From positions 1 through 37,867 of the forward strand of contig JAHJFD010000052.1 of NCBI GenBank assembly GCA_018825145.1: 37,867 nt of DNA, written 5' to 3'. The translations under genes were made by a program, and so were the position numbers. The stretch comes from Patescibacteria group bacterium. Lineage in GTDB: Bacteria; Patescibacteriota; Gracilibacteria; UM-FILTER-43-11. Below the pieces are notes generated by a model, which had not been told where the DNA came from, searched no databases, and was given only the letters and a program-made list of their open reading frames with translations. Positions 1-37,867 of this stretch are shown here, one piece after another; the stretch's first letter is position 1; the number at the start of each line of letters is the position of its first letter.

Positions 1-2
1 CA

Positions 3-305
3 AAGAATTATCTGACAGAAAAAGAAATAAAAAAACTGGAAAGAACTGTTTCAGCATTTTTTGATTATATAGAACATCTTATCGAAAGCCGACAATCTTT
101 CACAATGACTGAATTTGCCGAAAGTGTGAATAAGTTCCTTTCCTTTAATGAATTCCGTATATTAGGTGGCAAAGGACAGATTTCAATGGAACGGGCTGAA
201 GATAAAGCTTTGAAGGAATATGAAAAATTTAATAAGACGCAAAAAATTGAATCTGATTTTGATAAAGCAACCAAAAAGATTCTTAACAAAGGAAAGAAGA
301 AATAG
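3..305 (+). CDS. RhuM-family protein, C-terminal part (5' end outside window)
   Basis: The reading frame is open from base 3 to the TAG at 303-305 and runs off the left edge, so only about 100 C-terminal residues are visible. They read KNYLTEKEIKKLERTVSAFF, then DYIEHLI, MTEFAESVNKFLSFNEFRIL and DKALKEYEKFNKTQKI, which I recognise as the conserved C-terminus of RhuM ('virulence RhuM family') proteins. The family is common in accessory DNA and its biochemical role is unsettled. An internal ATG at 105 is not the real start because family similarity extends upstream of it. The next gene begins one base after the stop, which suggests co-transcription with the nuclease remnant. Confidence 0.75.
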   Translation, partial: KNYLTEKEIKKLERTVSAFFDYIEHLIESRQSFTMTEFAESVNKFLSFNEFRILGGKGQISMERAEDKALKEYEKFNKTQKIESDFDKATKKILNKGKKK

Positions 306-306
306 T

Positions 307-1794
307 ATGTATATAACCGCCTCAAATCTCTACGATTACCTCCAATGCAAACACCGCATTTGGCGGGATAAACATGGCCCGCTAGACGAACGGAATGACG
401 ACCCGAATCCTTTTATTGAGTTATTGTGGGAAAAAGGTTTGAACCATGAAAGAGAAATAATCGCCAACATTGGTGAGTATTTGCTGATAGAGGGTAAGAC
501 CTGGGAAGAGAAATTCAAAAATACCCAAAAGGCAATGAACGAAGGAATTGAACTGATTTATCAGGGGGTAATTATAGCCGGTGAGCTTTTGGGTATTCCC
601 GATCTGCTTCGCAAAACACCCACTGGTTATGTCGCGGTCGATATTAAATCCGGGCGGGGTAGTGAATGTGTTGATGAGGAAGGCGATGAAGGCACCATGA
701 AAAAGCATTACGCGATTCAGTTATGCCTGTATACCGATGTTTTAATCAGATTGGGTCATCAGTCAGAAAGAAGGGCTTATATTCTGGATATAAACAGCGA
801 AGAGCATGAATACGACCTTACTGAAAAATTTGGTCCTAAAAGTCCTTCAGCGTGGGAACTTTACGAAACTACCAGGGAAGAGGTAAAAGCCCTGATTCTG
901 AATATCAGACAGAACAAGCCAGCCCTTTCCTCAATCTGCGGATTATGCCGTTGGTACGCAAGCTGTAAGAAATGGTGTGAAGCTAATCATGATCTGAGCA
1001 TACTTTTCAATCTTGGAATGAGCAAAAGAGATGTTCTTACTGAAGACCTGGAAATTTCCAAGGTCGAAGAGCTCGCGAATATTGATGTTACAAAGGCAAT
1101 GGCAGATAAAAAGCAGTTTGGAATTCTGAAAGGAATTGCTGAGAAAACCCTTACACAGTTTCAACATCGCGCCACTATCAAGACTCCTGAACTAAAAGAA
1201 GATATTTATTTTCCAAAGGTATCAAAGGAACTCTTTTTTGATATCGAAGACGACCCGACACAGGAATTCGTGTATCTGCATGGTGTTTATGAGCGAAGCA
1301 GTGATGGTAAAAAGGAATATATCCCATTTGTGGCAAAAGAACATACTAAAACAGCAGAAAAAGAAGCCTGGGCCGGGTTCTGGGCCTATATTAATTCATT
1401 ACCAAAGAATGAGTTCGCGGTGTATTACTATTCACCTCATGAAAAGACCATTTACAGGAAACTTCGGGAACTGTATCCGGATGTAATCAGCCAAACAGAA
1501 TTGGAAGCATTTTTTGACAATCCCAATGTGATTGATCTGTATAACGATGTGGTAAGAGGTAAAACAGAATGGCCACTCAGTAGCTATGGAGTCAAAGCGA
1601 TTGCGACTTATTTAGGTTTTAAATGGCGGGATGAAACCCCGTCCGGCGCCCTCTCTATTAAGTGATACAACGACTATTTAACAACAAAAGATGAGAAAAT
1701 CCTCAATAGGATACTTGAGTATAATGAGGATGACTGTATTGCAACAATGGTAATTAAAGACAAAATTGACCAAATTGTCCGCACATACCGCTAA
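307..1794 (+). pseudogene. TM0106-family RecB/Cas4-like plus YprB (RNase H-fold) nuclease, interrupted by an in-frame TGA
   Basis: The ATG at 307 opens MYITASNLYDYLQCKHRIWR, typical of the N-terminal PD-(D/E)XK-like half of TM0106-family nucleases; a Cys cluster (CGLCRWYASCKKWC, about residues 230-245) resembles the Cas4/RecB iron-sulfur segment. The C-terminal half has YprB/DEDD features: FFDIEDDP, then VIDLYNDVVRG and WPLSSYGVKAIATYLGF. The frame meets TGA at 1663-1665 (codon 453) but stays open and family-like beyond it: YNDYLTTKDEKILNRILEYN, then EDDCIATMVIKD, to TAA at 1792-1794. The TGA sits where relatives usually have Trp (SI-W-Y). A product ending there would lack the last acidic motif (EDD). 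TGA is a normal stop elsewhere in the window, so this is a recent nonsense mutation, a sequencing error or readthrough. The start at 307 is one base after the upstream gene, with a purine-rich stretch before it. Confidence 0.8.
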
Positions 1795-1868
1795 CTACCT
1801 TTACACGAAGCTAATTCATCAAAAACAACCACATGCGACCCGATTTGGACTTTTTTAAGAGAAAAAAC

Positions 1869-1897
1869 TTGACTTTTATAGACAACTTTTCTAGTAT
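1869..1897 (+). promoter_or_regulatory. Sigma70-type promoter of infC-rpmI-rplT
   Basis: TTGACT at 1869-1874 and TAGTAT at 1892-1897 are separated by exactly 17 bases. Predicted transcription start is about 1904, giving a leader of roughly 37 nt before the proposed AUA start of infC. The intergenic stretch 1795-1868 holds nothing else I can name. Confidence 0.65.
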
Positions 1898-1940
1898 TTG
1901 CAGGTCTTTAAGATTCTGATTACAAACTAACTAGAACCAT

Positions 1941-2447
1941 ATAGCTAAGCGCTTACGTGTTAATGAGGCCATAAGAGCTCCAAAGGTGCTTCTTGTGGAA
2001 GGTGGCGAAATGATTGGAGAAATGACTCCCGAAGAGGCTCTGAAACGTGCTCAGGCAAAGGGGCTGGATCTGGTTGAAATATCCCCCATGAGCAGTCCTC
2101 CGGTCTGTAAGATTATGGATTTTGGGACATATCTATACAGTCAGAAAAAGAAGGAGAAGAAGCAGAAAAAGGCCCAAAAACAGACAGAAACCAAGACCAT
2201 TCGCCTTAGCATCCGTACCGGTATTCATGATCTTGAGATCAAAGCCAAACAAGCCCGAAGGTTTCTTGAAGATCGCAATATCGTGAAAGTTGTGGTTCTG
2301 TTCAAAGGCCGTGAGATGGCTCACAGTGACCTTGGCTTCGCCAAGATGGATGAATTCTTTAAGCTTCTGGAAGACGTCGCCGTGATTGAACAGGAGCCAA
2401 GAAAACAAGGCTATCAGATGACTATGATTATTAATCCCACCAAATAA
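1941..2447 (+). CDS. infC: Translation initiation factor IF-3
   Basis: IF-3 binds the 30S subunit, prevents premature 50S joining and checks the start codon. The protein contains VLLVEGGEMIGEMTPEEAL, DLVEISPMSSPPVCKIMDFG, a Lys-rich linker and a complete C-terminal domain ending MTMIINPTK. The first GTG (1986) would cut off RLRVNEAIRAPK, the conserved IF-3 N-terminus, which is in frame upstream. The preceding in-frame stop is TAG at 1932-1934, and between it and RLRVNEAIR there is no ATG, GTG or TTG. ATA at 1941 is the only plausible initiator. Non-AUG starts (AUU in E. coli) are the known basis of infC autoregulation, so this choice is biologically reasonable. No clear SD precedes it. First gene of the classic infC-rpmI-rplT operon; rpmI begins one base after its stop. 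Confidence 0.9.
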   Translation: MAKRLRVNEAIRAPKVLLVEGGEMIGEMTPEEALKRAQAKGLDLVEISPMSSPPVCKIMDFGTYLYSQKKKEKKQKKAQKQTETKTIRLSIRTGIHDLEIKAKQARRFLEDRNIVKVVVLFKGREMAHSDLGFAKMDEFFKLLEDVAVIEQEPRKQGYQMTMIINPTK

Positions 2448-2448
2448 T

Positions 2449-2664
2449 ATGCCAGGAAAAGCAAAACCAGGAAAACAGAGGAATTCCAGCGCCGCCAAAA
2501 AGCGCATCAAAAGGACCGGCCGAGGCACTTTCGCCCATGAAAAAGCCGCCCACAACCACCTTCTTCAGCAAAAGTCCAAAAAGCAGAAAAGGCTGTCTGC
2601 CCGTACCCTTGTTGCTTCTTCGTCATACAGTAGAACACTTAAGAAACTTCTGCCCGGAAGTTAA
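2449..2664 (+). CDS. rpmI: Large ribosomal subunit protein bL35
   Basis: A 71-residue, strongly basic protein with the L35 pattern: NSSAAKKRIKRTGRGTF, a central His-Leu-Leu (HNHLLQQKSKKQKRL) and a basic C-terminus. It is a structural protein of the 50S subunit. The length is slightly above the usual 64-66 residues. The ATG lies one base after the infC stop (TAATATG), implying translational coupling, and rplT follows after a short repeat-bearing spacer. The gene order is the standard IF3-L35-L20 operon, which makes the call secure. Confidence 0.95.
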   Translation: MPGKAKPGKQRNSSAAKKRIKRTGRGTFAHEKAAHNHLLQQKSKKQKRLSARTLVASSSYSRTLKKLLPGS

Positions 2665-2687
2665 TTTGTAATTCGTAATTTGTAATT
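2662..2687 (+). repeat. 12-bp direct repeat between rpmI and rplT
   Basis: TAATTTGTAATT occurs at 2662-2673 and again at 2676-2687. The first copy contains the rpmI stop codon and the second ends four bases before the rplT ATG. The spacer has no SD, so these AT-rich repeats are the only visible signal before rplT. They may keep the start region unstructured or mark slippage; this is inference. Confidence 0.6.
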
Positions 2688-2691
2688 AATC

Positions 2692-3165
2692 ATGCCCAGA
2701 GTTAAACGAGGTGTCGCGGGTCACGCAAGACATAAAAAACTTTTAAAGCTTACTAAAGGTTTTCGCGGTAAACGCAAGAATGTTTTCAAGCTTGCCAAGA
2801 ACGCCGCGATGAAGGCGGGGGAAAACGCTTACCGTGACAGGCGTCTTAAAAAAAGAAGTTTCCATCAGTTATGGATACTGCGTATTAATGCGGCCTGCCG
2901 TGAACACGAGCTCCGCTATAGCCGTTTTATTTATGGCCTGGAGCTGGCCGGTATCCGTATCAACCGCAAGATGCTGGCTGAACTGGCTGTGAATCATCCG
3001 AATGTCTTCATGCAGATTGTGGAAGAAGTGAAGAAAGTCCTGCCAAAAGAAGGTGAGTCACCTGATTTGGATGATCTGAGGAAGCGCTTCAGTAAATCGG
3101 CGGCTAAACCGGCTGCCAAAAAAGAACCTGCCGCCAAGAAAGAAGAAGAAAAGACCGAAGCCTAA
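2692..3165 (+). CDS. rplT: Large ribosomal subunit protein bL20 with charged C-terminal tail
   Basis: Residues 1-118 are canonical L20: [47 protein letters not shown] and [20 protein letters not shown]20 is an early 23S rRNA binder needed for 50S assembly and in several bacteria represses its own operon. This copy is 157 residues instead of about 117; the extra 40 residues form a low-complexity tail of Lys, Ala and Glu ([20 protein letters not shown]). The tail resembles the one on L31 in this window. Last gene of the operon; no SD precedes the ATG. Confidence 0.95.
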
Positions 3166-3240
3166 TCCGCGTTATCTATTATCGAGAAACTTCGCGAACA
3201 AGTTTCACCGGCTTTCGAAGGAGGTTCGGACAAGCGGGCC

Positions 3241-4920
3241 ATGATTGCGATGGTGCTTTTTTTGGCTGCCTGTGATGGTTGTATGATTGAAAATTCCGAC
3301 CATTCAAAGGCTAAACCAGTGCCGAGCCAGACAAATTCCGCGCAAATTACCACTGCGGCTCCGGCAGTGAGCGAAAAGACTCCGATTAAAAAAGAAGATG
3401 CCAATCCTGTTGCAACGCCCCGAAAATGGGCATGTACGATCTCTCAGAATAAAGCCCTTCCCAATGCCTGGGACCGTGACCCAAGTCCCAGCCAGCGAAA
3501 GGACTTGTCGGCTAAATGTCCTCCTGAAATGGTGAATGTGGCCGATGAATTCTGTGTCGACCGCTACGAGGCATCGATTTTTTCGGATGGCCAGCGGATT
3601 TCTCCTTTTTATCACCCCAGCTACTATCATTCGAAGGCTCTTTTTAATTTGTGGAAGACCAAATTTGCCGAGTTTTCCACGCCAAAGGGACTGAGCATGC
3701 CTATTCCTGAACCTGATCTCTGGCAACTGAGTGCACCTTTTAAGGTACAAGCCGTTTCCAAGGGCGGCACTGTCCCGAACGGACACACCAATCTTCGTAT
3801 TGCCAAAGAAGCCTGCGAAGCGGCAGGCAAACGGGTCTGCAGTCCGGCGGAGTGGAAAAAGGCGTGCCGCAGCGAGGAAGATACTAAGTTCCCCTACGGC
3901 GATAAGTATCAGTGGAATTTGTGTAATGTATTCAGAGATACCCACCCAATTCAGGTGCTTCATACCGAGGGCAGCAGCGCCCTGAATGACCCAAGACTGA
4001 ACATGGTGAAAGATGGACAGGGCAACCCCCTCCTCGAAAAAACCGGCACGCGCACAAAATGCGCCAGCAAGTGGAGTGATGACGCGGCTTATGACATGGT
4101 GGGCAATTTGGATGAATGGGTGGATGACCCGGGCGGCACATTTGCGGGCGGTTTTTATTCCCGGTCCACAAGGGAGGGTTGTGATGCGAGTATTTCAGGT
4201 CACCCAGCTTCTTACTTTGATTACTCAACGGGGGTTCGTTGTTGCCGTGATCTGGTTACAGGAGTTGTCAAAGACCCTCATGAAAAGCCAAAGATCGTTT
4301 GCCGACCCAAAGAGGTCGTTCTTCCGGGAATTAAAGTCGTGCCCCGTGGTGAATGGGCTCCGTTACCGCCGAATCCGGATATATTGGGCAATATGGAGAA
4401 CTGCGACAACTACCCCATTGAAAAAATCACGCTTCACCACACAGGTGACCGGGTGATCACAAAACCCGGAGAAGGAAGGAAGATGGCGGGCGGCGCCGTA
4501 TACTTTCATCTTGGCAATGCCGAGAAGAAACGGGGGAAGGGCTGGGGAGATGTCGCTTACCATTATCTGGTGACCCCCGAGGGGGAAATTCTGGAGGGGC
4601 GGAATCCTGCTTTTCGGGGGGATAGCAATACCCGGTATTATCCCAACGACAAGAATCATTCTCATACGCCTGAGCACCATTTGCTCATTTCAGTGGTGGG
4701 GAATTATGAAAAAAAGGAACAGGAATTCACCGCAGAGGCCAGGCTCGCTGTTTACAGGGTGCTTATGGCCGGCCTGAGGTACTATGACCTGAAACCCGGC
4801 GATGTTATTTTCCACAAAGATGTCGCTTATACCGGTTGCCCGGGAAGCCAGGTCATAGACTGGTATAAGACAAGTGGCAGGTATCAGATTGCCAATCAGA
4901 TGAAGCTCCTGCCTAAATAA
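3241..4920 (+). CDS. Lipoprotein with SUMF1/FGE-like domain fused to a PGRP/amidase_2 domain
   Basis: The N-terminus has a lipobox (VLFLAAC, Cys11), so the protein is probably a lipidated envelope protein. A Ser/Thr/Pro linker follows (about 20-90). Residues 93-337 are SUMF1/formylglycine-enzyme-like: EFCVDRYEAS, CEAAGKRVCSPAEWKKACR, YDMVGNLDEWV, TGVRCCRD. Residues 365-550 are a T7-lysozyme/PGRP-like N-acetylmuramoyl-L-alanine amidase: ITLHHTGD (His399/400), DVAYHYLVTPEGEILEGR, IFHKDVAYTGCPG (His525, Cys533), so the zinc ligands and the tyrosine are present. It likely binds or cuts peptidoglycan; the SUMF1 part lacks a clear catalytic-Cys context and may be a binding scaffold. The ATG is doubtful: the frame is open back to the rplT stop, the positively charged SDKRA lies just upstream, and the AAGGAGG at 3218-3224 is about 16 nt away. 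Confidence 0.85.
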   Translation: MIAMVLFLAACDGCMIENSDHSKAKPVPSQTNSAQITTAAPAVSEKTPIKKEDANPVATPRKWACTISQNKALPNAWDRDPSPSQRKDLSAKCPPEMVNVADEFCVDRYEASIFSDGQRISPFYHPSYYHSKALFNLWKTKFAEFSTPKGLSMPIPEPDLWQLSAPFKVQAVSKGGTVPNGHTNLRIAKEACEAAGKRVCSPAEWKKACRSEEDTKFPYGDKYQWNLCNVFRDTHPIQVLHTEGSSALNDPRLNMVKDGQGNPLLEKTGTRTKCASKWSDDAAYDMVGNLDEWVDDPGGTFAGGFYSRSTREGCDASISGHPASYFDYSTGVRCCRDLVTGVVKDPHEKPKIVCRPKEVVLPGIKVVPRGEWAPLPPNPDILGNMENCDNYPIEKITLHHTGDRVITKPGEGRKMAGGAVYFHLGNAEKKRGKGWGDVAYHYLVTPEGEILEGRNPAFRGDSNTRYYPNDKNHSHTPEHHLLISVVGNYEKKEQEFTAEARLAVYRVLMAGLRYYDLKPGDVIFHKDVAYTGCPGSQVIDWYKTSGRYQIANQMKLLPK

Positions 4921-5838
4921 TTACTGACCCGCCAGCCAGCGTTCGGCATCGATAGCCGCCTGACAGCCCATGCCGGCGGCGGTAATGGCCTGGCGATAAC
5001 GGTGATCCACACAGTCACCTGCCGCGAACACGCCGGCGACATTGGTCATGGTGTTTTGTTTGTGAATGATATAGCCCAGATCATCTTTTTCGATTGACTT
5101 AAAGATACCGGTCGCGGGAACGTGGCCGATGGCCAGGAAAATACCGTCGACAGCCAGCTCGGAAATTTTGCCTGACTGTATGTCTCTTAGCCGGAGGCCC
5201 GTAACCTTTTGGTCGCCCAGTATTTCATCAACGGCCTTACTTATCAGGATCGCGATCTTGCTGTTGTCCCTCACGCGGTCGAGCATGATCCGGGAAGCCC
5301 TGAATTCTTCACGGCGGTGCACGATGTAAACCTTTTTCGCGAATTTGCTTAATAAATCAGCTTCCTCCATTGCCGAATCGCCTCCGCCGATCACGGCAAC
5401 TGTCTTATCGCGGAAAAAGAAGCCGTCGCAGGTAGCGCAGGCGGAAACTCCTTTGGCCCAAAACCGCTCTTCGGATTCAAGCCCCAGTTTGCGGGGCTTG
5501 GCACCGGTCGCGATGATAACCGTTTTTGCCTGATATTCATTTTCACCCTCAAACACCCTGAAGGGCCGACGGGAAAAATCCACTTTTGTGATATCTCTGG
5601 TGATATATTCGGTTCCAAAGACAGCGGCCTGTTTTTTCATTTCCTGCATCAGTTGTTTGCCGTCAATCCCTTTTTCGAATCCCGGAAAATTTTCGACGGT
5701 GGTCGTAGTGGTGAGCTGACCACCGGGCTGCCAGCCTTCGAAACACAGGACTGAAAGATCGGCACGCGCCGCGTAAATGGCCGCGGTATAGCCAGCCGGA
5801 CCCGCTCCGATAATGATTAAATCTTTAATTTCACTCAT
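4921..5838 (-). CDS. trxB: Thioredoxin reductase (NADPH, FAD)
   Basis: The protein opens with an FAD-binding Rossmann motif (DLIIIGAGPAGYTAAIYAAR), then GGQLTTTTTVENFPGF, the redox-active pair in ACATCDG, a second nucleotide-binding motif (VAVIGGGDSAMEEADLL) and the C-terminal GVFAAGDCVD. It passes electrons from NADPH to thioredoxin in the cytoplasm. With the ATG at 5838 it is 305 residues, the usual length; an ATG at 5844 is also possible. A farther in-frame GTG (5904) is unlikely because a -10-like TATACT lies inside that extension. The gene is divergent from the glycosyltransferase, sharing a short promoter region, and its stop directly abuts the lipoprotein stop. Confidence 0.95.
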   Translation of the reverse strand: MSEIKDLIIIGAGPAGYTAAIYAARADLSVLCFEGWQPGGQLTTTTTVENFPGFEKGIDGKQLMQEMKKQAAVFGTEYITRDITKVDFSRRPFRVFEGENEYQAKTVIIATGAKPRKLGLESEERFWAKGVSACATCDGFFFRDKTVAVIGGGDSAMEEADLLSKFAKKVYIVHRREEFRASRIMLDRVRDNSKIAILISKAVDEILGDQKVTGLRLRDIQSGKISELAVDGIFLAIGHVPATGIFKSIEKDDLGYIIHKQNTMTNVAGVFAAGDCVDHRYRQAITAAGMGCQAAIDAERWLAGQ

Positions 5839-5887
5839 GCGCATATAATTTAGTTCATTTTTGAGTATATCAGATAAAATTAGTCTC

Positions 5888-5916
5888 TTGGTAATTTCTG
5901 TCACACGAATTAATAT
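5888..5916 (+). promoter_or_regulatory. Promoter of the glycosyltransferase gene, predicting a leaderless mRNA
   Basis: TTGGTA (5888-5893), a 17-base spacer and TAATAT (5911-5916). Only six bases separate the -10 box from the ATG at 5923, so transcription should begin at or next to the start codon. There is no SD. Confidence 0.6.
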
Positions 5917-5922
5917 GTACTT

Positions 5923-6999
5923 ATGAAAATTGCCTTAGTGCATGAAATGCTGGTGAAGCTTGGCGGCGCAGAACGCGTTCTGCGAAAGCTTTTGGATATG
6001 TATCCGAAAAGTCCCGTTTACACTCTGTTTCACGACGAAAAGGCAAGCACGGAATGGTTCAGGAGAGTAAAAATACACTCCAGCCGCCTGCAGAAGTACT
6101 ATGAGCTGATCAGGAGCCCCAAATGGCTTCTGGCCCGAATGCCACAGGCCATTGAGCAGTTTGATTTTCGCCGGTTCGACGCAGTGATCTCAAGCAGTTC
6201 GGCTTTCGCCCACGGAATAAAGACGGGCGAGGTGAAGCACCTGTGCTACTGCCATTCGCCCATGCGCTATGCCTGGGATTACACGCATGAGTACACCAAG
6301 AACATGTCGGCACCAATGCGTTTTGCCACGGCTCATATGCTGACCGGCCTTCGGATCTGGGACTTTCAGACAGCCCAACAGCCACACAAGATTGTGGCCA
6401 ATTCGAAACATGTCCAAAAACGCATCGCCAAATACTGGCGACGGGATTCCGAGGTGATCTACCCGCCGGTAAATGTTAAAGCTTTTGAGCCGACAGCGGG
6501 AAACGAAGATTTTTTTCTGATCGTATCCGCCCTGACCCCTTTCAAGAAAATTGATCTGGCGGTGCGGGCTTTTAATAAGGTGGGCAGGAAGCTGGTTATT
6601 ATTGGAGACGGCACCCAGCGGAAAGCGCTGGAAGCTATGGCTAAATCCAATATCGAGTTTCTGGGGCGAAAACCTGACTTGGTGGTGCGTGAGTATATGC
6701 AGAACTGCCGCGCCCTCATTTTTCCGGGCGAGGAGGATTTTGGTATTACCCCCGTGGAAGCTATGGCAGCCGGCAAACCTGTACTGGCTTACGGCGCGGG
6801 CGGTGTGCCGGAAAGCGTGGAGGCCGGAAAATCAGGTGAATTCTTTGACGAGCCCACCGAAAAATCGCTTTTGGAAGGCCTGACGCGTCTGATGGTCAAC
6901 GAAAAACATTACGATCATAAAGTGATACGCAAAATTGCCGAACGCTTTGATGAATCGGTGTTCGAGGAAAAAATAAAGCAGGCTCTCAGGGAAATTTAA
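5923..6999 (+). CDS. Glycosyltransferase family 4
   Basis: A 358-residue GT-B fold enzyme. The N-terminal domain opens [20 protein letters not shown], the Gly-Gly-Ala-Glu acceptor loop typical of GT4. The C-terminal donor domain has the family signature [19 protein letters not shown] (around residues 268-286), whose Glu residues contact the sugar nucleotide. It probably adds a sugar to a surface polysaccharide or glycolipid; acceptor and sugar cannot be read from sequence. It stands alone, divergent from trxB and convergent with rpmE: its TAA (6997-6999) overlaps the rpmE stop within the bases TTAA. Confidence 0.9.
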
Positions 7000-7478
7000 G
7001 CCTTCTTTTTGGCGGCAGGTTTCTTGGCAGGAGCTTTTTTGGCTACCGTTTCTTTTTTCTTAGCGACTGGTTTTTTGGCAGGAGCTTTTTTGACGGCTGG
7101 TTTTTTCATTTCCGCTTTTTCAGCCTCCTTCTTTTCCGTATTTTCCTTGGCCTTCCGGCTGATCTTTTCTTCGGGGGTCTCCTTGCTCATGGCTTCTTTT
7201 TTGGCCTTGCCGGCTTTGGCTTTTTCCTGAAGTTTCTTGGCAGCTTCCATCTTAGCCTTAAAGCGGTCCACACGGCCGGCTGTGTCGACTAAAGTCTGCT
7301 TTCCGGTATAAAACGGATGGGAAGCGGAAGAAATTTCCACTCTTATTACAAAATGATCAACGCCGTTGATCTTTCTTGTTTCTTTGGAACTAAGGGTCGA
7401 AAGTGTGGGAAATTCCGCTTTACTGGAACTGTCCACAAAAACAACGTGATTGAGCTTTGGATGGATATCGGCTTTCAT
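6996..7478 (-). CDS. rpmE: Large ribosomal subunit protein bL31, cysteine-free form with long Lys/Ala tail
   Basis: Residues 1-85 are L31: [31 protein letters not shown] and [21 protein letters not shown]. The zinc-binding Cys of the C+ form are absent (VDSSSKAEF), so this is a C- type that does not need zinc, which matters because a Fur/Zur-family regulator and a ZIP importer are also encoded here. Residues 86-160 are a basic low-complexity tail with a repeated unit ([14 protein letters not shown] then [15 protein letters not shown]). Such tails resemble histone H1-like sequences and could bind rRNA. The start lacks an SD and follows an AT-rich region. Confidence 0.93.
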
Positions 7479-7554
7479 AGAAGGTCAAATTAATACTATA
7501 ATTTATAATTTCGCAGGTTCTTTTCTGATCATCCAGGAGATATGCCTGGAGATT

Positions 7555-8652
7555 TTACTTCTTTTTGCTCTTTTTATCAAGGACTTTTTTTGAATTTGCG
7601 ACCATATAAAGTAAAAACAGGAAGAGCAAAAGTCCAATGATGACCAAGGCAAAAGTCTGCCAGCGGTAGATAGCCGTAATGGTAAGTTTTCCGATTCGAT
7701 ATTCACCCTTATCATCGAATACTTTGAGCTTCACCTCATAGGTTCCGGGTTTTTCGAAAATTTTATCGGCGATGACACCGGTATTTTCCACCCCTTCGCC
7801 AAAATCCCACTCATAAGTAACAATTTCACCGTCCGGATCATTGGCCTTCAACGCGTTGAAGGTTACCACCGTACCTGCCGAAACGATGTTGCTTTCTGTG
7901 TCGATATAGGGCACGGGGCCTTTATTTTTACTGTTCGGATCCACGTTGTCTCCCAGGCCGTCCTGATCCGCGTCAGCATTTTCTTTCGGATCCTCCGGGA
8001 AAGCATCGGAATTATCCCCTACTCCGTCTCCATCCGTGTCGACTGTTTCTTTAGCGTCATTCGGGAACATGTCCTCAATGTCCGTGACTCCGTCACCGTC
8101 GTCGTCAACATCCGCGTTATTCCCCTTGCCATCGCCATCTGTGTCCTGCCATTCAGCCGGATTCAGCGGAAAAGCGTCATTTTTATCGCTTGTCCCGTCA
8201 TTGTCGTCATCAGAGTCCTGACGGTTGGGAATACCATCGCTGTCTGTATCAACATCTACATAAATTGAAGTGGTTATCTTGTTGTTGTTGGGGTTGTCTC
8301 CGTCATCTTTCCACGGAATGACCCTGGCGCTTACAGGGTAATCCCCCACAGAACTTGCCACCCAGTCAACGAAAACGTCATCGGTTCCACCGGCGATGAC
8401 TGATACGGGCTGATCTTCTCCAATAAACTGAGCGCGCTTTTCATCATAGAATTTCACGGTCCCGAAAAGATCCTGTTCGGAGTTGTTTTTTACCGTCGCG
8501 TAAATTCGTACTGTCTTTCCGACTATCACATAATTTTCCGTCCTGATGCTTCCTTCTTCCAGTGAAAGGTCTCCCGTAAAGTCCTGCGCCAGAACGGGCG
8601 TGACCCACAGAAAGGCCATCAATATGACCAAAAGACGGATTTGGCGCATCAT
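7555..8652 (-). CDS. Surface protein with thrombospondin type 3 repeats, PKD domain and C-terminal membrane anchor
   Basis: A signal peptide (about 1-22, ending VLAQD) is followed by a beta-rich CARDB-like domain (about 30-130), a run of Asp-rich type 3 repeats (about 133-240; units such as DTDGDGVGDNSDAFPEDPKE) that should bind many Ca2+ ions, a PKD domain (about 245-330; DPDGEIVTYEWDFGEG and FEKPGTYEVKLKVFDDKG), one transmembrane helix (about 333-353) and a basic cytoplasmic end (DKKSKKK). It is therefore exported and held in the membrane with the Ca-binding stalk outside. Possible roles are adhesion or envelope structure. It starts 10 bases after the gyrA stop and is probably co-transcribed with gyrA. 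Confidence 0.85.
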   Translation of the reverse strand: MMRQIRLLVILMAFLWVTPVLAQDFTGDLSLEEGSIRTENYVIVGKTVRIYATVKNNSEQDLFGTVKFYDEKRAQFIGEDQPVSVIAGGTDDVFVDWVASSVGDYPVSARVIPWKDDGDNPNNNKITTSIYVDVDTDSDGIPNRQDSDDDNDGTSDKNDAFPLNPAEWQDTDGDGKGNNADVDDDGDGVTDIEDMFPNDAKETVDTDGDGVGDNSDAFPEDPKENADADQDGLGDNVDPNSKNKGPVPYIDTESNIVSAGTVVTFNALKANDPDGEIVTYEWDFGEGVENTGVIADKIFEKPGTYEVKLKVFDDKGEYRIGKLTITAIYRWQTFALVIIGLLLFLFLLYMVANSKKVLDKKSKKK

Positions 8653-8662
8653 AGGTTTGGCA

Positions 8663-11266
8663 TTATTTTTTTAGGGGCAACTCTTGTTTTCCTGTTTCAT
8701 TAGGTTGTTCGTCATCAAGAATAAGTGAAAGGGAGGCAACCCGATCACCATCTTTCAGACGCATGACATAGACCCCCTGAGTGGCGCGGCCTGAGGTTGG
8801 GACTTGTTTCATCGGAAGTCTGATCATTTGTCCATGGGAAGAGATGAGAATCAGATCACCGTTCATGGTGTTATCCAGAACGCGAGCGCCAACCACTTTA
8901 CCTGTTTTTTGAGTTACGTTAGCGGTTTTTACACCGCTACCTCCGCGTCCCTGGAAGCGATATTGCGCGACCTGAGTTGTTTTGGAAAGACCGTTCTCCA
9001 TTACAACAAGCACGCGGCTGGATTCTTCGTTTCTGACCACTTCCATACCAACCACCTGGTCGTCTTTTTTAAGACGGATACCACGAACACCCTGACTGGC
9101 ACGTCCCATGGACCGCACATCGCTTTGTTTAAATCGAATGCACTGTCCATTGCGAGTGATGATTACAATTTGATCTCCTTCAGAACTTGGCCTGACCCAA
9201 TCAAGATTATCTCCTTCACGAAGCTTGATAGCGATAAGGCCGGACTTGCGGACGTTGTCAAAATCCTTGACCGAGGTCTTCTTCACCGTACCTTTTCTGG
9301 TTGCCATGAAGAGGAAGTCTCCTTGCCTTTTGTTAAGATCCAGCATAGACGTCACCGATTCATCCTGGTCGAGCTGGAGCAGATTGACAATAGCCTGCCC
9401 TTTTGCTGTGCGGCTGGCCTGTGGCACTTCGTAAGCCGGTAGTCTGAACACGCGGCCGCGATCGGTAAAATAGTAGAGGTCGTCATGTGTTTTGACGTGT
9501 ATGATCTGCGCTATTTCATCCTCATCTTTGGTGGTCATGCCAATAACCCCCTTTCCGCCACGGCCCTGGGTACGATAAACCGATGGGCTCATACGTTTGA
9601 TATAGCCGCCACGCGTGAGGGCCACAATCATATCTTCGTTAGGAATAAGCGCCTTGGCGTTGAATTCACCGACAGCGTGGGGAATGACTTCGGTCCGGCG
9701 TTCATCCCCGTATTTCTCGATGATTTCCTGCGTTTCTTTTTGGATGATAGATAGGACTTTTTTGGGGTTGCCTAAAATGCCTTCACATTCTTTTATGAAG
9801 TCGAGTTTTTCTTTGAGCTCATCTTCGATTTTTTTACGTTCAAGGCCGGCCAGTGTCTGCAGGCGCATTTCGAGAATAGCCTTGGCCTGTAAGTCGGACA
9901 GTTTGAACTTCTTAATCAGATTTTCCTTAGCGATTTCTTTGGTCGCGGAACCCCGAATGGTAGCAATGACCGCGTCAATGTCATCCAGGGCGATTTTTAA
10001 GCCCTCCAGAATATGGGCCCTGGCTTTGGCGACCCTAAGCTCGAATTCCGTTCGGCGGGTGACGACAACCTGTCTGTGTTTCACAAATTCCTCCAGAATA
10101 GCCTTTAAATCGAGTAGTCTTGGCTGGATGCCGTCAATGAGGGCGATCATGTTGAAGCCAAAAGACGACTGCAGGCTGGTATATTTGTAAAGCTGATTGA
10201 GGATTTTTTTGGGGTAGCCGTCGCGCTTGATTTCAACGACGACACGTACGCCTTCACGGTTGGATTCATCGCGGAGATCAGAAATGCCGGTTATCTTCTT
10301 GTCGCGTACCAGATTAGCCATGCTTTCAACCAGACTGGCCTTGTTTACCTGATAAGGCACTTCGGTGATAACGATCTGGAATTTTCCGCTTTTCTGCTCT
10401 TCGATGTCGGCCTTACCGCGCATGATGATGCTGCCACGGCCTGTTGCGTAAGCCGTTTTAATGGCTTCGGGGTCGTAGATCATGCCGCCTGTCGGGAAGT
10501 CGGGGCCTTTGATGAACTGCATCAGGTCTTCGATGGTGGAATCAGGGTTATCGATAAGGTGTTTTACCGCCGTCATGACCTCGGTGAGATTGTGAGGCGG
10601 AATGTTAGTGGCCATACCCACCGCGATACCCATGGAGCCATTGAGCAGCAGAGACGGAATTCGGGCCGGAAGGACGACCGGTTCTTTGAGCCGTCCATCG
10701 TAATTGGGGCGGAAGCTGACGGTGTCCTTTTCGATGTCGGCCAGCAGTTCATCTGTGATCTTTGCCATTTTGGCCTCGGTATAACGCATGGCCGCCGCGT
10801 TGTCGCCGTCCATGGAACCGAAGTTCCCCTGACCGTGCACCAGCGGATAACGCATGGCGAAATCCTGGGCCATACGGACCATGGAATCGTAAACGGCCGT
10901 GTCGCCGTGCGGATGGTATTTACCGAGAACGTCACCTACCACTGTGGCGGATTTGCGGAATTTGGCACCTGAGCGAAGGCCCAGTTCGTGCATAGAATAA
11001 AGTATGCGGCGGTGCACAGGCTTAAGGCCGTCACGGACGTCTGGCAGGGCGCGCGAAACGATCACGCTCATGGCGTAATCGAGATAACATTCCTCCATTT
11101 CATTCACGATGTCTTTGGGGGTATCGTTCATGCTTAAAGAAAGAGGATTAACCGGTTCCTGATTGTCGTTACCCTTTTCGGTTTCGGGTTCCGTTTCAGG
11201 CTTGTTTTCGGACTCATTCTCAGGCGTTTCATCTTCATGAAGATTTTTCTCTTTTTTCGGGCTCAC
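8663..11266 (-). CDS. gyrA: DNA gyrase subunit A
   Basis: The breakage-reunion subunit of the type II topoisomerase that introduces negative supercoils. It shows [20 protein letters not shown], the quinolone-region motif [12 protein letters not shown] (Thr where E. coli has Ser83), and the catalytic tyrosine in [11 protein letters not shown] (Tyr162 in this numbering). The C-terminal third has the GyrA box QGRGGKG, which distinguishes gyrase from ParC, and beta-propeller repeats. The frame can start at GTG 11266, giving an acidic, low-complexity 45-residue extension (Glu/Pro/Asn rich), or at ATG 11131 ([20 protein letters not shown]), which matches the usual GyrA N-terminus. The open, biased extension makes either plausible. 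The rest of the length is normal. Confidence 0.93.
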
Positions 11267-11395
11267 TTATTAGGCTTGTTTATGGGCTAAAGAATGGCTT
11301 AGGGCTGGCGAAAAATAGCGCCTGCCGTAACCTTACAAAGTCTATCACAAGCTGAGGAAGCCGAAAAGGGTTTTTTTGCTGATTTACTTGACGAA

Positions 11396-11442
11396 AAGGC
11401 CACCTCCAGCGCCGCTAGATTGCGGACGCCGGAGGTGGCCTT
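11396..11442 (-). terminator. Rho-independent terminator of the Gly-rich lipoprotein gene
   Basis: Perfect 12-bp arms AAGGCCACCTCC (11396-11407) and GGAGGTGGCCTT (11431-11442). Read on the minus strand the hairpin follows the gene's stop by about 20 bases and is followed by TTTTCGTC. It isolates this gene from gyrA. Confidence 0.75.
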
Positions 11443-11463
11443 GGGTGATTCCCCCTTTCTTAT

Positions 11464-12474
11464 TTATTGGATGGTGAAGATTGGATTATTAACCTGACCT
11501 TTACCCCGAATGGTGATGGTGGTCGGGTCAATCCCAATCCTTACCTGCCCAACGGCGACTGGGTCGACCTGAATGTGGAGCTCCATCGGACTGCCATCGT
11601 TCTTGTAGCAGTTCAGGCTGTTGAAGTCCGCGGCTCCTGCCGTGAGAGGCAGGCTGTAGGTGGTGAACGAACCGCCTGCAGGAACCTCGCACAGAATCAG
11701 AACGGCTTCGAGAGCCGTTGTGGTCTGGGGTGCTGTGTAGCCCCCGGACAGGTTGTTCACCAGTCTTAGCATCTGGGTGAGATGGTTGCCGGGGTTCGTC
11801 CCGTACACCTTGAAGATGACGGCATCCACAGCACCAACTCCCGATCCCAGATTTTGACTCGGCGATGCGCTGAACACCACCGCGTAGATGTCCGGCAGGT
11901 TGCCCATGGCCGTCACCACGTCCTGCGCGAAGCAGGTGGTGGTCGGGTCGGCCGGATGGAAAAATGGTGTGACCGGAACGAGCTCCAGCCAGACCGCCTT
12001 CTCGATCGCCGAGAACGCGGGATGAGCCAAAGCCACATCCCCAAACGTTGCCACGACTGGGTCCGAGTAGCCCTGGAGCTTCTCGGGTACCTGCCCGATG
12101 ACGGCCGAGATGAACTCTTCCCGAGGGACGGGATTGCTCGTGCCGCAGCCCGAAGCGAACAAGTTCGCGCAGGCTTCGCCGATCAGGGCCGCGGCCGCGT
12201 TGTAGGTGATGTCTGGGCAGGGATTGCCCCCGCCCTGACCACCCTGGCCACCGCCGCCGGTGTTGCCGGTGTTGCCGGTGCCACCCTGGCCAGCGTTTCC
12301 GCCGGTGTTGCCGGTGCCACCTGTACCGGCCGAACCGCCGGTGTTGCCACCTGTACCGGCTGTGCCACCGGAACCGCCTGCGCCAGCTACACCTCCGTCA
12401 GGGGAAGCGGCGAACTGCTCACCACAGCCCCAAAGGGCCAGGGCGAGACACATCAAGAAAATCATTCTCTTCAT
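11464..12474 (-). CDS. Gly-rich lipoprotein of unknown function, GC-rich and possibly acquired
   Basis: The N-terminus MKRMIFLMCLALALWGCGEQ carries a lipobox with Cys17, so the protein is probably lipidated and exported. Residues 27-87 are a Gly/Thr/Asn linker built from GGTGNTGG-like units. The rest (about 88-336) is a globular, Cys-containing domain (CPDITYNAAAALIGEAC, WLELVPVTPFFHPADP) that I do not recognise. Gly-rich lipoproteins of this style are familiar from Myxococcota. The gene differs from its neighbours: clearly GC-rich codons, a real SD (GGAGAG just before the ATG), its own terminator and a structured leader. This points to horizontal acquisition or a separately regulated accessory gene; function is not inferred. 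Confidence 0.75.
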   Translation of the reverse strand: MKRMIFLMCLALALWGCGEQFAASPDGGVAGAGGSGGTAGTGGNTGGSAGTGGTGNTGGNAGQGGTGNTGNTGGGGQGGQGGGNPCPDITYNAAAALIGEACANLFASGCGTSNPVPREEFISAVIGQVPEKLQGYSDPVVATFGDVALAHPAFSAIEKAVWLELVPVTPFFHPADPTTTCFAQDVVTAMGNLPDIYAVVFSASPSQNLGSGVGAVDAVIFKVYGTNPGNHLTQMLRLVNNLSGGYTAPQTTTALEAVLILCEVPAGGSFTTYSLPLTAGAADFNSLNCYKNDGSPMELHIQVDPVAVGQVRIGIDPTTITIRGKGQVNNPIFTIQ

Positions 12475-12597
12475 CGGTCTCTCCGATCTTTAGCCCTCGA
12501 GGGGCATTATTTGAACTGGGGGAATCATTCCCCCTCTCATTCGCCGTCCTCCACCATGGAAGCCGGAGAATAGTAGAAAAGGATGTCCCAGTTCAAA
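12475..12597 (-). promoter_or_regulatory. Structured 5' leader of the Gly-rich lipoprotein gene
   Basis: On the transcript, an 11-bp inverted repeat pairs 12587-12597 with 12510-12520 (TTTGAACTGGG and its complement). A second perfect hairpin (GGGGG at 12518-12522 and CCCCC at 12530-12534) shares three G positions with the first, so the two cannot fully coexist. A short palindrome lies near 12493-12505 (GCCCTCGAGGGGC on the plus strand). Finally ATCGG/CCGAT encloses the SD (AGAGA loop) and the first two bases of the start codon. A possible promoter lies upstream (TTGACT complement near 12650, AT-rich -10 near 12630). Alternative structures ending at a masked SD suggest leader control; this is inference. 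Confidence 0.45.
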
Positions 12598-12700
12598 AAC
12601 CAAATGTCAAAGAACAGAGTGTATTATATTAAACTATTTTTTCTGCAAAAGTCAATTTTTTCCGCCGCAAAAAAGAACATGTGCTTTTCTGATTCATTCT

Positions 12701-13366
12701 TTATGCCCATTCTATCGGCTTTAAACCATGTGACAGCAAATATTCGTTTGCCTTTGAGAAATGTTTACAGCCAAAAAATCCCCTGTGAGCTGACAGAGGC
12801 GATGGATGTGGCGCCCGTAAAATAAGATGTTTTCTTTCATCGATCATCCAGGCCTTATCACCCGCATAATTACCCCAGAGCATAAAAACCACGTGTTCTT
12901 TCTTTTCGGAAATCAGCCGAATCACTTCATCGGTAAACGTTTCCCAGCCTTTTTTCTGGTGAGAACCTGCCATGTGGGCGATCACCGTGAGCGTGGCATT
13001 CAGCAAAAATACGCCCTGCTTTGCCCAGTGCTCCAGATTGCCGTGTCCGGGCACTGGCTTTCCGATATCCGCTTCGATTTCTTTGTAAATATTCACAAGA
13101 GAAGGCGGCGTTGGCACATCGTGATTCACCGAAAAACACAGACCATGGGCCTGCCCCGGCCCGTGGTAAGGATCCTGTCCCAAAATCACCACTTTCACCT
13201 TATCAAAAGGACATAGGTCAAAGGCCCTGAAGACGTCTTTGGGGGGCGGGAAAATTTTTTTTGTTTTGTATTCATCGCGTACAAATTCAGCCAGCTCCTC
13301 AAAATAGGGCTTGTCGAATTCCGGCTGAAGTAAGGTCTTCCAGGATTTTTCTATTTTCACATCCAT
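12701..13366 (-). CDS. ung: Uracil-DNA glycosylase, family 1
   Basis: It removes uracil from DNA in base excision repair. The water-activating motif GQDPYHGPGQAHGLCFSV is at about residues 64-81 (Asp65), a uracil-binding segment LLNATLTVIAHMAGSHQ follows, and the DNA-intercalation loop HPSPLSAHRGFFGC is near the C-terminus. At 221 residues it is a full-length Ung. The ATG lies three bases after the stop of the VIT-like gene, so the two are co-transcribed. The 226-base stretch downstream, to 12475, holds only the leader and promoter of the Gly-rich lipoprotein gene. Confidence 0.95.
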   Translation of the reverse strand: MDVKIEKSWKTLLQPEFDKPYFEELAEFVRDEYKTKKIFPPPKDVFRAFDLCPFDKVKVVILGQDPYHGPGQAHGLCFSVNHDVPTPPSLVNIYKEIEADIGKPVPGHGNLEHWAKQGVFLLNATLTVIAHMAGSHQKKGWETFTDEVIRLISEKKEHVVFMLWGNYAGDKAWMIDERKHLILRAPHPSPLSAHRGFFGCKHFSKANEYLLSHGLKPIEWA

Positions 13367-13369
13367 CGG

Positions 13370-13852
13370 CTAAATGTTTCCGAAAAACTTATCGATCAGC
13401 ACACCCACATAAAAGGAAATGATGACTACCGCTGTTGCGATCCCCCAATGTTCCAGAATGGCATGCACTTTGGATTCTTTGCGCCATTTCGCGATAAGAA
13501 TACTGATGCCCCCGAGTAATAACAGGGCCCACACGCAGCTGACATAAATGGCTGACGTAAGATCAAGCAGTATCACCGGCAAGGCAAAGGTCAGGGCGAT
13601 GATAAGTTTAGCGAAAAAAGTGGCAATCATGGATTCCCATATTTCGGGATGTTCGTTGTGTTCTGATGATTCCTCTGAAAGGTGCATACCAAAAGCATCA
13701 GACATGGCGTCCGCGATGGCAATGGTCAGTATGCCCCCCAAAACCGCCAGTTTTGAATGCGTACCAGAATAGAGCCCGACCATCAGCCCTAAAGTAGTGA
13801 CGATTCCTGAAGCCACCCCGAAGCTTAAGCCTTTGGCATATGATAGTTTCAT
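13370..13852 (-). CDS. Short VIT1/CCC1-family membrane protein (probable Fe2+/Mn2+ transporter)
   Basis: The 160-residue protein has an N-terminal segment typical of the VIT/CCC1 family, SFGVASGIVTTLGLMVGLYS then GILTIAIADAMSDAFGMHLS with acidic residues in the loop (EESSEHNEHPE) that could bind metal. About four to five membrane helices are visible. Eukaryotic relatives move Fe2+ or Mn2+ into vacuoles; bacterial forms are usually 220-240 residues, so this one is short and may act as a dimer. It is followed immediately by ung. The start ATG has no SD. Substrate is inferred from family only. Confidence 0.65.
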   Translation of the reverse strand: MKLSYAKGLSFGVASGIVTTLGLMVGLYSGTHSKLAVLGGILTIAIADAMSDAFGMHLSEESSEHNEHPEIWESMIATFFAKLIIALTFALPVILLDLTSAIYVSCVWALLLLGGISILIAKWRKESKVHAILEHWGIATAVVIISFYVGVLIDKFFGNI

Positions 13853-13870
13853 AATAATTGATTATCTGCT

Positions 13871-13960
13871 GGCGGAGGGACAGGGATTCGAACCCTGGAG
13901 ACCCTTACGGGTCCAACAGTTTTCAAGACTGCCGCATTCAACCGCTCTGCCATCCCTCCC
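13871..13960 (-). tRNA. tRNA-Ser (anticodon UGA), CCA encoded
   Basis: The minus strand folds as a class II tRNA of 90 nt: acceptor arm GGAGGGA/TCCCTCC, discriminator G and encoded CCA (13871-13873). The anticodon loop CTTGAAA gives UGA, reading UCA and related Ser codons. A long variable arm (GGACCC...GGGTCT) and the T-arm GGTTCGAATCC confirm Ser. It lies between the SLH-CAP and VIT genes, all on the minus strand. Confidence 0.95.
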
Positions 13961-14044
13961 CGCGCGTCAAAAGTTTAGAGAAACGGCTGAAAATTGCAAG
14001 CTCAGTTCCGTTTTTTTTCTTTTAAAAAAACCCGGGGTCTCCAA

Positions 14045-15205
14045 TCACTCGCATGGATTAGAGGGGTAATTGTCCACGCCAAAAGAAGAATGAGTAGCCA
14101 GATACATCAGTTCGTCGGAGTAATCGATGGCAATCCCCACACCCAGTTCCACGAAGTCCGGTTCTATTACGTTGTCATAGTGACTTGTATAACTGGTTCC
14201 TTCTTCGGCCATAAAGGCGTCAAAAATAAAACGCGCGGCTTCTATAGCCTGCTCAGTGCAATCGGACTCCTTACAGCGAAAAGTACGAAGGCCCAGACTT
14301 TCACCGTAAATCATTCCCGTGAGATCTCTGAACACGATTCCCAAGCCGGAAAACCATTCAGTGAGCGATTGCCCGCCCGGACGATTATGAGTCAGCTCTT
14401 TGCTGCTTTTGTTGTCCTTGGCCCAAACGGAGGAAGAGTAGTCTAAACCGTTATTTAATGTAAGTGGTCCCATGCTGCGGTTCGCCCGGGCCTGATTGTG
14501 CCAACTGAGCCACTGATTACGTACCTCATTCATATCGACGGAAGCGGGCACCTGGTCATCCAGGCAGCTAAGATCGGGGGAAACAATAGTATCTGTAGGC
14601 AACGGGAAGACAAAGGTTTTGGCAGGTTTACTTTTGATTTCCTCCATGATGCGATAGATCATCTCGGCCATCTGACTGCGCTTTACCAGTTGCGTAACTG
14701 TTCTGAACGAATCGGGAATATAAGCATTGTTCTGCATAGATCGGATGTAAACCTCGTACCATTGCCCGCTGGTGTCGGTACTTAGGTCAACGTTCAGCGT
14801 GTTTACCAGAATTTTTGCCGCTTCGGCCAGATTAATATGTTTGGCAGGTTTGAAGGTGCTATCGGGGTAACCGCCAATGATTCCATTATCTTTGGCATAA
14901 CAGACCCAGGTAGCGAACCATTCATTTTTCTGTACATCGGGAAAACAGTCTTCGGCAGGTTTGGGTGGCTCACTACCCAACCTGGCACCCACGATGATTT
15001 TGGTAAATTCAGCGCGGTTCAAAGACTTTTGCGGCTGATAAGAACCGTCCGGATACCCCTGAACGATGTTATTTTCGGCCAGATAACGAATCGCTGTTTC
15101 GTATGGATCACCGGCGATATCAATCAATTCTTTCGGTTCCTGAAGAGCGTGAGTATTCGATACCAAAAGAAAAACTGCGAGGAAAGAAATAATGAATTTT
15201 TTCAT
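14045..15205 (-). CDS. Secreted protein with SLH repeats and a CAP/SCP (PR-1-like) domain
   Basis: A signal peptide (about 1-20, FLAVFLLVSNTHA) precedes three S-layer homology repeats at about 25-75 (AIRYLAENNIVQGYPDGSYQ), 85-135 (WVCYAKDNGIIGGYPDSTFK) and 143-195, the last more divergent. Residues about 225-375 form a CAP domain: WLSWHNQARANRSMGPL, LTHNRPGGQ, YGESLG and SHYDNVIEP. SLH repeats anchor proteins non-covalently to cell-wall polymers; CAP domains are found in secreted proteins of several activities. The protein is thus an envelope-attached CAP protein. It ends with TGA. The CAP metal/His positions are partly conserved (His in LTHNR and SHYDN), so activity cannot be judged. Confidence 0.88.
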   Translation of the reverse strand: MKKFIISFLAVFLLVSNTHALQEPKELIDIAGDPYETAIRYLAENNIVQGYPDGSYQPQKSLNRAEFTKIIVGARLGSEPPKPAEDCFPDVQKNEWFATWVCYAKDNGIIGGYPDSTFKPAKHINLAEAAKILVNTLNVDLSTDTSGQWYEVYIRSMQNNAYIPDSFRTVTQLVKRSQMAEMIYRIMEEIKSKPAKTFVFPLPTDTIVSPDLSCLDDQVPASVDMNEVRNQWLSWHNQARANRSMGPLTLNNGLDYSSSVWAKDNKSSKELTHNRPGGQSLTEWFSGLGIVFRDLTGMIYGESLGLRTFRCKESDCTEQAIEAARFIFDAFMAEEGTSYTSHYDNVIEPDFVELGVGIAIDYSDELMYLATHSSFGVDNYPSNPCE

Positions 15206-15295
15206 AAAAACATAACTTCACTGTCATTTTTTGAGCTTATTTTACCATAACACATAAAAAAATGATGATTCAGTATATACCGGGTGTATGCCAAA

Positions 15296-15317
15296 AGCCC
15301 CGACGTACGTCGGGGCT
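15296..15317 (-). terminator. Perfect palindrome, probable terminator of the 2-TM protein gene
   Basis: A 22-bp perfect palindrome centred on GACGTACGTC with GC-rich arms (AGCCCC/GGGGCT), followed on the minus strand by TTTTGG. It lies 24 bases beyond the stop of the GC-rich small gene. Confidence 0.7.
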
Positions 15318-15340
15318 GGCTACTTCCACGGAGGAAGGCT

Positions 15341-15595
15341 CTATTTGAGCTTATCTACGGCCTCCTTGTCGAGCCTGTCCAGGGTCTCGTCAATCTCGTC
15401 CATGGTGGCCCGCCATCCTTTCCGGCGAACACTTTTGCTGATTGCGTACGCGCAGTAGAGCACGTACAGTCCTACCAGCATCGCCGGCACGTAGAATATC
15501 CACATAGACCAGAATCGGGCGAAAGCACCCAGTAGACACAGAATCATGAAGACCGAGACATTGAGCTCCCGGTTGAAAATGTGCACGTATAGCAT
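15341..15595 (-). CDS. Small two-helix membrane protein, GC-rich, unknown function
   Basis: An 84-residue protein with two hydrophobic helices (about 14-30 and 31-53; VFMILCLLGAF and WIFYVPAMLVGLYVLYCAYA) and a charged C-terminal amphipathic helix (ATMDEIDETLDRLDKEAVDK) probably in the cytoplasm. I do not recognise a family. It has the strongest SD in the window (AGGAGGG, eight bases before the ATG), a GC-rich coding style and its own terminator, like the Gly-rich lipoprotein gene 3 kb away and unlike the other neighbours. This supports a shared foreign or accessory origin. The 151 bases upstream contain a hairpin over the SD and a GC-rich inverted repeat near 15649-15662. Confidence 0.7.
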   Translation of the reverse strand: MLYVHIFNRELNVSVFMILCLLGAFARFWSMWIFYVPAMLVGLYVLYCAYAISKSVRRKGWRATMDEIDETLDRLDKEAVDKLK

Positions 15596-15599
15596 GTGA

Positions 15600-15615
15600 T
15601 TCCCTCCTGCGGGAA
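15600..15615 (-). promoter_or_regulatory. Hairpin enclosing the SD of the 2-TM protein gene
   Basis: TTCCC (15611-15615 complement) and GGGAA (15600-15604 complement) are perfect 5-bp arms; the loop and 3' arm contain the SD AGGAGGG. Folding would reduce ribosome access, as in the leader of the Gly-rich lipoprotein gene. Confidence 0.45.
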
Positions 15616-15746
15616 GTAGAGTGATTTGGATTGGCGAGCTAAACCCGCCGTAAAACGGGGGTCAACCACTGACCAACCCAATAAATTCTACTTCGCTTTG
15701 GTGTTAAAGAGCGTGGGAGGAATATTAACACCCATTTAATTTTCTG

Positions 15747-16478
15747 TTAAGTATAACTAAGTAGATAATGATTGTCTTTTAACCACTTCCTCATGCCCTT
15801 ATATTCAGGTATTGCCTCGGCCACCAACCTCCAGAATGAAGTAGAATGATTCATGTGTTTCAGGTGGCAAAGTTCGTGTACCACCACGTAATCAATGATC
15901 TCGATAGGCGCCATAATCAGGCGCCAGTTGAAGTTCAGGTTTTTGGCACTGGAACAGCTTCCCCAGCGGGTTTTCTGGTTGCGGAAGGTGACGCGGTTGT
16001 ATTTGAGCCGGTAATGTTCATTAAAAAACTGCAGACGGTCATGAATGACTTCTTCGGCTTTCTTTTTGTAAAATTCCTGAACTATTTTTTTGATGGCCTT
16101 TTTGCCATCGGATAGTGTAGTGGCATTGTGCAGAGTGATTTCCAGATTATTACCGCTTACACGAATGCCCGGCTTCCAGGAAAGTGACGGAATTAGTTTG
16201 AGTGTAAGGGTTTCGCCGAAGTAGAAATATGTATCACCATCTTTGTGCCGGCGTTTGGGGCGCTGAGCCGACTTTTTGAGGGCCTGATTCCAGTGTTTTT
16301 CGATCCAGGGTGTCTGCTTTCTGAGGAAGCTGTCAATCTGCATGCTCAGGGCGTAGCGTGGAATAACCATAACAAGTTCAGGTTTTTCGGATTCGATCTG
16401 AAGGCGCAAACGTCTGGCTCGTGGGCTTCGCCGAACGGTGATCGGGACTTTTCGTTGATTGATGACGAGTTCCTCCAT
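15747..16478 (-). CDS. YgjP-like (DUF45) M48-type metallopeptidase
   Basis: The 243-residue protein has the DUF45 layout: an N-terminal beta-rich segment with VTVRRSPRARRLRLQI, then KNLNFNWRLIMAPIEIIDYV and the zinc motif VVHELCHLKHMNHS (HExxH-like, His-Glu-Leu-Cys-His), with a downstream His in the MNHSTSFW segment as the likely third ligand. YgjP relatives are cytosolic zinc proteins of uncertain substrate. A consensus TATAAT (complement of 16486-16491) lies seven bases before the ATG, so the mRNA is predicted to be leaderless. The gene is divergent from the YIP1-like gene. Confidence 0.88.
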   Translation of the reverse strand: MEELVINQRKVPITVRRSPRARRLRLQIESEKPELVMVIPRYALSMQIDSFLRKQTPWIEKHWNQALKKSAQRPKRRHKDGDTYFYFGETLTLKLIPSLSWKPGIRVSGNNLEITLHNATTLSDGKKAIKKIVQEFYKKKAEEVIHDRLQFFNEHYRLKYNRVTFRNQKTRWGSCSSAKNLNFNWRLIMAPIEIIDYVVVHELCHLKHMNHSTSFWRLVAEAIPEYKGMRKWLKDNHYLLSYT

Positions 16479-16485
16479 GTCTTTG

Positions 16486-16491
16486 ATTATA
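16486..16491 (-). promoter_or_regulatory. -10 box of the ygjP-like gene, leaderless spacing
   Basis: TATAAT on the minus strand, seven bases upstream of the ATG at 16478. The -35 is weak. A second TATAAT on the plus strand (16519-16524) serves the divergent YIP1-like gene with a short leader of about 11 nt. Confidence 0.5.
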
Positions 16492-16542
16492 TATCAGGAT
16501 GTAGTAAAATCAGACCAATATAATATTTAAACAAAAAAACAA

Positions 16543-17259
16543 ATGAAGAAAGACAATGTTGTAACTGAGCTGAAGACAGCATTGGATGTTGCGCTTCTGA
16601 AGCATAATGTAATGAATTCCGTTGCCTCGGATAAGGGTAAAACAATGTTCGCTTTCGCAATCATTATTCTGGCCTCTGTTATCACCGGTCTTAAACTGAA
16701 GTTTTTGGGAGGCGCTCTTTCGCCCTCCTGGGGTTTTGTACTTAGTACAGCTTTATACCAGGTTGTTTCCGCTGTCATCAGCATCTACCTTCTGAGCCTG
16801 GTGGCTAAGAGTATTTTTAAAGGTCAGGCCACTCATAATGGATTTTTCAGGGTTATGGGGTTTGGCATGATTGTTACATGGCTGGCCATTATTCCGTATT
16901 TATCGATCGTCGGCGGTTTCTGGTGGCTCGTAATCGTTTTTGTGACTCTGAAAGTAGTGCATAAACTTACCACAGGCGGAGCTATCGGCGCTTTGATTGT
17001 TACGATTATAGCCATGGTTTTTGTCAGTATGGTTCTGACTGCTACCCTTGGAGCATTTGGTATCCGTGGAATGAGTTACGGCAATATTGAAATTAAAGGA
17101 GGGGATTTTGGCGGTTTTGGCACAGATGGCTTTAAAATGAATATTGACAGCGAAGACGGGGCAGGTTCCGTAGAAATGAAGGACGGAAAGGTGATCATCG
17201 AGGGGTCTGACGGCAAAAAGACGGAAATCAGTATTCCGAATATTCCCGGTGCCAACTAA
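16543..17259 (+). CDS. YIP1-family-like membrane protein
   Basis: A 238-residue protein with about five membrane helices between residues 35 and 175 (for example FAFAIIILASVITGLKL and IGALIVTIIAMVFVSMVL). The layout resembles bacterial YIP1/DUF1282 proteins. The C-terminal 60 residues are soluble, rich in Gly and Asp and form short repeated strands (GNIEIKGGDFGGFGTDGFKM, KDGKVIIEGSDGKK), suggesting a small beta structure outside the membrane. No catalytic residues are evident. The start follows an A-rich region without an SD. The methyltransferase gene begins nine bases downstream and is probably co-transcribed. Confidence 0.6.
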   Translation: MKKDNVVTELKTALDVALLKHNVMNSVASDKGKTMFAFAIIILASVITGLKLKFLGGALSPSWGFVLSTALYQVVSAVISIYLLSLVAKSIFKGQATHNGFFRVMGFGMIVTWLAIIPYLSIVGGFWWLVIVFVTLKVVHKLTTGGAIGALIVTIIAMVFVSMVLTATLGAFGIRGMSYGNIEIKGGDFGGFGTDGFKMNIDSEDGAGSVEMKDGKVIIEGSDGKKTEISIPNIPGAN

Positions 17260-17268
17260 AAACTGACC

Positions 17269-17871
17269 ATGCAGCGAGGTCTGGATCCAAAACAAGGTTA
17301 TGCGCGTTACGCGCATGAGTATGACGAGCTCGAAAAATTCTGGGACAGTTTTGAGCAAAACAAACTGGACCCTTATATTGCCGAATCTGCCGGCAAGCGT
17401 GTGCTGGATGCCGGCGCGGGAACCGGCAGGGTCAGTTTAAAACTGCACGCGGCCGGAGCCAAAGTGACGGCGTTGGACATTTCGCCGGAAATGCTGGCCA
17501 AGCTTCATCAAAAAGAACCAGACATAGAGATTGTGGAAGGTGATATGGAAGATATGCCGTTTGAGGATGAGCAATTCGATATGGTTTTTTCCAGCCTGGC
17601 GCTGGTGCACCTTAAAAAAGTGGAGTCCTTTTTAAATGAGTGTTACCGCGTGCTTAAAGACGGTGGAAAGACGGTGCTGGTGAATATTCACTACCGTAAG
17701 TCGATGCTTCTGAAAGACAATCAGGGCAAATATACGATTGAGGCATACAACCATTTTCCGAGGCACCTGACCGAGGCGGCCGAAAAACTGGCTTTTGGCG
17801 TGGAGTATGATGAAATACTCACCGAAGGCGACGACGTATGGGTGAGTCAAATGCTGGTTTTGAGGAAGTAG
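17269..17871 (+). CDS. Class I SAM-dependent methyltransferase
   Basis: A 200-residue single-domain enzyme. Motif I (VLDAGAGTGRVSLKL, about 44-58) binds S-adenosylmethionine, followed by VTALDISPEML, EGDMEDMPFEDEQFDMVFSS and the post-motif CYRVLKDGGKTVLVNIHY, the Methyltransf_11 pattern seen in UbiE- and small-molecule-type enzymes. The methyl acceptor cannot be inferred. Its TAG ends at 17871, and the convergent folE stop begins at 17872, so there is no intergenic base between them. Confidence 0.88.
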   Translation: MQRGLDPKQGYARYAHEYDELEKFWDSFEQNKLDPYIAESAGKRVLDAGAGTGRVSLKLHAAGAKVTALDISPEMLAKLHQKEPDIEIVEGDMEDMPFEDEQFDMVFSSLALVHLKKVESFLNECYRVLKDGGKTVLVNIHYRKSMLLKDNQGKYTIEAYNHFPRHLTEAAEKLAFGVEYDEILTEGDDVWVSQMLVLRK

Positions 17872-18423
17872 TCAGCGTATTAAATTCAGAAATTCACTCC
17901 TCGTCCTATCGTCCTTTATAAACAGGCCGGTAAAGGCTGAGGTCGTTATTTCGCAATTCTGCTTTTCGACACCGCGGGCTTTCATACACAGGTGCTCGGC
18001 TTTGATGACAACGCCGACGCCTTTGGGGCCGAGCAGTTCATTCAGCGTGTCAGCGATCTGTTTGGTCATGCGTTCCTGGTTTTGCAGGCGGCGGGCAAAC
18101 ATGTCGACCATGCGGGGCATTTTGGAAAGGCCGATGATTTTGTCGTTGGGAATGTAACCCACATAAGCCTTTCCGAAAAAAGGCAGCATATGGTGCTCGC
18201 AGACGGAATAAAAATCGATATCTTTGGCGATCAGCATTTCGTTGTAACCCTCGTTATCGAAAACTGTGATAAGTTTTTTGGGGTCTTCGTGGTAACCTTC
18301 ATATAACTTTTTGAAACTCCGGGCGACCCGCTCAGGCGTTTCCCGCAAACCCTCGCGGAAAGGATCTTCACCGATTTCGGTCAAAAGCTCTTTGATCAGT
18401 CTGGCAATTTTTTCCTGATTCAT
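17872..18423 (-). CDS. folE: GTP cyclohydrolase I
   Basis: Converts GTP to 7,8-dihydroneopterin triphosphate, the first step of folate synthesis. The zinc site is complete: Cys75 and His78 in SVCEHHMLPFFGKAYVGYIP and Cys146 in HLCMKARGV. RGVEKQNCEITTSAFTG follows as in type IA enzymes. At 183 residues the length is usual. Last gene of a PTPS-folK-folE operon: its ATG (18421-18423) overlaps the folK stop by one base. It ends in TGA, evidence that TGA is read as stop here. Confidence 0.96.
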   Translation of the reverse strand: MNQEKIARLIKELLTEIGEDPFREGLRETPERVARSFKKLYEGYHEDPKKLITVFDNEGYNEMLIAKDIDFYSVCEHHMLPFFGKAYVGYIPNDKIIGLSKMPRMVDMFARRLQNQERMTKQIADTLNELLGPKGVGVVIKAEHLCMKARGVEKQNCEITTSAFTGLFIKDDRTRSEFLNLIR

Positions 18424-18956
18424 TATAAGAAAGGGGTTACTTTATGATTGTCTTCCTTTTTCACTTCCTCCAGTATCTTGCTGAATTTCCGGCCGGTCAG
18501 TGGGTCTTTGAGTTCGGGGGCGATTTCGACTAATGGCACCAAAACAAACTGTCGATCCTGCATGTGCCGGTGGGGAATGTGGAGGTCGGGGGTGTCGATG
18601 ATTTGGCCGCCGTAAAGCAGAATGTCGATGTCGATTTCGCGGGCGCCCCAGTGTTCGCGTTTGATCCGACCGATCTTCTGCTCAATAATCGCGATTACGT
18701 CCGCTAGCTTCTGAGGTGAAAGGGGAGTTTTGATTTCGACCACCTGATTCAGGAACCATTTTTGCCCTTCTTCTTCGTGCGGATGATTGTTGGGCAGTTC
18801 ATTTCTGGGCCAGGGTTCGGTTTCGTAGATTTTTGAAGTTTTCAGAAGCTCGATTTCCGGATGTGTCCTCAGCATGGTTTCCGCCTTGACCAGAAAAGCC
18901 AAACGATCGTCGATATTTGACCCCAATGCCAGGTAGGCGGTCACTTTATTTGCCAT
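18423..18956 (-). CDS. folK: 6-hydroxymethyl-7,8-dihydropterin pyrophosphokinase
   Basis: Adds pyrophosphate to 6-hydroxymethyl-dihydropterin, the step before FolP. Conserved features are YLALGSNIDDR near the N-terminus, WFLNQVVEIKT, the catalytic segment EHWGAREIDIDILLYGG (two Asp bind Mg2+) and IPHRHMQDRQFVLVPLVEIA. Length (177) is slightly longer than E. coli HPPK because of an insert rich in Asn/His/Glu (NELPNNHPHEEEGQKW). Overlaps the upstream PTPS gene by 11 bases and the downstream folE by one base, so the three are translationally coupled. Confidence 0.96.
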   Translation of the reverse strand: MANKVTAYLALGSNIDDRLAFLVKAETMLRTHPEIELLKTSKIYETEPWPRNELPNNHPHEEEGQKWFLNQVVEIKTPLSPQKLADVIAIIEQKIGRIKREHWGAREIDIDILLYGGQIIDTPDLHIPHRHMQDRQFVLVPLVEIAPELKDPLTGRKFSKILEEVKKEDNHKVTPFL

Positions 18957-19305
18957 GATAAGTCACAAATGAATTAGGTGTTTCCCACAATTTGATTTCG
19001 TGCAGATGCACTTTTTTGGAAAATTCGGGCAAATCAACAAGCCGGTTCCAAATCCATATAGCTGTATTTTCCGCGGAAGCAATTTTGATCGTGTCGTTAA
19101 TAATATGGTGATCAAGTTTACTGAGCACTTTTTCGGTGACGATTTTTTTCAGAAGAGCGAAATCGATGACCAGTCCTTCACTATTCACAGGTCCATCGAC
19201 AGTTACCTGTAATCGATAGGTATGCCCATGCATGTTCTCACATTTGCCGTGGTAATTTGGCAGGAAATGGGCGGAATCAAAAGTGAATTCTTTGGTTACC
19301 AGCAT
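18946..19305 (-). CDS. PTPS-III-type 6-pyruvoyltetrahydropterin synthase homologue (probable FolB replacement)
   Basis: The 119-residue protein has the PTPS/QueD fold signature: zinc ligands His13 (FDSAHFLPNYHGK), His26 and His28 (CENMHGHTYRLQV), then VIDFALLKKIV and LDHHIIND. The active-site motif is Cys22-Glu23-Asn-Met-His-Gly-His. Bacterial PTPS paralogues in which Glu replaces or accompanies the Cys (PTPS-III) cleave dihydroneopterin triphosphate to 6-hydroxymethyl-dihydropterin and complement E. coli folB mutants (Pribat and colleagues). Location first in an operon with folK and folE, with no folB seen in the window, supports this role; QueD (queuosine) is the alternative. I chose the ATG at 19305 rather than 19356 because it directly precedes the conserved N-terminus. 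Confidence 0.82.
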   Translation of the reverse strand: MLVTKEFTFDSAHFLPNYHGKCENMHGHTYRLQVTVDGPVNSEGLVIDFALLKKIVTEKVLSKLDHHIINDTIKIASAENTAIWIWNRLVDLPEFSKKVHLHEIKLWETPNSFVTYHGK

Positions 19306-19375
19306 TGTTATTATCTTAGAATCAGACTTGCATAATAGCAAATATTCGGCCTGCAAAAAAGCATTGAAAAAATAC

Positions 19376-19404
19376 TTGACAAAATATATTTAATATTGTA
19401 CTAT
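19376..19404 (+). promoter_or_regulatory. Strong sigma70-type promoter of the orphan 168-residue gene
   Basis: Perfect -35 TTGACA (19376-19381), 17-base spacer, -10 TACTAT (19399-19404). The start codon is at 19432, giving a leader of about 20 nt with no SD. Confidence 0.75.
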
Positions 19405-19431
19405 GTACTCGTTAATTAATCCTAAAATATT

Positions 19432-19938
19432 ATGAATACAAGTAAAAGAAATCCTTATTTTGATGATTTTACGGCCCCCTGGAAAGTTGAAAAGCGTCGT
19501 CTATACCAAGAGCAATCGGTAAGTATGTCAGATGCCCGTATGAAAGGGCAGGCATTATATCCAAAGGAACTTCAGCCCCTAGACGTTGTTGATGAGGTTG
19601 CTGCTGAAGCCTGCAAGGCTCCTCTGAAAGCAAGTCAAGTTGTTCTGTATGATGCAATGAGAAAGAAAATGGAAATTGCTATGCATTACTATGATGCTGA
19701 TATCACGGGCAATAATCCTTTTCTGAGTGGTAATCCTTCTGATATTGAAGATGCCATGATTGCCAGAATTGACGGCGACGTTGAACTAGAGGAAGGCCCT
19801 GAGGCTACGCAAGTAGAAATTGCAGACCCTTATAGCGAAATGCTGGAAGCAGATGTTAAAGAGTTGCCCAATGCAGTACGAGAACCTAAGATTCCCTTTA
19901 AAGGGCCGAATAGAAATAATTTGAGAAATGCTGCTTAA
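19432..19938 (+). CDS. Hypothetical protein, orphan transcription unit
   Basis: A 168-residue, acidic, soluble protein that I do not recognise. It has no signal peptide or membrane helix and a single Cys. The N-terminal part (about 1-85) is predicted helical with many charged residues (WKVEKRRLYQEQ, EVAAEACKAPLKASQVVLYD); the C-terminal part is rich in Asp, Glu and Pro (DGDVELEEGPEATQVEIADP) and looks disordered. It has one of the best promoters in the window and a compact terminator, so it is probably well expressed as a single gene between the two folate loci. Codon use matches the AT-leaning background. No function is proposed. Confidence 0.75.
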   Translation: MNTSKRNPYFDDFTAPWKVEKRRLYQEQSVSMSDARMKGQALYPKELQPLDVVDEVAAEACKAPLKASQVVLYDAMRKKMEIAMHYYDADITGNNPFLSGNPSDIEDAMIARIDGDVELEEGPEATQVEIADPYSEMLEADVKELPNAVREPKIPFKGPNRNNLRNAA

Positions 19939-19952
19939 TCTCGCCTAATAAC

Positions 19953-20783
19953 TTAAGAACTTAAAAAGCCCTCCTTCGGAAGGGCTTTTTTCATAAGTTC
20001 GACGTTGTGGATGCGGATGATGGAGGCGCCGTTTTGCAGGGCTTTAAGGCTCCAGTCCACGGAAGGCTGGTCGCGGTCTTCGAGTTTTCCGCCCAAACCT
20101 GCCTGTCCGGCAGACAGGCACGATTTGCGGGAGATGCCGACGAGAATCGGAAAACCTAATAATCTGAGTTCTTTAAGCCGATGTATGACCTCAAAACTGT
20201 AATCGGGAATGGAACTTATGAAAGCGCCCATGCCGGGATCTATGATGATTTTGTCTTCCGGAAAACCCGCTTCGATCAAAGTACTCACGCGCTCGAGCAG
20301 GAAGGTCTTTATGCCGGCCATTACGTCATCATATTCCACGTCTTCCCTGGTGGTACGGGGTGTTGGATCTTTGGAATACATGAGTACCACGTAGGGTTCG
20401 TATTTGAGCAGTACCTCGATCATCTTCGGGTCGCCGCGCAGGGCCGTTACATCGTTGACCATTTGAAAGCCGTGCTCCAGCGCGTATTTGGCCACTGGAG
20501 CCTTATAGGTATCAATCGAAAAAAGTGCTTTATCGGTTAATTTTTTTTCAGCAACTATTTCGATAACCGGTCTGACGCGCGCCAGTTCCTCGTCGGTAGA
20601 AACAGCAGATGAACCGGGACCTGTTGATTCGCCGCCGATGTCGATGATGTCCGCACCCTGAGCGATCATTTCCCGGATTCTTTGGATGGCCAGGTCTGGC
20701 GCGTTAAACTGCCCCCCGTCTGAAAAAGAATCCGGCGTCAGATTGAGAACCCCCATAATTTGCATTTTTTTTAGCATACGCAC
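19953..20783 (-). CDS. folP: Dihydropteroate synthase
   Basis: Joins 6-hydroxymethyl-dihydropterin pyrophosphate with p-aminobenzoate. Signatures are IMGVLNLTPDSFSDGG (about 9-24), IIDIGGESTGPGS, MVNDVTALRG, IIIDPGMGAF and LVGISRKSCLS. The segment after ISRKS contains an in-frame palindrome (20100-20120) that encodes SAGQAG and appears inserted relative to typical DHPS. The frame can start at GTG 20783 or ATG 20777. A -10 TATACT (complement of 20791-20796) lies exactly seven bases before the GTG, which suggests a leaderless GTG start. The last codons overlap a terminator. It supplies the step after the FolK product and uses the pabABC product. Confidence 0.94.
   Translation of the reverse strand: MRMLKKMQIMGVLNLTPDSFSDGGQFNAPDLAIQRIREMIAQGADIIDIGGESTGPGSSAVSTDEELARVRPVIEIVAEKKLTDKALFSIDTYKAPVAKYALEHGFQMVNDVTALRGDPKMIEVLLKYEPYVVLMYSKDPTPRTTREDVEYDDVMAGIKTFLLERVSTLIEAGFPEDKIIIDPGMGAFISSIPDYSFEVIHRLKELRLLGFPILVGISRKSCLSAGQAGLGGKLEDRDQPSVDWSLKALQNGASIIRIHNVELMKKALPKEGFLSS
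19963..19991 (+). terminator. Rho-independent terminator, overlapping the 3' end of convergent folP
   Basis: Arms AGCCCT (19967-19972) and AGGGCT (19981-19986) with a TTCG-containing loop, preceded by A5 and followed by T6. It terminates the plus-strand orphan gene and works in sequence on both strands, although it lies inside the last codons of folP (stop at 19953), a sign of genome compaction. Confidence 0.8.
20100..20120. repeat. Palindromic element inserted in frame in folP
   Basis: Eight-base arms TGCCTGTC and GACAGGCA flank CGGCA. In the folP frame it encodes a short Ser-Ala-Gly-Gln-Ala-Gly segment in a surface loop. GC-rich palindromes of the CCTGCCGGCAGG type occur widely in CPR genomes; this is similar in style, though I cannot count copies genome-wide. 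Confidence 0.55.
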
Positions 20784-20918
20784 TGTGTTTAGTATATCCT
20801 AAACGCACTTTTCTGATGATATATCTGATAGATATACTTTATACCAGCAATTTTATATATATTCGATATATCGTTGAAGGAATTGAATTTTGAAGTACCC
20901 CGGAGATCGGTGAAAAAA

Positions 20919-20983
20919 TATAAGTGGACAAAAAACTCCCATTTATATTATGCTTATAAACGATAAAGTTACTCCCACTTATA
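20919..20983 (+). promoter_or_regulatory. Repeat-bearing leader of the serine dehydratase genes, possible alternative hairpins
   Basis: TATAAGTGG (20919-20927) is complementary to CCACTTATA (20975-20983), which touches the ATG at 20985, and nearly complementary to CCATTTATA (20939-20947). The 13-mers at 20935-20947 and 20971-20983 (ACTCCCA-T/C-TTATA) are direct repeats exactly 36 bases apart. Either a protein binds the repeats or the single upstream strand pairs with one copy or the other, opening or masking the start codon. Farther upstream (20815-20875) are AT-rich inverted repeats such as CGATATATCG. Confidence 0.45.
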
Positions 20984-20984
20984 A

Positions 20985-21677
20985 ATGCTTGTCTCCATCT
21001 TTGATGTAGCCGGTCCGATCATGGTCGGTCCCAGCAGTTCTCATACGGCGGGCGCCTGTAAAATTGGCCAGATCGCTCGTGCGCTTTTTAACGGAACGCC
21101 AACCGAAGCGGACTTTTACCTGTATGGTTCCTTTGCCACTGTGTACCAGGGGCATGCCACCGACAAAGCTCTGCTGGCGGGAGTGATGAGGTTTCTGACT
21201 AATGACCCCCGATTGAAAAAAGCTTTCGAAATCGCCAGAGAAAAGGGGCTGAAATATAAATTTGTTCCAGTAAAAATCGACTCGCCGGAGCACCACCCAA
21301 ATACCGTTCGCATTATCCTTAAAAACAAAAGCAGGCAAGTGAGTCTGGTGGGGTCATCAATTGGAGGAGGGAAGATAAAAATCACTTTTATTAATGACGT
21401 GCCGGTAGACCTTGAAATGATCGCGGGCCGCTTTTTTTCGCTTCTCATAGGGCACGACAATGAGCCGTCAAATATTTTGCATCCACTTTACGGAAAACTG
21501 ATTGACTGGCACATACCTATCGCGGGAAAGCAAACAATCTGTGATGTGAGGAATAAGAAGAAGTGTCTTACAACCCTGAACATAGAAGGCAGTTACCTGA
21601 AACTGCTACAAGTACTTGAACTCGAAAAACTGTCCGGCATCGATTTTGTGCGCTCTCTAACCAAACTCCTTAAATAA
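20985..21677 (+). CDS. sdaAB: L-serine ammonia-lyase, Fe-S dependent, beta subunit
   Basis: With the alpha subunit it deaminates L-serine to pyruvate and ammonia. The N-terminus has the family signature SIFDVAGPIMVGPSSSHTAG, then YGSFATVYQGHATDKALLAG and PNTVRIILK, and a C-terminal region (LTTLNIEGSYLKLLQVLELE) consistent with the end of the beta subunit, here 230 residues. The stop TAA overlaps the ATG of the alpha subunit gene by one base, so the two are coupled. Upstream lies a repeat-bearing leader and no SD. The enzyme lets the cell use serine as a pyruvate and nitrogen source. Confidence 0.93.
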   Translation: MLVSIFDVAGPIMVGPSSSHTAGACKIGQIARALFNGTPTEADFYLYGSFATVYQGHATDKALLAGVMRFLTNDPRLKKAFEIAREKGLKYKFVPVKIDSPEHHPNTVRIILKNKSRQVSLVGSSIGGGKIKITFINDVPVDLEMIAGRFFSLLIGHDNEPSNILHPLYGKLIDWHIPIAGKQTICDVRNKKKCLTTLNIEGSYLKLLQVLELEKLSGIDFVRSLTKLLK

Positions 21678-22630
21678 TGAAATATCAGTTTAGTAATTGC
21701 GGGAAACTTCTGGAAATCTGCAAAAAGAATAAATTGCCTATTTCTCAGGTGGCAATCAGGCGTGAAATGGAGCTTTTTGGTAAGTCAAAACCCTTGGTGC
21801 GGAACAAAATGAAAGAAGTCCGAAACGCCATGTGGCATGCTATTCAGAAAGGCATCAAAACAACGACAAAATCGAAGTACGGTCTGGTCGGTACTTCAGC
21901 CGGCAAGGTTTACGCGGGGGTGAAAAAATCCGGTTCGATGCTTCACAGCAAAGTGGCTATTCGCGCCATGGCTTACGCCCTTGCCACCACTGAACAGAAC
22001 GCCCGCATGGGCAGAATTGTTGCCTTTCCGACAGCCGGAGGATCGGGTGTAGTTCCCGGCGTGCTGTTTTCCACCTTCGAACATATGAAGTCGAGTAAGC
22101 GGAAAATGCTCAACGCGCTTTTCACGGCTTCGGCTATCGGCATCGCCGTTCTGGAACATGACGGAACTATTTCCGCCGCTAAAGCCGGCTGCCAGGCGGA
22201 AGTGGGGGTTGGCACCGCCATGGCCGCCGCCGGCGTCACCGAAATGCGGGAGGGAACTCCCGAACAATGTGTGAATGCCGCCGCGCTGGCCCTGAAAAAC
22301 ATGCTGGGTCTTGCCTGCGACCCGCTGGGCGGTTTGGTGGAAGTGCCATGCGTAAAGCGGAACGCCATCGGCGCCAGTATCGCTTTGGCCGCCTCGGACA
22401 TGAGCATGCTGGGGGTCGAAAGCTTTGTGCCGATGGACGAAGTGGTGGAGGCCATGATGAACATCAGCGCTACTATGAATGAATCGATTCGCGAAACCGC
22501 CCTCGGTGGCCTGGCCATTACGCCAACCGGGTTTAGGGTTCGGGAAAAAATGGGCCTTCCTCCGGTGCCCAAGGAGTATCTTAAAAAAACTCCAACCAAA
22601 AAATGCGGAAACTGTAAAGGCTGCAACTGA
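21677..22630 (+). CDS. sdaAA: L-serine ammonia-lyase, Fe-S dependent, alpha subunit
   Basis: The catalytic subunit, 317 residues. Conserved features include VGTSAGKVYAGVKKSGSMLH, FPTAGGSGVVPGVLFSTFEH, CQAEVGVGTAMAAAGVTEM and ACDPLGGLVEVPCVKRNAIG. Cys in the CDPLGG/VPC segment and the C-terminal KKCGNCKGCN are the likely ligands and tail of the catalytic [4Fe-4S] cluster, which makes the enzyme oxygen-sensitive; a superoxide dismutase is encoded elsewhere in the window. The stop is TGA. The convergent pabC stop begins two bases downstream. Confidence 0.95.
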   Translation: MKYQFSNCGKLLEICKKNKLPISQVAIRREMELFGKSKPLVRNKMKEVRNAMWHAIQKGIKTTTKSKYGLVGTSAGKVYAGVKKSGSMLHSKVAIRAMAYALATTEQNARMGRIVAFPTAGGSGVVPGVLFSTFEHMKSSKRKMLNALFTASAIGIAVLEHDGTISAAKAGCQAEVGVGTAMAAAGVTEMREGTPEQCVNAAALALKNMLGLACDPLGGLVEVPCVKRNAIGASIALAASDMSMLGVESFVPMDEVVEAMMNISATMNESIRETALGGLAITPTGFRVREKMGLPPVPKEYLKKTPTKKCGNCKGCN

Positions 22631-22631
22631 C

Positions 22632-23414
22632 CTATTTTTCCCACACCAGCGCGTCGAATTTTTTCATCAGGTCACGGGTCACTGGACCGGGTTTGCCGTC
22701 GCCGATCTTTTGGCCGTTGATTTCGGTCACCGGCAAAATACCGCTGGTTGTCTGGGTGATGAAGACTTCGTCGGCGTGCAGGAGTGAGCTGAACTTGATG
22801 CCTTCGAAATTACACTTACCGGCCAGTTCGATGATAGTTTCACGAGTGATACCGAAAAGGATCTCCTTGTTCGTGCTGTAAAGTTCTCCTCCGTTGATCC
22901 AGAAGATGTTGGAGTATGCGCCCTCCCGCACGTAGGTCTTCTGGTCTACCAGAATGGCCTCATACGCTCCACACGATTCGGCGTAATTTTTGGCCACATA
23001 AGAAAAACTGTCGGCCAGCTTTTTAGCATGTGGAAGGTTTCTTTTACCCTGAAAAGACACGCATTTTACCCCCTTCCTGTACATGTCCTGAGGCTTTTCC
23101 TGGATTTTTTCGACCATTATGATGAGCCGGTTCTTGCTTAAGATCACCCGCACTTTGGCTTCATTCCAACGCTTACTCTGTTCCAGCACTTTCACCACTT
23201 CCTCGTAGGTCCTTTTAAAACTCCATTTGGGCCTGAAGCCAATGACGTCCGCGGATAAGTACAGCCTGGCCAGATGGTCGTCGAGCCGGAAGACTTTTTT
23301 GTTGTAGGTGCGTATGGTTTCAAAAACCGCGTATCCAAAAAGAAAAGCTTCGCTGACTATTGGAATACATGCTTTCTTTTCATCGGTGATTTTTCCATTG
23401 ATCGAGATGATCAT
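22632..23414 (-). CDS. pabC: Class IV aminotransferase-fold enzyme, probable 4-amino-4-deoxychorismate lyase
   Basis: A PLP-dependent fold type IV protein of 260 residues: ISINGKITDEKKACIPIVSE, GYAVFETIRTYNKKVFRLDDH, the PLP lysine at about Lys131/132, YEAILVDQKTYVREGAYSNI and ITQTTSGILPVTEING. Branched-chain aminotransferases and D-amino-acid transaminases share the fold. The position directly after pabA-pabB on the same strand (36 bases after pabB) makes the lyase that releases p-aminobenzoate the best reading, completing PABA supply for FolP. Confidence 0.82.
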   Translation of the reverse strand: MIISINGKITDEKKACIPIVSEAFLFGYAVFETIRTYNKKVFRLDDHLARLYLSADVIGFRPKWSFKRTYEEVVKVLEQSKRWNEAKVRVILSKNRLIIMVEKIQEKPQDMYRKGVKCVSFQGKRNLPHAKKLADSFSYVAKNYAESCGAYEAILVDQKTYVREGAYSNIFWINGGELYSTNKEILFGITRETIIELAGKCNFEGIKFSSLLHADEVFITQTTSGILPVTEINGQKIGDGKPGPVTRDLMKKFDALVWEK

Positions 23415-23450
23415 GTCCTTAGCCCATTAAATGCTAAAGCCCTTTTGGAT

Positions 23451-24575
23451 TTACAGTATACCTAAAAACTTTTCCGCTTTCAACAGGCATTCGGCGTATT
23501 CGGCTTCCGGGTCGCTGTCGGCCACAATTCCCCCGCCGGCCCAATATTCGATATAACCTTTGCGTACAAGTGCGGTGCGGATGCAGATATTGGAATCCAT
23601 CACGCCATCGGCAATGTGAATAATGGAGCCCGTGAAGATGTTGCGGGGCATTCCTTCAAATTTTTCAATATATTCCATAGCCCGCTTTTTGGGACAGCCT
23701 GTGACGGAGCCGCCGGGAAACATAGCATTGATAATTTCGGAACGGGTTGTGCCGCGGGGCAGGTCGCCGCGCACCTCGGAATAAGTGTGGTACAGGTTTG
23801 GAAGTTCCATGACCCCCCTTTCTTTCGTCAGGCGCAGGGTACCGTATTTGCAGATTTTGCCGACGTCGTTGCGTTCCAGGTCGGTTATCATGTCGAGTTC
23901 GGCCCGTTCTTTTTCGCTGGCCAGCAGTTTTTCGAGTGCTTTTTTTTGGGTTTCGGGCTTCGAGTTTTTGCTCTTTGCAATAGTGCCTTTGATTGGCTGG
24001 GTCAAAATGACGTTCTTTTCAACCCGAAAGAGGCGTTCGGGGGAGTTGCTGAGAATCTGAAAGTCTCCGCAGTTCAGAAAGGCTGAAAAGTTGGTGGGGT
24101 TACTTTCGATAAGCCTGAGAAAAAGATGGTAGGGGTTGCCGCTGAACTTTTTTCGGAACCGGATGGCGTAATTGATCTGGTAAATTTCACCGTCCGCCAG
24201 AAGCCCTTTGACCTTGCGGATCTTTTTGACGTACTCGGCTTTCGAGATGCTTTGTTCCAGTTTTCCGGAAGTTCCGTATTCAGGATTAAATGGCTTCAGG
24301 GAAAGCTTTTCACCATGATTATGGACAACGGCATGACGGAAGCAATAGAAGCGCGAAGCGGGGATTTGATTTTTTAGTTTCGGATTTGGATAAGCCAAAA
24401 AGCCAATATGGACAGATTGTCTATATTTGCTCTCCGGCAGGTTGGTGAAAATGCCAGTCGGGTGCCTACAGACCTTGGTCCATTTTTGCTCCGTGCCGCC
24501 AGTATGAAGCATACAAAAACCTTCCTTTTTGGAATCTTCCGAATATTGATTTAAATCAAAATGGCTCATTTGCAT
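23451..24575 (-). CDS. pabB: Aminodeoxychorismate synthase component I
   Basis: A chorismate-binding enzyme of 374 residues with the catalytic core in the last 260: QILSNSPERLFRVEKN, PIKGT (194-198), LDMITDLERNDVGKI, GGSVTGCPKKRAMEYIE, FTGSIIHIADG and YWAGGGIVADSDPEAEYAE. The Lys in PIKGT is the residue that distinguishes PabB from anthranilate synthase TrpE (PIAGT), so this makes aminodeoxychorismate, not anthranilate. It is shorter than E. coli PabB because the N-terminal region is reduced. ATG at 24575 is used here; the ATG at 24569 would form a classic ATGA overlap with the pabA stop. Confidence 0.93.
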   Translation of the reverse strand: MQMSHFDLNQYSEDSKKEGFCMLHTGGTEQKWTKVCRHPTGIFTNLPESKYRQSVHIGFLAYPNPKLKNQIPASRFYCFRHAVVHNHGEKLSLKPFNPEYGTSGKLEQSISKAEYVKKIRKVKGLLADGEIYQINYAIRFRKKFSGNPYHLFLRLIESNPTNFSAFLNCGDFQILSNSPERLFRVEKNVILTQPIKGTIAKSKNSKPETQKKALEKLLASEKERAELDMITDLERNDVGKICKYGTLRLTKERGVMELPNLYHTYSEVRGDLPRGTTRSEIINAMFPGGSVTGCPKKRAMEYIEKFEGMPRNIFTGSIIHIADGVMDSNICIRTALVRKGYIEYWAGGGIVADSDPEAEYAECLLKAEKFLGIL

Positions 24576-25150
24576 CTTAAAAAGTTTTTGAGCAGCAAGT
24601 GCCCTTCCTGAGTCCCAAGACTTTCGGGGTGAAACTGCACTCCGTAGACAGGATACTTGTTGTGCTCCATGCCCATAATAAGAAAATCCGAGGTATAAGC
24701 TGTTATCGTCATCTCCTTTGAGCGCATCCAGAAAGGAGTATCCAGAACCAGCGAATGATAGCGCATGACTTCGAGTGGGTTTATGACGTTGCGGAAGATT
24801 CCTTTGTGGTCGTGAAAAATGGTGGATCGCTTGCCATGCATTATTTTAGGGGCGCGCGCGATTTTGGCGCCAAAGTATTTGCCTATGGCCTGATGCCCCA
24901 GACATACGCCGAGAATGGGAATGGTTTTATGGAAGGCGTCGATAATCTCAAACATAACGCCTACGTCCCGCTTATGATCTACTGTGCCGGGCCCGGGCGA
25001 AAGTATGATGTGAGTCGGTTTCATCTTTCTGATACGCGCCACGGTAATCCGGTCGTTCAAAAAGACCTCTGGATTTCCCCTGAGTTCACCTACATATTGC
25101 TTTAGAATATGAGTAAATGAATCGTAGTTGTCGATGATGAGGGTCTTCAT
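24566..25150 (-). CDS. pabA: Aminodeoxychorismate synthase component II (glutamine amidotransferase)
   Basis: A class I amidotransferase of 194 residues that supplies ammonia to PabB. It starts MKTLIIDNYDSFTHILKQYV, has SPGPGTVDH, the nucleophile Cys83 in ILGVCLGHQAIG and the His174/Glu176 pair in VQFHPESLGT. Proteins of this type sometimes also serve TrpE, but only a pabB is adjacent. Its ATG overlaps the upstream transglutaminase-like stop as ATGA, and its TGA overlaps pabB, so pabA and pabB should be made in equal amounts. Confidence 0.95.
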   Translation of the reverse strand: MKTLIIDNYDSFTHILKQYVGELRGNPEVFLNDRITVARIRKMKPTHIILSPGPGTVDHKRDVGVMFEIIDAFHKTIPILGVCLGHQAIGKYFGAKIARAPKIMHGKRSTIFHDHKGIFRNVINPLEVMRYHSLVLDTPFWMRSKEMTITAYTSDFLIMGMEHNKYPVYGVQFHPESLGTQEGHLLLKNFLRCK

Positions 25151-25800
25151 TGAATTTCGGTGTAGTCCTTTTTTTGTATGGCGACGTTGTTGGGGAGTTC
25201 GCCGAACTGGCAGTCTTTACAGGTGGCTTCTAAGTTCAGCCATTTTTCACCGCGGTAATCGGGAATGCTGACCTGCACATAGGCGTGGCCAGGCACAAAA
25301 ACCAGCCGGACTTTGTTTCCAATGGCCTGCTCGAGCGCCACAAGAAGCACAGCCATGTCTTCGCAATCCGCCCCGCCGGTTTTCAGAACGGTTAAAGGGT
25401 TTTCGAGCCGATCGTGAAAGTTCGCGTCAGGAACATATCTGATCTCGTCGCGGACGAAATAGAATATGGCTTTACTCTGACAAACCCGATCCGCTTTGCG
25501 ACAGGATTTTGCCGCGATAAAGTTCGCGACTTGTTTTATATCGTTCCTAACCTCTTCAATGACCCGCTTTACTTCACCGGAGCGATGCGCAGAAAAAGGC
25601 TGACTCAGGCTAGTGCCCAGAATGCCACCAACTTCTTCCAGGCCCGGAATATTTACCGGTTCCGGATGAATCAGATAAAAGTAAGCCTGGATGGACAAAA
25701 AGAAAAGGGATATTGCCGTGATCAAAGCGATCAGAGCATGAAAAGAACTGCTTTTCCTGGAATGAAATTCTTCTTCGATGTCATGCGCCTTGTGGGTCAT
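25147..25800 (-). CDS. Membrane-anchored transglutaminase-like protein
   Basis: A 217-residue protein with one N-terminal membrane helix (about 21-43, LIALITAISLFFLSIQAYFY) and a transglutaminase-like core. The triad is visible: Cys in KTGGADCEDMAVLL, His in FVPGHAYVQV and an acidic residue in WLNLEATCK. Such proteins act as cysteine proteases, amidases or cross-linkers outside the membrane. Two CxxC-like pairs (KSCRKADRVC, TCKDC) may form disulfides or bind metal. It sits inside the pyrE-nadC-pabABC run with a 4-base overlap to pabA, though no link to folate metabolism is evident. Confidence 0.75.
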   Translation of the reverse strand: MTHKAHDIEEEFHSRKSSSFHALIALITAISLFFLSIQAYFYLIHPEPVNIPGLEEVGGILGTSLSQPFSAHRSGEVKRVIEEVRNDIKQVANFIAAKSCRKADRVCQSKAIFYFVRDEIRYVPDANFHDRLENPLTVLKTGGADCEDMAVLLVALEQAIGNKVRLVFVPGHAYVQVSIPDYRGEKWLNLEATCKDCQFGELPNNVAIQKKDYTEIQ

Positions 25801-25805
25801 TGGCT

Positions 25806-26723
25806 TTACTTTTTATCGACCTGCATACTGAAATCCAAATTGTTGGCCTGACTTGTGATTGAGCCTGATGAAATGGCGGAAACACCTGCAATATTGTACT
25901 TTGAAATGTTACGTTCATTGATGCCTCCCGATAACTCCACAAAAATCCCCGCCTGAATTAAAGGCTGAATTACATTTCTGATATCGCGCGGTGTAAAATT
26001 ATCGAGCATGACCACAATTCCGTCTCCCTCACGAAGGAGTTTTTTTATTTTTTTGTAGAGCTTAAGGAATTCGTTTACTTCGTCAGGCGACTCGAATTCA
26101 ATTTCGACGAAACGAACCTGATCCGCCCGCCTTAACGTCCTTTTCAGGCTTCTTTTTAGATTGGAAGCAAGAGTAATATGATTCTCTTTAATAAGGATGG
26201 CATCACGCAAGTGGAGCCTGTGAGTTCCGCCGCCGCCCAGTGTGACCGCCCGCTTATCCAGAAGCCCCCAAAGCGTTTTGCGGGTGGCCAGAAGCTTAAC
26301 TCCTTTTGGCATCTTGGTGCTCACTCTCTTGGTTTTTGTGGCCACCCCGCTCATTCTTTGGAGTAAGTTTAGAAGGGTTCTTTCAGCGCCCAAAATAGCC
26401 GAAGCACGGCCTTCAATTTTCAATATATCTTCACCTTTTTTTATTTTACTGCCATCTTTTTTGGCCTCTGTTATTTTGATTTTCAGTTTTTTTAGAAACC
26501 ACTCCGCCTCTTGCATGCCGGCTAAAACACCCTCTTCATTTGTTCGTATTCTTGCCTTCACTTTTTGGCTGGCGGCCCCCAGAAATGCTTTGGTGCTGAC
26601 ATCCGTGCCGGGTTTATCCAAAAGGTAAGCTCCCCAAACGTAAAGGAGCACTGCCTTCAGATAAAGCTTATTGGTTAACCGAAGCTGTGTATGGGCATCC
26701 ATGAAGAACATAGGCAAAATCAT
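25806..26723 (-). CDS. nadC: Quinolinate phosphoribosyltransferase
   Basis: Makes nicotinate mononucleotide from quinolinate and PRPP in NAD synthesis. The family core is clear: ILGAERTLLNLLQRMSGVAT, LLATRKTLWGLLDKRAVTLG, THRLHLRDAILIKENH and the C-terminal VELSGGINERNISKY. Position 26723 (MILPMFFMDAH) is the chosen ATG; the longer frame to 26765 would overlap pyrE and lies before the conserved region. Length is about 305 residues, slightly longer than usual. nadA and nadB are not in the window, so quinolinate supply cannot be judged. Confidence 0.9.
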   Translation of the reverse strand: MILPMFFMDAHTQLRLTNKLYLKAVLLYVWGAYLLDKPGTDVSTKAFLGAASQKVKARIRTNEEGVLAGMQEAEWFLKKLKIKITEAKKDGSKIKKGEDILKIEGRASAILGAERTLLNLLQRMSGVATKTKRVSTKMPKGVKLLATRKTLWGLLDKRAVTLGGGGTHRLHLRDAILIKENHITLASNLKRSLKRTLRRADQVRFVEIEFESPDEVNEFLKLYKKIKKLLREGDGIVVMLDNFTPRDIRNVIQPLIQAGIFVELSGGINERNISKYNIAGVSAISSGSITSQANNLDFSMQVDKK

Positions 26724-26745
26724 TATACATTTATGGTTCAGGGGC

Positions 26746-27348
26746 TCAGACCTGTGTTGCCGCAATAAATTCTTTTACTTCCTGATAGCGTTCGGCATCA
26801 ATTTTGTTATTTCGTTTCAGAATGTCGAGAAGTTCATTGATTCCTATTATACTGTGTAATTTATAGCCTTTTTCTTCGAGCTGTCGTCCCCCTCCCTGTT
26901 CCCGGTCAACGAGCACCAGGAAATCGGTAATTTTAAGTCCGGAGGCTTCGAATGGTTCGACGGTCTCGAACTTACTGCCGCCAGTAGTGATCAGATCGTC
27001 GATGACAAGAGCGGTGTCGCCTTCCTTAAAAACGCCTTCGATCTTTTTTTTCGTTCCGTAATCTTTAACTTCTTTTCTGGCATAAACCATGGGCCATTCC
27101 TGACTGATTGAAATTGCCGTGGCAATGGGCAAAGCCGTGTATGGAATGCCCGCGATCACATCAAACTTCAGGCCTTTGGCCATTTCGATCATAGCCTCAC
27201 TGATCAGCCTGAGCACTTTAGGATAAGAAATGAGCAGGCGTAAATCGATGTAAATGGGTGATTTTATGCCTGACTTGAGGGTAAATTCGCCAAATTTTAT
27301 GGCACCGATTTCATGCAGAGCCAGCGCAATTTCTTCTTTTTTAGACAT
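26746..27348 (-). CDS. pyrE: Orotate phosphoribosyltransferase
   Basis: Converts orotate and PRPP to OMP in pyrimidine synthesis. It has DLRLLISYPKVLRLISEAMI, VIAGIPYTALPIATAISI, VYARKEVKDYGTKKKIEGVF and the PRPP loop DTALVIDDLITTGGS. The length, 200 residues, is typical. First gene of a minus-strand run pyrE-nadC-transglutaminase-pabA-pabB-pabC that groups two PRPP enzymes with PABA synthesis. A -10-like TATACT lies about 30 bases before the ATG. Confidence 0.95.
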   Translation of the reverse strand: MSKKEEIALALHEIGAIKFGEFTLKSGIKSPIYIDLRLLISYPKVLRLISEAMIEMAKGLKFDVIAGIPYTALPIATAISISQEWPMVYARKEVKDYGTKKKIEGVFKEGDTALVIDDLITTGGSKFETVEPFEASGLKITDFLVLVDREQGGGRQLEEKGYKLHSIIGINELLDILKRNNKIDAERYQEVKEFIAATQV

Positions 27349-27389
27349 ATTTTTTGATTACGAATCGTATGCAAGTATAGCATAAACAA

Positions 27390-27437
27390 AAAACCGCCTG
27401 TCCACGCCCTTGCCGGACGGAATTAAATGACGGTTTT
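27390..27437 (-). terminator. Terminator after the Cys-rich gene
   Basis: AAAACCG (27390-27396) pairs with CGGTTTT (27431-27437), with an inner GTCC/GGAC stem. On the minus strand T6 follows; the plus strand is also T-rich afterwards. It separates the Cys-rich gene from pyrE. Confidence 0.6.
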
Positions 27438-27453
27438 CTGTCTTTTTTTGCTG

Positions 27454-27591
27454 CTACCAATTCATCTCATCTTCATTATCTTCCGCTACCGGCTCGTTGT
27501 CCGGTTCGAAGTCGCAATAACATTCACATTGTGGGCTGTCGCACTTCTCACAGATAGGGCAACTGTCACCACAAGAACACTCTTGCTGCAT
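27454..27591 (-). CDS. Cys-rich 45-residue protein, metallothionein-like
   Basis: The ATG at 27591 opens MQQECSCGDSCPICEKCDSP followed by QCECYCDFEPDN and an acidic tail ending EDEMNW, stop TAG at 27454-27456. Eight Cys fall within residues 5-26 in CxC, CxxC and CxCxC spacing, the pattern of small metallothioneins and thiolate metal clusters; the tail is strongly acidic. An in-frame TAG lies five codons upstream of the ATG, so the start is not in doubt. It has a terminator directly downstream. Likely role is binding or buffering Zn2+, Cu+ or Cd2+. It is not a known family that I can name. The other bases of 27349-27704 hold the terminator and the spacer before the channel gene. Confidence 0.7.
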   Translation of the reverse strand: MQQECSCGDSCPICEKCDSPQCECYCDFEPDNEPVAEDNEDEMNW

Positions 27592-27704
27592 AATGGTAGT
27601 TGTTAGCTAATGATTTAGTTCAATTATCATTTCTTTGCCCAAAAAAGCAATAGGAAATATTTGGCTTATCTAAGGCCTTAAATCGAACACAGTTAGCTTT
27701 TATT

Positions 27705-28544
27705 CTATTTTTGTGAACTGGTCTTTTTTACACCTTCTTCCAGTTCGGCTACATTAACTTCAGTGCCAATTTCGGAACCAAAAAGTGACGTCATCATATA
27801 TTTGCCGATAACGTTCATGAGTAAGCCGAACAGAGCCAGGCCGCATAACATGGCGAAACCCGCGGTAATCCGCCCCAATGTTGTTACCGGATACATGTCG
27901 CCGTAACCAACGGTCGTGATCGTGACGATACACCACCACATAGCTTTTGGTATAGAAGTGAAGGCAGTGCCTTCCACTCCTTTTTCACAATAAAATTCCA
28001 GAGTGCTGAAGATTGTCAGGACGGAAAACAGGGCAATGAAATAGATCGTCAAATCCATTTTGAGTGTTTCGAACTTGTTCGTGGTTGTTTCTCCTTCAGT
28101 CGTCTTGATAACGTGTTTGGCAAGTTTAAGGAGCCTCAGCATTCTCATCAGGCGGAGGAAACGGAGAATGCGGAGAACGCGGAGGACTTTGATGGCGCGA
28201 AAGTCACCTATGCTGAAGTAAGAGGGCGCGATGGCCAGGAAGTCGATAGCACCCCAGGGACCAAAGATATACTTGGTTTTAACAGGAGCCACATAGATAT
28301 TAGCCGCGTATTCAATAGTGAAGATGGTCACCACCACCCATTCTGAAATATCAAATAAACTTTGGTAGGTCGTATAAATGGTATCCACCGAAGACAGCAT
28401 TATGGAAATGATGGAGAAAAAAATCAGGAAAACAATAATGTCGTTTACCACTCTATAAACTGACGAGTGCTCGTTCCCAAAAGCTTCATGGATCCAGTAG
28501 TCGGTACGGGCCCACAAATAGAGAGGTTTTTCTTTTGATGACAT
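27705..28544 (-). CDS. Voltage-gated potassium channel (Kv/KvAP-like, 6-TM)
   Basis: Six membrane helices with a pore loop carrying the K+ selectivity filter ITTVGYGDMYP. S4 is exceptional: starting at FRAIKVLRVLRILRFLRLMR the positive residues recur at every third position ten times. An acidic residue in S2/S3 (FTIEYAANIY, IDFLAIAP) can pair with them. The C-terminus is short and charged with no RCK domain. ATG 28544 (MSSKEKPLYL) is preferred over 28571 because a TATAAT (28574-28579, complement) lies two bases before the latter. It is divergent from trkA. Confidence 0.92.
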   Translation of the reverse strand: MSSKEKPLYLWARTDYWIHEAFGNEHSSVYRVVNDIIVFLIFFSIISIMLSSVDTIYTTYQSLFDISEWVVVTIFTIEYAANIYVAPVKTKYIFGPWGAIDFLAIAPSYFSIGDFRAIKVLRVLRILRFLRLMRMLRLLKLAKHVIKTTEGETTTNKFETLKMDLTIYFIALFSVLTIFSTLEFYCEKGVEGTAFTSIPKAMWWCIVTITTVGYGDMYPVTTLGRITAGFAMLCGLALFGLLMNVIGKYMMTSLFGSEIGTEVNVAELEEGVKKTSSQK

Positions 28545-28573
28545 AATTTTGGTTTTTAATTTGCCTTGCATAC

Positions 28574-28593
28574 ATTATAATTTCACTGAAATT
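28574..28593 (-). promoter_or_regulatory. Divergent promoter region with palindrome between channel and trkA genes
   Basis: The channel's -10 TATAAT is the complement of 28574-28579. Touching it is a 15-bp palindrome, AATTTCA-C-TGAAATT (28579-28593), well placed to act as an operator for both the channel and the trkA-trkH-cotransporter unit beginning at 28613. Confidence 0.5.
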
Positions 28594-28612
28594 AAAATAA
28601 AGATAAAAGAAT

Positions 28613-29269
28613 ATGAAAATCATTATTGTCGGCGGCGGTGAAAAAGGGCTTGCTTTGGCAAATATGCTGGCCAATGAGCATCAGGTCACGCTTATTGAAC
28701 AAGATGAAGCGCGCGCCAAAGTGATTGCCTCAAAAACCCAGGTGCTTGTCCTTCAGGGTGACGGAGGCGATATTGCCATTCTTCGACAGGCTAATATAGG
28801 CGAGGCGGATTATGTGGTGACCACGGCTGACGATAAGACCAATCTGGTCGTCTGTGAAATCGCCAAGAATGAGAAAGTGCCCCATATAGTAGCCCTTGTG
28901 AATGAATCAAAGAATGAGGAGCTTTTCAGCAAACTTGAAATTTCCAATTTGGTATTTGTGGTGGGCACGATTGTTTCAGCCATTCAGCGCATTATTGTTC
29001 AGAAAGGAACGGAAGATATCATCAGTCAGCTGGGACTTGGAGAAATGCAGGTGGCTAAGATGACCGTTACGGAAGGCTGTAAAGCCGAGGGAGCCGGGGC
29101 TGATATTAATAATGCCAAGATTCTTGCTATATACAGGGAAGGAAAATTAATCACCGACACGGTAAAAGAAAAACTGCTCAGAAATGACACTGTTTTATTC
29201 GCGGTGGCTCCAAAAGATTTGGAGGAACTCAATAAATTTTTTACTTCTGATGAGAATACTTCTGCGTAA
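28613..29269 (+). CDS. trkA: Trk/Ktr-type K+ uptake regulatory subunit (RCK protein)
   Basis: A single-unit RCK protein of 218 residues. The N-terminal Rossmann domain (MKIIIVGGGEKGLALANML) binds NAD(H)/ATP, with GDGGDIAILRQANIGEADYV; the C-terminal TrkA-C domain spans about 135-212. Size and single RCK unit match KtrA more than the duplicated E. coli TrkA. It gates the partner channel-like transporter encoded next: trkH starts at 29250, overlapping this gene by 20 bases. An A-rich sequence without SD precedes the ATG. Confidence 0.92.
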   Translation: MKIIIVGGGEKGLALANMLANEHQVTLIEQDEARAKVIASKTQVLVLQGDGGDIAILRQANIGEADYVVTTADDKTNLVVCEIAKNEKVPHIVALVNESKNEELFSKLEISNLVFVVGTIVSAIQRIIVQKGTEDIISQLGLGEMQVAKMTVTEGCKAEGAGADINNAKILAIYREGKLITDTVKEKLLRNDTVLFAVAPKDLEELNKFFTSDENTSA

Positions 29270-30662
29270 TCTCGGTTATTTGCTCGTCATATCATCTTTT
29301 TTCCGGCTGATACCGATTGTCGCGGGTCTGATTTACGGAGAAGATATTCGTGGCTTTCTGTTTACTTTCGGCTTTTCTTTAGTGCTGGGAGTTGTCCTGG
29401 CCCTTTTCAGCCGTCCGAAAGAAAACAATAAAACTATGACCCTGACTCAGGGACTTATTCTGAGCGCTTTGGCTTTTATTGTACTCCCCGCCATCAGCAT
29501 GATCACCTATTTGCCCAGCATGAATTATGATTACATCAATGCCTATTTTGAAGCTATTTCCGGCTTTACCACTACCGGACTGACTGTTTATGGTTCACTG
29601 GATGAACTGCCCAAAAGCCTGCTTTTGTGGCGAGCTGAAACGCAGTGGATGGGGGGAATAGGTATTATTATCATTTTCCTTTTTCTTTTTAGCGGGCGAC
29701 GAAAAAGCCAGCAGAAAGCGGTGGACCTTGAAGAAGCCAGCGAAGCTTCGATGGCTCTTTATCAGGCGCAGGGTTTTGGACAAAAACTGGAAGGCGGCCT
29801 AAGGCACACGCTGGCAGTCGTCATGGCTATTTATATAGGATATACCTTGTTTGGCGTTCTGTTACTATTGCTAACAGGTATGCCAATTTACGATGCTATC
29901 GCTATGTCCTTCACCGCTCTTTCGACAGGTGGTTTTAGCGTGCATAACACGTTTTATACCAATGGATGGCAGCTTTTTGTGCTGTCTGTAATCATGATTC
30001 TGGGCTCCATTTCATTCGTTGTGCATTACAAAATGCTTGAGGGGAAGTGGAAGGAATTCTTTTTCAGTTTTGAAAAGAATGTGTTCTTTGCCATTCTGAT
30101 TCTTTGCGGATTGCTGACCCTAACAGTTGCCACGGATATAAAAATCGCTTTTTTTGAATTGGTCTCCGCCTTCACGACCACCGGTTATGGAGTGAGTCAT
30201 TATGCCCTTCTTCCGCCCCTTTTGATATTTGTGATGATGCTGGGCATGATTATGGGCGGCTCTTCAGCCAGTACGGCAGGCGGAATTAAGGTATTCAGAA
30301 TCTATTATCTGATGCGTGGGATCGGCTGGCACATCAAAAAACTTTCTAATCCGCCAAGTGCCGTGATTCCGCTTAACATTCATGGCGAAGAAACTGATGA
30401 AAAAGATCTGAGTAACATTGCCATATTTGTCATCGCTTATTTCCTTTCCCTGCTTATCGGAATCATTATTTTCCTTTTATTTGGCTTTGGTTTTTTTGAT
30501 TCAGCCTTTCAGATGGTATCCGCGCTTGGCACGGTAGGACTTCAGTCGGTGGAAGTGGGCCTGATCCATCCTTTCCTCAAAATTATTCTGATCATTGCCA
30601 TGCTTTTTGGACGCCTTGAGATCTTCCCCATTCTGATCCTGATCAGGCGAATATTTAAGTAA
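29250..30662 (+). CDS. trkH: Trk/Ktr-type K+ transporter membrane subunit
   Basis: A 470-residue protein with four M1-P-M2 repeats. The pore glycines are visible: ISGFTTTGLTVYG, FTALSTGGFSVHN, VSAFTTTGYGVSHY and VSALGTVGLQSVEVG. Relatives import K+, driven by membrane potential or Na+. The correct start is the ATG at 29250 (MRILLRNLGYLL): the frame is open upstream but that part overlaps trkA. The cotransporter gene starts six bases after its stop, so trkA-trkH-cotransporter form one operon. Confidence 0.93.
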   Translation: MRILLRNLGYLLVISSFFRLIPIVAGLIYGEDIRGFLFTFGFSLVLGVVLALFSRPKENNKTMTLTQGLILSALAFIVLPAISMITYLPSMNYDYINAYFEAISGFTTTGLTVYGSLDELPKSLLLWRAETQWMGGIGIIIIFLFLFSGRRKSQQKAVDLEEASEASMALYQAQGFGQKLEGGLRHTLAVVMAIYIGYTLFGVLLLLLTGMPIYDAIAMSFTALSTGGFSVHNTFYTNGWQLFVLSVIMILGSISFVVHYKMLEGKWKEFFFSFEKNVFFAILILCGLLTLTVATDIKIAFFELVSAFTTTGYGVSHYALLPPLLIFVMMLGMIMGGSSASTAGGIKVFRIYYLMRGIGWHIKKLSNPPSAVIPLNIHGEETDEKDLSNIAIFVIAYFLSLLIGIIIFLLFGFGFFDSAFQMVSALGTVGLQSVEVGLIHPFLKIILIIAMLFGRLEIFPILILIRRIFK

Positions 30663-30668
30663 AGTCTC

Positions 30669-32882
30669 ATGAAAAAGAAAAAAGAAATTATAAAGAAACC
30701 CAGAAAATTCGGCGCCTTTTTGGGGGTCTTTGTGCCGACTTTTTTAAGTATCATCGGCGTGATCCTGTATTTAAGGTTAGGTTACATCGTCGGTTCAGCC
30801 GGGCTTCCGCTGACGATTCTGATTATTCTGCTGGCCGCTTCCACGACTTTTTCCACCGGCCTGGCCCTGAGCTCGCTGACTTCCACTATAAGACTTGGGC
30901 CTGGGGGTGCTTATTCGCTGGTTTCCAAAACGCTGGGGCTGGAAATCGGAGGCAGTGTGGGTATTCCTTTGGCATTCGCCCAGATTTTTTCGGTCGTTTT
31001 CTATGTTTTTGGTTTTTCTGAGGCCTGGCTTTATATTTTCCCGACTCATCCTCCGATTGCCGTGATTTACGGTGTTCTGCTTATTATTTTTTTGTTGTCC
31101 GCCTTTAAAATCACGGCAGCACTCACTGCGCAGGCGGTGGTTTTCGGGCTCATTCTTCTTTCTCTGGTTTCGGTTTATTTTGGCGGTGGGCACTGGTGGA
31201 GTGAAGTATTTTCGGCGTCGCCGGCTGTAAGTCTGAACGGTGTTCCGTTCTGGGCGCTCTTTGCCCTTTTCTTTCCCGCGGTGACTGGTCTGATGGCGGG
31301 CATTGGCCTTTCCGGTGACCTGAGTGATCCAAAAAAACAAATCCCGCGGGGGGTGTTGTGGGCAATTGCCACCACAACTATTATTTACATTTTTACCGCT
31401 TTTTGGCTGTATCACGCGGCGTCAGCTCAGGAACTTGTGACTAATAGTTTAGTAATCGTGAAAACTTCCTTTTGGCCTCCAATTGTATTGACGGGTATAT
31501 TGGCTGCTACTTTTTCCAGCGCTCTGACTACCTTTGTAGCCGTTCCAAGGCTACTGCAGGCCCTTGGTGAAACAACCATTCTTCCTTTCAGTTCCTTTTT
31601 CGTGAAAAAATCTGAAACTGATGAGCCCCGAAACGCGACCGTTTTTGTCACCATCCTTATTCTGGCCGGTCTGGCGCTTGGGACTTTAAATACCATCGCG
31701 CCGCTTCTGACCATGTTCTTCCTGATTACTTATTCTATCATCAACCTGGCGGTTTTTGCCGAAATGGCGCTGGGCCTGGTAAGCTTTCGTCCCACTTTAA
31801 GGATCTCAAAGTTCATACCGCTTTACGGATTCTTGAGTTCGCTTATTTTTATGTTTCTGATCAGTCCCATCGCGGGACTGATTGCGCTCTTTTTTCTGTT
31901 CGGGGTTTATATCTGGCTCATCAAGAAAAAACTACCCCAAAAAGAAGGCGACGTGCGGTCGGGCCTTTTTGTCAGTCTGGCGGAATGGGCCGCCAAGAAA
32001 ATCATTAAATTGCCTGAATCGCGTAAACACACCTGGAAGCCAAGTTTTCTTGTTCCTGTAGTGATCACGCGGACTTTACTCGGCAATTTCCCGCTCATCA
32101 AGGCTATCGCTTTTCCTAAAGGGACCATGACTGTACTTGGGGTGAATCTTTTAAAGAAGGAGGGATCCGCGCCTGATTCTGCTGACCTGACGAAAGAGGA
32201 GATCGAGGAAGAGCTTAAAGAACTTCCCGACTTAGTGAAGAAGTTCGGGGAAGAGGGAATTTTTACTTCATCTTCGATCATTGACGTGGACGATTATGCC
32301 GAGGGTGTTTGTATATCACTCGAAGCTATCGGCAGCCAGGTGTTTCATCCTAATATTCTTTTTCTTCCTTTCAAACCTGACCGATTGCCAAAGACTTCAC
32401 TCAAAAGTATTTTTGAGACGGCTGAAGCTCATCAGGTGGGCGTGATGCTTTTTGACCGTGATGAGGATATAGGACTTGGTTCAGAGCAGGATATCCATGT
32501 GTGGCTGCCAAAGGAGGCAATGGATCGGGATTTTTATGATGACCGTATTTTTGACCTTGCCATGCTGACCGCTTATAAACTCTATCGAAACTGGCATGGC
32601 AAAATCACGTTATGGATGTGCGTTCCCGAAGATCAAAGAGACAAAGCCCATTACTATTTAAAGAAGTTGATTTACGAAGGGCGCTTCCCGCTCAATACCG
32701 AGATTCAGATTTCCGATGAAGGCTTCAAGCATACCATTTCAAAAGCTCCTCAGGGAGATATTCATATCCTGCCGGTCACAGCTCAGGAAGAGCCGATTGA
32801 TTTCATTCTGGATATTTCAAAAAGCCAGAACAAATCTTTTCTGTTTGTTTCAGATTCATCTAAAGAAGATGTTTTGGCCTGA
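30669..32882 (+). CDS. Cation/chloride cotransporter (SLC12/APC superfamily)-like permease
   Basis: A 737-residue protein. Twelve-helix APC core at about 15-425: FGAFLGVFVPTFLSIIGVIL, YLRLGYIVGSAGLPLTI, LGPGGAYSLVSKTLGLEIGG and IPLAFAQIFSVVFYVFGFSE are close to the cation-chloride cotransporters (NKCC/KCC), not only to amino-acid permeases. The soluble C-terminal half (about 450-737) has WLPKEAMDRDFYDDR and MLTAYKLYRNWHGKITLWM, like the SLC12 C-terminal domain. It probably moves K+ and/or Na+ with Cl-. Location straight after trkA-trkH supports K+ handling. An amino-acid substrate is not excluded. Confidence 0.85.
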   Translation: MKKKKEIIKKPRKFGAFLGVFVPTFLSIIGVILYLRLGYIVGSAGLPLTILIILLAASTTFSTGLALSSLTSTIRLGPGGAYSLVSKTLGLEIGGSVGIPLAFAQIFSVVFYVFGFSEAWLYIFPTHPPIAVIYGVLLIIFLLSAFKITAALTAQAVVFGLILLSLVSVYFGGGHWWSEVFSASPAVSLNGVPFWALFALFFPAVTGLMAGIGLSGDLSDPKKQIPRGVLWAIATTTIIYIFTAFWLYHAASAQELVTNSLVIVKTSFWPPIVLTGILAATFSSALTTFVAVPRLLQALGETTILPFSSFFVKKSETDEPRNATVFVTILILAGLALGTLNTIAPLLTMFFLITYSIINLAVFAEMALGLVSFRPTLRISKFIPLYGFLSSLIFMFLISPIAGLIALFFLFGVYIWLIKKKLPQKEGDVRSGLFVSLAEWAAKKIIKLPESRKHTWKPSFLVPVVITRTLLGNFPLIKAIAFPKGTMTVLGVNLLKKEGSAPDSADLTKEEIEEELKELPDLVKKFGEEGIFTSSSIIDVDDYAEGVCISLEAIGSQVFHPNILFLPFKPDRLPKTSLKSIFETAEAHQVGVMLFDRDEDIGLGSEQDIHVWLPKEAMDRDFYDDRIFDLAMLTAYKLYRNWHGKITLWMCVPEDQRDKAHYYLKKLIYEGRFPLNTEIQISDEGFKHTISKAPQGDIHILPVTAQEEPIDFILDISKSQNKSFLFVSDSSKEDVLA

Positions 32883-32965
32883 TTAATTCATTGCACTGGA
32901 ATGTCTTTTAAAGAGTATCAGTATGCGCGTGATTTGCCAAAACTCTGGTTTTTTCGATGATTTTG

Positions 32966-32974
32966 TGTTATAAT
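32966..32974 (+). promoter_or_regulatory. Extended -10 promoter of the DUF1003 gene
   Basis: TGT-TATAAT, i.e. an extended -10, at 32966-32974, 17 bases before the ATG. The -35 is weak. It separates this gene from the trk operon. Confidence 0.6.
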
Positions 32975-32991
32975 AAACAGAATAAAACCTG

Positions 32992-33729
32992 ATGGAGGAA
33001 AATAATAAAGTTCCGGTAAACCAAAAAAAGAAAGTACGCAAAGAAAAGTGCGGACTCTGCTATAAAGTAAAAACAATGCCTTCTTTGCTTTCGGTGGACA
33101 TTATTCCAAACTCCATTATCAGTGCTATAAAATCTGAATACCCTGAGTGGGAAGGAAAGGGATATGTATGTTTAGCGGACCTGAAAAGAATTAAGGGGCA
33201 TTACGTGGAAAAGATTCTTGAAGAGGAGCTGGGTAAACTGACGACTCTCGAAAGACAGGTGGTCCGGAGCCTGAAGAAACATGAAATCCTTTCTGAAAAT
33301 ATCAATCAGGAATTTGACCGCGAACTTACATTCGGGGAAAAAGTTTCAGACAGGGTAGCTTCCTTTGGCGGAAGTTGGAAATTTATTATTTCCTTTGCGC
33401 TGATTATTTTTGTTTGGATACTGATAAATACTCTTCTTCTTCTAAAAAAACCTTTCGACCCCTATCCGTTTATTCTGCTGAATCTGGTTCTTTCTACCCT
33501 GGCCGCCATTCAGGCGCCCATCATCATGATGAGCCAGAACCGACAGGAAGACAGGGACCGGCTGAGGTCTGAACAGGATTACAAAGTGAACCTGAAAGCC
33601 GAGCTTGAAATCAAGCACCTGAATGAAAAAATGGACCACCTGCTGACTTACCAATGGCAACGACTGTTGGAAATCCAGCAGCTTCAGATTGATTTAATGG
33701 AAGGAATCGGAAAAAGAAAAAAGAACTGA
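32992..33729 (+). CDS. DUF1003 membrane protein
   Basis: A 245-residue protein. It starts with a Lys-rich segment and a CGLC pair (residues 21-24), then a soluble domain with LADLKRIKGHYVEKILEEEL. The DUF1003 core follows: FGEKVSDRVASFGGSWKFII, a membrane helix, PFILLNLVLSTLAAIQAPII (second helix), MMSQNRQEDRDRLRSEQDY and a coiled-coil tail (EIKHLNEKMDHLLTYQWQRL). Function of DUF1003 is unknown; members often occur near ion transporters, and this one follows the K+ genes. The gene has its own promoter. Confidence 0.85.
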   Translation: MEENNKVPVNQKKKVRKEKCGLCYKVKTMPSLLSVDIIPNSIISAIKSEYPEWEGKGYVCLADLKRIKGHYVEKILEEELGKLTTLERQVVRSLKKHEILSENINQEFDRELTFGEKVSDRVASFGGSWKFIISFALIIFVWILINTLLLLKKPFDPYPFILLNLVLSTLAAIQAPIIMMSQNRQEDRDRLRSEQDYKVNLKAELEIKHLNEKMDHLLTYQWQRLLEIQQLQIDLMEGIGKRKKN

Positions 33730-33742
33730 AACAATCATTAAA

Positions 33743-34516
33743 TCAGAGCCCGACCGTCCAGCCGCCGTCCACCACCAGCGCGTGCCCGGTGGTGTAACTT
33801 GAGGCATCGGAGGCAAGGTACAGCGCGGCTCCTGCCAATTCTTCCGGAACCGCGTAACGGGCCATCGGGATTTTGGTTTTGACCATGGTCTGAAAACCTT
33901 TGTCTTTTAAAAGTCCTTTAGTCATGTCGGTGGCAAATATGCCAGGGCAGATGGCGTTCACACGAATGCCACAAGAAGCCCATTCGGTAGCCAGCGTTTT
34001 GGTGAGCATTATTATTGCAGCTTTACTGGTATTGTATGCCGCTGATTGCGCGAAGGCCATAATACCGGCGACGCTGGCGATATTGATAATGGAGCCTGAC
34101 TTTTCCTTACACATTTCTTTGCCAACTGCCTGCGCGCACATCATTGTACCTTTTAAATTGATGCCGATGATCTTATCCCAATCCTTTTCTTTCACATCTT
34201 TGACGGGGGTCGGGAAGTAAACACCCGCATTGTTCACCAGAATATCGATTTTCTTAAATTTTTGCAGGGTCTTTTTAACCATTTTGTCGATATCACCTTT
34301 TCTGGTCACATCAACTTTGAGCCCCATCGCCTTTACTCCGAGTGACTCGATTTCTTTGACGGTTTTTTTAGTATCGAGTACGTCGGTAATAACAATATTG
34401 GCACCGGCCTGGGCAAGTCCAAGAGCCATAGCTTTACCAAGGCCGCGGCTGGCACCTGTGAGAATGGCGGTTTTGCCGGTTAAATCGAATTTTGAAAGGA
34501 TTTTTTTATTTTTCAT
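33743..34516 (-). CDS. Short-chain dehydrogenase/reductase
   Basis: A classical SDR of 257 residues. It has the NAD(P)-binding motif TGASRGLGKAM (about 20-30), NNAG (about 92-95), the catalytic Ser in INIASVAGIM and Tyr/Lys in AAYNTSKAA. The C-terminus PEELAGAALYLASDASSYTT, then GHALVVDGGW, is typical of gluconate/2-deoxygluconate dehydrogenase- and FabG-like members. Substrate cannot be read from sequence. The upstream spacer contains an 8-bp perfect inverted repeat, ATTTTGTA/TACAAAAT (34538-34563), that could be an operator. Confidence 0.9.
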   Translation of the reverse strand: MKNKKILSKFDLTGKTAILTGASRGLGKAMALGLAQAGANIVITDVLDTKKTVKEIESLGVKAMGLKVDVTRKGDIDKMVKKTLQKFKKIDILVNNAGVYFPTPVKDVKEKDWDKIIGINLKGTMMCAQAVGKEMCKEKSGSIINIASVAGIMAFAQSAAYNTSKAAIIMLTKTLATEWASCGIRVNAICPGIFATDMTKGLLKDKGFQTMVKTKIPMARYAVPEELAGAALYLASDASSYTTGHALVVDGGWTVGL

Positions 34517-34537
34517 ATTTGAAAATAATGATTAGCT

Positions 34538-34563
34538 ATTTTGTAAGAAGCTTACTACAAAAT
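34538..34563 (-). promoter_or_regulatory. Inverted repeat upstream of the SDR gene
   Basis: ATTTTGTA (34538-34545) and TACAAAAT (34556-34563) are perfect arms with a 10-base spacer that also contains GTAAG/CTTAC complementarity. It is either an operator for the SDR gene or a hairpin ending ZIP transcripts. ATTTTGTAAG recurs before the sod gene (37064-37073). Confidence 0.4.
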
Positions 34564-34595
34564 GTCGACATTAGCGACCGTGTAATACACCCAGG

Positions 34596-35414
34596 TTAGT
34601 TTGCAGTTTCGTGGATTTCATTATGGCCCTCGCCGTTGATGCTATGGTCATGACCTGCCTCGGCGAAAGGAATAAAAAGCATGCCAGCCATAAGCGCGAC
34701 GCCAATCAAAAAGCTGACCAGCTGAATAATTGAATTTTTGACAGCCACATCTTTGTGAAGCTCGGGGATCAAGTCCGAGTTGGCGATATAAAGGAAACCG
34801 CCAATAGTGATAGGAATGATGACTTCAGCTGTCGTTTCCGCGTCGATACCAATGGCAAGCACCACCAGCACCCCCAAAACCGCGGCGAGAGCTGAAAGAA
34901 AATTCAGAAAAAGCGCTTTTTTTACCTTCAGACCCGCATGCAGAAGGACGCCAAAATCACCCATCTCCTGCGGTATTTCATGAAAGACGACGGCTACCGT
35001 GGTGGCGATTCCCACGGGAATACTAAAAAGAAAACTGCCCGCTATAAGAACGCCGTCAATAAAGTTATGCACCCCGTCCCCCACCAGGTTCATGACAGCC
35101 AATGAGTGAGTGTGATCCTGGGTTCCGGCCAAATGGCAGTGACGCCAGTGAACAATTTTTTCGAGGACAAAAAATATCAGAATACCGGCAATGATATTAA
35201 GCCCAAGTGCGGCTGAAAAACCACGTTCCGAGATCAGTTCGGGCAGCAGATGCAGAAAAACATCTCCCAGCAAAGTACCCGCCGCGAAAGAAACCATAAA
35301 AAGCAGAAAGCCTTTTAAATAATGTTTTTTGAAGACAATTGTCAGAATACCGAGAAAAGAAGTAAAACTGACAATCAGAACGCTGATAAGGGAGTAAATC
35401 CAGATTTGAGTCAT
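34596..35414 (-). CDS. ZIP-family metal (zinc) transporter
   Basis: A 272-residue membrane protein with about eight helices. The metal path motifs are in helix 4 (NLVGDGVHNFIDGVLIAGS) and helix 5 (VFHEIPQEMGDFGVLLHAG), as in GufA/ZupT-like ZIP transporters. A His-rich loop (HWRHCHLAGTQDHTHS) and a His-rich C-terminus (HDHSINGEGHNEIHE) add metal sites. It lies 20 bases after the Fur-family regulator gene and is surely co-transcribed. Likely imports Zn2+, perhaps with Mn2+ or Fe2+. Confidence 0.9.
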   Translation of the reverse strand: MTQIWIYSLISVLIVSFTSFLGILTIVFKKHYLKGFLLFMVSFAAGTLLGDVFLHLLPELISERGFSAALGLNIIAGILIFFVLEKIVHWRHCHLAGTQDHTHSLAVMNLVGDGVHNFIDGVLIAGSFLFSIPVGIATTVAVVFHEIPQEMGDFGVLLHAGLKVKKALFLNFLSALAAVLGVLVVLAIGIDAETTAEVIIPITIGGFLYIANSDLIPELHKDVAVKNSIIQLVSFLIGVALMAGMLFIPFAEAGHDHSINGEGHNEIHETAN

Positions 35415-35434
35415 AATTTTTAAGTATTATGGAT

Positions 35435-35854
35435 TTAAGAACACTGCTGACAAGTACCTGAAACTTCAGTTATATGCTTCAGGTTTTTGAGGGGCAGATT
35501 TTTGGGAATTATTTTTTTTAAGAAACAGGGGTCTTTGTGCAGGAATTCACTGGTTCGCCCGCATTTGTCGCATACCGCGAAATAATGACAACCGCGTTTT
35601 AGTTCAAAATCACAGCGAACATAACCTTCTTTGGTATGAATACGGTGGGCAATACCCAGTTCCTCAAAAACATCGAGAACTCTGTAAATTGTTACGACAT
35701 TGGAGCGTATATTTTTTGGAATATGTTCTTCAATGTCGTAAGCGGATAACGGAATTTCGGCCTTTGAGAGCACTTCAAGAACGGCCACGCGAGGACCTGT
35801 GATTTTGTAGCCTTTAGCTCTGAGAAGCCGGATTGAATCTTCCAGGAAGTTCAT
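35435..35854 (-). CDS. Fur-family regulator, probably zinc-responsive (Zur-like)
   Basis: A 139-residue winged-helix protein. The DNA-binding part has KGYKITGPRVAVLEVLSKAE and SNVVTIYRVLDVFEELGIAH; the dimerisation part has CHYFAVCDKCGRTSEFLHKD (Cys95, Cys98) and a terminal TCQQC (Cys135, Cys138), the structural zinc site. The gene precedes the ZIP transporter in one operon, which supports Zur rather than Fur or PerR. It has a strong promoter with a spacer palindrome that could bind the regulator itself. Confidence 0.85.
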   Translation of the reverse strand: MNFLEDSIRLLRAKGYKITGPRVAVLEVLSKAEIPLSAYDIEEHIPKNIRSNVVTIYRVLDVFEELGIAHRIHTKEGYVRCDFELKRGCHYFAVCDKCGRTSEFLHKDPCFLKKIIPKNLPLKNLKHITEVSGTCQQCS

Positions 35855-35882
35855 TTTTTGAGGTTAATTCAAAAACAGGCTT

Positions 35883-35911
35883 ATTATAATCCGATTAATT
35901 CCTAAATGCAA
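35883..35911 (-). promoter_or_regulatory. Sigma70-type promoter of the regulator-ZIP operon, with possible Zur-type operator
   Basis: On the minus strand, TTGCAT (complement 35906-35911), 17-base spacer, TATAAT (complement 35883-35888). The spacer contains the near-palindrome TAATC-CG-ATTA (35887-35898), a possible autoregulatory site. The predicted leader is about 22 nt, without SD. Confidence 0.65.
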
Positions 35912-35921
35912 TATTATTTCA

Positions 35922-37001
35922 TTAACCCATGATGCTTTTCTTTTGGACAAGATATGCGGCGGCAATGGAAGTAATTGGAATAAGTAAAACAATGGATGCC
36001 GCGCCAATGAATATGCGAGTCAATTCCAGCGCAATGAAATCATAATTCAGGAATTGATGCATATTGTTATATTTTGCCAGTGTCATCAGGATTAAAAAAG
36101 GCAAAGAGGCCGCTATGTAAGCCAACAGAAGAGTGTTAATCATACTTCCTAATATATCTTTTCCAACATTCATTCCCAGTTTATACGTTTTTGAAAAAGT
36201 CAGTCCCGGATGTTCTTTCATGCCTTCAAAAATGGCGGAACAAATTGAAACGGCAACATCTATCAATGCCCCGGCAGCGCCTAAAAATAAAGAAATTATC
36301 AAAATCTGATGTATATCCACTTCAGGAAATTGCTGAAACAGTATTCTGAAATCCTCAGAAGGAGTGTTCCCGATTTTGACGACATCTGTAAAAAAATAGG
36401 TGAGAATAAAACCTAATATGTAACCTATGTTAACAGCAATAATGGCGCTTAAGCCTTTTTTGTTGAAACCATGAATTAAAGGTATGGTCAGAATCGTTAT
36501 CAGCAAAACATAAATGACCCCTGCTAAAATCACTGAAACACCCAGTTTCACGGCATTAAGAACAATGGCATAAAATAGTATCAATGAAATGATCACGCTA
36601 ATAATTGAATAAAAACCTTTTTTTCCGGCAGTCCAAATGGCCAGACCACAAAAAATAACAAAAACAATCAGAAGGCCATCGGAGTGATAGTAATCCGCAA
36701 TATCATACTGCTTTTCGCCATTTTCCAATTCAGTGATATACACGCTGACTTTATCGCCTTTCTGATAATCGTTGTTGAAGTAGTAATCGTTTAACTGAGT
36801 CTTAATAACGGTATTTCTTTCATCGGATAATCGTACAAAAAAATCCTGATCATGAACTTCCATTATACTTCCTCTGATAAAGCTGCTTTTCTCTAAATCT
36901 GCACCCGAACGCGACTGATGTGGCGGAGCCTTAAGGGAAAAAACAACAAGGATGGCTGTCAGTATCCAGAATAAACCGTAAATAATATGAAATTTTTTCA
37001 T
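35922..37001 (-). CDS. YibE/F-family membrane protein
   Basis: A 359-residue protein with an N-terminal helix (about 7-25), a small extracytoplasmic beta domain (about 40-105; GSIMEVHDQDFFVRLSDE and DYQKGDKVSVYI) and about seven further helices. FLGAAGALIDVAVSICSAIF and the following GMKEHP segment are the YibE/F hallmark. The function is not established; some members are linked to phosphonate or ion traits, which I would not extend here. It starts 122 bases before sod, in the opposite direction. Confidence 0.85.
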   Translation of the reverse strand: MKKFHIIYGLFWILTAILVVFSLKAPPHQSRSGADLEKSSFIRGSIMEVHDQDFFVRLSDERNTVIKTQLNDYYFNNDYQKGDKVSVYITELENGEKQYDIADYYHSDGLLIVFVIFCGLAIWTAGKKGFYSIISVIISLILFYAIVLNAVKLGVSVILAGVIYVLLITILTIPLIHGFNKKGLSAIIAVNIGYILGFILTYFFTDVVKIGNTPSEDFRILFQQFPEVDIHQILIISLFLGAAGALIDVAVSICSAIFEGMKEHPGLTFSKTYKLGMNVGKDILGSMINTLLLAYIAASLPFLILMTLAKYNNMHQFLNYDFIALELTRIFIGAASIVLLIPITSIAAAYLVQKKSIMG

Positions 37002-37018
37002 TTTTGACGACGTGTCTT

Positions 37019-37029
37019 ATTGTACAAAC
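37019..37029 (+). repeat. 11-bp repeat, copy 1 (upstream of sod)
   Basis: ATTGTACAAAC, containing the palindrome TTGTACAA. An identical copy lies at 37740-37750, so the pair brackets the sod gene. Confidence 0.6.
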
Positions 37030-37123
37030 TTAGTTTTCCGGAAAGCAATAAAAAAAGCTGAATATTTTGTAAGCCGGAGATATTCGTTATACTGCTTATT
37101 GTATAAATTAATCCTCAAAATTT

Positions 37124-37705
37124 ATGTACGATGTCATGGATTTTTCTCATTTGCTGGGCATGGAAGGCTTTAGCGATACGCTTTTAAGCAATCATTTCAC
37201 GCTTTACCAGGGTTACGTGAAAAACACGAACATGCTTCTGGAAAAGCTGTCTGCCGATGAGGCCGGTACGCCCGAGTACAATGAAATGAAACGGCGCTTC
37301 GGCTGGGAATTTAACGGCATGCGCCTGCATGAACTTTACTTTGGCAACCTGAGCAAAGAAAAAAAGAAGCCCGGAAATGATTCGCCACTGTATAAAAAGA
37401 TGGCGGAAGATTTCGGCTCGGTTGAAAACGCCCGTAAGAACTTTATTCAGACTGCCGGCATGCGCGGAATCGGCTGGGTGGTTATGTATTACGACAAAAA
37501 AGCCGACCAACTGTATAACGTGTGGATTGACGACCACGCCACCAACCATTTGACAGGATGCGCGCCGTTACTGGTTATGGACATGTGGGAGCATGCTTTT
37601 ATGATTGACTACGGACTGAAAAAACCGGACTACATGGCAGCGTTCATCAAAAACGTGGACTGGGAAGAGGTCGGGAAGCGCTATGAGACAGCCTGTAAAA
37701 ACTAA
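37124..37705 (+). CDS. Fe/Mn superoxide dismutase
   Basis: A 193-residue SOD. Metal ligands: His24 (LSNHFTLYQGYV), His69 (MRLHELYFGNL), Asp153 and His157 (VMDMWEHAFMIDYG). RGIGWVVMYYD matches the RGSGW segment. No signal peptide is present, so it acts in the cytoplasm. The first-helix ligand context (NHF instead of HHxxY) is divergent; metal preference (Fe or Mn) cannot be decided. A possible promoter lies at 37066-37093 (weak -35, TATACT). It may protect the Fe-S serine dehydratase. No SD. Confidence 0.92.
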   Translation: MYDVMDFSHLLGMEGFSDTLLSNHFTLYQGYVKNTNMLLEKLSADEAGTPEYNEMKRRFGWEFNGMRLHELYFGNLSKEKKKPGNDSPLYKKMAEDFGSVENARKNFIQTAGMRGIGWVVMYYDKKADQLYNVWIDDHATNHLTGCAPLLVMDMWEHAFMIDYGLKKPDYMAAFIKNVDWEEVGKRYETACKN

Positions 37706-37712
37706 TTGGCAG

Positions 37713-37731
37713 GGCAGTTAGGTCAATTGCC
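37713..37731 (+). terminator. Hairpin after sod
   Basis: GGCAGTT (37713-37719) and AATTGCC (37725-37731) form a 7-bp stem (one G-U pair), followed by a short T-containing run. A similar 13-mer (GGCAGTT-C-GGTCA) recurs at 37778-37790. Confidence 0.45.
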
Positions 37732-37739
37732 TTAGTTTC

Positions 37740-37750
37740 ATTGTACAAAC
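37740..37750 (+). repeat. 11-bp repeat, copy 2 (downstream of sod)
   Basis: ATTGTACAAAC, identical to 37019-37029. The remaining bases to 37867 show a tandem AAATGGGAC pair (near 37798-37815) but no gene. Confidence 0.55.
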
Positions 37751-37867
37751 AAGGGCTTTGCCTAATCAAGCTAAAAAGGCAGTTCGGTCAGGCTGGAAAT
37801 GGGACAAATGGGACAGTATAAAAAAGGTTCTGTCATTTGGACTTTAAATTTACCCCCAGGGCTTTGG

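Follow-up and report, generated by a model that had tools for sequence, protein, structure and literature searches.

Does the short Cys-rich ORF at positions 27454–27591 of the DNA shown above represent a gene, and if so, what might its product do? The whole stretch of DNA analyzed, a contig of 37,867 nucleotides from a Patescibacteria group bacterium, is referred to here as the window. A first-pass annotation, made from the sequence alone, described an overlooked 45-residue protein with eight Cys in 22 residues and an acidic tail at this place. The length, the eight Cys and the acidic tail were confirmed, and the ORF was found to lie on the minus strand, which the annotation had left unstated. 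The carriers of the gene are ultra-small, minimal and mostly uncultured cells (Peregrinibacteria).

Layout of the Cys-rich ORF

The protein encoded at 27454–27591 on the minus strand, MQQECSCGDSCPICEKCDSPQCECYCDFEPDNEPVAEDNEDEMNW, has a size of 5.2 kDa and contains 18% Cys. Its eight Cys residues (C5–C26) are spaced CxCGxxCxxCxxCx4CxCxC. The protein contains no His, its tail is acidic and its net charge is about −13. The features of the locus are as follows:

27622..27652, minus strand: conserved promoter, with a −35-like TTGCTT at 27650–27645 and a −10-like GATAAT at 27628–27623
27592..27621, minus strand: 5′ leader, 30 nt from the promoter to the ATG, without a Shine-Dalgarno sequence
27609–27607, minus strand: in-frame TAG that limits the ORF start, with five codons between the TAG and the ATG
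27454..27591, minus strand: CDS of 45 aa, consisting of an eight-Cys core (residues 5–26), an acidic tail and a C-terminal Trp
27385..27442, minus strand: intrinsic terminator hairpin with a T run, downstream of the stop

The TAG five codons before the ATG and the terminator after the stop had both been pointed out in the annotation and were both found, the latter with a folding energy of −25.1 kcal/mol (z = −4.5) and a T run at its end. Genes for an ion channel (Ion_trans; 27705–28571) and an orotate-phosphoribosyltransferase-like protein (Pribosyltran; 26746–27348) flank the ORF on the same strand. The plus-strand reading of 27454–27591 was rejected, as it is a hydrophobic frame with zero cysteines.

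Shine-Dalgarno-like sequences were observed before only 5 of the 31 window genes checked, whose leaders are AT-rich. Their lack before the Cys gene is therefore normal here, and translation initiation in the window seems to be mostly independent of such sequences.

Coding status and selection

A second-order Markov model derived from the window was used to simulate 150 windows, none of which had a stop-free stretch holding eight Cys in 22 residues, the maximum being seven Cys, which was reached once. One further stretch with eight Cys in 22 residues occurs in the window itself, at 12210–12630 on the plus strand, and was dismissed as a low-complexity, out-of-frame reading. For three close pairs of homologues, the dN/dS values were 0.057, 0.078, and 0.079. 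The window gene differs from its homologue in the sister species (G002) at 39 sites, 26 of them third codon positions; dN is 0.18, the synonymous sites are saturated, and for five of the eight Cys a synonymous codon is used. Thus, the Cys ORF is a genuine coding gene under purifying selection. The short length of the ORF and its lack of a Shine-Dalgarno sequence would suit a chance ORF that is not a gene, but dN/dS values of 0.06–0.08, Cys residues that are invariant in 26 members, and a promoter and a terminator of its own speak against such an origin, which is refuted because of the conservation and to which we assign practically no probability. The first-pass annotation was to be abandoned if close relatives lacked homologues with the same Cys spacing or if the substitutions were not coding-like. 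Given that 25 homologues have identical Cys spacing and that the dN/dS values above reveal the synonymous-rate bias expected of coding sequence, it survived on both counts.

Distribution and sequence conservation

Clear homologues were found by searching 58 related genomes. The Cys gene is present in 14 of the 18 genomes of the window's family and in 10 others of the same class, and was not found in 4 of the 18 family genomes or in most of the class. Profile searches yielded matches in 25 of 353 class genomes, including a weak, truncated match in G022, while a phylum-wide sample of 380 genomes yielded five matches, all from the same class as the window. The named carrier records are those of Candidatus Peregrinibacteria or other Patescibacteria, and two genomes (G003 and G013) carry two copies each. 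An alignment of 26 members from seven families (A2) shows no variation at M1, Gly8 or any of the eight Cys, and almost none at Glu23. The members are about 5 kDa, with a Cys share of 18–20% and both CxC and CxxC motifs.

No match for the Cys protein was found in Pfam, NCBIfam, PHROGs or PDB, a Pfam scan of 13 members returned no family at E ≤ 1, and an Rfam search also returned no match. Viral contigs, phages and plasmids contained no relative of the Cys protein, and a mobile or viral origin was rejected on these grounds. A match from Dehalococcoidia (L059), which spans just 16 query residues, was judged to be due to chance. Judging by these searches, the Cys protein is a new lineage-restricted family, confined to one class of Patescibacteria. 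It adds a family absent from all the libraries searched and gives the Candidate Phyla Radiation a metallothionein-like candidate; a full-text literature search for metallothionein and Candidate Phyla Radiation together found no paper.

The tails of the 26 members consist of about 36–76% Asp/Glu. The last residue is W, Y or F in 18 of the members, 13 of which have W, and many tails contain further Tyr/Phe. An acidic tail with a conserved terminal aromatic residue would be more like a docking motif or a degradation signal than like anything in known metallothioneins.

Promoter and expression unit

The element before the Cys gene reads as a sigma-70-type promoter. Its consensus is CTATTG[CA]TTTTT-N-AAAAA-N-GATAATT. 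The gap from TATTG to GATAAT measures exactly 19 nt in members from several families, and the element ends 26–30 nt before the ATG at loci without an intervening ORF. In the window genome (1.16 Mb) the element occurs once, at 27622–27652. When 353 genomes were searched with a promoter model (R1), 17 sites scored E < 1e-6, and 16 of these are Cys-gene loci. As all 16 were training sequences, they are not independent support, and the informative part of this search is the near-absence of the promoter away from Cys genes. In the four family genomes without the Cys gene, the best R1 matches reached only E = 0.016–0.05. The sole outsider (G009:C61:15367–15421; L134 about 1300–1535, minus strand) places the promoter before a 55-aa ORF that begins with MTNQKVETLSGL, and a Lys-rich 21-aa ORF is divergent to it.

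TAA-rich motifs preceding the ATG had raised the possibility of a leaderless transcript, which was rejected once the conserved −35/−10 pair came to light about 30 nt further upstream. In several relatives a hairpin with a T run is also found upstream of the promoter. It looks like the terminator of preceding tandem genes, because it is absent in divergent arrangements. Its own promoter and terminator would make the Cys gene an autonomous expression unit.

Gene neighborhood and metal genes

The first-pass annotation had also drawn attention to a Fur/Zur regulator, a ZIP importer and a VIT-like transporter in the same window. These genes are real (Fur-family, 35435–35854; ZIP, 34596–35414; VIT1-like, 13370–13852), but they are 7–14 kb distant from the Cys gene, and neighborhoods of the Cys gene are conserved only among close relatives. 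Sharing the window is therefore no evidence of a link, no conserved link of the Cys gene to any of the three was seen, and this part of the annotation is not supported.

Metal genes adjoin 4 of about 25 Cys-gene loci, two of which are in one genus. They encode CsoR, a DsbD-like/HMA/cupredoxin protein and a Cu-ATPase in G004, a P1B ATPase with an HMBD domain in G015 of the same genus, CsoR and HMA-MauE in G016, and ArsR and ArsP in G299. CsoR and an above-cutoff Cu-ATPase are both absent from the window genome (G000) and from three other carriers (G002, G003, and G014), and a strict copper linkage was rejected accordingly. Beside the ion channel gene of the window, TrkA-like, TrkH-like and cation-chloride cotransporter genes stand in a row at 28613–32882; together with the ion channel gene they appear to be a potassium/ion transport cluster.

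Lys-rich ORFs upstream of the Cys gene

At nine loci from two families, the Cys gene is preceded by a Lys-rich, histone-H1-tail-like ORF. The ORF is intact at seven of them (G002, G003, G014, G013, G009, G016, and G312), where it encodes 24–54 aa with KKxAKK-type repeats. It is placed between the promoter and the Cys gene, with its ATG about 30–35 nt past the promoter element and its stop 18–39 nt before the ATG of the Cys gene. The Lys ORF of G008 is cut by the contig end, and that of G010 (G010:C43; L084:8750–8860, minus strand) has an apparent frameshift, which points to an assembly error in A runs or to a gene in decay. The charges of the two products are opposite, +11 to +30 for the Lys peptide and −12 to −15 for the Cys protein. 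On another contig of G002, a second Lys ORF (G002:C34; L182:494–754) has 18 nt downstream of it a gene for a 25-aa mini form of the Cys protein, MNCECRCYEIELEEDSCGEENLNQW, in which CECxC, the acidic tail and the terminal Trp are all that is retained. Beside more than half of the Cys-gene loci, including that of the window and those of most carriers outside the window's family, the Lys ORF is absent. The window genome contains a free-standing 30-aa Lys-rich peptide, MPTKKKVVKKKVAKKKVAKKKPAKKVSKKR, on contig C52 (G000:C52; L173:840–932).

Possible functions of the Cys protein

Coding status, Cys invariance, purifying selection, the conserved promoter, the terminator, the pairing with the Lys gene and tail conservation are all observed. 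On this basis we consider it moderately probable that the locus, a stand-alone gene, encodes a cytosolic metal-thiolate protein that acts in the manner of a metallothionein and presumably binds metal. A small soft-metal cluster, perhaps of 2–3 Zn/Cd or several Cu(I) ions, would be bound by the eight invariant Cys and may let the protein buffer or detoxify soft metals. The acidic tail, if disordered, would keep the protein soluble, and its terminal aromatic residue might present the protein to a partner or a protease. Expression would be from the gene's own promoter/terminator unit, paired in many species with the Lys-rich H1-like peptide. A plain metal sink would not explain the conserved terminal Trp or the Lys-rich neighbor. 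AlphaFold2 predicted no structural elements (pLDDT 50) from a 10-row alignment, which would fit metal-dependent folding, yet it is no evidence for such folding, as a shallow alignment of this kind also yields low confidence.

The resemblance to metallothioneins that the first-pass annotation had proposed holds for a coding gene with invariant Cys and for the density and motifs of these Cys and does not extend to a PF02069 match; any specific metal role is putative. Several broad marks of metallothioneins are present, namely a size of <10 kDa, richness in Cys and invariant CxC/CxxC spacings, while few or no aromatic residues, another such mark, is contradicted by the C-terminal W/F/Y of 18/26 members. 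Bacterial metallothioneins often carry His ligands, whereas the window protein has none; in SmtA, a Cys/His cluster of four metals includes a zinc-finger fold. Like SmtA/BmtA (PF02069), the Cys protein is about 5 kDa, contains CxC and CxxC, is presumably cytosolic and is encoded by a separately transcribed small gene. It differs from them in the order of its Cys (CxCGxxCxxCxxCx4CxCxC), in its long acidic tail with an aromatic end and in its confinement to one class of Patescibacteria. Membership in PF02069 was rejected, as a profile search of the 18 family genomes found no match while the Synechococcus control was detected. There is a precedent in MymT, a 4.9-kDa Cu metallothionein that was likewise found as a small unannotated ORF and whose tiny Cys-rich product is alike by description (PMC7558416). 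MymT is tied to copper resistance, whereas no strict copper link is seen here and the window genome is without CsoR and an above-cutoff Cu-ATPase.

The exact Cys spacing, with zero loss in 26 members, would also be consistent with a small structural zinc protein with two Zn(Cys)4 sites. The conserved acidic tail with its terminal aromatic residue resembles a docking motif and could, in such a protein, dock on a machine such as RNA polymerase or the ribosome, making it a regulator and not a store. Neither zinc-finger and zinc-ribbon models nor PDB sequences match, however, few core residues beyond Cys and Gly are conserved, and the gene was not found in 4/18 family genomes and most of the class, so that this function is improbable. 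Still less credence is given to an Fe-S or redox protein, either ferredoxin-like or a thiol buffer, to which CxxCxxCx4C and the peroxiredoxin-like and methionine sulfoxide reductase genes close to two Cys-gene copies would point. Although 2[4Fe-4S] ferredoxins are also small acidic proteins with eight Cys, the Cys protein has these Cys in half the length and without CxxCxxCxxxCP repeats, matches no ferredoxin model, and seems too crowded with Cys to house two [4Fe-4S] clusters.

The Lys-rich ORF suggests another function, in which the Cys protein would be an acidic, metal- or redox-gated counter-ion or chaperone that binds the strongly basic H1-like peptide (+11 to +32) and controls its attachment to DNA, RNA or polyphosphate, with the Cys cluster as the sensor and the terminal Trp as part of the contact with the Lys peptide. 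The Lys ORF 18–39 nt upstream at the seven intact loci, along with the frameshifted and contig-cut copies, the opposite charges, and the mini form 18 nt after the second Lys ORF of G002 all argue for such a partnership. Against it, over half of the Cys genes, that of the window among them, lack an adjacent Lys ORF, and the eight-Cys core is constrained with or without the Lys gene; we regard it as unlikely. A two-part Patescibacteria module, in which a metal- or redox-sensing, strongly acidic Cys8 protein would be produced along with a free H1-tail-like peptide and its metal loading would decide whether that peptide is sequestered from nucleic acid or polyphosphate, is viewed as quite doubtful. 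In species like that of the window, the Lys peptide of such a module may be encoded elsewhere in the genome (G000:C52). The metallothionein-like function is preferred here. The invariant Cys core, the terminal aromatic residue, the dedicated promoter and the Lys partner lend themselves to precise and cheap tests of metal handling in these minimal cells, and also to a test of the link between metal state and a histone-tail-like peptide. No description of the acidic tail with its terminal aromatic, the dedicated promoter or the Lys-rich operon partner was found in the literature searched.

The KKxAKK repeats of the Lys peptide resemble the tails of histone H1-like proteins, such as chlamydial Hc2 and Pseudomonas AlgP. 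Unlike these proteins, the Lys peptide is free-standing, is 24–54 aa long, has no significant Pfam match (for PF07382, HC2 histone H1-like, the best E is 0.82 and the score of 10 bits is below the cut-off of 40), and shares its operon with an acidic, Cys-rich protein. Lys-rich tails were also observed in Gly/Arg-rich proteins shared by the family (L172, L174, L178, and L181), which have a CxxC...CxxC zinc-ribbon-like motif of the form MHxATCxxCG...CEVPFKPTG..KPVxCxxCF.
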